From: Verrucomicrobium sp. BvORR034 | Lineage (GTDB): Bacteria; Verrucomicrobiota; Verrucomicrobiia; Verrucomicrobiales; Verrucomicrobiaceae | Assembly: GCF_000739635.1 (NCBI RefSeq) | Contig: NZ_BATQ01000092.1 | Location: forward strand, 1 to 60,641 | Direction of reading: 5' to 3' | Length of the DNA: 60,641 nucleotides | Part shown: piece by piece, positions 1 to 60,641 of the stretch | Layout: each line of letters opens with the position of its first letter | Numbering within the stretch: the first letter of the stretch is position 1 | Notes under the pieces: generated by a model | What the model was told of the DNA's origin: nothing | Databases searched by the model: none | The model's input: only the letters and a program-made list of their open reading frames with translations | Position numbers and translations under genes: made by a program

Positions 1-80
1 ACCAAAGGAGTGAGGGTTAGACGATGAGGGCGTAGCGGCTTGAGTTTGGTGCTTGGAGACTACTCTCTCCGCTCCCCACA

Positions 81-106
81 GCGGTTGTGCTTGAGGCACA
101 AACCGC
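81..106. repeat. Imperfect hairpin in left-edge intergenic DNA
   Basis: The arms GCGGTTGTGC (81-90) and GCACAAACCGC (96-106) pair with a single bulge around a TTGAG loop. CCGCTCC also occurs just outside on the left (69-75), and CCGCTCC again on the right (104-110), so the whole block looks like an intergenic palindromic repeat rather than coding DNA. No gene is supported in bases 1-196. Confidence 0.5.
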
Positions 107-140
107 CGCTCCTTGGACTGTGGTGGTTTGCGAACCAACA

Positions 141-170
141 AAAAAGGCGAACCTTGCGGTTCGCCTTTTT
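141..170 (-). terminator. Intrinsic, probably bidirectional terminator
   Basis: A perfect 13-bp stem (AAAAAGGCGAACC / GGTTCGCCTTTTT) encloses a TTGC loop, giving a U-tract on either strand. It lies 27 bp beyond the stop of the minus-strand gene at 197-616 and is its likely terminator. It would also stop any plus-strand transcript entering from the left edge. Confidence 0.85.
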
Positions 171-196
171 CACGAAATCAAACTCAGACCGAAAGC

Positions 197-616
197 TTAG
201 TTGCTCTGCGTGCGGCTGTAGCGGGCCTGGGAGGTGAAGCCGAGCTGAGGGGGAAATTCCTCATAGCCATACCAAGTGTCGAAACGCTCGTCCTTGTAGT
301 ACGGGGGCTTGTAGCCGCCTTTGTAGGCCGGGAAGGGGAAGGTGACCAGTTCGAACAGGCCATAGCCCACGCGCACCAAGGTGCGGGAGGTTCCTTCAAC
401 CACCATGGAGGTAGCGGCGGCATTGACGCCGTCCTGACGCTCCACTTTGCTCCAGGTCGTAGGATACTCCGTCACGCCGTAAGCCAGGTTCGCGAGAGAG
501 CGGGAGAGCTTGCGGCTCCAGTTCCATTTAGCCCCGGGAGGAGCCTGAATGTCCGCGAAAGCGAGGCTGCCCAAGGTGAGGGCACCGACAAGCATGAGGG
601 TGATACGATTTTTCAT
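197..616 (-). CDS. Exosortase system-associated protein, TIGR04073-like
   Basis: 139 aa with an N-terminal signal peptide (MKNRITLMLVGALTLGSLAFA, cleavage near residue 21). The middle reads RKLSRSLANLAYGVTEYPTT, followed by a stretch with VEGTSRTLVRVGYGLFELVT and FPFPAY, which matches my memory of the TIGR04073 family found in bacteria with exosortase/PEP-CTERM sorting. Its molecular role is unknown; it is exported and small. A PEP-CTERM protein lies at 4155-5090, consistent with this sorting system operating in the cell, although no exosortase gene is in the window. It is monocistronic, with a terminator directly downstream. Confidence 0.75.
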   Translation of the reverse strand: MKNRITLMLVGALTLGSLAFADIQAPPGAKWNWSRKLSRSLANLAYGVTEYPTTWSKVERQDGVNAAATSMVVEGTSRTLVRVGYGLFELVTFPFPAYKGGYKPPYYKDERFDTWYGYEEFPPQLGFTSQARYSRTQSN

Positions 617-752
617 GAAAGAATTAAGTGAAAGTTAGCCAATTTTGCCGTGGTTTGGCAAGCAGGAAAGGATCAAAAAGTCCAGAAAATGAGCAAGTGG
701 CGAAATCTTCAAACTCAAAATCGCCAAAGGTGCCTCGTCCGGTCGTCGCTTC

Positions 753-1658
753 CTATTCCACATCATCGCCGGCTTCGGTGAGACGGACCATGGGAAGTTG
801 CTGTTCCTCGATCTCGACGGGCGGATGGATGAGCTCTTCCAGTCGGTGTTTCAGCGCCTGAAATTCAGGAGAGGTGCACTGCGCCGGGCTGCGAGGGCGG
901 GGCACAGGGTTCTCAATGAACTCCACCACGCGACCTGGATTGGTGCCGAGGACGAGGATGCGGTCGGAGAGGTAGCAGGCCTCGTCCAGATCATGGGTGA
1001 TAAAGAGGATGGTGACATCCACCTTGCGCCAAATCTGGAGCAGGTAGCTCTGCATCTGGGCGCGGGTCTGAGCGTCCAGGGCGCCGAACGGCTCGTCCAT
1101 AATCAGGACGCGGGGTTCATTGGCCAGGGCACGGGCGATCGCCACCCGTTGCTTCATGCCGCCGGACAGCTCGTGCGGATACGAGTTCTCAAATTTGGAC
1201 AGTCCCACCATGTCGAGCCACAGGCCAGCTTCGTTTTCGGCCGTGGACTTGTCCTTGCCCCGCATCTCCAGCCCGAACATGACGTTCCGTTTCACCGTGA
1301 GCCAGGGGAACAGGGTGTACCCCTGAAAGACCATGCCGCGATCTGGGCCGGGACCGGAGACGGGTTGCCCATCCAGAAGGATCTGGCCGCCGGAGGCGTC
1401 GTCCAGCCCGGCGGCGATCCGGATAAAGGTGGATTTACCACAGCCGGAGGGCCCAATGACGGTGATGAACTCCCGTCGGTGGATGTTGAAGCTGAGGTTG
1501 TCGAACACCGTGCGGGTGGTGCCGTTGGACCCGAAGTCCTTGCGCAGGTTGTCCACGGTCAGGATGACGGGACGCTGGTAGAGACGCTTGAAGCGATCTG
1601 CCACTGCCGGATCCTGAGTACGGTAGTCTGTAGAAGAGGCCAAAGGGGAAGCGTTCAT
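753..1658 (-). CDS. ABC transporter ATP-binding protein, NitT/TauT type
   Basis: 301 aa cytoplasmic ATPase of the nitrate/sulfonate/taurine import family. Walker [10 protein letters not shown] is at 69-77, the Q-loop at about residue 112 ([10 protein letters not shown]), signature LSGGMKQ at 164-170, Walker B VLIMDEP at 184-190, and the switch His in FITHD. The N-terminus has about 30 extra residues and the C-terminal tail about 40. The start ATG overlaps the stop of the permease gene by 4 bp (ATGA at 1655-1658), indicating translational coupling in a binding protein-permease-ATPase operon. The substrate cannot be read from this subunit. Confidence 0.9.
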
Positions 1659-2782
1659 GCGGAAGGCGGGGTGTCAGCAGCAGCCGGGGTCGGGGTGGGC
1701 GTGGTCACGGTTGCAGGCGCAGTAGCGGAGCCCGCGTTGCTGATCGATTTCTTTAGCGGCTTAATGAGGCGGGAGATCAGGCTTCCCAAGAAGGAGGGGC
1801 CGCGATTGCGCCGCCGCCAGGGGAAGATCAGAGTGCCAAGCTTGGCCAGGAGGATATCGGTGCCCAGGCCGATGAAGCCAATCAAGCAGATGGCGGCATA
1901 CACGTTGTCGAAATTCCGATAGCGGGCCTGCTGGTTGATGAACCAGGTGAGGCCGGAGGTGGCACCGATAATTTCGGCGACGATGAGGTAGGTCCAGGCC
2001 CAGCCAAGAAGAATGCGCATGTCCGTAAAGATCTCCGGGATGCTGGAGGGGATGATCACCCGGGTGACCAGTTTCCTGCGGGACGCACCCAGCGTTTGGG
2101 CCGCCTCGATCAGACCGGGATCGACCTTCCTGACGGTATTGGCGATAACGAGGACCTGTTGGAAGAAAGTGCCGATAAAGATGATCGCCACCTTGGGCGC
2201 ATCATGAATGCCGAGCATGGCGACGCACAAAGCGCCAAATGCGGGTGCGGGGAGATAACGAAAGAACTCGATGAACGGCTCGTGGAGACGGGAGAAGAAG
2301 CGGAACGAACCGCACAGGATACCCAACGGCACCCCGACCAGTGAGGACAGAAGAAAGCCTGAGGCGATGACCTTGATGCTGTGCCAGAGACTCTGGTGAA
2401 GCCAGGGTTCACCGGGAAGACGGGGTGGGGTGGTGAAGGCCGTATAAAAGGCGCGTGCCACCTCGTGAGGGGCGGGGAGGTAAACGGGATTGACGCGAAC
2501 TCCCTTGCCGGGGGTAAGGCCTTCGGTCACGGCCTGAGTATTGGCGCGATCAAAATCAGCCCGGGGCAGGTCCATGCCCTCAGAGAACATCTCCACCTCG
2601 CCAGCATCCGTCACGTGCACCAGTGGATGCCACAGCCACGGGACATAGGAGACGATGGACCAAAGCACCAGGGGAAGGAGGAACGATGCCGCGCCCAGGA
2701 GCCAGTTCCGCCGGGGCGGGAGTTCCTTTTTGAGGCCGAGGAAGTCCGAATTGCGCTTGGGGAGAGGAGAGGGAGATGCCAT
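1655..2782 (-). CDS. ABC transporter permease, NitT/TauT type
   Basis: 375 aa inner-membrane permease. One N-terminal transmembrane segment (about 28-48) is followed by a periplasmic stretch of about 55 residues and then a five-helix BPD_transp_1 core. The cytoplasmic EAA loop is visible as [20 protein letters not shown]. The C-terminal 40 residues are Ala/Thr/Pro-rich and probably disordered. The gene lies 91 bp after the binding protein gene and overlaps the ATPase gene by 4 bp. The family imports nitrate, sulfonates, taurine, thiamine precursors or urea-derived compounds; the exact substrate is open. Confidence 0.88.
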
Positions 2783-2873
2783 GAGAGCGCCGGGAGTTCA
2801 AAGGGAAGACATCCGCACAGGACGTGCCAGCTCCAGATGGGAACCGGGCACGTCCAGGCGGTGGAATGGGGCC

Positions 2874-3839
2874 TTATTCCAGGCTCTGCAGGAGGCTGGG
2901 AGCGACGTAGGAAGTTGGCTTCTGCGACTCCTTATAGACCTTGTTGTCCACGTTGAACTTGTCGCCAATGGTGAGCGATCCATAGAGGGAGCTCAGGCCG
3001 TCGCCTTTCTTCATCACCGCCTTGGCTTCCTTGAGCGTGAGGAACTTGGTGCCGGGGATGTTCTTCCTATATTCGGCAGGATCGGCACCCACCTTGGCGG
3101 CCATGATCTTCACCGCGTCTTCCTCCGTCTTGGGGTCGAGGATGTAGTCGATGCAGCGGAAATACACCTTGAGGAACTTGCCCCAGTCATCCTTGCGATC
3201 ATTCAGGCTGACGGGATTGACGGCGACGACGTCATAGATGAGACCAGGAGCGTCTGCGCTGGTGAACAGTGGCGTGGAGTTTGCCACCTGGGTGAGGGCT
3301 TGTCCGGCGATGGGGTACCAGGCACCAATGGCGTCCACCTGAGCAGAGGCCAGGGTCTGAGGAGTGTCGTTGGTGGCGGCATTGACGAGCTCGACATCGC
3401 TTTGTTTCAGCCCATTCATCTCCAGCGCTTTCAACAGAAGGAGGTGCTCCACGAGGGTCAGCTCCAGGCCCACCTTCTTGCCTTTGAGATCCTTGATGGA
3501 TTTGATGCCGGGTTTGCCAATGATCTTGTCATTGCCGTTGCTGTAGTCTGTCGCGGCGATGATCTTGCTCTTCGCTCCGTTGGCCCCAGTGACCAGGGCG
3601 TCCGTGTGCACGGCCAGGACGGCGTCCACCTTGCCCGCCGCAAAGGCATCCAGAGAAGGCAGGTACTCGAACCAGAGCAACTCCACATCCACCCCGGCCT
3701 CTTTGAACCAGCCCTTTTGTTTGGCGACCTCCAGCACGGTCCAGCCCGGCCAGTCGGAATAGGCCACCTTGAGCGGCTCGGCCTGGAGCTGGAGCGCGCA
3801 GCCCAGGGCAGCGAGAAGAGAGAGGATCTTGATCTTCAT
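2874..3839 (-). CDS. ABC transporter substrate-binding protein, NitT/TauT type
   Basis: 321 aa periplasmic binding protein, first gene of the three-gene transporter operon. A signal peptide covers about residues 1-20 (MKIKILSLLAALGCALQLQA). The segments YSDWPGWTVLEVAKQKGWF, DAFAAGKVDAV, DYSNGNDKIIGKPG and SADAPGLIYDVVAV resemble, from memory, the SsuA/TauA-like binding proteins encoded next to urea carboxylase (TIGR03427-like). No urea carboxylase or allophanate hydrolase is in the window, so urea or a urea derivative as ligand is only a suggestion. The domain is intact and of normal length. Confidence 0.85.
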   Translation of the reverse strand: MKIKILSLLAALGCALQLQAEPLKVAYSDWPGWTVLEVAKQKGWFKEAGVDVELLWFEYLPSLDAFAAGKVDAVLAVHTDALVTGANGAKSKIIAATDYSNGNDKIIGKPGIKSIKDLKGKKVGLELTLVEHLLLLKALEMNGLKQSDVELVNAATNDTPQTLASAQVDAIGAWYPIAGQALTQVANSTPLFTSADAPGLIYDVVAVNPVSLNDRKDDWGKFLKVYFRCIDYILDPKTEEDAVKIMAAKVGADPAEYRKNIPGTKFLTLKEAKAVMKKGDGLSSLYGSLTIGDKFNVDNKVYKESQKPTSYVAPSLLQSLE

Positions 3840-4154
3840 GATGAGAGGGTCGGTTTCGAGTGTGTTACCTTTTTGCTAAAACGTGTGCACTTGTGAGCCT
3901 GCACGACGACGGTGGAGTGCTCGGAGCCATTTGTGCAAGCAGGTGGCAGGCCAAGCTCCCGCAGGTTTTTTACGGGAGGCTGCGAATGCAGAAGATGTGC
4001 CGTGCAGGCAGGAAATCGGGTGCTGACGGAAGGAATCTCACCAGATCATCTGGGCATGATGAAACGTCCCCCCAAGCGCGATGCGCTCCTCGCTTGGAGT
4101 TGGACGGGGTGTCGAGCGGCAGCTACCTGCGTGCCTGTCTCTACTATATGAGGA
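3840..4154. promoter_or_regulatory. Intergenic region upstream of the ABC transporter operon
   Basis: 315 bp between the start of the minus-strand transporter operon and the 3' end of the PEP-CTERM gene. It must hold the transporter promoter, but I see no convincing -35/-10 pair. A 7-bp stem CCAAGCG (4072-4078) / CGCTTGG (4091-4097) with a 12-nt loop lies near the PEP-CTERM end; it lacks a U-tract, so it is not a clear terminator. Confidence 0.35.
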
Positions 4155-5090
4155 TCACCCGATCTGGGGACGCGGACGACGACGCCGGGTCAGCATCATC
4201 GCGCCAGCAAGCGCCAGAAGCAGAGCCCGACCGGGCTCTGGGACTGCCCTCAGAAACTGGTCGCTGGTGAGAACAGAATCCGTGAAACGGAACTCATCCA
4301 TCCAACCGTCAAAAGCACGACCACCGCCGCCTTGACCGATGAGCAGAGGATTGTCGTCGTAAACGAGATTGAGCTCGCCGCCACTGAGCGTGCCGGTCCC
4401 GATCGAGACATAGTCCAGATAGATCGTGAACCTCTTCCCAGTGGCATCATAAGTGACGGCAAAATGATGCCAGTTCCCATCGGCAATGTTTTGCGTGCTG
4501 CTGATGGACTGGTTGAACCCGGGAGGAGCGGGGCTGGTCGCGACCCCTATTGCCTGGTGATCGGTGCGCACGCGCAGGGTGTTGTTGCTATTCGTGTCCA
4601 CGAGCCAGCTGGAGCCACCGCCGTCCACCCGGCTCTTGGAGACGAGGGTGGGGTATTGAATGGAATCTTGAACCTTGATGAAGGCCTCGACGGTGAAGCT
4701 GCTGGGTTCGAGGAGAGAATCGCTGCCGATTGGGTCCTGAACGGTGATGCGTCCACCATCGCCACTGGTCACCGTGCCCGTGTTGTCAAACTTCAGGGAC
4801 GAGGTGTTGTTGGCGTTGACGATCTCACCGCCGATGCCGTTGGTAATGACCGGACCGACGGTCTGGGAACTGTATTTGGGCGCCTGTCCAGAGCCCGAGG
4901 CGCTGGCGGTGCCGTTCAGACCGTAGCTGGAGGAGTCTGTGATGGCGGAAGCGGACGCTCCATCAGTGCCGTTGAACTGAAAATAAATCAGTGTGGACGC
5001 TGCGCAGGGCAGCGGTGCGGCCAGCAGCACTGTGGCCGCCAGCGTGCTGGCGGCGGCAAAAATCAATCGGGGGATGGAAAAACAACGCAT
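4155..5090 (-). CDS. LamG-like domain protein with PEP-CTERM sorting signal
   Basis: 311 aa from the ATG at 5090; a GTG 21 bp further upstream is an alternative. A signal peptide spans about residues 1-32. The body holds a concanavalin/LamG-like jelly-roll (SFTVEAFIKVQDS, DGNWHHFAVTYDATGKRFTI, GWMDEFRFTDSVLT), typical of carbohydrate-binding or structural surface proteins. The C-terminus is a classic PEP-CTERM tripartite signal: VPEPGRA, a hydrophobic helix (LLLALAGAMML) and a basic cluster (TRRRRPRP). The protein should be processed by an exosortase and placed in the envelope or an exopolysaccharide matrix. The ligand is unknown. Confidence 0.88.
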   Translation of the reverse strand: MRCFSIPRLIFAAASTLAATVLLAAPLPCAASTLIYFQFNGTDGASASAITDSSSYGLNGTASASGSGQAPKYSSQTVGPVITNGIGGEIVNANNTSSLKFDNTGTVTSGDGGRITVQDPIGSDSLLEPSSFTVEAFIKVQDSIQYPTLVSKSRVDGGGSSWLVDTNSNNTLRVRTDHQAIGVATSPAPPGFNQSISSTQNIADGNWHHFAVTYDATGKRFTIYLDYVSIGTGTLSGGELNLVYDDNPLLIGQGGGGRAFDGWMDEFRFTDSVLTSDQFLRAVPEPGRALLLALAGAMMLTRRRRPRPQIG

Positions 5091-5162
5091 TTCGACAAGG
5101 TGGGTCCACACTTACGGCTGGTAATCACCTTGTATTGCACGCTGATGCTGTTTCCTCGTGCT

Positions 5163-6452
5163 CTAGGCTAGCAGATGGTTGTACACCGGATTGCTCATCT
5201 GCTCCCCGATCTTCTCTGCGAGGTTGGCGGCTGGAACTTCCATCTGGTCGCGGGTGGCCAGATTTTTCAGCACCACGGTGGGGTATTCACCTCCGATGAT
5301 GGCGGCAAAGCGGGCCTTGGAATTCTCTGCTGCCTGGAACTGCTTGTTCACCTTCTGCGGTGTAAGGCTGTAGTCCACACGCCAGCCCGCGGTGCGAAGC
5401 TGGGTGACGGTCTGGAGGCACTCGCGGCGTCGGGTTTCATCCGCCAACAAGACATAGACGTCCACGGCCACGGACTGGTCCATGTCCCGCTTCATCTGCT
5501 CCTGAGCCGCTGGAGTGGCTTTGATGAGCTCGCCTAGAACAACGTCGCCCATGGCAAAGCCGCAGGCAGACATCTGGACCGCTCCATCGCTGAGGTGGCC
5601 CACGAGGTTGTCGTAGCGGCCACCGCCCGCGATGGCCCGCAGGCCGTGTTTGACGTCGAAGGCTTCGAAGACGGTCCCTGTGTAGTATGCGAGTCCGCGC
5701 ACGATGCCGGGATCGATCTTCACATACTGCCAGAGGTCACGCGCTTCGAGATTCTCCCGAAGCTCTGCAAATATAGGATGGTCGGCGCTGATGCTGCTGA
5801 TAAAGGCTTGAACCTTCTCAAGGCTCATCCCCAGCGCCTCAAGCTTGGTATTGGTGACCTCCGCAGGCGTGCGCTCCATCTTGTCGATGATCTGGAGGAA
5901 CTCGCCGCTCTGGGTTTCATTCAGCTGATAGGTGGCCTGGAACTCGGTCCACAGACGGCGGTCACTGAGACGGATGATGAAATCACCCGGCTCCAGGGCG
6001 AAGGAGCGAAGGCTCTCAATGGCGAGGGCGACAAGCTCAGCGTCGGCAGCAGGGGATGCCTCACCCAGGATGTCCACATTGAACTGGTAGAACTCCCGCA
6101 GACGGCCGCGCTGCTGTCGCTCATAGCGGTAGCAGGGACCGATCTGAAACCACTTGAGGGGCTTGGGGAAATCACGCTGACGGGCTGCCGCCATCCGTGC
6201 CAGGGTAGGAGTGACCTCTGGGCGCATGGAGACCTCCTCCTCACCCTTCGTCGTGAAGCAAAACAGCTGCTGGGTGATTTCGTCCCCGCTCTTCTTCTTC
6301 AGAAGATCCGTGCTCTCCAGCGTCGGGCCTTCATATTCCACGAACCCATGACGCGAGGCGACACTGCGCCAGCGTTTGAAGATGGAGTTACGCAGAGCGC
6401 AGTCTTCAGGGAAGAAATCGCGGAAGCCTTTGACGGTCTTGAAGCCAGACAT
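5163..6452 (-). CDS. hisS: Histidyl-tRNA synthetase
   Basis: 429 aa, normal length for bacterial HisRS, which charges tRNA-His with histidine. Class II motif 2 is seen around FQIGPCYRYERQQRGRLREF. The His-specific motif RGLAYYTGTVFE and motif 3 in GGGRYDNLVG with GFAMGD are intact. A C-terminal anticodon-binding domain (about 330-425) carries YSLTPQKVNKQF and AAIIGGEY. It reads as a stand-alone gene downstream of the GYF-like gene (91 bp gap). Confidence 0.95.
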   Translation of the reverse strand: MSGFKTVKGFRDFFPEDCALRNSIFKRWRSVASRHGFVEYEGPTLESTDLLKKKSGDEITQQLFCFTTKGEEEVSMRPEVTPTLARMAAARQRDFPKPLKWFQIGPCYRYERQQRGRLREFYQFNVDILGEASPAADAELVALAIESLRSFALEPGDFIIRLSDRRLWTEFQATYQLNETQSGEFLQIIDKMERTPAEVTNTKLEALGMSLEKVQAFISSISADHPIFAELRENLEARDLWQYVKIDPGIVRGLAYYTGTVFEAFDVKHGLRAIAGGGRYDNLVGHLSDGAVQMSACGFAMGDVVLGELIKATPAAQEQMKRDMDQSVAVDVYVLLADETRRRECLQTVTQLRTAGWRVDYSLTPQKVNKQFQAAENSKARFAAIIGGEYPTVVLKNLATRDQMEVPAANLAEKIGEQMSNPVYNHLLA

Positions 6453-6543
6453 GGAACCCTACTGATGCAGCAGAGCAGGGGTTCGCGCAAATGGATTGGC
6501 TGCTTTCGACCGATCAAGGGCGGGCGGTGTGTCGATCAAGGGG

Positions 6544-6843
6544 CTAGTCGGCCGGAGTGCTGGCCTTCTTGGCGGCTTTCTTTGCAGGAGTCTTGGCGGC
6601 GGGCTTGGATTCCTTGGCAGGTTTCGCTTCCTTTACCGCCTTCGGCTTGGGGGCCGCCTTTGGGGTGGTGGGCTCTGGAAGGGAGGAAAGGAAGTCGAGA
6701 GAGGGCACCCAGGTGCTGCTGCCGTCTTCACGGATGAAGTCTCCGTCCAAAACAATGCCGCGCTTTTTGAAATCAAGGATCTCTGCGACGGTGAAGGCTC
6801 CGAATTCGGTGAAGTTGCGGCTGAGGTAGACTTGGGTGCTCAT
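6544..6843 (-). CDS. GYF_2-like small protein with Lys/Ala/Pro tail
   Basis: 99 aa from the ATG at 6843 (MSTQVYLSRN). A longer frame reaches 6915, but its first residues look non-coding. Residues about 5-50 (FTEFGAFTVAEILDFKKRG, then GSSTWVPSLDFL) resemble the GYF_2/DUF4339 fold, which normally binds short peptides. The C-terminal half is Ala/Lys/Pro-rich (repeats such as KPAKESKPAAKTPAKKA), basic and probably disordered, able to bind nucleic acid or acidic partners. It sits upstream of hisS and divergent from recF. The function is unknown. Confidence 0.65.
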   Translation of the reverse strand: MSTQVYLSRNFTEFGAFTVAEILDFKKRGIVLDGDFIREDGSSTWVPSLDFLSSLPEPTTPKAAPKPKAVKEAKPAKESKPAAKTPAKKAAKKASTPAD

Positions 6844-7044
6844 GTGATAGGTAGAATGTTTTGGGTTCAGGGGATAGCCCTGAGGTGAGGGAACCCCAAT
6901 CGAACAAATTGTCACTCACTGGGCCTGAATTCGGGCCAGACCACCGCGACGACCGTATTTTTAGCATGTTCCATGCCGAATTGTCTTAGGGAGGGGGAAA
7001 GAGAGCGCTGGACAAGGCCTTTCACCCTCGCATCATCGCTGCAC

Positions 7045-8116
7045 ATGTTGCTGGAGTGGATGCAGGTGCGGGATTTTCGTTGCTTTACGGAAGCGCGTCT
7101 CGTGCTGCATCCTGAGACTACCTTGTTGGTTGGAAAAAAACGGGCAGGGCAAGACCTCGCTGCTGGAGGCGGCGTGTGTGCTGATGCGGTTGCAGTCGCC
7201 CCGCACGTCCACTCGCTCGGACCTGATTCGATTCGGTGCCCAGGCCTGCGTGACGGAGGGCGCGGTAGGGGGGCGCAAGCTGAGAGTGGCCCAGAGCCCG
7301 ACCGCTCGCCGTGTGGCAGTGAATGATTCCGTCTGCCCACGGGCGGGGGACTACTTGATGCAGTCCGCCCGGGTGGTGTGGATGGATCACTCTGATATGA
7401 ACCTCGCCCGGGGAGGGGCTGAACACCGCAGACGCTACCTGGACTTTGCGGCAGCCCAACTCTTCCCGGAATACCTGAATGCCCTCAAGAGCTACGAGCG
7501 GGCTCTCCGAAGCCGGAATTTCCTCTTAAAACGGGATGCAGCCATTTCCTGGCGGCAGGTGGATGCCTATGGTCGCATCCTGGCTGAGCATGGAGCCGTG
7601 ATCCGTCGGTGCCGGGAAGATTTGATCCAGAGGGTCCAAGAGCCGGTCACCGCGGCCCACTTGGGCCTCAGCGCTGGAGCCGAGCCAGGGGCGGTGTCCT
7701 ACCTGCCCGGTTATCCTGGGGAAAATCTGGAGGCAGCCCTGTTGGAAGTACGGGACAGCGAAGCCCGGCTCCGGACCACGCAGGTGGGGGTGCATCGGGA
7801 TGATCTGGCGCTTACGATTCACGGTCGGCCAGCGGGAGCCTTTGCCTCCGAGGGGCAGCAGCGGACACTCTGCCTGGCACTGAAGCTGGCTCAGGCCAGG
7901 GTGCTGGAGGAGGCGCAGGGGGAACCCCCTCTTCTATTGATCGACGATATTTTTGGTGAGCTGGACAAAACCCGGCGCCAGGCCCTCCTTGCCTACCTGC
8001 CAGCGCACGGCCAAAAAGTCATCACCACCACCTTCACGGATTGGGCCAGTGAAACTGGTGTGGGGGGACTGGTGTATGAGGTCGAGGATGGGCAGCTAAA
8101 AGAGCGTGGAATTTGA
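7045..8116 (+). pseudogene. recF: recF with an apparent frameshift in the Walker A region
   Basis: RecF is the SMC-like ATPase that loads RecA at single-strand gaps. The N-terminus MLLEWMQVRDFRCFTEARL (from 7045) and LLVGK lie in one frame. NGQGKTSLLEA and the rest (HRRRYLDFAAAQLFPEY, signature region ASEGQQRTL, Walker B LLLIDDIFGELD) lie in another frame, to the stop at 8116. The break is at a run of seven A (7134-7140). Removing one A gives GKNGQGKTS and a continuous protein of about 356 aa, normal for RecF. A sequencing or assembly homopolymer error is the simplest cause; a true mutation or slippage is possible. Confidence 0.85.
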
Positions 8117-8440
8117 CCCGGGTGAAACGAGATTTTTGGCTGTGTCGGCAAAAAAGGCCCTTCTTTTACAAGACCGTGGATTCCGCTTGCAAACCAAAGA
8201 GGGAGAACGATAGGCGGGGGGAAAATTCGTCGCGCAATCCCGTTGCCTGTAGTGGTATCCGCCCTGGAAATCTTTCCCTTGACGAAAATTAGCAGGGTTT
8301 TTTACTTGAAGGTCAACGGTTTGGAATTGGGCGTGGTTTTCATTTCCTGATTTTTCGCTTTTCTTTGATATCTTTCTCTCAAGCTCACGCCTGACTGCCG
8401 TTTTTTCGCTCTTTTCCACCCTTTCCATTTCAACAACCTC
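8117..8440 (+). promoter_or_regulatory. mreB upstream region
   Basis: 324 bp, relatively A+T-rich, between recF and mreB, with no supported gene. TTGACG at 8279-8284 could be a -35 box for the mre cluster, but the matching -10 (TTACTT near 8302) is weak. The region probably contains the promoter and a long 5' leader for the mreBCD-mrdA-rng operon. Confidence 0.35.
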
Positions 8441-9472
8441 ATGTCGTTTTTCAGAAGCTTATTCGGATTTGCATCCAGTGACATTGGCATCGACCTCGGC
8501 ACCGCCAACACCCTCGTGTATGTGAAGGATCACGGCATTGTGCTACGTGAACCTTCCGTGGTAGCAGTGAAAGCGGGCACCAACGAAGTGGTGGCCGTAG
8601 GAGATGACGCCAAGCGCATGCTGGGACGCACTCCCGGAAACATTGTGGCCATCCGTCCTCTGAAGGATGGGGTCATTGCCGATTTCAAGGTGACGGAGGC
8701 CATGCTTCGTCACTTCATTCTGAAGGTTCACAATCGTCGTAGCTTCGTGCGTCCGCGCGTGGTGGTGGCGGTCCCGTCCGGCATCACTGAGGTGGAGAAG
8801 CGTGCCGTCAAGGAGAGCGCTGAGCAAGCTGGTGCCCGTGAAGTTTATCTGATTGAAGAACCGATGGCAGCGGCCATCGGCGTGGGCCTGCCCGTGCAAG
8901 AGGCTGCTGGCAACATGATTGTGGACATCGGTGGGGGCACCACCGAGGTGGCGATCATCTCGCTGAGCGGTATCGTGTACAGCCGCAGCGTCCGTGTGGC
9001 GGGTGACGAGCTGGATGAAGCCGTGATCAACTACATGAAGCGTGCGTATAACCTCATGATCGGTGAGCGCACGGCGGAAGAAATCAAACTTCGCATCGGA
9101 TCGGCCTACCCGCTGGGCAAGGAGACGACGATGGAAGTAAAGGGCCGTGACATGGTGGCAGGTCTGCCGAAGACGATCACCATCACGAGCCAGGAAGTTC
9201 GCGAGGCCATGTTGGAGCCTCTGAACACGATCATTGATGCGGTGCGCACGACGCTGGAGCGCTGCCCCCCTGAACTCTCCGCCGACCTGGTGGACCGCGG
9301 CATCATGCTGGCGGGTGGCGGTGCCTTGCTGCGCGGCCTCGACAAGCTTCTGCAGGAAGAGACGGCTCTCCCGGTCCATGTGGCCGACGACCCGCTCAGC
9401 GCTGTGGCGGAAGGTGCAGGCCGGGTGCTGAGCGAGATTGAGTTTCTCCGCAAAGTCAGCACCAACGAATAG
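8441..9472 (+). CDS. mreB: Rod-shape-determining protein MreB
   Basis: 343 aa bacterial actin that forms membrane-associated filaments guiding lateral wall synthesis. The N-terminus carries the amphipathic start [13 protein letters not shown]. Actin-fold nucleotide motifs follow: [13 protein letters not shown] (phosphate 1), [16 protein letters not shown] (phosphate 2) and [14 protein letters not shown] (adenosine motif). Length is normal. It starts a plus-strand cluster with mreC, mreD, mrdA and rng, the usual elongasome arrangement. Confidence 0.97.
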
Positions 9473-9559
9473 GCGGTCATGGATACCAATGGTCAGACCC
9501 GTGAGCGCTGAGATTTCAGCGTTCCCGGGCTGGCGGCTTTACAGGGGAGTGCTGCAAGC

Positions 9560-10375
9560 ATGAAGAAGATCAACGTCATCGCCCTGCTGCTCTTTTTCGT
9601 GGCGCTGGTGGCAGTGTTCACGCTCAAGACCCCGCAGACGCGGGCGATCCAAACCTCCGTGATGAATGTGCTCTCGCCCTTCATCCGGATGGGCGCTCAT
9701 GCCCAGAACCAGGTGCATGAGGTGGTGAGCAATCCTGTGGATGCCGCTCGGCTCCAGCAGGAGAATGAGAGCCTGCGCCGGGAGATGAACCGACTGATGA
9801 TCTTCGAGCAGAAGTACCACATGACGCTTGAGGAGAACAACAAGTTCCGCTCGATGCTTGGGTATCGGCAGCAGTCCGCCTTCAAGTTGACCGCTGCCCA
9901 TGTGCTGCGCCGCTCCGCCTCCAACTGGTGGACGACGGTGATCATCGACAAGGGCTCGCTGGATGGCATCGGCACGGACAGCCCTGTCATCACCGAGTCA
10001 GGCTTGGTGGGCAAAACCGGAAAAGTGGCGGCTCACACCTCAGAGGTGATCCTTCTCACAGATGAAGAGTGCCGCGTGGCGGCTCGAATCGAGGGCACGC
10101 AGGCCAAGGGGATTCTCAGCGGCGAGCGTGGAGGATTCGAGACGCGTCCGGATTTGCGCCTGCGGTTTCTGGACCGAACCCTCAAGCTTGAGCCTGGGGC
10201 CAATATTTATTCTTCCGGCGACGGCGGCGTGTTTCCCGCAGGGCTGGCGCTTGGCAAGGTGAAGGCGTTTGAATTCAAAGACATTTCTGGTGAGGCAGTG
10301 GTGGATCCCGCTGTGAATTTCGGCCTCATCGAAGACGTCTTTGTTGTCCACATGGATTCGCTCGTGCAACCATGA
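9560..10375 (+). CDS. mreC: Rod-shape-determining protein MreC
   Basis: 271 aa bitopic membrane protein. One N-terminal transmembrane helix (about 5-24) is followed by a coiled coil (about 55-95, EENESLRREMNRLMIFEQKY region) and a periplasmic beta domain containing DKGSLDGIGTDSPVITESGL, GKTGKV and SSGDGGVFPAGLALGKV. It links MreB filaments to penicillin-binding proteins. It follows mreB by 87 bp and overlaps mreD by 4 bp (ATGA at 10372-10375). Confidence 0.93.
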   Translation: MKKINVIALLLFFVALVAVFTLKTPQTRAIQTSVMNVLSPFIRMGAHAQNQVHEVVSNPVDAARLQQENESLRREMNRLMIFEQKYHMTLEENNKFRSMLGYRQQSAFKLTAAHVLRRSASNWWTTVIIDKGSLDGIGTDSPVITESGLVGKTGKVAAHTSEVILLTDEECRVAARIEGTQAKGILSGERGGFETRPDLRLRFLDRTLKLEPGANIYSSGDGGVFPAGLALGKVKAFEFKDISGEAVVDPAVNFGLIEDVFVVHMDSLVQP

Positions 10376-10998
10376 GTTTCTTGTACAACATCATCGTGGT
10401 GCTGCTCGTGGCCCTGAGCTTTGGGGCGCAGGAGTTTTTGCCAGCCATTGAGTTTGCCAACCACGCCCGGGTGCTGCTGCCACCTGTGCTGTTTTTCTCT
10501 GCCTCCCTGACGGTGTCATTTCCGATGATGCTGTTCCTGGCGCTCTTCACCGGACTGGTTTGGGACGCCCGGCACCTGCCATACAAGCCGGAGAAACCGG
10601 TCGCGGTGGAGTCGGCGGACCTGGCCAGGGAACTGCCCGTGGAAAAGCAGCCTCCCACTGGGACGGCGCTGCCGGTTGGATACTCTATGTTTCTTTTTGG
10701 CGTCACTGGCACGCTCATGCAGGGCATCCGGCCGCTTTTTAAACGGGGGCGGTGGGAGTTGCCGGTCATCATGGTTGGCATTGCCACGCTCCTGTGTCTT
10801 CTGATAGAGTTTTTAATGATGTCATTCCTGAGGGGCAGTTTTGAATTCCATCCCGGCCTGTGGACGAAGCTGGTGACGGATGCACTGCTGGCCATGTTGG
10901 TCTCACCGCTCCTTCTGTTCATGCTTCATACGCTTGCGCGACTCGTCCACTATGAGGTGCGGACAGAAGGGCTAGTTTACCGATTCTATGGTGGTTAA
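10372..10998 (+). CDS. mreD: MreD-like integral membrane protein
   Basis: 208 aa, with four to five hydrophobic segments and a Pro/Glu-rich cytoplasmic loop (about 63-100). MreD diverges strongly between phyla, so the call rests mainly on position: it lies between mreC (4-bp overlap) and the PBP2 gene (11-bp overlap), with a size and membrane topology that fit MreD. It would be the membrane component of the elongasome scaffold. Confidence 0.7.
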   Translation: MSFLYNIIVVLLVALSFGAQEFLPAIEFANHARVLLPPVLFFSASLTVSFPMMLFLALFTGLVWDARHLPYKPEKPVAVESADLARELPVEKQPPTGTALPVGYSMFLFGVTGTLMQGIRPLFKRGRWELPVIMVGIATLLCLLIEFLMMSFLRGSFEFHPGLWTKLVTDALLAMLVSPLLLFMLHTLARLVHYEVRTEGLVYRFYGG

Positions 10999-13201
10999 GT
11001 ATCGCTTCCGTCTGTACCTCTTTACCTTGGTGATCCTGATTGGATTCGGTGCGCTGGCTCAGCGCCTGTGGAATCTCAGCATCGACCACCACGAAGAACT
11101 CAAGAACAAGGTTCCAGGAACCAAAAACCTGCGGGCGCGTATTCCGGGCTCGCGAGGGGAGATCCGTGACCGGAACGGAGTGGTGCTGGTTTCCAACAAG
11201 CCCTCGTTCGAGGTGCGTGTGAACCTGAAGACGCTGGTCGAGGAGTACACCAAGCAGGCGAAGGCGGAAAAGCGTGATGTGCCGCTTTTCACTTACAAAT
11301 ATACTGAAGGTGGCGTTCCCCGGAGCAAGGAGGAGACGGACATTGTTGCCATCGTCAATGAAGGCATCATTGAGCCGCTCAACAAATTGGGACTCGCAGC
11401 AGACTTCAATGCGAAGAAGTTGCGCATCCACTACCGTACGAATCGCGGGGTGGTTCCTTGGGTGTACCGCAGTGACCTGACCTTTGAGGAGTTCAGCCGA
11501 TTTGCAGAGCATCGTCTGGGCCTGCCGGGTATCTCGGTGGAAGTGCGTCCGGTGCGCCAGTATCTTTTTGACTCCTTTGCCTGCCATGTCCTTGGCTATG
11601 TGAACCAGCCGGATGTGCAGCAAGCTTCAAAGGAAGAGATCAATGAGTGGGACTTCTTCGTGCCGGACGACTACGGCGTGTATGGCGTGGAGAAGACTTT
11701 CGACCAGGACCTGCGGGGCAAGGCGGGGATGCGCATCTGGCTGCAGAACGAAAAAGGCCGTCTCGTCAAGGAGGTGGACTATCAGGAGCCGCGCAAGGGG
11801 CATGACGTTTATCTCTCGATTGATGCACGGATTCAGATGATCGCGGAGAAGGCTTTGCGCGAAGGTGCGCCGGCGATCGGCCGAGGTGCTGTGGTGGTGC
11901 TGGATCCGTCCACTGGCCAGGTGATGGCCATGGCGTCCGTACCTTCCTATAACCCGAACAAGTTCATCCCCTCCATCAGCAAGGATGACTTTGCCGGTTA
12001 TCTGGAGAATCCCTGTGTGCCGTTGTTGAACCGTTCTGTGCGCGGTTTCGTGCCAGGCTCCACCTACAAGATCATGACCTCGTTTGCCGGCATTTTGGCG
12101 GGTGTGGAAGGGGACATGGTCAACTGCCCGGGCGGGATTCAGTTTGGTGGTAAGTTCATGAAATGCTGGATCGGCCAGAAGGGCGGCGCCCACGGCACGC
12201 TGGGACTGAGTGAGGCCATCATGCGCTCGTGCAACTGCTACTTCTACCGCTACGCCAACCACGCTGGCAACGCAGCGATGACCAAGGCTGGCGACATGTT
12301 CGGCCTGGGACAGCGCACCGGCATCGAGCTGGAAGAAGAGGCACCGGGCATCCTGCCTGTGGAGCGCTGGTGGCGCGTGAACAAGACCGCGGCAGAACGT
12401 TTCTCCGAGGCCAGCATCGCGAACATGGCGATCGGTCAGGGCGCGGTGGAGGCCAGTCCGCTACAGATGGCAGGCGTAGCCGCAGCCGTGGGCAACGGCG
12501 GCATTGCGTACCGTCCGCACCTGCTGAACAAGGTGATGGATGGCACGGAGCTCATTCGCGAGCAGGTTCCGGACGTGCGTGCGAATTTCAAGGACTTCGG
12601 TCTCACGCCCCAGAAGCTGGAACTGGTGCGGCGTGGCATGTGGCGCGTGGTGAATGACCAGGGGGGCACGGCCAAGGCCGCCAAGATCACCGGTGTGGAT
12701 GTGGCCGGGAAGACGGGCACCGCCCAGAACTGGCGCAAGAACGGAAAGGAATTTGTAAAAGACAACCACACGCTCTTCATCACCTTCGCCCCGTACGAGA
12801 ATCCCAAGTTTGCCGCCTGCATCCTCGTGCAGGGGGGCAAAGGCGGTGGGGTGACGGCCGCTCCCGTGGCCAAACGCATTTTGGAACAGGCCCTGGCACT
12901 CGACAAAGGTTACGAAGTCGAGCTCGCCAAGGTCAATGAAGTGCAGGGCAACTTCAACCCTGTAGACACTGTCTCATACGATGGACTCCCCACTGCGTTC
13001 CAGCCAGGAACGGAGGAAGAGGAGCCTGCCGTGGACAACGATGACGAACCGCGTCGCAGTGCGAAGCGTGAGGAGGCTCCGAAGGCGCGTCCCACCATTC
13101 GCGATGAAGCTGACGCGGAAGGAACGAAGCAAAACAAGAATCAAGCACCCCCACCACGCCGGGCCAACTTCCTGAAGAGATTGTTCGGGAGGGATGGTTA
13201 G
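10988..13201 (+). CDS. mrdA: Penicillin-binding protein 2, elongasome transpeptidase
   Basis: 737 aa. One transmembrane helix (about 8-26) is followed by the pedestal/dimerisation domain (RGEIRDRNGVVLVSN) and the transpeptidase domain with SxxK at S358-K361 (GSTYK), SxN at S414-N416 (SCN) and KTG at K575-G577 (KTGTAQ). It cross-links peptidoglycan during side-wall elongation. The C-terminal ~80 residues are acidic, then basic and Pro-rich (about 660-737), longer than usual and probably disordered. rodA, the usual partner glycosyltransferase, does not follow; rng does. Confidence 0.93.
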   Translation: MVVKYRFRLYLFTLVILIGFGALAQRLWNLSIDHHEELKNKVPGTKNLRARIPGSRGEIRDRNGVVLVSNKPSFEVRVNLKTLVEEYTKQAKAEKRDVPLFTYKYTEGGVPRSKEETDIVAIVNEGIIEPLNKLGLAADFNAKKLRIHYRTNRGVVPWVYRSDLTFEEFSRFAEHRLGLPGISVEVRPVRQYLFDSFACHVLGYVNQPDVQQASKEEINEWDFFVPDDYGVYGVEKTFDQDLRGKAGMRIWLQNEKGRLVKEVDYQEPRKGHDVYLSIDARIQMIAEKALREGAPAIGRGAVVVLDPSTGQVMAMASVPSYNPNKFIPSISKDDFAGYLENPCVPLLNRSVRGFVPGSTYKIMTSFAGILAGVEGDMVNCPGGIQFGGKFMKCWIGQKGGAHGTLGLSEAIMRSCNCYFYRYANHAGNAAMTKAGDMFGLGQRTGIELEEEAPGILPVERWWRVNKTAAERFSEASIANMAIGQGAVEASPLQMAGVAAAVGNGGIAYRPHLLNKVMDGTELIREQVPDVRANFKDFGLTPQKLELVRRGMWRVVNDQGGTAKAAKITGVDVAGKTGTAQNWRKNGKEFVKDNHTLFITFAPYENPKFAACILVQGGKGGGVTAAPVAKRILEQALALDKGYEVELAKVNEVQGNFNPVDTVSYDGLPTAFQPGTEEEEPAVDNDDEPRRSAKREEAPKARPTIRDEADAEGTKQNKNQAPPPRRANFLKRLFGRDG

Positions 13202-13239
13202 CCTTGTGGGCTCAACTTTAGCAATTTACGATCAATTTT

Positions 13240-14829
13240 ATGGCTTTGGGATTTGTGCAAAGAATTAAGGAGTTTTTCACCGGACACAAAGATGTGAACA
13301 GCGGAACGCGAATTGTCATCAACTGTGAAAAGCTCGAGAACCGGGTCGCCCTGCTTGAGAGCGGAGTGCTCGAGGAGTACTCTGTCGAACGTGTGGGCAC
13401 CACCCACCTGGTGGGCAGCATCTACAAGGGACGCATCAAGAACATTGAGCAGGGCTTGAAGGCCATGTTCATTGATATTGGTCTTGAGAAAAATGCCTTC
13501 CTCCATTTCTGGGATGCCATTCCCGCGGCACTTGATGCTGGCATGGAGGAGATCAACCGCGGCGGCAGCGGCAAGAAGAAGAAGGCCATCACGGCCAAGG
13601 ACATTCCTGATCTGTACCCGGTGGGTTCTGAGATCCTGGTGCAGGTGACCAAGGGGCCAGTCGGTAACAAGGGGCCACGTGTGACCACGAACATCTCCCT
13701 GGCGGGACGTCTTCTGGTGCTCATGCCTTTGAACGATTCCTGTGGTATTTCCCGCAAGATTGACGATCCCAAGGAGCGCCTCCGTCTTCGCCGCATCATT
13801 GAAAAGCTGAGCCTCCCCGAAGGCATGGGCGTCATCTTGCGCACGGAAGCTTCCGGCAAGCGGGCCCGCCACATTATCCGGGACCTGAGCATCCTCGTGG
13901 AGCAGTGGAAGGACATCGCGGAGCGCCGTGACACGCAGAAGGCCCCGGTGTGCTGCTTTGAAGAGCCGGATGTGTTTGAGCGCACCGTGCGCGACTTCCT
14001 CACGGAGGATCTGGATGAAATCGTCTGCGATGATCAGGCTGTGGTGCAGCGGATGAAGGAACTGGTGGCTCCTATCTCGCGTCGTGCCCAGCGCCGGATC
14101 AATTATTTCCCAGGACCTGGCTCTCTGTTTGAGAAGTACCACATCCAAAGGCAGATCGATTCCGCGTTCTACCGTCAGGTCTGGCTCAAGTGTGGTGGTT
14201 ACATTGTCATCGACCAGACGGAGGCTCTTATCTCCATTGACGTGAACACGGGCCGCAACAAGGGTGCCGGGAACAACGTGGACAAGGTGATCCTGGACAC
14301 GAATATGGAGGCCGCCGCTGAGGTGGCCCGCCAGCTCCGGCTGCGCAACATGGGCGGTCTGGTGGTGGTGGACTTCATCGATATGAAGGGCCGCAAGGAC
14401 CAGCAGGCGGTGTACAAGGCAATGGTCGATCACACCCAGCGGGATAAGGCAAAGACGCAAATCCTGCCGATTTCCCAGTTCGGTCTGATGGAGATGACCC
14501 GCCAGCGCCTCCACGAGAGCCTGAGCGACGCCATGTATGAAGAGTGCCCGCACTGCAAAGGTCACGGCCAGATCAAGACGCCGCTGACGATGAGCGTGGA
14601 GCTCCAGCGCCGGCTGTCCTCCATCATGTCCCGTCTGCCTGAGCATGATCGCGACGTGCTCGTGGTCATCCACCCGGATGTGATGCAGCGTCTGCGCACT
14701 TCAGATGATCAGATCCTGGTCGAACTGGAGCGCAAGTACCAGGCCCGCATGACCTTCCGTACGGATCCGAATTACACCCGGGAACAGTTCTTGATCGCCA
14801 ACGCCAAGACTGGCGACGAGATCAAGTAG
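13240..14829 (+). CDS. rng: Ribonuclease G/E family endoribonuclease
   Basis: 529 aa, the size of RNase G; it lacks the long C-terminal scaffold of RNase E. An S1 RNA-binding domain (about 35-160: GSIYKGRIKNIEQGLKAMFI) has a Lys-rich insertion at 112-115. The catalytic DNase I-like region has metal ligands D334 (SIDVNTG) and D378 (VVVDFIDM). The Zn-link CPHC is at 436-439. RNase G processes the 16S rRNA 5' end and degrades mRNA. It sits 38 bp after mrdA and ends the cluster, as rng often does near mre genes. Confidence 0.93.
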   Translation: MALGFVQRIKEFFTGHKDVNSGTRIVINCEKLENRVALLESGVLEEYSVERVGTTHLVGSIYKGRIKNIEQGLKAMFIDIGLEKNAFLHFWDAIPAALDAGMEEINRGGSGKKKKAITAKDIPDLYPVGSEILVQVTKGPVGNKGPRVTTNISLAGRLLVLMPLNDSCGISRKIDDPKERLRLRRIIEKLSLPEGMGVILRTEASGKRARHIIRDLSILVEQWKDIAERRDTQKAPVCCFEEPDVFERTVRDFLTEDLDEIVCDDQAVVQRMKELVAPISRRAQRRINYFPGPGSLFEKYHIQRQIDSAFYRQVWLKCGGYIVIDQTEALISIDVNTGRNKGAGNNVDKVILDTNMEAAAEVARQLRLRNMGGLVVVDFIDMKGRKDQQAVYKAMVDHTQRDKAKTQILPISQFGLMEMTRQRLHESLSDAMYEECPHCKGHGQIKTPLTMSVELQRRLSSIMSRLPEHDRDVLVVIHPDVMQRLRTSDDQILVELERKYQARMTFRTDPNYTREQFLIANAKTGDEIK

Positions 14830-14856
14830 GCAGGGGAAGATTTAGCGATTGTTTTG

Positions 14857-14896
14857 ACAAGGCCTGTCACGGTACACGTGGCAGGCCTTGTTGTTT
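14857..14896 (+). terminator. Intrinsic terminator of the mre-rng cluster
   Basis: A 14-bp stem, ACAAGGCCTGTCAC / GTGGCAGGCCTTGT with one G.U pair, has a 7-nt loop and is followed by T-rich TGTTTG. It starts 27 bp after the rng stop codon. Confidence 0.85.
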
Positions 14897-14984
14897 GTGA
14901 GGGTGAGATCTGTGAAAGTCGCTGCGGAGGAACTGTTGGGATGGAGTTTGCAGTCTCTCCTCAGTGCGTCAGAGATGAACTGAA

Positions 14985-15109
14985 GCAAACTAAAGTTTGA
15001 ACTACAAACAGAGCCTCTCAGCGCAGGGGCAGTTGAATGTTGTTCAAACGTTAGTTTGCCGCATGGCTCAAAGCGCAACTGAGCAGACTGAAGTCTGGAC
15101 TCCGAACAG
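14985..15109. repeat. Two copies of a 27-bp palindrome-core repeat
   Basis: Copy 1 (14985-15011) has core CAAACT-AA-AGTTTG. Copy 2 (15083-15109) has core CAGACT-GA-AGTCTG. Each is followed by ACTNCRNACAG. A third copy is at 48536-48562 with core CAGGCT-GA-AGCCTG. The arms differ between copies but stay self-complementary. Between the two copies, TTCAAACGTTAGTTTGC (15043-15059) matches 23597-23613 at 15 of 17 positions. No gene is supported between 14897 and 15217. Confidence 0.75.
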
Positions 15110-15217
15110 CTTCTAGCTGCGCTGGTCGAGGCCTGGATGTTTGGAAGTGAGATGTGTGACCCTTGTTGAACTCGGATCCCTGCTTGTAAGGGGTGCGAGT
15201 CGGCCCAACTCGTCCAC

Positions 15218-15245
15218 AAAAAAGGAGCGGCCCGAAGGCCGCTCC
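15218..15245 (-). terminator. Intrinsic terminator of the beta-barrel protein gene
   Basis: On the minus strand GGAGCGGCC-TTCG-GGCCGCTCC (9-bp stem, UUCG tetraloop) is followed by TTTTTT. It lies 62 bp past the stop of the gene at 15308-15955. Confidence 0.93.
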
Positions 15246-15307
15246 AACCAAACACAATACAAATCAACAATGGCAAATTCAGACGCCGGAGGCCCGGCGT
15301 GCGTGAA

Positions 15308-15955
15308 TTAGAAGCGGATGGTGATGCCGCCTTCCAGGACGGAGCCCTGGGCGTCATCAAGGCCGCCCACGGCGTCTTGGCCGTAGTAGTAGCGGTAGCC
15401 CACGTTCAGGCTGGCGGCTTCGGTGACCTTGAAGGTCAGACCGGCCTTGGCCTGAGCGGCGAAGTTCCATTCGTCGCTGGAGGTGAAGTCGGTGTTAAAA
15501 CCGCCCACGGAGTCGATTTCGGCCTCGCTCCACACGAGACCAGCGCCACCACCGATGTAGACGCCGAGGCGGTCGGTGAGATCAATGGTGTACACCACGT
15601 TTGCGAAGATCGGAACCTGGCGGAATTCACCGTCCACGTCTGCGTGCAGGCCGCGGTAGGAACCTTCTGCACCGTCCACGCCGATGTAACCGGACTCCAG
15701 CTCAACGGCGAGGCCGTTGCCGAAGGAGTAGCCGACTGCACCAAGGATGGAGAATCCAGTGTCGAATTCGAGGTTGGCCCCGTATGCGCCGACATCGTCA
15801 AGCCAGACGGCACCGCCGTTGAGCGAGAAGTAGAGGCCGCCAGCGGGAGCGGGCTCGAGCGGTGCGGGAGGCGGGGAGACGGGAGTACCGGCGAAGCTGG
15901 ACGCCGCGAGGGTGAGGCTGGCCAGAGCGAGGAGGCTGTTGCGAACGATTTTCAT
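15308..15955 (-). CDS. Outer-membrane beta-barrel protein
   Basis: 215 aa. A signal peptide (about 1-22, ending SSFA) precedes a Pro-rich spacer (TPVSPPPAPLEPAPAGG) and an eight-strand-type barrel of the OmpA-N/opacity-protein kind: alternating strands such as LYFSLNGGAVWLDDVGAY, TGFSILGAVGYSFGNGLAVE and LNVGYRYYYG, ending in a C-terminal strand with terminal Phe (EGGITIRF) as needed for BAM recognition. It probably gives envelope stability or forms a small pore. A strong terminator and a 347-bp upstream gap suggest a highly expressed single-gene unit. Confidence 0.85.
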   Translation of the reverse strand: MKIVRNSLLALASLTLAASSFAGTPVSPPPAPLEPAPAGGLYFSLNGGAVWLDDVGAYGANLEFDTGFSILGAVGYSFGNGLAVELESGYIGVDGAEGSYRGLHADVDGEFRQVPIFANVVYTIDLTDRLGVYIGGGAGLVWSEAEIDSVGGFNTDFTSSDEWNFAAQAKAGLTFKVTEAASLNVGYRYYYGQDAVGGLDDAQGSVLEGGITIRF

Positions 15956-16302
15956 GTTTCGTTGGATGTTGTGGGTTCCAATTTGGTTGTTTCCACCGGA
16001 GGCGGTTCACGCCCGCCAGTAACTGCTCACCATGGAGAAAATAAAGATGGGCGCAACTGGCAACTTAGGGTTTTTTCCTGGTAGTGAGTGATGCTAATGC
16101 GAGCTATTCTCCTTACGTTTCGCTTCTGCAAGAGGTCGCACTGAGTTTGTCCTAAGGGCAGAAAAATTCTGCAAGATTCAAACCGTCTGTACGTTCGGGT
16201 TGGCCTCGGTTGATGCGAAAAGATCGATGTGGAAAGCGGGGCGGGCGGCTGGATCTGATTACTGTTAGTTCATTTAACCTTCGCGAGCAAGAGAGCTGTT
16301 CC
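15956..16302 (-). promoter_or_regulatory. Upstream region of the beta-barrel gene
   Basis: 347 bp between the beta-barrel gene and the end of the sulfatase gene, both on the minus strand. No gene is supported. The part near the barrel gene contains A/T-rich stretches that could include its promoter, but no well-spaced -35/-10 pair is clear. Confidence 0.3.
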
Positions 16303-17808
16303 TCATTTGAGGGGCATCTTGGGCTGTAGCGATTCGACCGCGCGGACAAAGTTTTCCAACTGGGGATCCGAGGTCCGGGTCATATGTTCTTCCAGTTGGG
16401 AGATAAGTTTGGTGGCGTCGTCCAGATAGTTCGGGCCCGCGATGACGTTGGTCCGCTCATCAGGATCTTTCTCGAGATCATAGAGTGCGAGGGAGATGCC
16501 CTTGAGCAGTTGAGTCACGCGACCGGCGATCTTGGGGTCGCTTGCAGCTGCATCGGCAAGGGCTCGGAAGCTGAGACCGGACATGGCTTCTACCTTGAAG
16601 TCCCGCGGACCACCTGCCCAGGCGGAAAAAATGAGGGAGCGGGTCTTGGTGCGCACGCATCGCTGTGGGAAGCTCTGGCCGCTGGAGACGGTGTTGACGT
16701 GGGTGATCACTGAATCGCGATTTGGCTGAGTTTCGCCTCTCAGCAAAGGAACCCAGGAGGTGCCATCAAGACCGGAAGGCGGGGACACCTTGAGGAGTTC
16801 AAGCACGGTCGGAAGAAGATCCACGCTGCTGACAAACTCTTCGTGCACCTTGGGAGAGTGAAGCGGGTCGCCGTCAGGAAGGCGCAAGATGACCGGTGAC
16901 CAGGTGCCATTGCGATAAACCGTTGCTTTGGAAAAGGGGAAGGACATTCCGTGATCTGAGAGGAAGACAACGAGGGTTTTGTCAGCTTGCCCCGAGGCCC
17001 GCAAGGCAGCGAAAATCTTACCGAAGCTCTCGTCCAGTCTCAGCACGCTGCTGTCATACTGGGCCACTTCTTTGCGCACGTTGGGAACGTCCTCGAGGAA
17101 CGTGGGGACTTGAACCTGGTCGGGCGTGTAGGGCGTGATGACAGCTTCATTCTTGTCGGTGTCACCCTCTGCCTCGGTGGCGGCATTGTTGGCGTTCTTT
17201 GCCGCCTGGCGCTTCTTGTTTCCTCCAGCCTTGGTGGTTCCGTAAAAAGGACGATGCGGATCCGTGATGTTGGCATTGATGAAGAACGGCTTTCCTGCGG
17301 CGCGAGCGGCTTCCAGGGCTGTCGTGACGTCTCGACCGATCTGGGCGGGATTCTTTCCTGAACCATCGGCCACGCTGTTCCAGGGGAACTTGGTGCGCGG
17401 AGCCATGTGCACCACTTTGTTGATGCAGGCGGCAAAGTAGCCCTCTTTCTGCAACAGTTCTACCAAGGTGGGGACATCTTCCCGGATGGGGCCAAAGCCA
17501 AGAGCGCCATTCCGATGGGGGACGCGACCCGTCATGATGGCGGAACGGGAGGGCTGGCAAATGGGCGCCGTCACATGGTTGTTGACGAATCGGTGGCCGG
17601 TGGCCGCGAAGGCGTCGAGTTGCGGGGTCTTGATCACCGTATTGCCCATCCACCCCGGAGAGTCAGCGTTCATGTCGTCTGCCGTGATGATCAGCAAGTT
17701 GGTCTTTGCGTCAGCTGCGATCGCAAGAGGGGCAGAGAGCCCGCCCAAGCTCAAGACTAGAACCAGCAAGGTGCGAAGTGGAGCGGTGGAGAGAAGAGGG
17801 GGGATCAT
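16303..17808 (-). CDS. Secreted type I sulfatase
   Basis: 501 aa from the ATG at 17808 (MIPPLLSTAPLRTLLV); the frame extends 47 codons further up, but those residues lack a signal peptide. A signal peptide spans about residues 1-32. The sulfatase motif C-x-P-S-R is present as ICQPSRSAIMTGR with Cys84, which would be oxidised to formylglycine. Metal ligands are in ITADDMNAD and in VFLSDHGMSFPFSKATVYRNG, plus the substrate-side TDPHRPF. Family members remove sulfate esters from polysaccharides, and many Verrucomicrobiota carry large sets. A Lys/Ala/Glu-rich insertion follows GTTKAGG. It lies 137 bp downstream of the unknown gene at 17946-18857. Confidence 0.9.
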   Translation of the reverse strand: MIPPLLSTAPLRTLLVLVLSLGGLSAPLAIAADAKTNLLIITADDMNADSPGWMGNTVIKTPQLDAFAATGHRFVNNHVTAPICQPSRSAIMTGRVPHRNGALGFGPIREDVPTLVELLQKEGYFAACINKVVHMAPRTKFPWNSVADGSGKNPAQIGRDVTTALEAARAAGKPFFINANITDPHRPFYGTTKAGGNKKRQAAKNANNAATEAEGDTDKNEAVITPYTPDQVQVPTFLEDVPNVRKEVAQYDSSVLRLDESFGKIFAALRASGQADKTLVVFLSDHGMSFPFSKATVYRNGTWSPVILRLPDGDPLHSPKVHEEFVSSVDLLPTVLELLKVSPPSGLDGTSWVPLLRGETQPNRDSVITHVNTVSSGQSFPQRCVRTKTRSLIFSAWAGGPRDFKVEAMSGLSFRALADAAASDPKIAGRVTQLLKGISLALYDLEKDPDERTNVIAGPNYLDDATKLISQLEEHMTRTSDPQLENFVRAVESLQPKMPLK

Positions 17809-17945
17809 GGCAGGGCTGGGGAAACTACGAGCACCGAAGGTGGCCGGAGGCGATCTTGAACGCGACAGAGAGGCCAAAATTTCAAGTTTTAGCACCTTCC
17901 GCCCGGCCTCCGTTAACCTCAGATCGCAGAGATCCTGCTCCCCGG

Positions 17946-18857
17946 TCATTTCCCACCCAGGCGTTCGTGAGTAGCCTTGGCAATGTCTGGCTGCTTGTTG
18001 AGCGACCTCTGGAAATAACGTCGGATGGTGTCCAGCCGTATTTGTTCGGACGTGGGCAAAAGGTCTTCGGCAAAATTGGCCAGATCGTTATGTTGTGGCT
18101 TCAGTGAGGTCTGGCCCGGAGTGCGTTTAGCTTTGGCCGCTGCCGTGGAGGGCTGGCCACCAAAGACGTCCTGAACATGGAGCATCCATGCTTCCGTGCC
18201 ATCGGCGGAGAAAACATACCAGGAGGCGACTTGGGCGGGTGCGACCTTCTGCTCCAGCACCCGACGCTCGGCCAGGAAGACGGGATGTTTCTCCACGTCC
18301 CATACCTTGTCTCGCAGTACGCCTACCTCCAGCTCGGTGCCATTCCAGCGAAGGCGGGAAGGCTTGAGATTGCGATCGTCTTCTTCAGAATCCCAGACTT
18401 GCCCCACGATGTCTGCCGGGAAGTTCTTGATCGGCTTGGGGGTGTAGCCTTTGGCCAGCTTGTACGCCAGTTCACCCACGACCGTGGTAGGAGTGACGTA
18501 CTTGAGATCATCGCTGAAGAAATACCATGCGGTGTTCGGTCCCGAGAAGTTGAGCCGCACCACCCCTACATCGACGAAGGCGCTGTCATAGGGGGCGTTG
18601 GCGCGTCCATTTGGGTTGAGTGACACCATGCCTTCACCAGTGTATTGGAGGCGCTTGAGCGTGTTGGTACCGCGTAGTTCCCAAATGGTGCCTTTGATGC
18701 TGCCGGCAAATTTGTCCACCTCAGGATAGGCTGTTTTCGGTTCACTGTCTGCGGCGGGCGCTTGTGCCAGGGCCCGCGGGGTCCCGAAGGTCGCTGCCAG
18801 TGCGAGGCTACAGCCGAGGAGCGGGGAGGCAACGCCGGAGAAACTTAAGAACGTCAT
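17946..18857 (-). CDS. Secreted protein of unknown function
   Basis: 303 aa. A signal peptide spans about residues 1-31 (ending RALAQA). I do not recognise a named domain. Visible features are two similar halves, each with a short all-beta stretch on the theme GTIWELRGTNTLKRLQYTG / GQVWDSEEDDRNLKPSRLRW and FYNFS-like aromatic strands (NTAWYFFSDD, ASWYVFSADGTEAWML), suggesting an internal duplication. The C-terminus is helical (about 250-303). It lies upstream of the sulfatase on the same strand and may share its transcript. Confidence 0.7.
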   Translation of the reverse strand: MTFLSFSGVASPLLGCSLALAATFGTPRALAQAPAADSEPKTAYPEVDKFAGSIKGTIWELRGTNTLKRLQYTGEGMVSLNPNGRANAPYDSAFVDVGVVRLNFSGPNTAWYFFSDDLKYVTPTTVVGELAYKLAKGYTPKPIKNFPADIVGQVWDSEEDDRNLKPSRLRWNGTELEVGVLRDKVWDVEKHPVFLAERRVLEQKVAPAQVASWYVFSADGTEAWMLHVQDVFGGQPSTAAAKAKRTPGQTSLKPQHNDLANFAEDLLPTSEQIRLDTIRRYFQRSLNKQPDIAKATHERLGGK

Positions 18858-18985
18858 TCACGATGGCGTACCAAAAAAACGATGGTGTGGCAAGATTCCA
18901 TATCGAGGGGACTGCAGTGCCATTTGATGAAGAGGCAAATTGGGTGTACGGTTTTCCTCCCAACCGCCCTTCCAAGCTGTCCACG

Positions 18986-19189
18986 ATGAAAAACCAGAAG
19001 CAACGAAACCGAGCCCCTCGACCCTTTAAAAATGGGAACTCTGGTGGACGTTGGGACGGCAGTCAGGGAGGGGGCTTTATCCCTATGCCGAATCCCACCT
19101 CGAAGGCTCCTGGCAAAGCCAAGGTGAAGAATGCCAAATCGGACGAAGTGACTGAGGAAGCCACTCCGCCACCCGAGGCATCGGCGTAA
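18986..19189 (+). CDS. Small basic protein of unknown function
   Basis: 67 aa from the ATG at 18986 (MKNQKQRNRAPRPFKNG); the open frame extends to 18764, but that part overlaps the start of the divergent gene at 18857. The N-terminal half is rich in Lys, Arg, Asn and Gly and the C-terminal end is acidic/Pro-rich (EVTEEATPPPEASA). The composition suggests a disordered nucleic-acid-binding protein. No Shine-Dalgarno sequence is obvious, so this is tentative. Confidence 0.45.
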   Translation: MKNQKQRNRAPRPFKNGNSGGRWDGSQGGGFIPMPNPTSKAPGKAKVKNAKSDEVTEEATPPPEASA

Positions 19190-19241
19190 CTCACTGTAGT
19201 GGAGCCGCACTTCGCTGCCCTTCAAAATAGGGGATGCCAGG

Positions 19242-20009
19242 TCAGGCGGGCGAGACCGGGGGCAAATGCTTTTGCAGGGTTTTCGCGAACTCAGGGCCGA
19301 CACAAGTCTCTTCGTGCTTGAAGTAGGCATACACCTCAGACCATGTATTGGCCTGTAGCTGCTCCTGCGCAAACTGCGCCCACCGTTTGATCTGAGCGGG
19401 TTTGTAATCCTCCCGCCGGGGCCGCAGATAGCCGAAGCTGGCTGTCACTATACGCGGTGTCTCGAACTCTTCGGATTCAGCCAGGCAGAGGGCGGCGTCG
19501 AACTCGGAGAGGATGCCGTACACGTCTTCGGTGAACCACGAGTCGTGACGAAACTCGAACGCGAGTTTTCTATCGGTGGGGTTGCTTTTGGAGCGTGTCG
19601 ATTTCTTCGGCGATGAGACAGAGGCGAGGAACGTCTCCAAGCGTTCCGCATCGACCTTGAATGTAGGTGGAAGTTGAAACAACACAGGACCGAGTTTGTC
19701 ATCCAGTCCGCTTACCGACTGGAAGAATGTGTCCATGATGTCACCGCAATCCTTGAGTTTGGAGAAATGGGTGACTTGCTGGGGGGCTTTCAGACTGTAG
19801 CGGAAGCCAGCGGGAGTTTCATCGTACCAGCGCTGGATCGTGTTGGCGGAGGGGATGCTCCTGAAGGTGTAGTTGATTTCCGTGGAGTTGAACTGGGACG
19901 CATAATACGTCAGCATTTTTGCCTTCGACAGGCCCTCTGGATAGAATTTGTCTTTCCATTCCGGGTACTGAAAGCCCGAGGTGCCGATCCAAGTGTTGCC
20001 AGAATTCAT
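19242..20009 (-). CDS. DUF72 family protein
   Basis: 255 aa from the ATG at 20009. DUF72 proteins have a TIM-barrel fold resembling sugar isomerases or endonucleases, but no settled activity. Typical motifs are visible: WIGTSGFQYPEWKDKFYPEG at the N-terminus, FNSTEINYTFRSIP, RYSLKAPQQVTH, GPVLFQLPP, AFEFRHDSWF and the C-terminal YAYFKHEETC. The length is normal. It is transcribed away from the gene at 18986, convergently, and stands alone. Confidence 0.88.
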   Translation of the reverse strand: MNSGNTWIGTSGFQYPEWKDKFYPEGLSKAKMLTYYASQFNSTEINYTFRSIPSANTIQRWYDETPAGFRYSLKAPQQVTHFSKLKDCGDIMDTFFQSVSGLDDKLGPVLFQLPPTFKVDAERLETFLASVSSPKKSTRSKSNPTDRKLAFEFRHDSWFTEDVYGILSEFDAALCLAESEEFETPRIVTASFGYLRPRREDYKPAQIKRWAQFAQEQLQANTWSEVYAYFKHEETCVGPEFAKTLQKHLPPVSPA

Positions 20010-20244
20010 ACAAAACGAATACGTTGGAAGATTTAACGATGCGATATCCAAGATGAACGTTTCAAGGGGTCTGCCATGGACAGGACTCAGTCAAAATGTT
20101 GCGAAATAGGGCCGAAAACTGACTTCGATGGGGTGGGCGATGCGGGCAAAATTGCGTTTACGTCCTTCTCATTCAAGGTTTGCGTGCGCTCATATCCGGC
20201 TCCTCAGCCTCAGCAAAGGGCATGGCCAGGAGATGCGAGGTCGG

Positions 20245-21501
20245 TCACTTTTTTTGGAGCAGGGGGCGCAACGCATCCGCATGACGGACGACATAAACTG
20301 CCAGCATCCACTCGACGCCTGGACGGCCATTGTCGGGATGTGATTTGGACCATTCATTGAACAAGGCGTCCTCCTGTTCCCAGTAGTCGGGTTTCATGGC
20401 ACTCATCTGTTCCAGTCTTTTTTCCTGGGTTGCTGCGGGGCCTGGTTCACCAAAAGGCTTGCACATGGCTGCAAGCCAGGACATGGCCTGCTTGTCCCCA
20501 ATCACTTCATAGCCTTTCTTCACCCATGGCAGGTAGTTCCCGGTCGGGTTCCCCAAGGCCTGACCAATGCCACCGTTGGAGCTGTCTCCCTCAAAGTAGG
20601 AGACGGAGAAGTAGATCTTGGCGGCTTCTGGAAGCCCGGCAAAAGAGGTGGGTTCATGGAAATCACACAGGCGGTCATAGAGCCCGGTCAGGCCCGCAGC
20701 TGCCAGAAGGACTTCGGCCCAGTTGCTGCTGTCCTGTGGCGTTGCCTTGACCCCTGCCTCTGCAAGCGCGATGGCGCGAGCGGGAGCATGGGCGGCCAGA
20801 GCCTGTACGGCCTCGGTGTAGCCGCGGCGGATGAGATAGGCGGAATTGAGATCGAGGGCTGTAGCCTGCCATGCTGTGAGCAGGGGTTCGAGCCGCTCCA
20901 GCGGGATGGTCAGACAGGCACTGTTGCAGCCCGTCAGGATGTCCACGACGTGGGGGTTGTCTGCAGAGAGAAGCTTGTCGCTGAGAAGGGTGCGTCTGGC
21001 GACTTCCTTGTCGAGATGTGGCAGTAGACGTATGGCATCATCTTGCTCGGGACTGTCTTTGATGCACCATCGTGCGACGCCTTCTGCCAATCCTTTCCTG
21101 TATGAATCTGTTGCATTGGCCACATGACATCCGTAGAAAATACCTGGCAAGGCGTCCGTTCCGTCCGAATCGTCTGCCAAGTCCCGGTTGATGAACGGAA
21201 CGATCTCAGGCAGGCCGGTCCGCGCCAGCTCGGTCGCCATGTTGGAGCGGGTGAGGCTTGGGATGGCCTCGTAGTGTGCCGTCATGTAGGCGATGTCCTC
21301 CTTGGCTTTTGGTGACGAAACCCAGTTGCGGTGTGCTTCGGCGGAGTTGTCCGGGCCGGGTTGATACTCTCGTTCGTCAAAAGCCCGGGTGATGGCCCGT
21401 ATCCGGTTGGCATCCAGCTCGCTGGCCATGAGCACCGGGGCGACCAGACAGCCGGCAAATGCCGCAGAAACTGTCTGAAGACAGAAAAGGATGGGTTTCA
21501 C
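20245..21501 (-). CDS. Exported protein with DMP19/DUF4375-like C-terminus
   Basis: 418 aa from the GTG at 21501, chosen because it begins with a signal-peptide-like segment (VKPILFCLQTVSAAFAGCLV) and because the longer frame to 21708 runs into the divergent methyltransferase gene. Residues roughly 300-360 (YFSVSYFEGDSSNGGIGQAL, then NPTGNYLPW) match the DMP19/DUF4375 pattern. The centre is helical and may be HEAT-like (CHVANATDSYRKGLAEGVAR, LIRRGYTEAVQALAAHAPAR). The function is unknown. Confidence 0.7.
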   Translation of the reverse strand: MKPILFCLQTVSAAFAGCLVAPVLMASELDANRIRAITRAFDEREYQPGPDNSAEAHRNWVSSPKAKEDIAYMTAHYEAIPSLTRSNMATELARTGLPEIVPFINRDLADDSDGTDALPGIFYGCHVANATDSYRKGLAEGVARWCIKDSPEQDDAIRLLPHLDKEVARRTLLSDKLLSADNPHVVDILTGCNSACLTIPLERLEPLLTAWQATALDLNSAYLIRRGYTEAVQALAAHAPARAIALAEAGVKATPQDSSNWAEVLLAAAGLTGLYDRLCDFHEPTSFAGLPEAAKIYFSVSYFEGDSSNGGIGQALGNPTGNYLPWVKKGYEVIGDKQAMSWLAAMCKPFGEPGPAATQEKRLEQMSAMKPDYWEQEDALFNEWSKSHPDNGRPGVEWMLAVYVVRHADALRPLLQKK

Positions 21502-21652
21502 AAATTCGAGGCCGGGGTAAACCCAAGGGGTTTGTTGCTGAATTCGTTGCGCGAGACGGATCGATGGTGAGCTAGCGCCGCGCCATTGTCCACGGGACTG
21601 TTCCGAAAAAATAATTAATTGATTCGGGCCTATTCGTGGGTTGCGTTGGGGC

Positions 21653-22681
21653 ATGTCCTCCGCCGAAACGTCTGCTCCCTCGCCGGGTCTCTTTTTTGAG
21701 ACGATCAATGCGTATCAGAGAACGGCTGCGTTGAAGGCGGGGGTGGAGCTTGGTGTGTTCACGGTTCTGGCATCGGGCGTGGCAACTGCGGAGGGGGTGG
21801 CAGAGGGCTGCCAGTGTCCCGTGCGTGGCGTTCGTATTCTGTGCGATTCGCTCGCCATCTTTGGCTTTTTGAGCAAGGTGGACGGCAGGTACTTCCTCAC
21901 GCAGGATTCTGCCTTGTTCCTGGACCAAAACTCGCCCGCTTACCTTGGCGGCACGCTTCAGTTTATGCTGGCCCCCAGCATCACGGAAGCGTTCGGTGAC
22001 CTGGCATCCACCGTCCGCAGTGGCAGGGTGCACACGTCCAAGGACGGCACCACAGCGCCGGATCACCCCGTGTGGGTCGAGTTTGCCAAGGCCATGAGTC
22101 CGATGATGCAAGGGACCGCCCAGGCGGTGGCGAGACTGGTCCCGCCAGTGCAGGTGGATGCGGCCCGCCAGGCCAAGGTGCTGGACATCTCCGCCAGTCA
22201 CGGTGCCTTTGGCATTGCCTTTGCCCAGCAGCATCCCGGAGTGCACCTCGTTGCGCTGGATTGGGAGGCTGTCCTGGCAGTGACGGAAGCCAATGCGATC
22301 TCCGCGGGACTAGCGGATCGTTTTAGCAAGCTGGTTGGAGATGCCTTCACTGTCGATTTGGGTGCCGACTATGACGTGGTGCTGGTGCCCAACTTCCTGC
22401 ATCATTTCAACATCGCTGATTGCACGCGCTTTCTCAAACGGGTGAAGGCGGCGCTCCGTCCGGGAGGGCGGGTAGTGATCGTGGAGTTTGTCCCCAACGA
22501 AGATCGCATCACCCCGCCACCGTCAGCGTCCTTCAGCCTGGTCATGCTGGGCACAACGCCGGAAGGGGACGCCTACACGTTTGGCGACTGCCAGAAGATG
22601 CTGGCGGATGCTGGCTTTCATAACGCATCGCTCCACCCCTTGCTGCCTACAGCGCAAAGTGCAGTGATCGCGGTGGCGTAG
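21653..22681 (+). CDS. SAM-dependent O-methyltransferase family protein
   Basis: 342 aa from the ATG at 21653 (MSSAETSAPSPG); an in-frame TTG lies 12 bp upstream. An N-terminal winged-helix dimerisation domain (about 10-90: AYQRTAALKAGVELGVF, LCDSLAIFGFL) precedes a Rossmann methyltransferase domain with LDISASHGAFGIAFA as the SAM-binding motif I and RPGGRVVIVEF as a later strand. In plant and actinobacterial relatives this architecture methylates hydroxyl groups of small aromatic molecules. The GxGxG is altered to SASHG. The substrate is unknown. Confidence 0.82.
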   Translation: MSSAETSAPSPGLFFETINAYQRTAALKAGVELGVFTVLASGVATAEGVAEGCQCPVRGVRILCDSLAIFGFLSKVDGRYFLTQDSALFLDQNSPAYLGGTLQFMLAPSITEAFGDLASTVRSGRVHTSKDGTTAPDHPVWVEFAKAMSPMMQGTAQAVARLVPPVQVDAARQAKVLDISASHGAFGIAFAQQHPGVHLVALDWEAVLAVTEANAISAGLADRFSKLVGDAFTVDLGADYDVVLVPNFLHHFNIADCTRFLKRVKAALRPGGRVVIVEFVPNEDRITPPPSASFSLVMLGTTPEGDAYTFGDCQKMLADAGFHNASLHPLLPTAQSAVIAVA

Positions 22682-22760
22682 AGGTTCTTGCTGGCACCGG
22701 TTGTGTCCGGTCGATGCCTTCCCTCAGACTTGTGAAACTTCACCCCAGCATGCCTGAACT

Positions 22761-23387
22761 ATGAGCACCGAAATCCAGCAACTCGAAGAGCAAATCTACG
22801 AACTGACCAAGAAGCTGACGGAGCTGCGCAAGCAGTCTGGTGGCGAAAGCAGGGAGGTGTCGAACTACACGTTCGACACCCTTACGGGCTCAGTGGATCT
22901 GGCATCGTTGTTCTGCGGTAAGAATCTGCTCTTTGCCATTCACAACATGGGGCAGGCCTGCCGGTATTGCACCCTCTGGGCAGATGGCCTGAACGCCTTT
23001 CTGCCGCATCTGGAAGACCGCTTCGCAGTGGTGCTGCTTTCCAAGGACACGCCCGAAGTGCAGCAACGGATCGCTCACTCCCGGCAGTGGCGTTTCCGGA
23101 TGGCTTCCCACGGCGGAGGCAGTTACCTCAAGGAGCAGACCGTGCTCCCCGGAGAGGACAATATGCCCGGAATCGTGTGCTACGAGCGGCGGGAAGATGG
23201 CCGCATCTTCCGGAGGAGTTCAGCCATCTTCGGCCCGGGCGACCTCTATTGTAGTATCTGGCATGTGCTGTCGCTTGCAGGGATAAGCGATGGTGAATGG
23301 ACACCCCAGTACAGCTACTGGAAGCGACCCTCAGCTGAGGCTATGGAAGATGGTGGGGAGAATTTGGATGGAGGGTGTTGCGAGTAG
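22761..23387 (+). CDS. DUF899-like thioredoxin-fold protein
   Basis: 208 aa. The N-terminal 30 residues form a short coiled coil (EEQIYELTKKLTELRKQ). The rest resembles DUF899: FAIHNMGQACRYCTLWADGL, a CRYC pair in the position of a thioredoxin CxxC, then RFAVVLLSKDTPEVQ and ASHGGGSYLKE. Members are predicted thiol or redox proteins without a firm role. It lies 79 bp after the methyltransferase gene and may be co-transcribed with it. Confidence 0.75.
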   Translation: MSTEIQQLEEQIYELTKKLTELRKQSGGESREVSNYTFDTLTGSVDLASLFCGKNLLFAIHNMGQACRYCTLWADGLNAFLPHLEDRFAVVLLSKDTPEVQQRIAHSRQWRFRMASHGGGSYLKEQTVLPGEDNMPGIVCYERREDGRIFRRSSAIFGPGDLYCSIWHVLSLAGISDGEWTPQYSYWKRPSAEAMEDGGENLDGGCCE

Positions 23388-23712
23388 TTGATTGTAGGTT
23401 GGATTCTGGGACGGGCGGGGTGCTTGCCCGACAGCGTTTGTTGAGGGGCAGTTTTGACTGCGATGAGGGCCTACCGCTCCGCGGTAGAATTTCTGCTCCA
23501 AGTTTTCCATGGGTTTTCATGGTGAACCCTCCGGGTTCGGGTGCTTGGATGGCGCTCATTGGTGAGATAAATTCAAAGGGTGAAAGCTGATGATAGTTCA
23601 AACATTAGATTGCTCAGTCCGCGTTGCTGTCGATCACCAGGAGTCGTTGCCGGAGCAATCATCGTGACAGGCTGTGCTGTTTTGCATCGTTACCCTGCTG
23701 CGAACTCCCACT
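23388..23712. repeat. Repeat-bearing intergenic region
   Basis: 325 bp without a supported gene. It contains a perfect 7-bp stem CTACCGC-TCC-GCGGTAG (23471-23487) and a 17-bp segment (23597-23613) that matches the 15.05-kb repeat at 15 of 17 positions. Promoter elements for the next gene may be near 23650-23710, but none is clear. Confidence 0.5.
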
Positions 23713-24114
23713 ATGACCAACGAATTCCCCAGCGGGCCCTGGACGGGCTACTATCAATATCGGACCGGTCAGCGTGGAACGCAGGATCTTGTGTTGACGT
23801 TTGAGGATGGGCGTATGTCTGGGACCGGCGTGGATGAGTTGGGTGTGTTTCGTATTGAGGGAAGTTACAACGAGACCAGCCGCGAGGCCGACTGGCTGAA
23901 GAGTTACCCGAGTGGGCACCTCGTGCAGTACCGCGGCTTCAGGGAGGGCCCGGTGCCTGGGATCTGGGGGACCTGGAAGATTCCGGGCAGTTGGTCAGGC
24001 GGCTTCCATATTTGGCCCGTGTCGGCTGGCAGTAGTGCATCGAGGACTGAGCGGACGGCTGAACCGATGAAGATCCCTCAGAGAGTGTTGCATGGCGCGG
24101 GCGCTGAAGACTGA
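23713..24114 (+). CDS. Conserved small protein of unknown function
   Basis: 133 aa from the ATG at 23713 (MTNEFPSGPWTGYYQY). No signal peptide. The first 100 residues look all-beta with many Trp/Tyr/Gly (GPWTGYYQYR, MSGTGVDELGVFRIEG, GIWGTWKIPGSWSGGFHIWP), a small barrel or sandwich such as seen in lipocalin-like or ligand-binding domains. The C-terminal 30 residues are polar. I do not recognise the family. Confidence 0.6.
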   Translation: MTNEFPSGPWTGYYQYRTGQRGTQDLVLTFEDGRMSGTGVDELGVFRIEGSYNETSREADWLKSYPSGHLVQYRGFREGPVPGIWGTWKIPGSWSGGFHIWPVSAGSSASRTERTAEPMKIPQRVLHGAGAED

Positions 24115-24180
24115 GTTGCGGGCCTTGTCTGCAATACCTTTGTGAGTAGTGGCGTAGCCTTGGAAGCCTTCTTTCCATCC

Positions 24181-25449
24181 ATGACACGCGCTCCATCCTC
24201 CCGCCGTTTGTTTCTCAAATCCTCCGCCACTGCGATCACAGGCGCTTTGCTGCCGATCCAGCTGCCAGCGGCTGACGGGAAGGGAAGCGCAGGGGGGAAA
24301 CTCATCGCTTATGTAGGCACGTTCAGCTCGCCGTTGCAGAACATGAAGGCAACCCAGGTGGATCTGCCACCGGGGAATGGCAAGGGCATCCACCTGTTCC
24401 AAGCGGATCGCACTACAGGAGCGCTCACTGCGGCCGGGATCCATGAAATGGGCACCAGTCCGTCCTGCCTGGTGCTGAATCGTGCGGGGACGCATCTATA
24501 CTCGGCGAACGAAACCGACAGAGTGGGTGCCAATGAAGCTGGCACGGTCAGCAGCTTCACCGTGAGTCCTGAGAACGGCAGTTTGACGCTGCTCAACTCC
24601 GTTAACTCTGGCGGCAAAGGGCCTACCTACGTCAGCCTGCATCCCTCGGGCAAGCACCTCTTTGTGGCCAACTACTTTGGCGGCGCCGTGGCAGTATTGC
24701 CGGTGCTGCCAGATGGCCGACTGGGGGAGGCGACGGATGTGAAAAAGGACGAAGGTGTCATCGGTCCGCGTCAGGCCACGAATGCGCCTCCCGGCAGTTT
24801 TGCGTTCAGCGGCCACGACCAAACCCATTGCCACATGATCACTGCCGATCCCTCGGGCCGGTATGTGCTCCACGTGGATCTGGGCCTCGATCAGATCCAT
24901 GTCTGGAAGTTCGATGCCAGCAAGGGCACACTGAGCCCAAATGATCCGCCGCATGTCTCCCTGCCTCCGGGGGATGGGCCTCGTCACTTTGCCTTTCATC
25001 CGGAGGGTCGCTGGCTCTACTCTCTGCAAGAGGAGGGCTCCACCATCGTGCTTTTTGACTATGACGGCGGAACGGGGGAGCTCACGTCCCGGCAGACGCT
25101 TTCCAGCTTGCCACCGGGTTACGCCGGGAGCAATTTCTGCTCGGGCGTTCACGTTTCTCCAGACGGCCGGTACGTTTATGCGGGGAACCGGTTGCATGAT
25201 GGCATCAGCATCTTCGCTGTGGGCAAGGATGGCACGCTCACTTATGTGACTGAAGAATGGACTCGCGGAAACTACCCGCGCAGCTTCACCTTTGATCCCA
25301 GTGGGGAGTTTCTGTACTGCTGCAATCAGCGGGCGGACAATGTGACTGTCTTTCGGGTGGATCGGTCGTCTGGTGGGTTGAAGTTCACCGGTCACTACAC
25401 TCCGGTGGGCAATCCCTCTTGTGTGGTGTTTGCAGAATTGGCTGGTTAG
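24181..25449 (+). CDS. Tat-exported lactonase-family beta-propeller
   Basis: 422 aa from the ATG at 24181. The N-terminus carries a twin-arginine signal (SSRRLFLKSSATAITGALL). The mature part is a seven-bladed propeller of the 6-phosphogluconolactonase (YbhE/Pgl) type: YVGTFSSP, GTSPSCLVLNRAGTHLYSAN, GPTYVSLHPSGKHLFVANYF, HCHMITADPSGRYVLHVDLG, GDGPRHFAFHPEGRWLYSLQ and GNYPRSFTFDPSGEFLYCCN. Export argues against a role in the pentose phosphate route and for hydrolysis of an extracellular sugar lactone. It stands alone on the plus strand. Confidence 0.88.
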   Translation: MTRAPSSRRLFLKSSATAITGALLPIQLPAADGKGSAGGKLIAYVGTFSSPLQNMKATQVDLPPGNGKGIHLFQADRTTGALTAAGIHEMGTSPSCLVLNRAGTHLYSANETDRVGANEAGTVSSFTVSPENGSLTLLNSVNSGGKGPTYVSLHPSGKHLFVANYFGGAVAVLPVLPDGRLGEATDVKKDEGVIGPRQATNAPPGSFAFSGHDQTHCHMITADPSGRYVLHVDLGLDQIHVWKFDASKGTLSPNDPPHVSLPPGDGPRHFAFHPEGRWLYSLQEEGSTIVLFDYDGGTGELTSRQTLSSLPPGYAGSNFCSGVHVSPDGRYVYAGNRLHDGISIFAVGKDGTLTYVTEEWTRGNYPRSFTFDPSGEFLYCCNQRADNVTVFRVDRSSGGLKFTGHYTPVGNPSCVVFAELAG

Positions 25450-25595
25450 AGTGGAGGACGCTCCTGCGACAAGAGCCCCCGTCGGCTCACCTGCAAATCG
25501 AAGCCAAATTTTTTGGAGACTGTTCGCATCGCTGCGGGTTAGACTCGTGTCCCCGCTCAGTCTGAGCGGCGGACACTTCCATCCCTTCTCCAGCT

Positions 25596-26651
25596 ATGCA
25601 CGGTATCTTCCAGACATCCTGTAGCCACCTCTGTCTCGCTCTGTTTTTGAGCTCGGTGGCACTTGTGAAAAGTCGCGCTGCGGAGCCCACTGCATCGGCA
25701 AGCCCGGCCATTTCAGAAGCTGCCAGACGGATCGCGCAGGCGGCGGACAAGTTTCTCGTCTCCCTCGACGACTCAGGGCGCAAGGGAGCGGTTTATAAGT
25801 TCAATGACGAGGAGCAGCGCAAGCGGTGGTCCAACCTGCCCACCTCGTTTGTGAAACGCGGGGGGCTGCGTATGGGGGATCTGACCCCGGCACAGCGGGA
25901 GGCGGCCATGGCCCTGCTGGCGACGGCACTGAGTCCGAAGGGCTACGAGAAGGTGGTGCAGATCGTGGAGGCGGATGAGGTGCTAAACCAGGGTTCACAA
26001 AGGAAGATGTTTGGCCGCGACGAGTACTACATCTCTTTTCTGGGCACGCCTTCAACCACAACCCCCTGGATGATCCAGTTCGGTGGGCATCATCTGGCAC
26101 TGAACATCACTCTCGCCGGGCAGAATGCTACGCTGGCACCCAGTCACACGGCCGCGCAGCCAGCCATCTACGAGCTGGAGGGGAAGACCATCCGCCCGCT
26201 CGGAGGAGAGACTGACAAGGCCCATGAGTTGATGGCTTCCCTGGACGAGTCACAACGAAAACAGGCTGTGCTGGGCTTTGAGATGCGGGATCTGGTGCTG
26301 GGGCCTGGCCGGGATGGTCAAGTCATCCAGCCCGAGGGACTGAAAGGTTCTGAACTGACTCCAAAACAAGGTGAATTGCTCCTCGAACTGGCGACAGAGT
26401 GGACGGGCATCATGCATGAGGCCGTGGCCAAGGCCAAGCTGGAGGAGATGAAGAAGCATCTGGAGGAAACCTGGTTCGCCTGGAGTGGTCCCACGGAAAA
26501 GGACAGTTCCGCCTACTTCCGGATCCAGGGCCCCACCGTGCTGATCGAATATGCCCCGCAACGTCTGGGAGGGGATACGAAGAAGCACATTCACACTATC
26601 TATCGTGACCCTACGAATGAGTATGGGGCGAAGTGGACGAAGGAACCTTGA
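25596..26651 (+). CDS. DUF3500 family secreted protein
   Basis: 351 aa with a signal peptide (about 1-28). DUF3500 features are visible: RKRWSNLPTSFVKRGGLRMG, FLGTPSTTTPWMIQFGGHHL and YFRIQGPTVLIEYAPQRLGG, with a C-terminal HIHTIYRDPTNEYG. Conserved His and acidic residues suggest a metal-dependent enzyme, but no activity is established. The next gene starts 5 bp after its stop, so the two are almost certainly co-transcribed. Confidence 0.85.
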   Translation: MHGIFQTSCSHLCLALFLSSVALVKSRAAEPTASASPAISEAARRIAQAADKFLVSLDDSGRKGAVYKFNDEEQRKRWSNLPTSFVKRGGLRMGDLTPAQREAAMALLATALSPKGYEKVVQIVEADEVLNQGSQRKMFGRDEYYISFLGTPSTTTPWMIQFGGHHLALNITLAGQNATLAPSHTAAQPAIYELEGKTIRPLGGETDKAHELMASLDESQRKQAVLGFEMRDLVLGPGRDGQVIQPEGLKGSELTPKQGELLLELATEWTGIMHEAVAKAKLEEMKKHLEETWFAWSGPTEKDSSAYFRIQGPTVLIEYAPQRLGGDTKKHIHTIYRDPTNEYGAKWTKEP

Positions 26652-26656
26652 GCCCC

Positions 26657-27193
26657 ATGCTCCGTCGTCTGCTCCTTCTCGTTGCCTTGCTGGCGTTTGC
26701 CTCTGCATCGGCACACCGGCTCGATGAGTATCTGCAGGCGACCATGGTCGTCATTGAGCCCAGTGCGGTGCGCCTGCAACTCACGCTGACCCCTGGAGTG
26801 GAGGTGGCGAATGAGGTGCTTGCGCAGATCGACCGGGATGGCAATGGCGCAGTCTCAGACAAAGAAGCCGCCGACTACGCGGAGGCCCTGCGGCAGAACC
26901 TCGTGGCACGTCTGGATGACCGCAATCTGGAACTGAAACTGACGCACTCGAAGTTCCCAGCGCCATCTGAACTGCGAAGCGGGACAGCAAGCATTGAATT
27001 GGACTACTCCATCCTTGTTGAAACCCTGGCGGCAGGTGGCCACAAGCTGAGTCTTGAAAACCGGCATCTACCTGGCGTCAGCATCTATCTCTTGAATGCG
27101 GCACTGCCTAAATCGGCAAAGATCAAAATCAAGCGTCAGCTGCGAAGCGAGTATCAGCGGACGGGAGAGATTGAGTTTGAGGTGAGCCAGTAG
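26657..27193 (+). CDS. Secreted EF-hand protein paired with DUF3500
   Basis: 178 aa from the ATG at 26657. A signal peptide (MLRRLLLLVALLAFASASA) is followed by HRLDEYLQATMVVIEP, a start seen in proteins that accompany HupE/UreJ-type transporters. One EF-hand loop is clear at about residue 60 (DRDGNGAVSDKE), implying calcium binding in the envelope. The rest is beta-rich. No transporter gene follows here. Function unknown; the tight pairing with the DUF3500 gene suggests a joint role. Confidence 0.7.
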   Translation: MLRRLLLLVALLAFASASAHRLDEYLQATMVVIEPSAVRLQLTLTPGVEVANEVLAQIDRDGNGAVSDKEAADYAEALRQNLVARLDDRNLELKLTHSKFPAPSELRSGTASIELDYSILVETLAAGGHKLSLENRHLPGVSIYLLNAALPKSAKIKIKRQLRSEYQRTGEIEFEVSQ

Positions 27194-27314
27194 CGCTGGC
27201 GAAAGTGGAGCCACACGGTGTATCAATCTGGGAAATTCAGTTGGCGTTGCTGTTCTGGCGATGCGAACTCTGCGGGGTTGAACTTGTCCTGGCGGAGCAC
27301 CATCGATTGAGCCC

Positions 27315-28523
27315 ATGAAGCTGCCCTTTATTCGTAGAGCCCGACACCTGGAGGCAGTGGCGGAATGGGCGGATAGAGTCGCCAAGGCGAAGCTGCGACA
27401 GGCAGAGCTTGCGGAGAAGCTGAAGGCTGTGACAGAGGCGCGGGGCCGTGAACTGGAGCATACCCGGGCGCTCAGCAAACTCTGTGAAGAGCTGAAAGTG
27501 GAAGTGGCAGAGTTGCGTCAGCGCGAGGTGGAAGCCAATCCGCTGCGATTGACCCTCCTGGATCGTGTGGCCGCGGCCCGTGCGGGACAGTTTCAGAAGC
27601 CTCAGGCGCCCATTCCTGTAGTGCTATGTGTGGATGTGGAGCCTGACGCGCGGGTGGTGGATCTCGCCGACCCTTCATGGCGTGGAACCGATGTGTTCCT
27701 GGAGAAATGGCCAGCCCTTCGGCACATCCTGGTGAAGAAGTCGGGCGCGGCATCTGTACCGCTGACTTGGTTCCCTCGCGCAGATCCGCAGATCGAGAGG
27801 TGCAATGGCTCGGCTTCCTTCGCCCTCCAGCGTTACTCCCAACATTGGGAGACTGCCCAGGCGGCAGGGGATGAGATTGGTCTTCATATGCACGGCTGGC
27901 GCTGGCAAGAGGAGAACAACCAGTGGTCTCAGGATCACGGGGACTCCGTGTGGATGGAGCATTGCCTTCGCTCAGCCATCGCGGAATATCGGGCTCATTT
28001 CGGCAAGGCTCCGCCAGTCTATCGGGGTGGGGACCACTATCTGGATGAGATGGTGCTCCGCGTGCTGCGTGAGGAAGGTATCGCCCTGGATATGACACTG
28101 GAACTGCTGCCCACCATGCAGCGACTGGTGGAGGAAGAGTCTGGTACAGGGTGCTTGCCGGATTGCTCCATGGCACCGGCCCACGCCTATCGTCCCAGCG
28201 TGAGCGATTTTACAGTGCCTGATCTGGTGCAAAAGGAGGGACTCGGTATCCTTCCGCTCACGCCTTATCAGGGAGGAAGCCTTTGCTTGTGGGCTCCGAA
28301 TCAAGTGGTGGACGAGGCCCTCGAGAGCATCGTCCAGCAGCATCCCGTGCCCACCCACCTTGCTTTTGCGGTGAGGTCGAACATTGCAGACACCGGCTAC
28401 TGGGAGAGTTTTGTAGAGAACACCTTCTCCCTGGCACGGCGCGCGAAAGAAGGCAGCCTTCGATTTGTTACGGCCTCGCAGGCGTGGCAGCTCGCGATGA
28501 GTCAAATGAGGGGGAATTCGTGA
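27315..28523 (+). CDS. Polysaccharide-deacetylase-like protein with N-terminal coiled coil
   Basis: 402 aa with no signal peptide. Residues about 10-75 form a coiled coil (AKLRQAELAEKLKAVTEARG). The remaining part resembles the NodB/CE4 barrel: VVLCVDVEPDARVVD supplies an Asp-x-Glu near strand 1, GDEIGLHMHGWRW an H-x-H metal site, and PPVYRGGDHYLDEMVLRVL the R-x-G-x-x motif region. CE4 enzymes remove acetyl groups from polysaccharides; this variant may instead be a non-canonical hydrolase. It lies alone, 121 bp after the EF-hand gene. Confidence 0.7.
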   Translation: MKLPFIRRARHLEAVAEWADRVAKAKLRQAELAEKLKAVTEARGRELEHTRALSKLCEELKVEVAELRQREVEANPLRLTLLDRVAAARAGQFQKPQAPIPVVLCVDVEPDARVVDLADPSWRGTDVFLEKWPALRHILVKKSGAASVPLTWFPRADPQIERCNGSASFALQRYSQHWETAQAAGDEIGLHMHGWRWQEENNQWSQDHGDSVWMEHCLRSAIAEYRAHFGKAPPVYRGGDHYLDEMVLRVLREEGIALDMTLELLPTMQRLVEEESGTGCLPDCSMAPAHAYRPSVSDFTVPDLVQKEGLGILPLTPYQGGSLCLWAPNQVVDEALESIVQQHPVPTHLAFAVRSNIADTGYWESFVENTFSLARRAKEGSLRFVTASQAWQLAMSQMRGNS

Positions 28524-28735
28524 GAGTGGGGGAACATTTCGCGAGGCGTTTTTGTTTCATGCTGCCTTGCGTTTGGTCCGGCCTTTTCTGTGTGCTGATC
28601 CGTTGGTAGGGGAGTCCGTGAGAAAAGTTCGGATTTTTGTCCTTGCGACCCGGACTCCTTCGTCATGAGACTGAGCGCCGGGAACCCTGCCTGGTCACTC
28701 ACCCCAAACCAAACTGAACTTCAATCTGTTGCCTT

Positions 28736-29209
28736 ATGTCCACCGAAACCAACGCCCCGGCGACCAACACCATCAAACTGCACCGTGTGCTTCGCGCCAC
28801 GCCCGAGCGAGTGTACCGTGCTTTCATCGATCCTGATGCCATGGTAAAATGGCTGCCACCCTATGGATTCACCGGCAAGGTGCATCACATGGATGCCTGT
28901 GTGGGCGGGATCTACAAGATGTCCTTCACCAACTTTTCCACGGGATCGAGCCATTCGTTTGGCGGCAAATACCTCGAGCTCAAGCCCAATGAACTCCTCC
29001 GCTACACCGACGTGTTCGACGATCCGAACCTCCCCGGTGAGATGATCACCACTATCACTCTGAAGAAGGTGTTTTGTGGCACGGAGATCACGGCCGTACA
29101 GGAGGGCGTTCCCGGCGTCATTCCGGCGGAGGCTTGCTACATGGGCTGGCAGGAATCGCTGGAACAGCTGGCGAAGCTGGTTGACCCGGAGATTCCGGAC
29201 CACGGTTAG
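28736..29209 (+). CDS. SRPBCC (AHSA1-like) family protein
   Basis: 157 aa START/Bet v1-like fold of the AHSA1 group: KLHRVLRATPERVYRAFIDP, then WLPPYGFTGKVHHMD, GGIYKMSFTNFSTGSSHSFG, LKPNELLRYTDVF and the C-terminal GWQESLEQLAKLV. Members bind hydrophobic ligands or assist stress responses; the specific role is unknown. It is a single gene ending at a terminator at 29249. Confidence 0.88.
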   Translation: MSTETNAPATNTIKLHRVLRATPERVYRAFIDPDAMVKWLPPYGFTGKVHHMDACVGGIYKMSFTNFSTGSSHSFGGKYLELKPNELLRYTDVFDDPNLPGEMITTITLKKVFCGTEITAVQEGVPGVIPAEACYMGWQESLEQLAKLVDPEIPDHG

Positions 29210-29248
29210 TCGCCATTCGCGCCATTCATTTCTTGAGTGATGATGGAC

Positions 29249-29284
29249 GGGGAGCCGGTTGAAAGCTGGTTCCCCGCTTTCTTT
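29249..29284 (+). terminator. Probable terminator of the SRPBCC gene
   Basis: A 10-bp stem GGGGAGCCGG / CTGGTTCCCC (two G.T pairs) with a 7-nt loop is followed by GCTTTCTTT, 40 bp beyond the stop codon. The remaining DNA to 29501 holds no supported gene. Confidence 0.65.
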
Positions 29285-29501
29285 GCAGCCTTGTGGTTCG
29301 ACCGCGTCACGGTGTAGCAGGCTGGTGTCTTCCGACCGTCCGCTGCAACCTCTCTGCTTACCCTCAACAGGTACGAGGAGCCTGCGTGGGCCGTGAAAGC
29401 GGCGCTTCACGCACGCACTCCATCCCGACGCGTCGGGGACAGCGGGACCAGGCTTTGCGAGTCTTCAGTAAGATGGCTGCCCATCTGCTTCCGGGGCGTC
29501 T

Positions 29502-30905
29502 TTATCCTCGATAGCCAAAAAACCGCCGGCTGGTGATCACATCCGCGACTGCCTGCGGCACCATCTGCCGCCAGGATTCATCGCCCGCGGCGATTTTTGC
29601 CAAAGCGTCGCGGGAGAAGAAGCGGAGGTAGTCGGGGTTGTAGTTGTCCAGCTCTACAAAACTGCCGCGGTCTGCCAGGTATCCGTAGAGCTTTTTCAGC
29701 TCGGGGGCGACCTTCAGAGTTTGGACGGTGGTGAGCCCGGCAGGGGAATTCGCCTGTAGCGGATACACGTAAAGCTTGAGGTCGTTTTTGAAGAGGCGAC
29801 CGAAGGACTCCAGAATGCCTCCGGGCAGCTGAGTGTAGTAGCGCTCGTCGAAAATCTCCAGCAGGCTGGGTATGCCCATCACGATGCCAACGCGCTCCTT
29901 CGTGCGCCAGGAAAGGTAGGCCGCGAGGCGGTAGTACTCGAAGTAGTCGGAGATGAGCACGGTGACACCGCAAGCTGCCAGGACATCGGCACGGGCCAGG
30001 AAGTCGCGCCGATCCACCTCGTTGCCACCCGCCATGAGATTGCGCATGGTGAGCTCAAAGATGGGCAACACCTCCTTGCCCTGAACGGCGGGGTCCTGGC
30101 GGAACTTGTCCAAGGCGCACTCCAGCATGTTCAGGTTAACGTGCGTGGGGGGGCGGAAACTGCCGCGCTCGACCATCACGGCCTTCTTGTAGAGCACATC
30201 AGAGGGTTGGAGGATCTCTCCGGTGGCACCAAACATGGCGGCACCGCTGAGGCCCAGTTGCACGAGTTTCAAGCTGATCAATCGATTGTCCACGGAGCGG
30301 AACTCGATGCCCTTGAACTCGATCGCATCGATCTCAATCCGCCCCGTGGTCAGCTTGTCCAGCAAGCTCTCCACGAGTTTGTCGGGATCGTGATGCAGGA
30401 AGAAGGCTCCGTAGAGCAGGTTCACGCCCACCACGCCCAGGGCCTCCTGCTGGAGCGCGGCCTCAGAGTCCAGCATGCGCACATGCAGCAGGATCTGGCT
30501 GGGCTCATCCCGCGGGCGGGACTGGAACTTTACGCCCATCCAGCCGTGACACTCGTTCCCGCCCTTAAAGCTGCGGGCCACCACGGTGTCGGCAAAGGCG
30601 AAGAAGGCTGTGCTGTCCCCACGCTTCTCGCTGAGGCGGTCCACGTTCAACTGAAACTCGTAGTCCAGCATCGACTGGAGCCGGGAGCGTGAGACGTATC
30701 GCTCCGTGCCGCCGTAGATGGCATCACTCACCACCATGTCGTACGCGGAGATGCTCTTCGCCACCGTGCCTGCGGCTCCGCCCACGCGGAAGAACCACCG
30801 CACCACTTCCTGCCCGGCCCCGATCTCCGCCATCGTCCCGTACCAGCGGCGGTCGAGATTGATCTTCAGCGCCTTCTGATGGGTATCCAGTTCCTCGTCC
30901 TTCAT
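29502..30905 (-). CDS. Conserved cytoplasmic protein of unknown function
   Basis: 467 aa from the ATG at 30905 (MKDEELDTHQ). Highly characteristic segments are RRWYGTMAEIGAGQEVVRWF, RVGGAAGTVAKSISAYDMVV, GGTERYVSRSRLQSMLDYEF, NECHGWMGVKFQ, QEALGVVGVNLLYGAFF and ERGSFRPPTHVNLNML. I recall homologues in Bacteroidetes and other phyla whose database names (TonB receptor, nucleotide adenylyltransferase) are not supported by the sequence. There is no signal peptide and no transmembrane helix. The function is unknown. It is divergent from the YdeI-like gene. Confidence 0.75.
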   Translation of the reverse strand: MKDEELDTHQKALKINLDRRWYGTMAEIGAGQEVVRWFFRVGGAAGTVAKSISAYDMVVSDAIYGGTERYVSRSRLQSMLDYEFQLNVDRLSEKRGDSTAFFAFADTVVARSFKGGNECHGWMGVKFQSRPRDEPSQILLHVRMLDSEAALQQEALGVVGVNLLYGAFFLHHDPDKLVESLLDKLTTGRIEIDAIEFKGIEFRSVDNRLISLKLVQLGLSGAAMFGATGEILQPSDVLYKKAVMVERGSFRPPTHVNLNMLECALDKFRQDPAVQGKEVLPIFELTMRNLMAGGNEVDRRDFLARADVLAACGVTVLISDYFEYYRLAAYLSWRTKERVGIVMGIPSLLEIFDERYYTQLPGGILESFGRLFKNDLKLYVYPLQANSPAGLTTVQTLKVAPELKKLYGYLADRGSFVELDNYNPDYLRFFSRDALAKIAAGDESWRQMVPQAVADVITSRRFFGYRG

Positions 30906-31110
30906 AGATTCATGATGTGTGCACAACCGCCGGGGGTGTCATAAAGGGAACGCTTGTGACGGCTGTGGTCGACCAAATTCTGTGGGATCTACGCTGAATT
31001 CACACAGGGCAGGGATGGGCGGCGGTGCTGGCCATGGGTTGGTGACCTTCAGAGGCGTTTGTGCTTGTTCCCGCTGGCCTTTTCCTGGACGATCATTGTA
31101 CCCCCCTTCC

Positions 31111-31680
31111 ATGAAGCCCAAGTCCCAGAGCACAGACGATTTCCAAAGATTCGCCAACGCCTCCGAATGGGAGAGCTGGCTGGCGACGCATCAGGCGGAG
31201 ACCGGTGGAGTGTGGCTCTTGATTGCCAAGAAAGGCTATCGCGGACCGGGGCTCTCCATCAGCGATGCGCTGGACGTGGCGCTCTGCTTCGGCTGGATCG
31301 ACAGCCATCGCAAGGGGTATGATGAAACCCACTACCTGCAGCGATATTCCCCACGACGCCCGAAGAGTCCGTGGTCCAAACTCAATGTGCAGCGCACCCA
31401 AGCCTTGATTGCCGAGGGACGGATGCATGAGGGTGGGTTTAAGGAAATTAAGTTGGCGGAATCAGACGGCCGCTGGGCGGTGGCGTATGAGTCGCAGAGT
31501 GAGGCCGCGATCCCGGATGACGTAGCTTCCGCGCTGGCTGCCAATCCATTGGCGGCGAAGGCCTTCGAGGCTCTCTCCAAAAGCGCCCGCTACAGCCTCA
31601 TCCTGCCCGTGCTGAAAGCGACCACGCCCCAGGTGCGCTCCCGTCGTGTGCAGAAACTGGTGTCCACCTTGGTAGGGTGA
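31111..31680 (+). CDS. YdeI/OmpD-associated family protein
   Basis: 189 aa from the ATG at 31111; the frame is open to 30919 but that part overlaps the divergent promoter region. Family motifs are clear: EWESWLATHQAETGGVWLLI, LSISDALDVALCFGWIDSHR, and the YSPRRPKSPWSKLNVQR block. The C-terminus is helical (about 130-189). The family is linked to bacteriocin protection and general stress but has no established activity. It stands alone. Confidence 0.85.
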   Translation: MKPKSQSTDDFQRFANASEWESWLATHQAETGGVWLLIAKKGYRGPGLSISDALDVALCFGWIDSHRKGYDETHYLQRYSPRRPKSPWSKLNVQRTQALIAEGRMHEGGFKEIKLAESDGRWAVAYESQSEAAIPDDVASALAANPLAAKAFEALSKSARYSLILPVLKATTPQVRSRRVQKLVSTLVG

Positions 31681-31768
31681 TTCCACGGGCCTGCAAGAGG
31701 AGGGAGGTGAGAGGGGCGTCGAAACATTCTGTTTGCCATTTTGATCGAATTGCCATCACAATCCGCGC

Positions 31769-32774
31769 ATGAATCCCCTCCAGAAAGCCGCCTTCATCTT
31801 TTGCGCCACCGTGCCCGGAATCGCCCAGGCCTGTCTGTGGGACAGCGATACCCTGGCCACAGAAAGTGCCCGTTTTCCGAATGTGGCTGGGATCATGGCC
31901 GGCGTTTTTCCGCGGCACTCGAAGGAGTATCACGTCTGGCGGATCCAGCAGAAACAACCGCTGGTGGAGTCTGGCAAAGCGGGCGCATCTGATTATGATG
32001 ATCTGGCGGTTTCGCAGCACAAGCTAGGTGATCACAAAGCGGCCATTGCCACCATGATGGCCAAGGAACAGAAGGTGTCAGGGTTATACGAGACTTATTC
32101 GAACTTGGGTACTTTCTACATCTACGCAGGCGAGTTGAGCGTTGCTCAGAAATGGATCGAAAAAGCGCTGGCCATCAATCCGAATGCGCACTTTGGTCGA
32201 GAGAAGCATCAGCGATGGCTGGTGATGTGGCTGCGGGAAAGACGCAGCACTGTCTTGACCGAAGATGAGAAGAAGAAGGCGCCGTTTCATGACCCTGGGG
32301 ACGTGCCCACTGGGTTTGCTGCGTTTGTTGCCCGCCAGCAAATGGGAGGGGCCACCGGGGACCCTGAGTTTATCAAGTTCACGGAAGTGCAGCAGGATGC
32401 AGCCATAGGCGGCTTGATCGGGATGATGTACTTTGCTGACTTTGACAATCCGATCCTTCAGGAGGCCCTCGGCGATTTGCTCTCGTACGGCAAGATGGAA
32501 GGAAATGCGTCCCAACTCGCGGGATTGTGCTATCTGCACGTCAGAGAAGGTGACTGATTCCGAGGAAAAGGCCAAGTTGAAAGCCCTCATGCACAAAGCG
32601 GTGAGCGCATCCCACTTGCGCGAAGAGAAGGACCTGAAAAAGACACTGGACAGCGCTCTGCTGAAAGGGGAAAACCTCAACAAAGGTGTAAAGGCTGACG
32701 AAGTTGCCTGGATTGCTGCTGGCAAAGATGTTGCGGCGGAATTTCAGTCGAAGTACCTGCAAGTGCGCAAGTGA
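31769..32774 (+). pseudogene. Secreted helical-repeat protein, frameshifted paralogue
   Basis: The reading frame from 31769 runs to a premature TGA at 32555-32557; the rest (from about TDSEEKAKLKAL to AWIAAGKDVAAEFQSKYL, ending at 32774) is in the +1 frame. Aligning with the intact paralogue at 35199-36209 gives 22 instead of 24 nt between CYL and SEEK, so a 2-nt deletion near 32540-32555 fits. The N-terminus has a short signal peptide ending in IAQA, then CLWDSDTLATESARFP. TPR-like helices follow (GLYETYSNLGTFYIYAGELS). Either a real pseudogene or a sequence error. Function unknown. Confidence 0.8.
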
Positions 32775-32850
32775 CAGGCGGGTGTTTCTGCCTTGTTGCA
32801 TGCAAAAATCTGGGAGATGATGTACTGTCATCAGGCCGCCCAGTGTCCCT

Positions 32851-33738
32851 ATGCTCAACCTCTACGACGCTGTTCGCAACAATCCGAGCTACAGCAAGCT
32901 CGAGATTGGGGAGTTCCTGTTCGCGGAGTACACGTGTGGGGCAAACATCAAGATGCTCCCCAACTGGACGGAGAAGGATTACTTTGTCCATGTGGTGACG
33001 GGCACCAAGACGTGGCACACGTGTGATGGGGAGTGGAAGGCCAGTCCCGGGGAGACGCTCTTCATCAAGAAGGGGGCGACGGTGGTGGAGCAGTTTTTCG
33101 ATTCGGAGGTCTGTCTGCTCATGGTCTTCATCCCGGACGCCCTCATGCGCAGCACCGTGCGGGAGGTGATCGAGGCGCTGAGTCTGGCAGGGGCGGTCAG
33201 TCCGCCGCCAACCACCGCGGTGCGGGTGGAGCACGATGTGGGGCTGGATGCCTTGTTCCAGTCCATGCGGACCTATTTGGTGGGAGTGGAGAAGCCCCCG
33301 GAACCGCTGGTACGGCTCAAGCTCAAGGAGTTGGTGATGAGTGTGCTCACCAGCGGGACCAATATGGCGCTGGCCGCATATTTCCGCCGGGTGGGGACTA
33401 CTGAGGCACCTTCGGTGACGGAGATCATGGAGACCAATTTCCGCTACAATCTCTCCCTGGAAGAGTACGCGAAGCTCTGCCATCGCAGCCTTTCTTCCTT
33501 CAAGCGGGAATTCCAGGCCGCCTTCCAGGAATCTCCGGGAAAGTGGTTGCTGCTGAAGCGCCTGGACCTGGCTGCCACCCTGCTGCGAAGCTCAGCGCTC
33601 AATGTCACTGAAGTGGCCTTCGAGAGTGGCTTCGAACACGTTTCTCACTTCAGCCGGGTGTTCAAGGATCGCTTCGGTGTTTCCCCCATGACGTATCGTG
33701 CGGATGGGCCGGCGATGGCAGGTTTGTCCGAGTCTTGA
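32851..33738 (+). CDS. AraC family transcriptional regulator
   Basis: 295 aa. The N-terminal half (about 1-160) is a cupin-like sensor domain with KDYFVHVVTGTKTWHT and GETLFIKKGATVVEQFF, of the type seen in ExsA-like regulators. The C-terminal half has two helix-turn-helix motifs: LSLEEYAKLCHRSLSSFKRE and LNVTEVAFESGFEHVSHFSR, followed by VFKDRFGVSPMTYR. It probably regulates itself and the downstream methyltransferase and AhpD-like genes on the same strand. The ligand is unknown. Confidence 0.9.
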   Translation: MLNLYDAVRNNPSYSKLEIGEFLFAEYTCGANIKMLPNWTEKDYFVHVVTGTKTWHTCDGEWKASPGETLFIKKGATVVEQFFDSEVCLLMVFIPDALMRSTVREVIEALSLAGAVSPPPTTAVRVEHDVGLDALFQSMRTYLVGVEKPPEPLVRLKLKELVMSVLTSGTNMALAAYFRRVGTTEAPSVTEIMETNFRYNLSLEEYAKLCHRSLSSFKREFQAAFQESPGKWLLLKRLDLAATLLRSSALNVTEVAFESGFEHVSHFSRVFKDRFGVSPMTYRADGPAMAGLSES

Positions 33739-33829
33739 GCCGTACAGTCAAAAGGCTGGACTGCCCAGCAAAGCAGGAGGCGTGGGAATTGGGTAAGCTG
33801 ATCGTGGTGATAAACACCGCCATACACCC

Positions 33830-34720
33830 ATGCAAACCGCGACCCTGAACCCAACCGAAAGGAGGCCAAAGCAACCGACGACTGGCACCCAATCATCCTC
33901 GCCGGAGATTCCTCAATTGAAGGAAATCAAGGCCAAGCAGAAGTTCACCTGGGAGGCCGGAGACTTTGGCCAGGTGGCCCGGAGCATCGAGAACTTCGCC
34001 GAGCACTTCATGTCCCGTCAGCCGTTGTGCCCTGGGATGCGCGTGTTGGACGTTGCGTGTGGCACGGGCAATCTGGCGGTGCTCGCCGCCCAGTCCGGCT
34101 GCGTGGTCAGCGGCATCGACATCGCGGCCAACCTCCTGGAGCAGGCCAGAGATCGCGCCCACGCCGCGGGATTGGACATCGACTTTCAGGAGGGGGACGC
34201 CGAAGCGCTGCCCTATCCGGACAATACGTTCGATCTCACCGTGAGCATGTTTGGGGTGATGTTTACGCCTCGCCCCGCCGTCGCTGCGGCGGAACTCTGG
34301 CGTGTGACCAAGCCGGGCGGACAGATCGCTCTCGCCAACTGGACACCGGAGGGATTCATCGGAAAGATGTTCAGTGTTTTCAAGAAGCACCTGCCCCCTC
34401 CGCCAGTTGGAGTTCCTTCTCCCATGGAGTGGGGGATTGAGGGGCGGGTCGAGGAGCGGCTGCGGGACGGCTTTGTAAATCTGCGTCTGACCCGTCAGGC
34501 GGATGTCATGCGGTACCCGTTCCCACCGGCGGAGACGGTCGATTTTTTTCGTAAGTACTATGGTCCAACTCTCCGAGCCTTCGAGTCGCTCTCAGCAGAC
34601 GGCCAGATCGCGCTGAGGGAGGATTTGGTTGCGCTGCAGACTCGTTACAACTCCGCGAAAGACCCCGGAACGACTGCGGTCGAAGCGGAGTATCTGGAAG
34701 TCGTGGCCACCAAGCGTTGA
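33830..34720 (+). CDS. Class I SAM-dependent methyltransferase
   Basis: 296 aa. The N-terminal ~40 residues are polar and likely disordered. The Rossmann core carries motif I MRVLDVACGTGNLAVLAAQS, an acidic strand VVSGIDIAANLLEQA, the DIDFQEGDAEALPYPDNTFD region and the motif LWRVTKPGGQIALANWTPEG of Methyltransf_11/UbiE relatives. The C-terminal helical part may bind substrate. It lies between the AraC gene and the AhpD-like gene. The substrate is unknown. Confidence 0.85.
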   Translation: MQTATLNPTERRPKQPTTGTQSSSPEIPQLKEIKAKQKFTWEAGDFGQVARSIENFAEHFMSRQPLCPGMRVLDVACGTGNLAVLAAQSGCVVSGIDIAANLLEQARDRAHAAGLDIDFQEGDAEALPYPDNTFDLTVSMFGVMFTPRPAVAAAELWRVTKPGGQIALANWTPEGFIGKMFSVFKKHLPPPPVGVPSPMEWGIEGRVEERLRDGFVNLRLTRQADVMRYPFPPAETVDFFRKYYGPTLRAFESLSADGQIALREDLVALQTRYNSAKDPGTTAVEAEYLEVVATKR

Positions 34721-34763
34721 GGGCTGGTTGGCCCTTTGACCACCAACCTGAGGAACCTGTATC

Positions 34764-35066
34764 ATGTACCATCAAGATCATTTGAAGAACATCCCGAAGA
34801 TGAACGACCTGGCCCCTGAGGCCATGAGAGCCTTCTGGGCTTTTGACCGGCTGGCTGTCGCAGAGGGTGCCATTCCCGTGAAGTACAAGGAGCTGATCGC
34901 GGTGGCTGTGGCCGTCACGACGCAGTGCCCGTACTGCATCGAGATCCATACGGCCAACGCCCGCAAGGCCGGAGCCACCGATACCGAGCTGACTGAGGCG
35001 ACCATCGTGGCTGCTGCTCTACGTGCGGGCGGGGCCATCACGCATGCAACGCATGCGTTGGGGTGA
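34764..35066 (+). CDS. Carboxymuconolactone decarboxylase family (AhpD-like) protein
   Basis: 100 aa all-helical protein. The redox motif is CPYCIEIH (Cys-x-x-Cys with a following His), preceded by KYKELIAVAVAVTTQ and followed by ARKAGATDTELTEATIVAAA, exactly the AhpD-like layout. Such proteins reduce peroxidase partners or cope with oxidative stress. The gene is 43 bp after the methyltransferase, probably on the same transcript under the AraC regulator. Confidence 0.9.
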   Translation: MYHQDHLKNIPKMNDLAPEAMRAFWAFDRLAVAEGAIPVKYKELIAVAVAVTTQCPYCIEIHTANARKAGATDTELTEATIVAAALRAGGAITHATHALG

Positions 35067-35198
35067 GGGGGAATCTGGCCGATAGCGAAAGCAAGTGAGA
35101 TGCGACGAGCGAGAGGCCTTGCCACCAAGGCCTCTCGCTGGCGGTTGCATGCCCACAATCCGCTTGATTATTTGCTCCAGTTCGTTGCAAAATGGGAC

Positions 35199-36209
35199 AT
35201 GCCCACGATTCACAGTGCAGTCCTTATCTTGTGTGCGATGATTCCGGGTTTATCCCATGCTTGTCTATGGGATAGCGACACCCTCGCTACCGAACGAGCC
35301 CGCTTCCCGGAGGTGCAAGGCACCATGAGCGGCGTGTTTCCCCGTCACTCGAAGGAGTATCATGCCTGGAGGGTGCAACAGAAGGAGCCGCTCGTGGAGT
35401 CAGGCAAGGCTGCGGCCAGCGACTACGACGATCTGGCGGTCTCGCTGCACAAGCTGGGGTCCCATCAGAGGGCCATCGACGTCATGATGGCAAAGGAGAA
35501 GAAGCTGCCGGGGCAGTATGAGACATACTCCAACCTGGGGACGTTTTACATCTACACGGGAGATTTGGTGACGGCCAAAAGCTGGATTGAGAAGGCTCTC
35601 TCGATCAATCTAAACGCCCATTTTGGGCGTGAAAAATACCAACTCTGGCTGGTGCAATGGCTTCTTGAAAGGCGTGAGGCGACTGAATCGCTGGTTAATC
35701 CTGGAGACGAGAGCATTGATCAATACTTCGCTCGTACAAAGGGTTTTGCCAGCTTTGTGGCGAGGAGAGAAGCCGGGGGCTATAGCGGGAGTAGTGATCA
35801 GCCGATTTCATTCAGCGAAGATCAGCGTAAGGCGGCGATTGGTGGCGTGACGGGGATGATGTACTTTACAGATTTTGACAACCCGATCCTGCAGGAAGCA
35901 TTGGGGGATCTTCTGAGCTTTGGTAGCGGGGAGGACAATGCCGCCCAGCTCGCAAGCCTGTGTTATTTGCAAGCCTCCCAGCGTGTCGCTGGGTCCGAAG
36001 AGAAGAAGCGGTTGATGGACAAGGTGCTCAAGGAGATTAGCACTTCCAAAGGTGTCGATGAAACCACACTGAAGACAGTTCGGCGCAAGTCTCTGGAGCA
36101 AGGCGAGGCTTACGCCAAAAAGGTACGGGCAGACGAGTTGGCATGGATCGCCGCTGGCAAAGATGTCTCGGCAGATTTTCAGAAGAAGTATCTGGGGCAG
36201 CTCCGATAG
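35199..36209 (+). CDS. Secreted helical-repeat protein, intact paralogue
   Basis: 336 aa from the ATG at 35199 (MPTIHSAVLILC), starting with a signal peptide ending near SHA. Shared blocks with the gene at 31769 include ACLWDSDTLATE, GVFPRHSKEYH, DYDDLAV, YETYSNLGTFYIY and DFDNPILQEALGDLLS. The centre reads as TPR-like helices (IEKALSINLNAHFGREKYQ). The two Cys (CLW and CYL) could form a disulfide after export. The two paralogues flank an AraC/methyltransferase/AhpD cassette, suggesting duplication. No family name recognised. Confidence 0.75.
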   Translation: MPTIHSAVLILCAMIPGLSHACLWDSDTLATERARFPEVQGTMSGVFPRHSKEYHAWRVQQKEPLVESGKAAASDYDDLAVSLHKLGSHQRAIDVMMAKEKKLPGQYETYSNLGTFYIYTGDLVTAKSWIEKALSINLNAHFGREKYQLWLVQWLLERREATESLVNPGDESIDQYFARTKGFASFVARREAGGYSGSSDQPISFSEDQRKAAIGGVTGMMYFTDFDNPILQEALGDLLSFGSGEDNAAQLASLCYLQASQRVAGSEEKKRLMDKVLKEISTSKGVDETTLKTVRRKSLEQGEAYAKKVRADELAWIAAGKDVSADFQKKYLGQLR

Positions 36210-36257
36210 GGGATAGCGTCGGGCCTCTGGCGACTCTCGCCCTTATCCCTTTTCCCT

Positions 36258-37328
36258 CTACGCTCCCACTCTCTTCCTCAACTGTCCGCATGCGGCATCG
36301 ATGTCCGGTCCGCGAGCCCTACGCAAATGAGCCACGGCTCCGCATTCTCGCAGGGTGGCCAGGAATGACTCCGTTTGCTCCATGCTGCTGGGAGCATAGG
36401 TGCGGCCCTTGAGACTTAGTCCCGTGGGGTTATAGCGCAGCAGATTGATGTGCATGCGCCGGTCCTTCACCAGGTTTGCCAGATCCCGTGCTTGGTTCAG
36501 GGAATCATTTACCCCTTCCAGCAGACAGTACTGGATAGTCGTGATACGTCCGCTTTTCTCCTGGTAGCGGTCGGCGGCCTCCAGGATGTCCTGCACGGGG
36601 AACCGTCGCCCCATGGGGAGAATGGCGGTGCGGGTGTCGTCATCCGGAGCATGCAGGGACACGGCCAGATGCACCCCCAGATTGGCCTTGGTGAGTTCCT
36701 CGATCCCGGGGACAATCCCCACCGTGGAGATGGTGACCTGCCGCCAGCCCAGTGCGCCAAGCCGGGGATCCGCCATGCGTTCCACGGCGGGCAGGACGTT
36801 GCGGAGATTCAGCATCGGCTCGCCCATGCCCATGAAGACGATGGTTCGCAGGGTGCGCCCTCCCACCCGGGCCTCCCGCCGCAGATGAATGAACTGCTCC
36901 ACGATCTCTCCCGAGGTGAGGTTCCTTTCGAACCCCGTCTGGGTGGTCGCACAGAAGTCGCAACCCATGGCGCAGCCCACCTGGCTGGAGATGCAGCCTG
37001 CCGCACGCTCCGGGTGATAGTCCGGCATGAGGACGGACTCGACGGTGCGACCGTCTGACAGCCGTAGCAGCAGCTTGCAGGTACCGTCTTCTGACACCTG
37101 CCGCTGAGCCAATGTGGCCGCTGCAGCGGGGAAGGTGGAGTGTATGCGGTCGATCAGATCGGCTGGCAGCCGGTCCTTAGGCTGGGCCCCTTCCTCCCTG
37201 GCACCGTACACGTCTCGCAGCACGGGCAGGGTGTGGGCCGGCTTGTACCCGTGCTTCACCATCCAGGCCGACAGCTCTTCTGTGGAGAGGTCGAGGAGGG
37301 GGCGGGGGACGGGAGAGGCGACGGGCAT
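36258..37328 (-). CDS. rlmN: Dual-specificity RNA methyltransferase RlmN
   Basis: 356 aa from the ATG at 37328. A radical-SAM enzyme that methylates C2 of A2503 in 23S rRNA and A37 in some tRNAs. The 4Fe-4S motif CxxxCxxC is seen as GCAMGCDFCATTQTG, followed by FMGMGEPMLNLRNVL, the VSLHAPDD segment, YCLLEGVNDS, and the C-terminal region with the methyl-carrying Cys (FLATLRECGAVAHLRRARG). Length is normal. It is divergent from the thiolase operon, sharing a 202-bp promoter region. Confidence 0.94.
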   Translation of the reverse strand: MPVASPVPRPLLDLSTEELSAWMVKHGYKPAHTLPVLRDVYGAREEGAQPKDRLPADLIDRIHSTFPAAAATLAQRQVSEDGTCKLLLRLSDGRTVESVLMPDYHPERAAGCISSQVGCAMGCDFCATTQTGFERNLTSGEIVEQFIHLRREARVGGRTLRTIVFMGMGEPMLNLRNVLPAVERMADPRLGALGWRQVTISTVGIVPGIEELTKANLGVHLAVSLHAPDDDTRTAILPMGRRFPVQDILEAADRYQEKSGRITTIQYCLLEGVNDSLNQARDLANLVKDRRMHINLLRYNPTGLSLKGRTYAPSSMEQTESFLATLRECGAVAHLRRARGPDIDAACGQLRKRVGA

Positions 37329-37530
37329 GGTGGACTGGCGGAGAGAGCCTGCAAGGTAGCATCTCCCAGCCCGCTTCCAAACTGGGAAATCCTGTTCTCC
37401 AAGGTCCAGCATCGGAAACTCCTCCGGCGGCCAGTTTGCGGCGGGCCTTTACAGCCGCCGACAAGAAAAGCTGGCAAGAAAGAGGTCCGGCCCCTTATCC
37501 TGCCCATCCATCACCTTCCTCGCTCGAAAA

Positions 37531-38649
37531 ATGATCTGGATCGCATCTGCCAAACGCACACCCCAAGGGCGCTTTCTGGGCTCCCTCGCCAAACTTTCTG
37601 CCGTGGACCTCGCGGTTGCCGCGGGTCGCGCCGCGCTGGCGGGCATCGATCCGGAACGCATCGATCAGGTCATCGTCGGCAACGTCCTGGCCGCAGGGCA
37701 GGGCATGAACATCGCTCGCCAGATTGGCGTGAAACTCGGCCTGCCGCTGCGCGTGCCGGCCTTTACGGTGAACATGATGTGCGCCTCTGGGATGCAGGCT
37801 GTGCGGCTGGCGGTGGAATCCATCCAGGCGGGGAACTCGCGCATGATCCTCTGTGGAGGCACGGAGTCCATGTCCAATGCACCGCACCTCCTGCCGCGCT
37901 CCCGTACCGGGTACAAGCTGGGAGATGCCGTGATAGTGGATTCCCTGCTGCGGGACGGGTTGGTGGACGCCTTCAGCGGTCAGCACATGGGGCTCACAGC
38001 TGAGCGACTGGCAACCTCCCACGCCATTTCCCGTGCCGATCAGGATCAGTTCGCGGCATCCAGTCAGCAGAGGTGGTTGGCGGCTCGGGAGGCGGGCCGT
38101 TTCACCAAGGAGCTGGTGCCCTTGGAGGAGCTCTCCGACGATGAGCACCCTCGAGGAGACACCACCGCGGAAAAGCTCTCTGCATTGAAGCCAACCTTTC
38201 AGAAGGACGGCTCGATCACTGCGGGCAATGCCTCCGGCCTCAATGATGGCGCGGCGATGCTCGTGGTGTGCGATGAGGCGTCTGGCCGGGAAGCCGGGCT
38301 GGAGCCGCTGGCCTTGATCGAAAAGACCTCGGCAGTGGGCTGCGAACCCGATCTGATGGGGCTGGGGCCTGTTTATGCCACGCGGGCTCTGGGCATCGAC
38401 CCGGCAGTGTTTGACGCGATCGAGATCAACGAGGCTTTTGCTGCGCAGGCGCTCGCCTGCATCCGCGATCTGGGACTGGATGAAAGCAAGGTCAACGCCG
38501 ATGGCGGGGCCATTGCACTGGGGCATCCCATCGGCGCATCTGGCGCGCGCTTGCTGGTGCATCTGGCGCATCAATCCCATGCGCGCTCGCTGGCCACCCT
38601 CTGTGTCGGGGGCGGCATGGGCTGCGCGGTCGCATTGCGGAAACCCTGA
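37531..38649 (+). CDS. Acetyl-CoA acetyltransferase (thiolase)
   Basis: 372 aa, slightly short against the ~390-aa norm. Thiolase motifs are intact: nucleophile Cys84 in NMMCASGMQAV, LGHPIGASGARLL with the catalytic His, and CVGGGMGCA with the second Cys. It condenses or cleaves acetoacetyl-CoA and acetyl-CoA. It opens a four-gene plus-strand operon with an acyl-CoA synthetase (10-bp gap), a 3-hydroxybutyrate dehydrogenase (4-bp overlap) and a GntP permease, indicating use of acetoacetate and 3-hydroxybutyrate. Confidence 0.92.
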   Translation: MIWIASAKRTPQGRFLGSLAKLSAVDLAVAAGRAALAGIDPERIDQVIVGNVLAAGQGMNIARQIGVKLGLPLRVPAFTVNMMCASGMQAVRLAVESIQAGNSRMILCGGTESMSNAPHLLPRSRTGYKLGDAVIVDSLLRDGLVDAFSGQHMGLTAERLATSHAISRADQDQFAASSQQRWLAAREAGRFTKELVPLEELSDDEHPRGDTTAEKLSALKPTFQKDGSITAGNASGLNDGAAMLVVCDEASGREAGLEPLALIEKTSAVGCEPDLMGLGPVYATRALGIDPAVFDAIEINEAFAAQALACIRDLGLDESKVNADGGAIALGHPIGASGARLLVHLAHQSHARSLATLCVGGGMGCAVALRKP

Positions 38650-38659
38650 GATCGCAGCC

Positions 38660-40492
38660 ATGAACCATCTGCCTGAACCTGCCTGGGTTCCCACTGAAGA
38701 GTTCATCTCAAGCACCAACATCGCCTGGCTCATGCAGCAGGCGGGAGCCGCGAGTTGGGAGGAGCTGCATGCGTGGTCCGTGACCCATCGCGACGCGTAC
38801 TGGCGAAGAGCCATCGAGCGGCTGGGCTTGCAATTCCAGCGCCTGCCGGATCGCATCGCCGACTTTTCCAGCGGGCCTGAGCATCCCGAGTGGCTGCCTG
38901 GGGCGCGGCTCAATATTGCAGCGAGCTGTGTCAAAGGGGAGCCGGATGCCATCGCCATCCTGCACCAGGACGAAGGGGGTGCGATGAAACGCATGACCCG
39001 CGGTGCCTTGGCGGAGCTTTCCGGACGCGTCGCGGCGGGGTTGGCCAGATTGGGATGTAAGGCCGGGGATCGCATCGCCCTCTTTCTGCCGATGAGCGCG
39101 GAGGCTGTGGCCATCTATCTGGGGGCCATCCAGGCGGGATGCGCGGTGGTGGGCATTGCCGACAGCTTCTGCCCCCCTGAGATTTCAGTGCGCCTGGGCA
39201 TCGCTCCGGTGTCAGTGGTGTTTACCCAGGAGTCCGTCCTGCGCGGGGGCAAGCAGTTGCCGCTCTACGCCAGCGTCGTGGCAGCCGCCACACCCCGTGC
39301 CGTGGTGCTGGAAGCGTCCAGCGCCCTGGCAAGGGCTGAGGACATCACGTGGGGGGAGTTTCTGCCGGAGGAGGGCACCACGACGTTTGCGGAAGGAACC
39401 CCAGAAGATGCGATCAACATTCTCTTCTCCTCCGGCACCACGGGCGAACCCAAAGCGATCCCCTGGACGCACGCCACCCCCATCAAATGCGGGGCGGATG
39501 CTCACTTCCACCATGACATCCGACCAGGGGACGTGCTCGTCTGGCCTACGAACATCGGCTGGATGATGGGGCCGTGGTTGATCTTTGCCAGCCTGCTGAA
39601 CCGCTCTGCGATGGCTCTCTGGCAGGGAGCGTCCGCAGGGTCGGCTTTTGGACGGTTCGTGCAGGACTCGGGTGCGACGATGCTGGGTGTGATCCCCACG
39701 CTGGTGAAGACCTGGCGCAAGACGGACACATTCAGCGGTTGCGATCTCTCTCGTATCCGGGCCTTCAGCTCCACGGGGGAGTGCTCCAATGCCGATGACA
39801 TGCGCTGGCTCATGGCGCAGGCAGGTGGACGCCCGGTGATCGAGTACTGCGGCGGTACCGAAATCGGCGGTGGGTACATCACCGGGGTGGTGACTCGTCC
39901 ATGTATTCCTGGAACCTTCAACGCCAAAGCGCTTGGCGGTGATTTTGTCATCCTCAATGAAGCCGGGCAGGAGACGAAGGAAGGGGAGGGGGAGGTGTTT
40001 CTGCTGCCACCTTCCATTGGCCTCTCTCTCAGCCTGCTTAACCGGGATCATCACCAGTCCTACTATGCCGGGTGCCCGGAGGGCCCTCATGGAGAGGTGC
40101 TGCGGCGTCATGGCGATCAGATGAAAACCTTGCCGGGCGGCTACTGGAGCGCCCACGGACGGGCGGATGACACCATGAACCTCAGCGGAATCAAGGTCAG
40201 CTCCGCGGAGATTGAGCGCACGCTACAGGCTGTCCCTGGCGTGATCGAGACGGCTGCCATTGCGGTGGCTCCGGGGGGAGGGCCGGACCAGTTGGTCATC
40301 TATGTGGTCGGTGCCGCCCAGCCCAGAGCAGACACCCGGGCGCTCCACTCAGCCATGCAAGACCGGATCAAACACAGACTGAACCCGCTCTTCAAAATCC
40401 ACGACGTGGTGCCGATCGATGCACTGCCGCGCACGGCGTCGAACAAGGTCATGCGCCGTGTGCTGCGCGATCTCTATCTATCTCATCTATGA
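38660..40492 (+). CDS. AMP-dependent acyl-CoA synthetase, plant AAE17/18-like
   Basis: 610 aa from the ATG at 38660 (MNHLPEPAWV); the frame is open further upstream inside the thiolase gene. Adenylate-forming motifs: ILFSSGTTGEPKAIPWTHA (P-loop), YCGGTEIGGGYITG (A5) and GRADDTMNLSGIKVSSAEIE (A8 hinge). The segment HHDIRPGDVLVWPTNIGWMM recalls plant peroxisomal acyl-activating enzymes 17/18 more than classical acetoacetyl-CoA synthetase. From the operon context I infer that it activates acetoacetate (or a similar short acid) to the CoA ester for the thiolase. Substrate not proven. Confidence 0.85.
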   Translation: MNHLPEPAWVPTEEFISSTNIAWLMQQAGAASWEELHAWSVTHRDAYWRRAIERLGLQFQRLPDRIADFSSGPEHPEWLPGARLNIAASCVKGEPDAIAILHQDEGGAMKRMTRGALAELSGRVAAGLARLGCKAGDRIALFLPMSAEAVAIYLGAIQAGCAVVGIADSFCPPEISVRLGIAPVSVVFTQESVLRGGKQLPLYASVVAAATPRAVVLEASSALARAEDITWGEFLPEEGTTTFAEGTPEDAINILFSSGTTGEPKAIPWTHATPIKCGADAHFHHDIRPGDVLVWPTNIGWMMGPWLIFASLLNRSAMALWQGASAGSAFGRFVQDSGATMLGVIPTLVKTWRKTDTFSGCDLSRIRAFSSTGECSNADDMRWLMAQAGGRPVIEYCGGTEIGGGYITGVVTRPCIPGTFNAKALGGDFVILNEAGQETKEGEGEVFLLPPSIGLSLSLLNRDHHQSYYAGCPEGPHGEVLRRHGDQMKTLPGGYWSAHGRADDTMNLSGIKVSSAEIERTLQAVPGVIETAAIAVAPGGGPDQLVIYVVGAAQPRADTRALHSAMQDRIKHRLNPLFKIHDVVPIDALPRTASNKVMRRVLRDLYLSHL

Positions 40493-41253
40493 AACAACTT
40501 ATCGTCATCACTGGCGCAGGAGGCGGGATCGGCCGTGGGCTGAGCCTCTGTCTGGCTGCGCAGGGGCATGCCATCATCGCCACGGATCTGCAGGCCGACA
40601 GCGCACGGGAAACGGCTGATCAAGTAAAAGCAGCGGGGGGTGAGGCGGAGCCCTTCGGCCTGGATCTGACGAACGAGGAGGCAGTGCTCAGCTTCTGGGA
40701 AGGGCTGGCGGGGCGCCCGGTCAGTGTGCTCATCAACAATGCCGGTCTGCAACAGGTGGCGAGGGTGGATGAGTTCCCCACGGCAAAATGGGACCTGCTC
40801 ATAAACGTGCTCCTTAGAGGTACATTCCTCATGACGCGCAGTGTTCTCCCCGGCATGCGGGAGCGGGGCTTTGGCCGCATCATCCACATTGGCTCCATCC
40901 ACTCCCTGGTCGCGTCTCCATGCAAGTCAGCCTACGTGTCGGCCAAGCATGCCTTGCTGGGCTTTTCAAAAACCCTGGCGCTGGAAACGGCAGGCACCGA
41001 TATCACGAGCAACACGATTTGCCCCTCCTATGTGCACACGCCGCTGGTGGATGCGCAGATCAAGGACCAGGCCCGGGTGCGCGGCATCTCGGAGGAGGAT
41101 GTCATCCAGCGCATCATGCTGGAGCCCATGCCCAAGAAGGTCTTCATCACCTTCGAAGAAATCGCCGGGGCCGTGGAGTTTTTTATGAGTGCCGCAGCCC
41201 GCAATGTGACGGGGCAGGATCTCGCGATCGATGGCGGCTGGACCGCCCAGTGA
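40489..41253 (+). CDS. 3-Hydroxybutyrate dehydrogenase (SDR family)
   Basis: 254 aa. NAD-binding GAGGGIGRGL at the N-terminus, NNAGLQ, catalytic Ser in GSIHSLVAS, and Y-x-x-x-K in YVSAKHALLGF. The C-terminal end (MPKKVFITFEEIAGAVEFFM, then VTGQDLAIDGGWTAQ) matches bacterial D-3-hydroxybutyrate dehydrogenases. It oxidises 3-hydroxybutyrate to acetoacetate. Its start overlaps the synthetase stop (ATGA), so translation is coupled. Confidence 0.9.
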   Translation: MKQLIVITGAGGGIGRGLSLCLAAQGHAIIATDLQADSARETADQVKAAGGEAEPFGLDLTNEEAVLSFWEGLAGRPVSVLINNAGLQQVARVDEFPTAKWDLLINVLLRGTFLMTRSVLPGMRERGFGRIIHIGSIHSLVASPCKSAYVSAKHALLGFSKTLALETAGTDITSNTICPSYVHTPLVDAQIKDQARVRGISEEDVIQRIMLEPMPKKVFITFEEIAGAVEFFMSAAARNVTGQDLAIDGGWTAQ

Positions 41254-41284
41254 ACCGCACCCCGCTCTCACCACCAGACATCAG

Positions 41285-42685
41285 ATGATGAGTGTATTGA
41301 TCGTTCTCGGGGCATTGATCTTCCTGATGTGGATCGCCTATCGCGGGTACAGCGTGATCCTCTTCGCGCCGGTGGCAGCCTTGGGGGCGGTGTTGCTCAC
41401 GGACCCCAGTCTGGTCGCCCCCATGTTCAGCGGGCTCTTCATGGAGAAGCTCGCTGGTTTCCTGAAACTTTACTTCCCGGTGTTTCTTCTGGGCGCGCTT
41501 TTTGGCAAGCTCATTGAGCTGTCTGGCTTCGCGCAGTCCATCGTCACCGCTGTTATTGCCCTGGTGGGAGGAAAGCGGGCCATCGCCGCCATCGTTGCCG
41601 TGTGTGCGCTGCTCACGTACGGTGGGGTCTCGCTCTTTGTCGTGGTTTTTGCGGTGTATCCCTTCGCGGCAGAGATGTTCCGCAAGGCCAGCATTCCCAA
41701 GCGGCTGATTCCTGGAACCATCGCGCTCGGGGCCTTCACTTTCACCATGGACTGTCTGCCCGGTACGCCGCAGATCCAGAACATCATCCCCACGCCGTTC
41801 TTCAAGACCACCATCTACGCCGCTCCCTGGCTGGGTAGCATCGGCGGTTTGTTCATCCTGGTCTGTGGCTTGGCGTATCTGGACTGGCGTCGGCGCTGGG
41901 CCGAGCAGGTAGGGGAGGGATATGGCGAGAATCTGGTCAACGAACCCGCTTCGCTCAATCATGATCGTTTGCCGCATCCGTTGGTCGCTCTCATTCCATT
42001 ACTGCTCGTCGGCGTGCTGAACAAGGTGCTCACCGGGGCCATCCCGCAGTTCTATGGGGAGACGCATTCCTTTCTCCCCACTGCGATTGGCAAGGCGGCT
42101 CCGGTGACGCAGGAGATTTCCCGGGTGACGGCCGTGTGGGCGGTGCAGGGGGCTCTCCTGGTGGGCATCGCCGCGGTGCTGGTACTGGCTTGGAAGGCGG
42201 TTTCCTCCCGATTCCTGGAGGGCTCGAAGCCCGCGATTGCAGGCGCGATGCTGGCCGCGATGAATACCGCAGCCGAGTATGGCTTCGGCGCAGTGATCGC
42301 AGCGCTGCCGGGCTTCGTGGCCCTGACCCGGGCGCTGGAGACGATTCGCAATCCGCTCGTCAGCGAAGCCGTCACCGTCACCACGCTGGCAGGGATCACT
42401 GGCTCCGCCTCCGGTGGCCTGAGCATCGCGCTTGCTGCCATGTCGGAGACCTTCATCCCCGCCGCGCTCAATTCCGGGGTGCCCGCCGAGGTCATGCACC
42501 GCGTGGCCTCCATGGCCAGCGGCGGCATGGACACCCTGCCGCATAACGGAGCTGTGATCACGCTGCTGGCCGTGACGGGTTTGACGCATCGGCAATCGTA
42601 TCGCGACATCTTTGCCGTGACCTTGATCAAGACGGTCGCCGTCTTTGTGGTCATCGCGGTCTATTACCTCACGGGAGTGGTGTAA
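41285..42685 (+). CDS. GntP family permease, probable 3-hydroxybutyrate/acid importer
   Basis: 466 aa from the ATG at 41285 (a second ATG follows at 41288). It is an integral membrane protein with 11-13 hydrophobic segments of the GntP gluconate/hydroxy acid:H+ symporter family; FTMDCLPGTPQIQNIIPTPF and SGSASGGLSIALAAM are typical. The last gene of the thiolase-synthetase-dehydrogenase operon, 31 bp after the dehydrogenase stop. Its context argues for uptake of 3-hydroxybutyrate or acetoacetate rather than gluconate. Confidence 0.88.
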   Translation: MMSVLIVLGALIFLMWIAYRGYSVILFAPVAALGAVLLTDPSLVAPMFSGLFMEKLAGFLKLYFPVFLLGALFGKLIELSGFAQSIVTAVIALVGGKRAIAAIVAVCALLTYGGVSLFVVVFAVYPFAAEMFRKASIPKRLIPGTIALGAFTFTMDCLPGTPQIQNIIPTPFFKTTIYAAPWLGSIGGLFILVCGLAYLDWRRRWAEQVGEGYGENLVNEPASLNHDRLPHPLVALIPLLLVGVLNKVLTGAIPQFYGETHSFLPTAIGKAAPVTQEISRVTAVWAVQGALLVGIAAVLVLAWKAVSSRFLEGSKPAIAGAMLAAMNTAAEYGFGAVIAALPGFVALTRALETIRNPLVSEAVTVTTLAGITGSASGGLSIALAAMSETFIPAALNSGVPAEVMHRVASMASGGMDTLPHNGAVITLLAVTGLTHRQSYRDIFAVTLIKTVAVFVVIAVYYLTGVV

Positions 42686-45373
<2,688 letters not shown>

Positions 45374-45418
45374 TTGGCAAGTTGGGGATAGAACCCTGAT
45401 GGCTCAATAGCATGAGTT

Positions 45419-45455
45419 AACGCCCTGGATCTCATTGAGGTCCGGGGCGTTTTTT
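45419..45455 (+). terminator. Intrinsic terminator of katG
   Basis: An 11-bp stem AACGCCCTGGA / TCCGGGGCGTT (one T.G pair) with an 11-nt loop ends in six T, 46 bp after the katG stop codon. From here to 45780 I see no gene. Confidence 0.88.
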
Positions 45456-45780
45456 GTTGGGGGAGGAGATCCCCCAATATCGAAGGTCCACTGCGTGCCC
45501 AATGAGCGCCAGCAAAGTAGTCCGAGCACTTCAGTGCGTCAGTCGCAAGTCTCCCAGGCGTCCAACTCGTCTCCCGCTCATTAGGCTGTCTTCTAGTGAG
45601 AATCTCCCTGCCACTTCGGCAACCCATGCCGATTGCCATCTGCGCGACTTCGCCGGACCATGGCCACACTCTCCGTCCAAGATGAAGGTCTTCTCATCAG
45701 GGCTCTCCAGATCGTCGATGAATCCTGTCCTCCAATCGCGTTCCCTTGTCTTCAATCGCACTCCTTCCCTCGTTCCTCCC

Positions 45781-46938
45781 ATGCGTCCATCGTCCTTGCG
45801 ATCCCTCCTCTGTCTCGGCCTCGTCGCCGTGTCCCTGCCGGCCCTCGGCCAGCAACCCCAGCCGTCGAGCCAGCCCAAGAAACCCGACCGTCCCCAACCT
45901 CCGACCCGGCCGTTCGACGCTCCCGGTGCACCCAAGTTCACCCGCCTGGATGGCAAGCCTGGGGTGAACCCGCCCGTCAATGTGAACGGGGACTTCGTTA
46001 TCGGCCCGGACTACACTCCGGCTCCGGAGTCCAAGGCAGTGGAGGGCGTTCCCCAAGGCAAGGTCAAGCAGTTCCAGATCGACTCGAAGGACTGCAAGCT
46101 CTTCAATCCTGGTATTGCCCGCGATGTGTTCGGCACGGTCGATCCCAACAATCCCAAGACGCTGATCGTTGAGACCCATCCCATCGACTACAAGCGCACC
46201 ATCACCGTCTATGTCCCGGCCCAATACAAGGCAGGCACTGCGGCCCCGTTCATCGTCACGCACGATGGTCCCGGCATGGGCAAGCCGGACATGAACCTCG
46301 TCCGCACGCTGGACAATCTCATCGCCCAGAAGCGTGTGCCCGCCATGATCGCCATCATGATCTCCAGCGGCGGCGGTGATGCCCAAGGGCATGAACGGGG
46401 TAGGGAGTATGACACGATGTCCGGGCTCTTTGCCGAGTTCATCGAGAACGAAGTGCTGCCTCTGGTGGAGAAGAACTACGGCGTGAAGCTCACCAAGGAC
46501 GCGGAAGGCCGCGCCACCATGGGCAACAGCTCCGGCGGTTCTGCAGCGCTCGCCATGGCCTGGTATCGGAATGACCTCTATCATCGCGTGATCACCACCT
46601 CCGGCACCTTTGTGAACCAACAGTGGCCCTTCAACCCCGAGACGCCCGGCGGCGCATGGGACTTCCATGACAAGCTCATCCCCGCGAGCCCTGTCAAGCC
46701 CCTCCGCATCTGGATGGCCGTGGGGGATCGTGATCTCCTGAACCCCAATGTCATGCGCGACAACATGCACGACTGGGTGGAGGCGAACCATCGCATGGCC
46801 AAGGTGCTCAAGGCAAAAGGCTACCCCTATCAATATGTCTATTGCCTGAATACCGGCCACAGCGTCGGCCCCGCCAAGTCGCAGTTTTTGCCGCAAGCGC
46901 TGGAGTGGGTGTGGCAGGGATATCCAGTGGAAAAGTAG
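45781..46938 (+). CDS. Secreted esterase, Fes/enterochelin-esterase-like
   Basis: 385 aa from the ATG at 45781 (MRPSSLRSLLCLGLVAVS), with a signal peptide ending around ALGQ and a Pro/Gln-rich linker (about 23-50). The alpha/beta-hydrolase part resembles PF00756: VTVYVPAQYKAG-like beginning, FIVTHDGPGMG, ENEVLPLVEKNYGVKL, nucleophile Ser in MGNSSGGSAAL, an Asp in AVGDRDLLNP and a His in NTGHSVGP. It may act on siderophores or polysaccharide esters. The open frame extends upstream but without a signal peptide. Confidence 0.82.
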   Translation: MRPSSLRSLLCLGLVAVSLPALGQQPQPSSQPKKPDRPQPPTRPFDAPGAPKFTRLDGKPGVNPPVNVNGDFVIGPDYTPAPESKAVEGVPQGKVKQFQIDSKDCKLFNPGIARDVFGTVDPNNPKTLIVETHPIDYKRTITVYVPAQYKAGTAAPFIVTHDGPGMGKPDMNLVRTLDNLIAQKRVPAMIAIMISSGGGDAQGHERGREYDTMSGLFAEFIENEVLPLVEKNYGVKLTKDAEGRATMGNSSGGSAALAMAWYRNDLYHRVITTSGTFVNQQWPFNPETPGGAWDFHDKLIPASPVKPLRIWMAVGDRDLLNPNVMRDNMHDWVEANHRMAKVLKAKGYPYQYVYCLNTGHSVGPAKSQFLPQALEWVWQGYPVEK

Positions 46939-47412
46939 GGGGCTGATCCGGGTGATCGCGATCGATACCTAGTCATGGCCGGCGATCTGGCATCCCTTCA
47001 GGATGCGGGTTCTCGGGCGGCTTTCCAGGGTTGTTCGGTCGCTTCACTCCCTCGAACCCTGGCTACCATCTGTCATGGCTTCGGCATCAAATCGCCGGAC
47101 GCTGTCTTTCTGGCGCTTGATGCCGGAGGCATCAAAGAAATTAGCCAGGGGTTGAGCGTAGCGATACCCCTGGTAGTCATGTGAAATGATGGTACCCTGA
47201 AGGTGGTGCCAGAGTCATTGCCATCGCCGAACAACATCGCTGACATGCCTTCGGCATGATCTGCATCTTGTGACGTGAGCTTCAGTCAGTGTCCGTCAGC
47301 AGTTCCAGAAATTTCAGTTTTCCACCATGAATGCTTGATCAGTGTTCCATCAGTGGTTCGCCCTGAAATTCATTTGCATTTCGGACGCCGTCCATGAAGC
47401 CTTGCGGAAACC
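46939..47412. repeat. Hairpin-rich intergenic repeat block
   Basis: 474 bp with no supported gene. Two tandem units each have a small stem, GCATCC-CTTCA-GGATGC (46990-47006) and GATGCC-GGA-GGCATC (47119-47133), followed by a large stem, CCAGGGTT..AACCCTGG (47025-47062) and CCAGGGGT..ACCCCTGG (47145-47173). A third small stem is at 47244-47258 (CATGCC-TTC-GGCATG). Then come two copies of a TCAGTG repeat (47282-47306; 47337-47360). The small ORFs here are unlikely to be real. Confidence 0.75.
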
Positions 47413-48426
47413 ATGAACTCTCTCCGCCTTCGCCCGACCCATCTCTTGGCGCTCCTTGCCGGTGTCATTCTGACCGGATCCCTCCACGCACAATCTGACA
47501 AAGCCACCGTCAGCGGTACCTTCCTCGGAGATGGCAAAGACGGGAAGATCCAACACCTCGTCGTCCAAACCCGTGAGCCTTTCAGCGACCAGGCCGCGAT
47601 TCGGTTGGTGTTCACAGAGAAGAATCCCTCGGCTTCCAAAAAACCGGACTTCGATGCGGGATTCAAAAAACTGGGTAGCGCGCTGATCATCAGCGTGTTC
47701 AAGGACGGTGGCATCTTTGGCTGCGAAGTGGCTCACACCGCCCATTCCAAGTCGCCCTTTTCCTCGGTTGGCGTCATCAAGATGGAAGGCTTCACCGTCA
47801 CGGACACGCAGGTCTCCGGACGCCTGACCACCGGCAAGGAGCAGGAGTTCTTTGGCCAGACGTGGAACGTTGATCTCACGTTCTCCGCCCCACTGCCCAA
47901 GGGGGCCTTTGCTGCTGAAGCCGCTGAGTCCCCATCGACTACCAAGAAGATGGAGAAGGAGAAAGAAAAAGAGGAGTCCGAGCCCTTCGCCTCCGGCCCG
48001 AAACTTCCGATCGCCGACCTCCCACTGCCTACTGGTGCCCGCGACATTGAGTACAAGTCCGTCGTCGGTCACATTCTCTTCAAGGCCGATGCTCCAGTCA
48101 GCACCGTGGCCACCGACTTCTCCAAGAAGCTCAAAGCCCAAGGCTGGCAGGACGGCGCAGGGGGCTTGATCAGCAAGAGCAATGCGATCCTCAAGCGCAA
48201 GCTCAACGGCGCAGATCTCACCATCATGATCCAGCCCGAAGGCACTGGCAGCAACGTCAAGGTCTTCACCCAAGGTCTCGACTGGTCCAAGACTCCCGCC
48301 TCCACAGCCGGTGCAGGTTCAGCCCCCGCTTCCAAGCCCGCTACTCCCAACGTCGAAGACATTGAGAAGGAAGCCAACAAGGCTCTTCAAGATGCCCTGA
48401 AGGGGATTCCTGGAATCAAGCTATAA
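47413..48426 (+). CDS. Secreted protein of unknown function
   Basis: 337 aa. A signal peptide (about 1-27, ending LHAQ) precedes a beta-rich domain with VSGTFLGDGKDGKIQHLVVQ, a middle highly charged Lys/Glu linker (TTKKMEKEKEKEESEPF, about 178-195) and a second alpha/beta domain: LPTGARDIEYKSVVGHILFK and VATDFSKKLKAQGWQDGAGG. The last 30 residues are Ala/Pro-rich then helical. No family recognised with confidence. It stands alone. Confidence 0.7.
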   Translation: MNSLRLRPTHLLALLAGVILTGSLHAQSDKATVSGTFLGDGKDGKIQHLVVQTREPFSDQAAIRLVFTEKNPSASKKPDFDAGFKKLGSALIISVFKDGGIFGCEVAHTAHSKSPFSSVGVIKMEGFTVTDTQVSGRLTTGKEQEFFGQTWNVDLTFSAPLPKGAFAAEAAESPSTTKKMEKEKEKEESEPFASGPKLPIADLPLPTGARDIEYKSVVGHILFKADAPVSTVATDFSKKLKAQGWQDGAGGLISKSNAILKRKLNGADLTIMIQPEGTGSNVKVFTQGLDWSKTPASTAGAGSAPASKPATPNVEDIEKEANKALQDALKGIPGIKL

Positions 48427-48617
48427 GTTAGGGGTTAAGAGTTGTGAGTTAGACGTTTAACGGGGAGATGGCCATTGGGGATGAATGTTTAGTTCACGAG
48501 GCTGGTACGGATCCATCTCATAACGTTTAATTTCCGCAGGCTGAAGCCTGTACTCCGTACAGTTTCAGCCTCAACACCCTGACCACCGCCAACTGTCCAC
48601 TGCCTACTAAATCACCC
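48427..48617. repeat. Third copy of the 27-bp palindrome-core repeat
   Basis: The copy at 48536-48562 has core CAGGCT-GA-AGCCTG followed by TACTCCGTACAG, related to 14985-15011 and 15083-15109. It sits in the 191-bp gap between two secreted-protein genes. Confidence 0.7.
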
Positions 48618-49241
48618 ATGCGCTTTCTCTCCCTCCTCACCGTCGTCGCCTTCACCCTATCCGCCCGCGCTGCTGACGGTGATCTGAAAAAACTCGCTGG
48701 CGAACTCGACGGCTATCGCTTCGAATTCCCGTGCCAGGACCCCATGCCAGAGAACCCCAAACCCGGCGCGGACGGCATCTCCGCCCGGAAGACGGATGAC
48801 CCGGCGACCAACGACAAATTCACCGATACCAAGAAGTTCGGAGGCGAGGCAGGGAAGCGGTACAAGGTCACCCTGCGCGTGCGCGGCGTGGTGGAGCCCA
48901 TGATGTACAAGGACGGTCAGCAGGTGGGCGAGCGATTCTACATCGGCGGCAGCCCGAACAACGCCACCTACAACATCTATCAGCTTACGGTTTCCTCGCC
49001 CGCCTCGCACTTCTTCTTCAATCGCGATGACAAGGTCGGCCACCGCATCTTCACCATCGACTACACGGCCACGATCGAGATCGAAGGCGGTGCCACGCTG
49101 ACCCTTCACGGCAACGGCCAGAACGGCCGCATGATCACCAACTTCTCCAAACTCGTCGTCCCCGACATTGCCCCAGCTCCGCAACCCTATAACGGCCAGT
49201 TCATCCAGCTCAATGTGGTGGATGTCGTGGAGGTGAAGTAG
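48618..49241 (+). CDS. Secreted protein of unknown function
   Basis: 207 aa with a signal peptide (about 1-18, ending ARAA). The mature part is beta-rich: YKVTLRVRGVVEPMMYKDGQ, GERFYIGGSPNNATYNIYQL, HFFFNRDDKVGHRIFTIDYT, and TLTLHGNGQNGRMITNFSKL, an arrangement resembling carbohydrate- or ligand-binding jelly-roll domains of surface proteins. It ends with QFIQLNVVDVVEVK. No family name recognised. Confidence 0.7.
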   Translation: MRFLSLLTVVAFTLSARAADGDLKKLAGELDGYRFEFPCQDPMPENPKPGADGISARKTDDPATNDKFTDTKKFGGEAGKRYKVTLRVRGVVEPMMYKDGQQVGERFYIGGSPNNATYNIYQLTVSSPASHFFFNRDDKVGHRIFTIDYTATIEIEGGATLTLHGNGQNGRMITNFSKLVVPDIAPAPQPYNGQFIQLNVVDVVEVK

Positions 49242-49321
49242 GGGCAGACCTCAGAGTGTTCCGCCATCGCACGGTCAGAATTCATCTGACCATGCGCTGG
49301 TGCTGACTTCTTTCCGCGAAC

Positions 49322-49399
49322 TCTGTAAGCGTCAGCGAGTGTCTGTCAGCGGTTTCTTAAGATGCCTATTGATCTCAATTAGTGCAGATCAGTGGTTTC
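49322..49399. repeat. Two TCAGTG-type repeat copies
   Basis: Copies at about 49322-49354 (CGTCAGCGAGTGTCTGTCAG, then CGGTTTC) and 49372-49399 (ATTAGTGCAGATCAGTGGTT, then TC) share a 10-12-nt period and the ending AGTGGTT with the copies near 47282, 47337, 52671 and 55942. They overlap the 3' end of the FKBP gene. Confidence 0.65.
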
Positions 49400-49901
49400 A
49401 ATTCACCTTCAGCAATTCCACCTGGAAGATCAAATCGCTGTTCGCCGGGATCTTCCCACCCACGGCGCGGCTGCCATAAGCCAGTTGGGAGGGGATGTAG
49501 AGCATCCACTTGTCTCCGGGCTTCATGAGCTGCAGGGCCTCAGTCCAGCCGGGGATCACCTGACCCACGCCAAAGGTCGCGGGCTGACCGCGCTCGATGG
49601 AGCTGTCAAACACGCTGCCATTGGTCAGCGTACCCTTGTAGTGCACTGTCACGGAATCGTAGGGGGCAGGGGATTGACCCGTCCCAGGCCCGGAGGCCAG
49701 CACTTGATAGCGAAGCCCGCTGGCGGTGGTCACCCAGCCGGAAGCATCGACGGAGGCGGCCGAAGAGAAGCGGCTGTTGCTGGCACTGGAACTCGCGCTC
49801 GGTGCAGGACTCTGATCGCTGCCCTCAGGTTCCGACTGGCAACCCGTCACCAGGAGAGCCAGGGTGGACGAAAGCGAAAAGGCGAGGGGAGTGAGTTTCA
49901 T
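49398..49901 (-). CDS. FKBP-type peptidyl-prolyl isomerase lipoprotein
   Basis: 167 aa. A lipoprotein signal with lipobox LVTGC (Cys21) is followed by a Ser-rich linker (about 22-55) and one FKBP domain (about 57-167): GLRYQVLASGPGTGQSPAPY, VTVHYKGTLTNGSVFDSS, FGVGQVIPGWTEALQLMKPG, and IPSQLAYGSRAVGGKIPANS. It would assist folding of envelope proteins. It is a single gene, convergent with the plus-strand gene ending at 49241. Confidence 0.93.
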   Translation of the reverse strand: MKLTPLAFSLSSTLALLVTGCQSEPEGSDQSPAPSASSSASNSRFSSAASVDASGWVTTASGLRYQVLASGPGTGQSPAPYDSVTVHYKGTLTNGSVFDSSIERGQPATFGVGQVIPGWTEALQLMKPGDKWMLYIPSQLAYGSRAVGGKIPANSDLIFQVELLKVN

Positions 49902-50208
49902 AGAGGTGGGTGAATCGAAAGGTGGGAAATGGCGAGTGCGCGTGTCTGATGGTGTCGGAATTGAGGGAGAACCGGATGGGGTGCAACTATAGATTGCGTG
50001 GTGTGGCGAGGAACATCGCCTCCGCGGGAAGACGAAAGTAGTCGTAGGCTTTAGCCTGCCTCAGGATCACCGCGGATACGAAAGGCAAGCATTCTGTGCA
50101 GGCGAAGGGCAACCCTGCGGGGCAAGTCCATTGCGCATCAACCACCAGCAGCGCGCTCGATTGATCCCACTGACGTACTGACGTGCTGACGCACCGGCCT
50201 AACGACCC
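49902..50208. repeat. Intergenic region with palindrome and tandem repeats
   Basis: 307 bp without a gene. Near 50041-50060 the reverse strand reads GGCAGGCTAAAGCCTACGAC, whose AGGCT-AA-AGCCT core resembles the 27-bp repeat family. At 50169-50192 an 8-bp unit occurs three times (ACTGACGT, ACTGACGT, GCTGACGC). The FKBP promoter must lie close to 49902. Confidence 0.55.
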
Positions 50209-51510
50209 TTATCCCTCTTCCCTTACCCCTTGACCCTCTAACTGCCGCTTCCTCTCTGCCTCCAACGCGGCCTTCTCCGCTGCCATGGCCGCGAGGGAAG
50301 CGGCGCGACGAACCTTTTCTTTTGCTTCCTGTTCGGCACGAATCTTGGCAGCAGCGGCTTCGCGCTTGGCACGAGCTTCTTCCTCCACCAGACGGGCGGC
50401 TTCGGCCTCGGCGGCCTGCTTGGCTTTCAGGGCCGCGTTCGCAGCTTTCAAGGCTTCGACTTCCAGACGGGCCTGTTCACGCTCGAACTCGCGGGCGGCC
50501 TCCCGTTCGGCCTTGGCCTTTTCCGCTGCTTCCAGTTTGGCAATGCGCTCGGCTTCCCTTTCTGCCTGAAGGCGGGCTTTTTCAGCGGCGGCCTGTTCTC
50601 TCGCGGCCTCTTTTTCAGCTTGGAGCCTGGCTTTCTCCTCGGCCGCGGCAGCGGCCGCTTGCTCTTTGGCAAGGCGGGCTGCTTCCTTCTCCTCCAGAAG
50701 CCGGATCCTCTCCACGGCCTTCTCGGCATCGGCCTGTTCTTTGGCCAGCTTGGCGGCGGCTTTCTCGGCTTCCGCTTGCTCCTTGGCCGCTTGCTTCTCC
50801 GCTGCGATGCGGGCTTTCTCTTCTGCGGCTGCGACAGCCGCTTGTTCCTTGGCAAGACGGGCGGCTTCCTTCTCTTCCTGAATCCGCGCTTTCTCCGCTT
50901 CCCGCTCGGCTGCGGCCTGTTCCTTTGCGGCGATCATTTCCGCGAGACGACGAGCTCGTTCGGCTGCCATTTCGGCCGCGGCTTGTTCTTTGGCGATACG
51001 TGCTGCTGCCAGTTCTGCCAGGAGCTTCACTTTCTCCGCCTCTCTTTCGGCGGCCGCCTGTTCCTTGGCCAGTTGTGCGGCTTCCTTCTCGGCCTGGATA
51101 CGGGCTTTCTCAGCCTCCTTCTCCGCCGCGGCCTGGGCTTTGGCTGCTTCGCGTTCGGCTGCCAGTCGGGCCTTCTCGGCCGCTGCTGCTGCGGCTGCCT
51201 CTTCCTTGGCGATCCGGGCCGCTTCTTTCTCAGCCAGCAGACGGGCTTTCTCTGCCTCCCGGGCCGCAGCTTCTTCCTCTTTGGCCTGAAGGGCTGCCAC
51301 CTTGGCTGCCAGTTCCGCCGAGACCTTGGCCTCCTGGGCTTCCACAAGGGTCGTGGCGAACTCACGAAGCTGCTGGGCCAGATCGACCGCCGTTTCTTGC
51401 AGGGCAGGGGCCGCCTCCGTCAGCACGCGAGGCCAGATTTCCAGCGTTTCCAGCTTGGCAGCGGTGTCAGTGAGGAGGGCGGTAAATTTCGGGTCGAGTC
51501 GGGTGGTCAT
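50209..51510 (-). CDS. Long Ala/Glu/Lys/Arg-rich helical protein
   Basis: 433 aa from the ATG at 51510 (MTTRLDPKFTALLTDTA). About 70 N-terminal residues look like an ordinary helical domain; from about residue 80 to 430 the protein is a nearly unbroken run of Ala, Glu, Lys, Arg and Gln in degenerate units such as AEKEAARIAKEEAAA and AEREAEKARIQEEKE. The i to i+4 Glu/Lys(Arg) pattern and absence of Pro/Gly predict a single stable helix or coiled coil about 50 nm long, comparable to TolA domain II. No signal peptide, so probably cytoplasmic. Function unknown. Confidence 0.75.
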   Translation of the reverse strand: MTTRLDPKFTALLTDTAAKLETLEIWPRVLTEAAPALQETAVDLAQQLREFATTLVEAQEAKVSAELAAKVAALQAKEEEAAAREAEKARLLAEKEAARIAKEEAAAAAAAEKARLAAEREAAKAQAAAEKEAEKARIQAEKEAAQLAKEQAAAEREAEKVKLLAELAAARIAKEQAAAEMAAERARRLAEMIAAKEQAAAEREAEKARIQEEKEAARLAKEQAAVAAAEEKARIAAEKQAAKEQAEAEKAAAKLAKEQADAEKAVERIRLLEEKEAARLAKEQAAAAAAEEKARLQAEKEAAREQAAAEKARLQAEREAERIAKLEAAEKAKAEREAAREFEREQARLEVEALKAANAALKAKQAAEAEAARLVEEEARAKREAAAAKIRAEQEAKEKVRRAASLAAMAAEKAALEAERKRQLEGQGVREEG

Positions 51511-51711
51511 CGCTAGGTGCAGAAAGGAAGAAATGGGGGTGGGGAACAGGAATGATTGGAGACGGATGGGGCGCTGTAAAGTCCGTTCATTCGGCACTGA
51601 CACTGATCATCGGACGGGGCAACGAAGCGCGTCTCTGTGTTGTTGACTTGATCATTGACAACTTGCCATGGTGCCGTCCTGATTGCGGTAGCTTCAATTT
51701 CTCGTGTTCTC

Positions 51712-52341
51712 ATGTGGTTTCGTCGTAAACAGTCCCAGTCCCAGAGCAGCCAGCAGGTTGGGATATCTGGCGTACCTGAAGCATCGAATACCGAGCCTGG
51801 GTTTGCAGGAATGGACTGGCGCAGGCGGGAAATCCAGCTAGTCGGGATGATTGACGATGAAATGGCCAACCGTGTCATTGCCCAACTTCTGTACTTGCAG
51901 ATGCAAGACAAGCGGGACCCGATTACGCTTGTCCTGAACTCAGAAGGCGGTGCCGTTACCGCAGCGCTTGCCATCATGGACACCATGGAGTTCGTGGGGG
52001 TTCCCATTCACGTCGCAGCAAGAGAGTTGGCAGCAGGCATGGCACTCCTGCTCCTAGCGGCCGGAACACGCGGGCAAAGAGTGGCAAACGCGCATTCGCT
52101 GGTTCAATGCGGACCAGTGATATCCACTAGCGTTAATCCTGGCACTCATGAGCTGTTCGTCCGCATCAAGGCCCAGACGAAAGAGCGCTTGAGAACTCTA
52201 ACGAATCTCACCGCCCTTGAGGCAGAAGAGGTCATCGAGAGAGGGCGTTCGTTCACTCCAGTCGAAGCCTTGGATGCAGGTATCATTGACACCATTGCTC
52301 CATCGACGTGGACTCCACGCACGATAAACCCGCAGTTTTAA
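51712..52341 (+). CDS. ClpP-like protein lacking the catalytic triad (ClpR-like)
   Basis: 209 aa from the ATG at 51712. The ClpP fold is clear: ITLVLNSEGGAVTAALAIMD, MEFVGVPIHVA, ALLLLAAGTRGQR, and IERGRSFTPVEALDAGIIDT. Aligned to E. coli ClpP, the catalytic AASM is AAGM (Ser to Gly109), the IHQP His is replaced (QCGP, Cys133/Gly134), and the ERD Asp is Gly178 (ERGR). All three triad residues are thus missing, as in cyanobacterial/plastid ClpR subunits. It may co-assemble with an active ClpP or bind peptides. An N-terminal Gln/Ser-rich stretch (8-14) is unusual. No clpX/clpA is adjacent. Confidence 0.85.
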   Translation: MWFRRKQSQSQSSQQVGISGVPEASNTEPGFAGMDWRRREIQLVGMIDDEMANRVIAQLLYLQMQDKRDPITLVLNSEGGAVTAALAIMDTMEFVGVPIHVAARELAAGMALLLLAAGTRGQRVANAHSLVQCGPVISTSVNPGTHELFVRIKAQTKERLRTLTNLTALEAEEVIERGRSFTPVEALDAGIIDTIAPSTWTPRTINPQF

Positions 52342-52721
52342 TCTGGCTTTGAATGCTGATTCCGGGCTTAGTGGACGAAGTCACCGAGCCAAGCTCCGAC
52401 AGGCATCCCTGAATGAGGCCGGGCCTACAGCCCTCAGCAATTGTTTGCTATCATGACCGTGGGTGATGCCCACGGCTGGTATGACTACGGGCCTACAGCC
52501 CTGAGCTTCTTGTGTTCAGGATGGTCGAGGGCGTCGGTCGCCACAGTGTTTTCAGTTTCCGGCGTGAAGAGCCGCGAGAGCGCAGCCAAGGGGGCGGAGG
52601 TCGCGAAGTAGACTGGGAACCTGGGCATCCCCGCCCTCAGCCCTGAACATTTTCCGATCCAACGTTATTCCATTAGCGTTTCGTTAGTGTCAGTTAGTGG
52701 TTCACTTTCAGTCATTCCCCA
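52342..52721. repeat. Repeat-rich intergenic region
   Basis: 380 bp without a gene. Two 19-bp direct repeats (52420-52438 and 52488-52506, CGGGCCTACAGCCCT[C/G]AGC) flank a perfect stem CCGTGGG-TGATG-CCCACGG (52457-52475). A TCAGTG-family copy lies at 52671-52704 (ATTAGCGTTTCGTTAGTGTC, then AGTTAGTGGTTC). Confidence 0.75.
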
Positions 52722-53138
52722 TCACTTGCCCCGCTCCGCTGCGCGCTTCTGCACCTCCTCCGGCAGATCCTCCATCTCCCAGATCTCCCGCAACTCGATC
52801 ACATCGCCATCCGAGGCCGGGCAGCGCTGGGCCCAGTCCAGGGCCTCCTGCTTGGACTTCACCTGGATGATCCAGAAGCCGCCAAGGACTTCCTTGGTCT
52901 CGATAAACGGCCCGTCCGTTACGGTGGGCTTGCCCTTGGCGAACGCCACCCGCGCCCCTCGGGACAGCGGGTGCAGGCCGTCCACCGTCAGAAGAATCCC
53001 GGCCGCTTCCATCTCGTCGTTAAACCGCCCCATGGGTGCCATCTCCTCTGCCGTCGGCTCGTAGCCATCCTCCTGTCTCTCGGACGCCGGCGTATCGGGT
53101 TGGTAACCGCGGGGAATCATCATCATCAGGAATCTCAT
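52722..53138 (-). CDS. YCII family protein (DGPF domain)
   Basis: 138 aa from the ATG at 53138. The PhnB/DGPF pattern is clear: MRFLMMMIPRGYQPD, APMGRFNDEMEAAGILLTVD, VTDGPFIETKEVLGGFWIIQ and KSKQEALDWAQRCP. Dimeric alpha/beta-barrel ferredoxin-like fold; often encoded near ECF sigma factors, but none is here. The function is unknown. Confidence 0.9.
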   Translation of the reverse strand: MRFLMMMIPRGYQPDTPASERQEDGYEPTAEEMAPMGRFNDEMEAAGILLTVDGLHPLSRGARVAFAKGKPTVTDGPFIETKEVLGGFWIIQVKSKQEALDWAQRCPASDGDVIELREIWEMEDLPEEVQKRAAERGK

Positions 53139-53373
53139 GGTTGTTCGTAGATTAGGTTTGATCTGGAATTTCGACGGTGTGCCATTCAGGGCCCCCGCCT
53201 CATAGGGTAGTCGACTAGGATCGCGGGAACTCGACATGCCTCCTCATTTTCTTTTTTGAGGGAAGGGGGTGGTCTTGTCTTTGTCTTTCAGGAGACACGC
53301 TGCATCGTTTGCCTTACCCTTATTCTCTTCATCGAACCTGAACCTAGCGATCTGCAAAGCCACGGTCTGCACC

Positions 53374-54021
53374 ATGAGTGATCAACTTGAACTCTTCGGG
53401 GGTGAATCCTTCGGGTCTCGAAAGCCTCCGCAACAGCCGCGAAAGGCTGCCCCACGAACACCGCCAAAATTCAATCTGTTCCTGGCGGTCCTGCCAGATC
53501 GGTTCACGGCTGAGCAGGCGCTCGGCATCGGATCCTCCTTCCTCAAAGAGCATCGTACGAGTGGCCGGTTGCGGCCTTTGTCCAAGTTACATGTCTCCTT
53601 GAACGGCGACAGCTTTCACACGCTTCCGGAGGATGTACTGGAGAAATTCAGCTCGGCGATGAAGCGAGCCGCAGAGGCGATCGTTCCTCACACACCTTGT
53701 TTCGAGATCACCTTTGACCGGCTCAACACTTTCGGATATGGCAATGGAGATCGCCCCCTCGTCCTTACCCAAGACGACGATGCCAATGCGGAGCTGAAGC
53801 GCCTTTATGAGGCCATCCTCGAAGAGGATCGCGCCATTTTTGGTCCCATGCATGAAGGTCGCTTCGTCCCTCACATGACCCTTTTGTATGGGAAGCATCA
53901 GGTCCAAGACCAGTCCGTGGCACCTGTGTCCTGGACGGCGCGGGAGGTTGTTTTGATCCTCAGCGAACGAGGTGCTGACCAGTACCAGATACTGGGCCGG
54001 TGGCCTCTGAGGGCTTGCTGA
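53374..54021 (+). CDS. 2'-5' RNA ligase/LigT-like protein
   Basis: 215 aa from the ATG at 53374 (MSDQLELFGGESFG). The two-histidine phosphoesterase fold shows its two H-x-(S/T)-x motifs, KLHVSLNGD and VPHMTLLYGK, 2H family signatures. Members ligate or hydrolyse 2'-5' linked RNA or act on cyclic phosphates. The N-terminal 30 residues are basic and disordered. The next gene overlaps its 3' end by 22 bp. Confidence 0.85.
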   Translation: MSDQLELFGGESFGSRKPPQQPRKAAPRTPPKFNLFLAVLPDRFTAEQALGIGSSFLKEHRTSGRLRPLSKLHVSLNGDSFHTLPEDVLEKFSSAMKRAAEAIVPHTPCFEITFDRLNTFGYGNGDRPLVLTQDDDANAELKRLYEAILEEDRAIFGPMHEGRFVPHMTLLYGKHQVQDQSVAPVSWTAREVVLILSERGADQYQILGRWPLRAC

Positions 54022-54797
54022 GGCCTCTTCCCTTATCCCGCTCTCCTATCGACCTCAGTTCCTGGCAGAGTCTTCTCTCCACCTTGCTGACGCTGGCGCT
54101 CGTCACCCTGGTCGGTATGGGATTGCGTCTGGTGATCATGTCCACCATCCAACAAAGGCGGGAGCGTTCGAATAGGCAGATCAACGAACGCCTGCGCGTG
54201 CTCATCGCGGCGTACAAGACGCTGGGCGGCTCTTTCACGGGCGACCTTACAGTGGATCCCATCCATCGGCGTGAATTGCGGAAACGCGCCGAACGGGCTT
54301 CTCCTGGCGATACTGGGGAAGGGGGCATCGCGGCGGCGGAATTGAACAGCGGATCGGACCGCTCCCGGCGCATGCGGGATGCGGTGGAGGCAGCGCTCTC
54401 AGACATCATTCTGCTCGGTACCGAGGAACAAGTGCGTATGGCCTCCCATGCGGCCCGTGAGCTGGTCGCCGGACGTCATTTGCACACGCATGAGCTGGTC
54501 GTTTCGTTGCGTGACTTCATTCGCCAAGCCCTGGACCTGGAACCTATTCCCTCAGGATTGGAGATCCCCATGCAGGGACCGACCCGACCCGGCGGAGCCA
54601 GCTCTGGAGACCGCGGCAAGGCCAAAGAGAAGGCCGAGGGCGGAGGTGAGCGCGGCAGTGGTGGTGGCAGCGGCGGCGGGGGCGGAGGTGGAGGTGCGAT
54701 GGGGCTAGGCATGGGCATGGGCGGCATGGCAGGCCTAGGGCTCGGCCATGGAGTGGAGGACCCCACGGACGAGATCGAGCCAGCGAAGGGGGAGTGA
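54000..54797 (+). CDS. Membrane-anchored protein with Gly-rich tail
   Basis: 265 aa from a GTG at 54000, overlapping the previous gene by 22 bp. One transmembrane segment (about 22-47) is followed by IQQRRERSNRQINERLRVLI and a helical domain (about 110-180: DAVEAALSDIILLGTEEQVR, ARELVAGRHLHTHEL). The C-terminal 65 residues contain Lys/Glu then a Gly/Met-rich run (GGGSGGGGGGGGAMGLGMGM). I recall similar single-TM proteins with this ARELV region in proteobacteria, without known function. Confidence 0.65.
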   Translation: MASEGLLRPLPLSRSPIDLSSWQSLLSTLLTLALVTLVGMGLRLVIMSTIQQRRERSNRQINERLRVLIAAYKTLGGSFTGDLTVDPIHRRELRKRAERASPGDTGEGGIAAAELNSGSDRSRRMRDAVEAALSDIILLGTEEQVRMASHAARELVAGRHLHTHELVVSLRDFIRQALDLEPIPSGLEIPMQGPTRPGGASSGDRGKAKEKAEGGGERGSGGGSGGGGGGGGAMGLGMGMGGMAGLGLGHGVEDPTDEIEPAKGE

Positions 54798-54839
54798 AAT
54801 GATCCGGCATCGGCCTCCAGAAGCGCGGCCAACGTTGGC

Positions 54840-55760
54840 TCACCTAGAGTGACCTTCTTTCCTCGCCTGCCGCAGATGGGAAAGCGCGGGCACCGCCGCC
54901 ACGCCGAGGCTCACGCCGCCGTACAGGAGCAGCACAAACAGCACTCCGGCGCCATACTCGGCGTTCTTGCCCTCTAGGCCGAAGAGGGACGCGGAGATCA
55001 GCACGGCAAGGTTGATGTTCTTCATGCTCGACTCAATGCCCAGGGCCATGGCATCCCGGCTGGAGAACTTCAGGACATACTGCGAGCCCCGCAGGATGAC
55101 GACCTGGATGATGAGGCAGTAGAGCAAGACGGCCACGGGGATCTGGGCGGAATAGCGGCTGAAATCGATGCGACCGCTGCCCAGGGACCCCACCACGAGG
55201 ATGGCGGAGAAGAAGAGGCTCACCCGCACCACCCACTTGGAGCCCCAGTGTGCGGTGTCATCCTTTAGCATCCGCCCCAAGGCCATGCCTGCCCCGAAGG
55301 GGATGATGAGGAAGACGAAGATCTCCCGGATCACCATGCCCACCGGCATGGTGATCTCCGGCGGCAGGTAATCGCCCGCCAGCAGCCTCATGATGAGCGG
55401 CGCGGTCACGAGGGCGAGGAGGGTGGTGACTCCGGAGAGGGCCACCGACAACGCTACATTCCCCCGGCCCAGATGCGTGTAGATGTTCGACAGCGAACCT
55501 CCCGGCATCGCGGCGATGATGATGAACCCCACCACCACCTCCGGCGGGAACTTGACGAGGAACACCATCGCCGCCGTCAGCAGCGGGATGCCCACCACCT
55601 GGTACAGCACGCCCGCGATCATCGGCTTCGGCTCCAAAACCAGTTCCACAAAGTCCCGCGACTTCGTCACCATGCCCATGCCCAGCATCGCCAGCACCAG
55701 TTGCGTGGAGGCCACGAGGTGGTGGTAGTGCGGGTATTGATCGAAGAGGTCTTTCAGCAT
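54840..55760 (-). CDS. Bile acid:sodium symporter family (BASS) transporter
   Basis: 306 aa with eight to ten hydrophobic helices of the SBF/BASS fold: LVLAMLGMGMVTKSRDFVEL, PEVVVGFIIIAAMPGGSLSN and SSMKNINLAVLISASLFGLE, the latter covering the crossover region that binds Na+. Family members import bile acids, pyruvate or other organic anions. It is transcribed divergently from the DUF4328 gene. Confidence 0.88.
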   Translation of the reverse strand: MLKDLFDQYPHYHHLVASTQLVLAMLGMGMVTKSRDFVELVLEPKPMIAGVLYQVVGIPLLTAAMVFLVKFPPEVVVGFIIIAAMPGGSLSNIYTHLGRGNVALSVALSGVTTLLALVTAPLIMRLLAGDYLPPEITMPVGMVIREIFVFLIIPFGAGMALGRMLKDDTAHWGSKWVVRVSLFFSAILVVGSLGSGRIDFSRYSAQIPVAVLLYCLIIQVVILRGSQYVLKFSSRDAMALGIESSMKNINLAVLISASLFGLEGKNAEYGAGVLFVLLLYGGVSLGVAAVPALSHLRQARKEGHSR

Positions 55761-55941
55761 GAGGAGAGGGGATGACGACTGTGGACGAGGACTGGCCTAG
55801 GTTGGATACCCTGTGAATCGAAAGCCTTTGTCGCTTCGGTTGCCAGTTCGTCCGATCTCCCCAGGAGCGATGACAGGATCCGGATCAGGGATTTCCCCGC
55901 CAGGTCAAGTTCGAAGTGGGGGGCTTCGAATAACCCTTCTG

Positions 55942-55981
55942 GATCTAATAAGTGTTCCATCAGTGCAAATTAGTGGTTTGC
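55942..55981. repeat. TCAGTG-family repeat copy
   Basis: ATCTAATAAGTGTTCCATCA, then GTGCAAATTAGTGGTTTGC. It matches the copies at 47337-47360 and 49372-49399 in the core AGTGTTCCATCAGTG and ending TTAGTGGTT. It lies 35 bp upstream of the DUF4328 gene start. Confidence 0.65.
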
Positions 55982-56015
55982 TTTGCCCGCTGCCATCTGC
56001 TCCATTGGTTGCTCC

Positions 56016-56666
56016 ATGGAGAAATCGTACGTCTATCGTTCCGTCGAGGGCTTGAAGGTGGCGCTCATCATCTTCCTGGCGCTGGACCTCGTGCTCAATG
56101 TCCTGTCTGCCGGATCGAGCTGGATGCAGATTGAGCTCCTCCAGCGCCCCTACACGGAAGAGGAGGGGGAGCTGAATGACCTGCGCGAGGGAGCCATCGG
56201 CCTGATCCAATTGGGCGTTTATGTCGTCACCGCCGTCGTCTTCTGCGTCTGGATCGTCCGTTCCCAAAAGAACGTCTGGGCCTTTGGCTATCCCCAGGAA
56301 ATCACTCCCGGCTGGGCCGTAGGCTGGTTCTTCATCCCCATCGCGAATCTCTGGAAGCCCTACCAGGCCATGAAGGCCCTCTGGCTTTCCAGCGTGCCCA
56401 ACCGCTCCCACGCCCCGCTGCTGCCCATCTGGTGGACCTTCTGGATCCTTTCCAGTGCCATTGCTCGTGTCAGCTTCAAGACCTCCATGAAAGCTGAGAC
56501 GGTACAAGAATTGATCTCGGCCTCGCAAATCCAACTGGCCAACTGCGCCGTGGATGTCCCGCTCACGGCATTGGCGCTGGGTGTTGTGATCAATATCAGC
56601 CGGGCTCAGACGGCGACGGGGCGGGAGTTGACCGCTAGTCCGAGTATGGTTGCTGCACATCCTTAA
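56016..56666 (+). CDS. DUF4328 membrane protein
   Basis: 216 aa from the ATG at 56016 (MEKSYVYRSVEGLKVAL). Four hydrophobic helices; the DUF4328 signature is visible in FGYPQEITPGWAVGWFFIPI and ANLWKPYQAMKALWLS, followed by a third helix (PIWWTFWILSSAIARVS). Function unknown. It precedes the low-G+C block that begins at about 56.7 kb. Confidence 0.88.
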   Translation: MEKSYVYRSVEGLKVALIIFLALDLVLNVLSAGSSWMQIELLQRPYTEEEGELNDLREGAIGLIQLGVYVVTAVVFCVWIVRSQKNVWAFGYPQEITPGWAVGWFFIPIANLWKPYQAMKALWLSSVPNRSHAPLLPIWWTFWILSSAIARVSFKTSMKAETVQELISASQIQLANCAVDVPLTALALGVVINISRAQTATGRELTASPSMVAAHP

Positions 56667-56719
56667 CTGCAGCATTTGCTCGTGATTTTCGTGCGCCTTT
56701 ACTTCAAGTTGCTTCCAAA

Positions 56720-57370
56720 ATGACTGAGTCTAATACAAGTTGCATTCCAAGGCTATTGGAGATATGTTCGAATCAGGGGAGTTTTCTCCAAATTGCTGGT
56801 AGCGAAGTAGGCATTGGAGCTGTATTGTACGCTCGCTGTGGTGAGCAAGTGCTGTTTGTCCAAAAGGCTGAAAAGCAGGGGTATGAGTTCTCTAACATGC
56901 TTGCATTGCCAGGAGGAATGGTGCGCATCGTTCCTGGACAGACAATTTCAGACGAGACAATATTAGATGCACTTTGCGATCGCGTAAGTCAAGAGACGGG
57001 TTTCATGCCCAATAAGTCAAGATGCAGACCATTCCCGGTTCCCGGGTGCATTTCGCGGTACACCGCTAAAAATGTATTACGTTATGCTTTTGTGATTCCT
57101 TATCTGATTGATGTAGACGAGACGACCGAAGTGAGCCCGGGCCACGCCAGCGTCTCCACCGCAAAGTGGATGGACCCGACTGCTGCCTTGTCGTCTTGCG
57201 CTCCAGTAAACTGTGTCATTGTCTCGGGTGTGCTTAAGAGATTGCTCTCGAAACCGCATGATGAGAGGGTGCGCCAGGCGGAAGAAGCGGCTCGCGCTAA
57301 GTGTAAGGAATTTCTCAAAGGTGTGCACGTCCCTGAAATGGCGCGTTTCTTAGTTCAGGATCAATTGTGA
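56720..57370 (+). CDS. Degenerate Nudix-fold protein upstream of the RT
   Basis: 216 aa. Residues 29-95 look like a Nudix fold: EVGIGAVLYARCGEQVLFVQ, LALPGGMVRIVPGQ, and CDRVSQETGF in place of the REUxEExGU helix. The Nudix-box Arg and two of its acidic metal ligands appear replaced, although one Glu is kept, so hydrolysis of a nucleoside diphosphate may be weak or lost. The C-terminal part (about 160-216) is helical. It opens the low-G+C block, 79 bp before the reverse transcriptase gene on the same strand, and may be part of that system as a nucleotide-binding regulator. Confidence 0.7.
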   Translation: MTESNTSCIPRLLEICSNQGSFLQIAGSEVGIGAVLYARCGEQVLFVQKAEKQGYEFSNMLALPGGMVRIVPGQTISDETILDALCDRVSQETGFMPNKSRCRPFPVPGCISRYTAKNVLRYAFVIPYLIDVDETTEVSPGHASVSTAKWMDPTAALSSCAPVNCVIVSGVLKRLLSKPHDERVRQAEEAARAKCKEFLKGVHVPEMARFLVQDQL

Positions 57371-57449
57371 AAATGGCATGTTATTTGTCGTCGTGTCAAG
57401 GTTTTGTGCCTAAAGCATCATATTCATCAACGAATTAACAAGCAAGTTC

Positions 57450-59384
57450 ATGGAAATTGACTTTGTCAGCGTAGCCTATAGGAAGCTAAAGCAAATGGTT
57501 TACTATGACAGGACGCATCTACATCTAAGGCAAACCCTTGCTGAGTTTGAATGTGGGCATGATGTTTTGGATCGTCTCGGAATGTTGGGTGACTTGCTTC
57601 AAGTAGAAGACCCGACTAAAGACCGACGATTTAAGAACTGGCTGGGGAAGATAAATTATGTGTTGACTCCAAAAGCAGTGAGAAAAAATGCTCACGATAG
57701 TGTTAAAGGTGGCACATTTGTAAGTAATGTTACCACTGACTCGAAATATGAAATTGATAGAGTGAATTTCATATTCGATGGACCTATTGAGCTTCATCTG
57801 ATTGCTGTTCTCTGGATTATGTTTGAGGGGCATAAGCTGGATAACAGGCTGCCGCGATACTGCAATGGCTCTCGTCTCAATAGTGTTGTTGGCAATGACG
57901 ATGACAGGTCTGCCCTGCTGTTTAAGAAATACCATGAACTATATAGTCAATGGCGGGATATGGGTGTCAACAAGGCGAGGGAAATGCTCATTAACGAGGA
58001 GCGCAGTGTTTGCATCATTTCTCTAGATTTTCAAGAGTTCTACTATCGGATTGAGTTGAATTGGTCGCAATTAAAGGATGCGATTGATCGTCCGATGGTC
58101 GAAAACGAGATTGACGAATATCTCTATGGACGGGAAATGCTCGGGGGAAAGCTCTTAGGCTGCCTTGAAGCGATATGCAAGGCATACAAGAAGTCAATCC
58201 AAAGTGCATTGTCTGAAACCCATGTCTTGCCTCCGACTGCGACCTGCTTGCCTATTGGCCTATGCTCATCACCGATAATAGCCAATTGGTATTTGGCGGG
58301 TTTTGATGAAGACGTCATGTCTAATGTTAGACCTGCTTACTACGGGAGGTATGTGGATGACATACTGCTCGTTGTTGCAAGCGATAATATGAACGGGGCG
58401 GATCCAGTTCGAGATTTTATGGACCAAGTTATGGAGAAATCTGGAGTGATGCGATGGTCTGAAGACTTGAATGGGTACCAGATTAGTAGGCTGCCTTGCA
58501 TCTTTCTCCAAAAGAGTAAATGCGTGCTGCAATATTTTGATGCCAGTCATTCAATCGGCGGTCTAGAAAAATTCAAGAAACAGTTGGAAGCAAATGCAAG
58601 TTCCTTTGCGCTCTTGCCGGTCGATGGAGAAGATAACTCGATAGAGCAAGTGGCCTACGACTTGCTGTACGATGGGTCTGAGAATAAGCTTAGGAACGTA
58701 AAGGATATTGGTGAAAGCAAATGGGAATTGGCGCAGTATTTGGCTAAGCAAACCCAAATGCATCTTGTTGCAGGTCAAGGTCCGCGAAAGAGTATGGAGG
58801 AGGAGCTGAGGCGCTTTTTCAAGGGTCGCAACGCCATAGAGTATTGGGATATGTGGGAGCGTGTTTTGTCACTCTTTGTCGTTTCAGGTAGACTTGATTT
58901 AGTTGATGCGTTTTATGGCGATGTGAAAATGGAAATTGGAAAGGTTGAAGCGATCGGAGGCGGTGCCACCAGAAGGGTCAAGGATTTCCTCAGAGAACAC
59001 CTTGACATAGCTAGGAAATTGTCATTGTCGTTGAAAGTCAGGCAAGATTCAATTAAGTATGTGGAGGGGGATATCTGGAGGCACTCCAACATGTTGCGGC
59101 ATCACTTGGTGATGATTCCTTTGTTAAATTACACGAATTTTGAAGGAGACTTTACTCGTGGAGTTGGGGTTGGGCGCGTGAAGCTGGTAGGGCACAAGGT
59201 GGAGTTTAGTCCTAGATATGTACATTTTGACGAGTGCCTCAGTTTTGTGGAGTCACTTCACTGGCTGCGACGTCAAGTTGATTCGATCACAGCCGCCAAC
59301 GAGATATATGCAAAGTTCTATGGAAGCGCTAGTCAAGACGTTAATCTCAAGGTCGTGAAAGGAGGCGAGGAGTCTGAGAAATGA
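57450..59384 (+). CDS. Defence-associated (UG/DRT-type) reverse transcriptase
   Basis: 644 aa. RT motifs: A in IISLDFQEFYYRI (D193), B in LPIGLCSSPIIANWY (267-281), C in YGRYVDDILLVV (YVDD, 301-304). The three catalytic aspartates (D193, D303, D304) are intact, so DNA synthesis is expected. It lacks a group II intron maturase/endonuclease domain, and no retron msr/msd is seen. Residues about 380-644 are an all-helical extension without a recognised domain. The stop overlaps the ATG of the nitrilase-like gene (ATGA, 59381-59384). This pairing points to the nitrilase-linked UG class (UG1/DRT1 and relatives), known phage-defence RTs; there the two are usually fused. Confidence 0.88.
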   Translation: MEIDFVSVAYRKLKQMVYYDRTHLHLRQTLAEFECGHDVLDRLGMLGDLLQVEDPTKDRRFKNWLGKINYVLTPKAVRKNAHDSVKGGTFVSNVTTDSKYEIDRVNFIFDGPIELHLIAVLWIMFEGHKLDNRLPRYCNGSRLNSVVGNDDDRSALLFKKYHELYSQWRDMGVNKAREMLINEERSVCIISLDFQEFYYRIELNWSQLKDAIDRPMVENEIDEYLYGREMLGGKLLGCLEAICKAYKKSIQSALSETHVLPPTATCLPIGLCSSPIIANWYLAGFDEDVMSNVRPAYYGRYVDDILLVVASDNMNGADPVRDFMDQVMEKSGVMRWSEDLNGYQISRLPCIFLQKSKCVLQYFDASHSIGGLEKFKKQLEANASSFALLPVDGEDNSIEQVAYDLLYDGSENKLRNVKDIGESKWELAQYLAKQTQMHLVAGQGPRKSMEEELRRFFKGRNAIEYWDMWERVLSLFVVSGRLDLVDAFYGDVKMEIGKVEAIGGGATRRVKDFLREHLDIARKLSLSLKVRQDSIKYVEGDIWRHSNMLRHHLVMIPLLNYTNFEGDFTRGVGVGRVKLVGHKVEFSPRYVHFDECLSFVESLHWLRRQVDSITAANEIYAKFYGSASQDVNLKVVKGGEESEK

Positions 59385-60316
59385 AACCTTATTCAATTAT
59401 CTCCATTGGTGACAAAGGTGGCGCTGACCTTCATGGTGCCTTGCAAATAGCCATTGCGCACATGAAAGTCTTTGAGGAAGATATAAAAGTTAGCTATCTG
59501 AAGAAGCCAAATACCTCGGTTTCGCGCTTGCTCAGAATCTCGCGAATATTAAATGATGTAGTGCGACATGGTGTTCGCAATCCTGAGAATAGGGTGCAAC
59601 TTCTAGTATTGCCTGAAGTTTCAGTGCCTCATGCATTCGCTGCGTTTCTGACGCGCTGGGCGAGGGAGCATCAAATCGGGATTATTTGTGGATTGGAGCA
59701 TAGGGTTGATGGTCGCGGCTTCGCGTGGAATCAACTGCTTGCTGCTCTGCCGTACCGGGCTGGGAATGGTAGGAAGTCCTGCCTACCAATTCGCAGATTG
59801 AAACAGCATTACGCGCCAGAAGAAAGGTTCATACTTGAGAATAATGGCCTGAAGGTTCCGACTTCTTCCGAGCACAGCAGATACCAGTTGTTCCGATGGA
59901 GGGGCGCAAGTTTTGCGGTGTATAATTGTTATGAACTGGCTAGTTTGGAGGATAGATCAATATTTAAAGGGAGAGTGGACTTTATCGTCTGTTCTGAGTT
60001 CAACGCCGACGTAAATTACTTTGCAAACATAGTGACGTCGGCTGCGCGTGATTTGCACTGCTATGTTGTGCAAGTTAATAGCTCCCACTTCGGTGACTCC
60101 CGTGTGGTGAGTCCTTCAAGAACGGAGAAGCTGACCCCCCTCCATATAAAGGGGGGGGACAATCAGACATTTTTGACAATGAAACTCGCTTTAAAAGAGT
60201 TGCGCGACCATCAGCGCTTGGGATATGGCTTGCAAAAAGACTCCAAAGACTTCAAATGTACTCCTCCGGGCTTTAACGTCGCCAGTGTCGAAGAGAGAAT
60301 CGGCTTGGGCGGGTGA
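59381..60316 (+). CDS. Nitrilase-fold protein paired with the RT
   Basis: 311 aa carbon-nitrogen hydrolase fold with an intact triad: E79 in LLVLPEVSVP, K141 in RRLKQHYAPEERF, and nucleophile C183 in AVYNCYELA. FIVCSEFNADVNYFANIV and VVQVNSSHFGDS match nitrilase core strands. Nitrilases act on nitrile or amide C-N bonds; in nitrilase-linked RT systems the domain is needed for defence but its substrate is unknown. Translation is coupled to the RT gene. A C6 / G8 pair (60135-60140; 60151-60158) inside the gene can form a hairpin, and G8 in such an A+T-rich gene is a slippage-prone tract near residue 258. Confidence 0.85.
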   Translation: MKPYSIISIGDKGGADLHGALQIAIAHMKVFEEDIKVSYLKKPNTSVSRLLRISRILNDVVRHGVRNPENRVQLLVLPEVSVPHAFAAFLTRWAREHQIGIICGLEHRVDGRGFAWNQLLAALPYRAGNGRKSCLPIRRLKQHYAPEERFILENNGLKVPTSSEHSRYQLFRWRGASFAVYNCYELASLEDRSIFKGRVDFIVCSEFNADVNYFANIVTSAARDLHCYVVQVNSSHFGDSRVVSPSRTEKLTPLHIKGGDNQTFLTMKLALKELRDHQRLGYGLQKDSKDFKCTPPGFNVASVEERIGLGG

Positions 60317-60641
60317 ACTTTGAAAGTAGCGAGTACAGGCTCCGAACGGACTATCCATCGGATTCGCAAATCGTGTAGATCCTCCTAAAAAAGATGTAGG
60401 AATGGATCCCTCAACGTATGTAGCGAGGAATGTGTTCGCCTAGTCTTTCCAGGGCAGTAGTGCTGGCGAAAACTGATCTTCGTTTCTGTGGAGGTTACAG
60501 AGGCTTTGCTGCTCTCAGCGATGTTTTGTTTCCCGGATCTCGCCGCTTGCACCATTTGATCAATGGTGCGGTCTCCGTGTCACCGGGCACTTCAAAACCG
60601 GCCACCGATGGGCGGAATAGACCGGCCAGGCAAATCTACAG
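60317..60641. other. Downstream region of the RT system with two hairpins
   Basis: 325 bp to the window end without a supported ORF. GATCCTCCTA..TAGGA-AT-GGATC (60378-60408) forms a stem with a 2-nt bulge; GCACCATT-TGATC-AATGGTGC (60549-60569) is a perfect 8-bp stem. Neither is followed by a U-tract. GAGTACAGGCT at about 60329 resembles the 27-bp repeat in reverse. A non-coding RNA template for the RT, or the right boundary of the transferred block, are possibilities only. Confidence 0.4.

Follow-up and report, generated by a model that had tools for sequence, protein, structure and literature searches.

A UG5-small reverse transcriptase with a separate nitrilase and an upstream Nudix-like gene in Verrucomicrobium sp. 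BvORR034

Three adjacent genes near the end of contig NZ_BATQ01000092.1 of Verrucomicrobium sp. BvORR034 raise the question of what kind of system they form and whether all three belong to it. The window, meaning the whole stretch of DNA analysed, is 60 641 nt long. The first-pass annotation had proposed a split-gene variant of the UG1/DRT1 class of antiphage reverse transcriptases (RTs) with an added nucleotide-handling component. The ORF list confirms the three genes at the places and on the strand first given: a Nudix-like gene (56720..57370, 216 aa), a UG5-small RT gene (57450..59384, 644 aa) and a stand-alone gene for a putative nitrilase-fold effector (59381..60316, 311 aa), all on the forward strand. 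The start codon of the nitrilase overlaps the RT stop as ATGA and the Nudix-like gene lies directly upstream of the RT on the same strand, 79 bp away and not overlapping it, both as previously described. A scan of the window against Rfam at gathering thresholds returned no ncRNA, and shuffled sequence yields promoter- and terminator-like sites just as often.

The RT matches the PADLOC profile RT_UG5_small (PDLC03781) end to end with 856 bits (E 4e-258), residues 3–635 aligning to positions 5–627 of 631. The second-best PADLOC profile, RT_UG5-nitrilase, reaches 393 bits; the best score outside UG5 among the best 25 of 61 rows is 46.5 bits, and Drt1a scores only 41.6 bits. The Pfam RVT_1 model is passed with 35.1 bits (cut-off 29.6). 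Judged by these profile scores, not by a tree, the RT is a UG5-small enzyme of UG/Abi class 3, one of three classes that other papers reportedly ascribe to Mestre et al. 2022. A nitrilase-linked defence RT is therefore retained from the earlier claim, whereas its UG1/DRT1 identity is rejected on the PADLOC scores and because RT and nitrilase are two ORFs, not one chain. The YVDD motif is intact, as claimed, at residues 301–304. D303/D304 are invariant across seven aligned RTs, as are S384, Y403 and Y407 after the motif. In the PDB, DRT1 (9yfd) is matched best (E 0.0046 with the single sequence, 3e-9 with a profile), with D303/D304 aligned to D324/D325. The RT C-terminus, thought at first to hold no recognised domain, lies within the known full-length UG5_small profile and is thus partly recognised, even though Pfam names no domain of its own there. 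A structure prediction from four sequences has a mean pLDDT of 36.2; its C-terminal half is mainly helical, which is not taken as evidence.

The separate nitrilase carries the Glu-Lys-Cys triad reported for it as E79, K141 and C183, invariant among six aligned nitrilases. In PADLOC it aligns with the C-terminal portion of RT_UG5-nitrilase, a fused profile (E 5e-93), and with the separate-gene profile RTasNitrilase (PDLC03804; E 1.7e-36), and falls just below the Pfam CN_hydrolase cut-off (22.2 vs 23.2 bits). With matches to RT-associated nitrilase profiles it does not appear to be an ordinary metabolic enzyme, the alternative named at the outset. DRT1 is the sole solved relative listed, weak with the single sequence (E 0.38) and at E 3.3e-4 with a profile; C183 aligns to DRT1 C1116 in these matches. 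Within the fused UG5 profile PDLC03780 (907 positions) the RT covers 22–597 and the nitrilase 636–895, consistent with one fused architecture split in two. The proposed split therefore stands. However, since the nitrilase matches both the fused UG5 and the RTasNitrilase profiles, the split layout is already catalogued in PADLOC and is neither undescribed nor UG1; a separate adjacent nitrilase as a UG5-small trait is read from the PADLOC profile names. The RT and the separate nitrilase are a further example of an antiphage gene pair that is rare and had been recognised before.

The window copy is like the catalogued RT_UG5_small/RTasNitrilase pair in its full-length RT match, its separate nitrilase and its ATGA coupling. 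It seems to correspond to what Neville et al. 2026 (PMC13275509) call ‘DRT5S’; purified DRT5S/L make template-free DNA that is covalently linked to protein. The UG5-large fusion (PADLOC RT_UG5-nitrilase; E. coli plasmid protein WP_000222103.1) has the same two domains in the same order, but in one chain where the window has two proteins; the window nitrilase is 26 % identical to the E. coli fusion over 296 aligned positions and the RT 29 % over 328. PMC9122126 counts a UG5 RT with a C-terminal nitrilase and a one-TM partner among validated antiphage systems; the partner there is a transmembrane protein, the neighbour here a Nudix-like one. UG1/DRT1 (PDB 9yfd) is the best solved relative of both proteins and matches them in RT and nitrilase catalytic residues, but is a single chain of 1229 residues and, by the Drt1a score, remote from the window RT. 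DRT1 performs protein-primed DNA synthesis, its defence depends on both RT and nitrilase, and mutation of D324/D325 or C1116 abolishes that defence. Other class 3 DRTs are stated to lack conservation of its priming serine, S402, and the class is described as template-free.

Searches with the UG5_small profile covered three sets of 387, 398 and 384 genomes, of which the first and third share members, and the window copy was compared with five complete relatives, to which its RT is 46–51 % identical. In a partial copy, L016, the RT is cut to 455 aa by a contig edge, and no nitrilase was found in the shorter version of that locus, L010. L016 was kept out of the five, but its genome, G320 (86 % complete), is one of the six searched for the Nudix-like gene. 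Duplicates (L001, L006, L007–L010, L018–L020, L023, L030 and L035) were not recounted, and three loci were set aside as other RTs or chance: L002 (28 bits to RVT_1), and L021 and L034, whose UG5 matches are short (19.6 and 27.1 bits). The ATGA overlap of RT and nitrilase is present in all six complete copies, the window included. In four of the five complete relatives the pair lies within a type I restriction locus, flanked by hsdS and hsdR, and the start of the RT gene overlaps the stop of hsdS. The window copy lies outside an hsd locus and is the only one with a Nudix-like gene upstream. The hsdS–hsdR slot is also that of PrrC, an abortive-infection effector of the type Ic locus EcoprrI. PrrC is an anticodon nuclease and is not known to be related in sequence. 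No report of hsd nesting of UG5-small pairs was found in a literature search that did not cover Mestre et al. 2022. A plasmid search with the RT gave only five records, at 25–28 % identity over 48–57 % of the query, and a phage search with it gave no match. Viral contigs searched with RT and nitrilase through exact short peptide patterns, which find close relatives only, yielded no confirmed relative.

All three genes lie in a low-GC island (56668..60450, edges approximate) that starts just after a DUF4328 gene and whose right edge is close to the contig end at 60641. In 500-base windows the island has 43–50 % GC vs 55–67 % in the preceding 8.5 kb. Likewise, GC3 is 0.49–0.51 in the three genes vs 0.72–0.88 in 9 of 11 listed resident genes, the other two being a clp-like gene (0.576) and the DUF4328 gene (0.569, read out of frame, its length not being a multiple of three). 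The Nudix-like gene shares the composition and codon usage of the RT–nitrilase pair. The codon-usage reference consisted of eight hand-chosen resident genes, seven from those eleven and one further gene at 17946–18857; resident labels such as mreB or hisS are our own presumed names. The 500 control stretches overlap and were drawn from these same reference genes, which favours controls near the reference, so the result is supporting and not a probability. In the same-genus genome G1045, synteny is kept up to DUF4328, after which the site holds different defence genes: the block before thiC encodes an OLD-like ATPase, an unassigned protein, a HEPN protein and a GmrSD_N/NsnA-like protein. Composition, codon usage and the other defence genes at the same-genus site together suggest that the Nudix-like gene arrived with the pair. 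As an added component it fits the earlier description in part, sharing island composition within a block that differs from the same-genus genome.

Its description as a nucleotide-handling gene fares less well. The protein is marginally above the PF00293 cut-off (22.6 vs 21.1 bits, E 1.2e-4), but its catalytic box is degenerate (GGMVRIVPGQ...DRVSQETGF). The Nudix box consensus is GX5EX7REUXEEXGU, and pattern searches of the protein found neither a canonical nor a relaxed box. In MutT numbering, which we assigned by eye, E44, R52, E53 and E56 read Q, D, R and Q, and E57 is kept. With three of the four box glutamates lost, the protein is probably not an ordinary hydrolase. A search of solved structures gave no match, profile matches at E 0.2 being taken as chance, and a single-sequence structure prediction has a mean pLDDT of 36.5. 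A distant homologue occurs on two Sphingobium plasmids (31 % identity, query residues 32–177, E 3e-6); it is under the NUDIX cut-off at 15.5 bits and its box is likewise degenerate. Its neighbours gave weak matches only, all under cut-offs. A phage search with the Nudix-like protein found none, and viral contigs searched with it and with a two-row Nudix alignment, by exact short peptide patterns, gave no confirmed relative.

The locus is best explained as a class 3 UG5-small DRT abortive-infection cassette, an interpretation that is probable for its RT–nitrilase part, which occupies a chromosomal defence hotspot as exchangeable cargo. If it works as DRT1 and purified DRT5S/L do, the RT would make template-free DNA joined covalently to itself. 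The DNA-bearing RT assembly may then gather the separately encoded nitrilase subunits and keep them in check in a predicted in-trans complex. A phage replication factor would free the nitrilase, which would attack an essential small molecule or make a toxic product, and the infected cell would stop or die before phage release. Defence by the window locus is likewise predicted by analogy, the defence tests found in the literature covering DRT1 and a fused UG5, not a split UG5-small pair. Since most of its catalytic glutamates are lost, the Nudix-like protein, if it acts at all, would bind a ligand or protein rather than hydrolyse nucleotides.

What the Nudix-like gene does alongside this cassette admits three mutually exclusive readings, which concern that gene only and are compatible with the explanation of the pair; it is best read as a passenger or a locus-specific regulator. 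Slightly more likely than not, the system is a two-gene one, with the Nudix-like gene an unrelated passenger in the same island. The absence of the gene beside close RT homologues, which the first-pass annotation had named, together with an ordinary metabolic nitrilase, as counting against its proposal, was borne out: it was not found in the genomes of six other UG5-small carriers, nor beside the five complete relatives (tblastn of L003–L005 and of the shorter loci of the other two, and ORFs), and a pattern search of L003–L005 and L014–L016 returned no Nudix-box ORF. One match in 398 genomes around the Pseudomonas relative (E 1.3e-4, two internal stops), judged on 3000 of the 3441 bases of its locus, is probably chance. 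The absence from six other UG5-small genomes and the 79 bp gap are why the gene may be a passenger, and its Sphingobium homologue sits on a plasmid without a UG5-small RT. Against this, no gene besides it and the pair was seen in the island, where it stands directly before the pair on the same strand, and it matches the pair in composition and codon usage, although that match indicates shared foreign origin only and not shared function. No terminator-like site was reported in the gap, a weak point as the scan finds such sites no more often than in shuffles.

It is possible, if rather unlikely, that the locus is a three-gene defence system in which a Nudix-like pseudoenzyme acts as sensor or safety lock, replacing a part that RM subunits may play for the relatives nested in hsd loci. 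The Nudix-like gene and the pair look like one cargo, and the window copy lacks the hsdS–hsdR slot, with its RT–hsdS overlap, that four of the five relatives occupy. Nitrilase DRTs are known to have accessory partners: drt1b, which accompanies about 18 % of drt1, and a one-TM gene. ‘Phosphohydrolase’ partners of class 3 RTs are also mentioned in the literature, their family unnamed, and could include Nudix. However, this reading draws on a single locus and would call for a so far hypothetical interaction of the Nudix-like protein with the pair, and L004 likewise has no RM locus around it over the stretch listed, yet its genome has no Nudix match. Its fuller form is slightly less probable: a three-gene subtype of UG5-small whose Nudix-fold pseudoenzyme stands in for the RM complex as trigger or safety lock of an abortive-infection device made of RT and nitrilase, other pairs serving as guard effectors in type I RM loci, in the position of PrrC, and the window copy being free-standing with another regulator.

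It is very unlikely that the Nudix-like protein is an active hydrolase providing or clearing a nucleotide on which the RT draws: the protein passes the Pfam NUDIX cut-off, but the substituted MutT-type positions, the failure of both motif patterns and the equally degenerate Sphingobium relative argue against it, and an active enzyme was rejected on those patterns. An origin of the RT in a retron, a group II intron or an element of that kind, with the nitrilase a metabolic neighbour, can be dismissed almost entirely, since the RT matches the retron St85 model (35.3 bits, cut-off 235) and the group II RT model (24.4 bits, cut-off 300) only weakly and scores 856 bits to RT_UG5_small.

A UG5-small cassette, with a three-gene variant that includes the Nudix-like protein a possibility, bears on the nitrilase DRTs in several ways. 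No literature linking Nudix with DRTs or nitrilases was found; one of three papers on Nudix, retron and reverse transcriptase names Nudix in another kind of conflict system. If the Nudix-like protein is functional, it would have no like among the DRT partners known in print. The hsdS–hsdR nesting of the relatives suggests a guard hypothesis, by which inhibition of the RM complex would trigger the RT–nitrilase pair. Unlike in the fused DRT1, RT and nitrilase are here separate proteins that can be purified, mutated and mixed apart.

The three open reading frames noted in the first-pass annotation were recovered in the ORF listing with identical coordinates and + strand: a Nudix-like gene (56720–57370, 216 aa), a UG5-small reverse transcriptase (RT; 57450–59384, 644 aa) and a nitrilase (59381–60316, 311 aa), the latter two sharing an ATGA overlap. 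In PADLOC the RT scores 856 bits against RT_UG5_small, covering nearly the whole profile, and 393 bits against the fused RT_UG5-nitrilase, compared with 41.6 bits for Drt1a and at most 46.5 bits for the best non-UG5 group among the best 25 of 61 matches. Retron and group II RT models of NCBIfam score far under their cut-offs. Within the fused, 907-position UG5 profile the RT corresponds to 22–597 and the nitrilase to 636–895, and the RTasNitrilase profile is also matched by the window nitrilase. On these scores, the earlier label of a split UG1/DRT1 variant is wrong as a family but right as a class, and the split layout, thought possibly undescribed, is already catalogued in PADLOC as a separate-gene arrangement. 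The original observations stand and their interpretation holds in part; the locus is a further, somewhat unusual copy of a known system, with a Nudix-like third gene that is unproven.

The fused form is exemplified by WP_000222103.1 on E. coli plasmid NZ_CP146678.1 (L013 7965–11174), a 1069 aa protein annotated as a 'hypothetical protein'. It is a full-length fused UG5 RT-nitrilase (1034 bits to PDLC03780) and aligns to both window proteins. The best PDB match of the RT is DRT1 9yfd (E 0.0046; 3e-9 as a profile), whose D324/D325 align to D303/D304. The same structure is the sole PDB match listed for the nitrilase, its C1116 aligning to C183 in a weak single-sequence match (E 0.38; 3.3e-4 as a profile).

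A pattern scan of genome contigs yielded three relatives, in a Sideroxydans MAG (L003), Pseudomonas aestuarii (L004) and a Verrucomicrobiaceae MAG (L005); genome-wide profile searches added two complete loci (L014 and L015) and a partial one at a contig edge (L016). The five complete copies are 46–51 % identical to the window in the RT and 62–67 % in the nitrilase. The ATGA overlap is present in all six complete pairs, the window among them, and no substitution of E79, K141 or C183 occurs across the six aligned nitrilases. Of 387 genomes searched in the window's phylum, 4 match the UG5_small profile (own genome counted), as do 2 of 384 in its class (own genome and one already known relative); in the phylum of the Pseudomonas relative, the sole match among 398 genomes is that relative. 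The family is therefore rare. The RT of L016 (33–1400) is UG5-type and only 455 aa long, with the C-terminal half absent or altered; by eye, its neighbours are large-methylase-like and helicase-like genes.

GC content is 43–50 % across the three genes versus 55–67 % before them. Their GC3 values are 0.49, 0.49 and 0.51, against 0.72–0.88 in nine of the eleven resident genes printed (one of the other two is at 0.58, the other was read out of frame). The codon-usage distance of the Nudix-like gene is 0.139 to the RT and nitrilase versus 0.228 to resident genes, and none of 500 equal-length resident stretches was as near (lowest difference −0.004 versus −0.088); as the resident genes were hand-picked and the stretches drawn from the reference set itself, this result is supporting only. 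The window and the same-genus genome G1045 are syntenic over the transporter and most of the DUF4328 gene (four blocks, 81–89 % identity), after which G1045 carries an OLD-like ATPase, an unassigned protein, a HEPN protein, a GmrSD_N/NsnA-like protein and then thiC (OLD/Gabija-like ATPase, HEPN and GmrSD_N/NsnA-like genes at L033 8532–13942). No UG5-small RT was found in G1045 (best only 27 bits). Given these different defence genes at the same site, the interval between DUF4328 and thiC looks like a defence hotspot, with the three genes as the exchanged cargo seen so far. Composition and synteny show a common arrival of the trio, not a common function.

The contig, one of 200 in the 8.58 Mb assembly, seems to end 325 bp 3′ of the nitrilase: the locus taken around 60317–60641 (1825 bases) holds no bases past 60641, leaving the island's right border only partly visible. 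The final ~64 bases (60577–60641) are identical at two places in G1045, with shorter inverted copies nearby, and this repeat may explain the contig end. Elsewhere in the window, 50209–51603 encodes a 464 aa Ala/Glu/Lys-rich repetitive protein, and the opposite strand also has long open frames.

The Nudix-like protein, first proposed to be an added nucleotide-handling component, only just exceeds the Pfam NUDIX cut-off; searches of PADLOC, NCBIfam, PHROGs and the PDB gave no match. Compared by eye with a MutT-type box, its box (GGMVRIVPGQ...DRVSQETGF) carries other residues in place of the arginine and of three of the four glutamates that serve in metal binding or catalysis; neither the canonical nor a relaxed Nudix-box pattern matches. 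Homologues on two Sphingobium plasmids (31 % identity, E 3e-6) have a likewise degenerate box, and no UG5-small RT was found on the one searched, NZ_CP005085.1. At L012 7660–8618 the Sphingobium homologue overlaps an upstream 85 aa ORF without a known Pfam family; together these may form a small plasmid-borne unit of two genes. In the window's phylum, a search of 387 genomes recovered the Nudix-like protein in its own genome alone, and a two-row Nudix profile likewise matched only its own among eight chosen genomes, the others being six UG5-small carriers and one same-genus genome. Among the 398 genomes surveyed around the Pseudomonas relative, one gave a weak match that contains two stops and was set aside. 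Confinement to its own genome in the searched genome sets speaks against a general partnership with the RT-nitrilase pair. The protein is either a passenger or, possibly, a ligand-binding regulator.

Among the antiphage systems treated in a 2022 paper (PMC9122126) is a UG5 RT-nitrilase that has a one-TM partner, and a 2021 paper (PMC8934634) puts the share of UG5 with an adjoining or fused nitrilase at 50 %. Homology suggests that the pair in the window should work like its relatives; unlike in the fused forms, the nitrilase would have to be recruited in trans. DRT type 5 of Gao et al. 2020 is reportedly UG16. The 'DRT5' of Neville et al. 2026 (PMC13275509) seems to be UG5, judging from class 3 and the S/L forms in passages that do not use the word UG5; DRT5S as UG5-small seems to follow on that reading, and the two names must stay apart.

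The literature search, which did not extend to the class-defining paper, gave nothing relevant on nesting in hsd operons among the matches listed. By ORFs and Pfam, four of the five complete relatives carry the pair within a type I restriction locus, between a 5′ HsdS-like gene and a 3′ HsdR gene: L003 4347–11700 and L005 6724–14058, and L014 1284–10602 and L015 3421–10689 (both minus). The HsdS-like stop overlaps the RT start in all four. HSDR_N supports HsdR in each, and Methylase_S is over its cut-off in three (18.6 bits versus 22 in L003). HsdM (N6_Mtase) lies upstream in L005, L014 and L015; the farthest upstream gene inspected in L003, 5′ of HsdS, encodes a YhcG-type nuclease. In L014, HsdM and HsdS are additionally separated by a helicase-like gene, and a Schlafen/AlbA_2 gene (4416–5879) lies between nitrilase and HsdR. 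No hsd operon surrounds the pair in L004 (ORFs of 5500–12500) or in the window. PrrC of EcoprrI occupies the hsdS–hsdR slot, the same as that of the four nested pairs. This shared slot suggests the hypothesis that UG5-small pairs could act as guards of restriction complexes.
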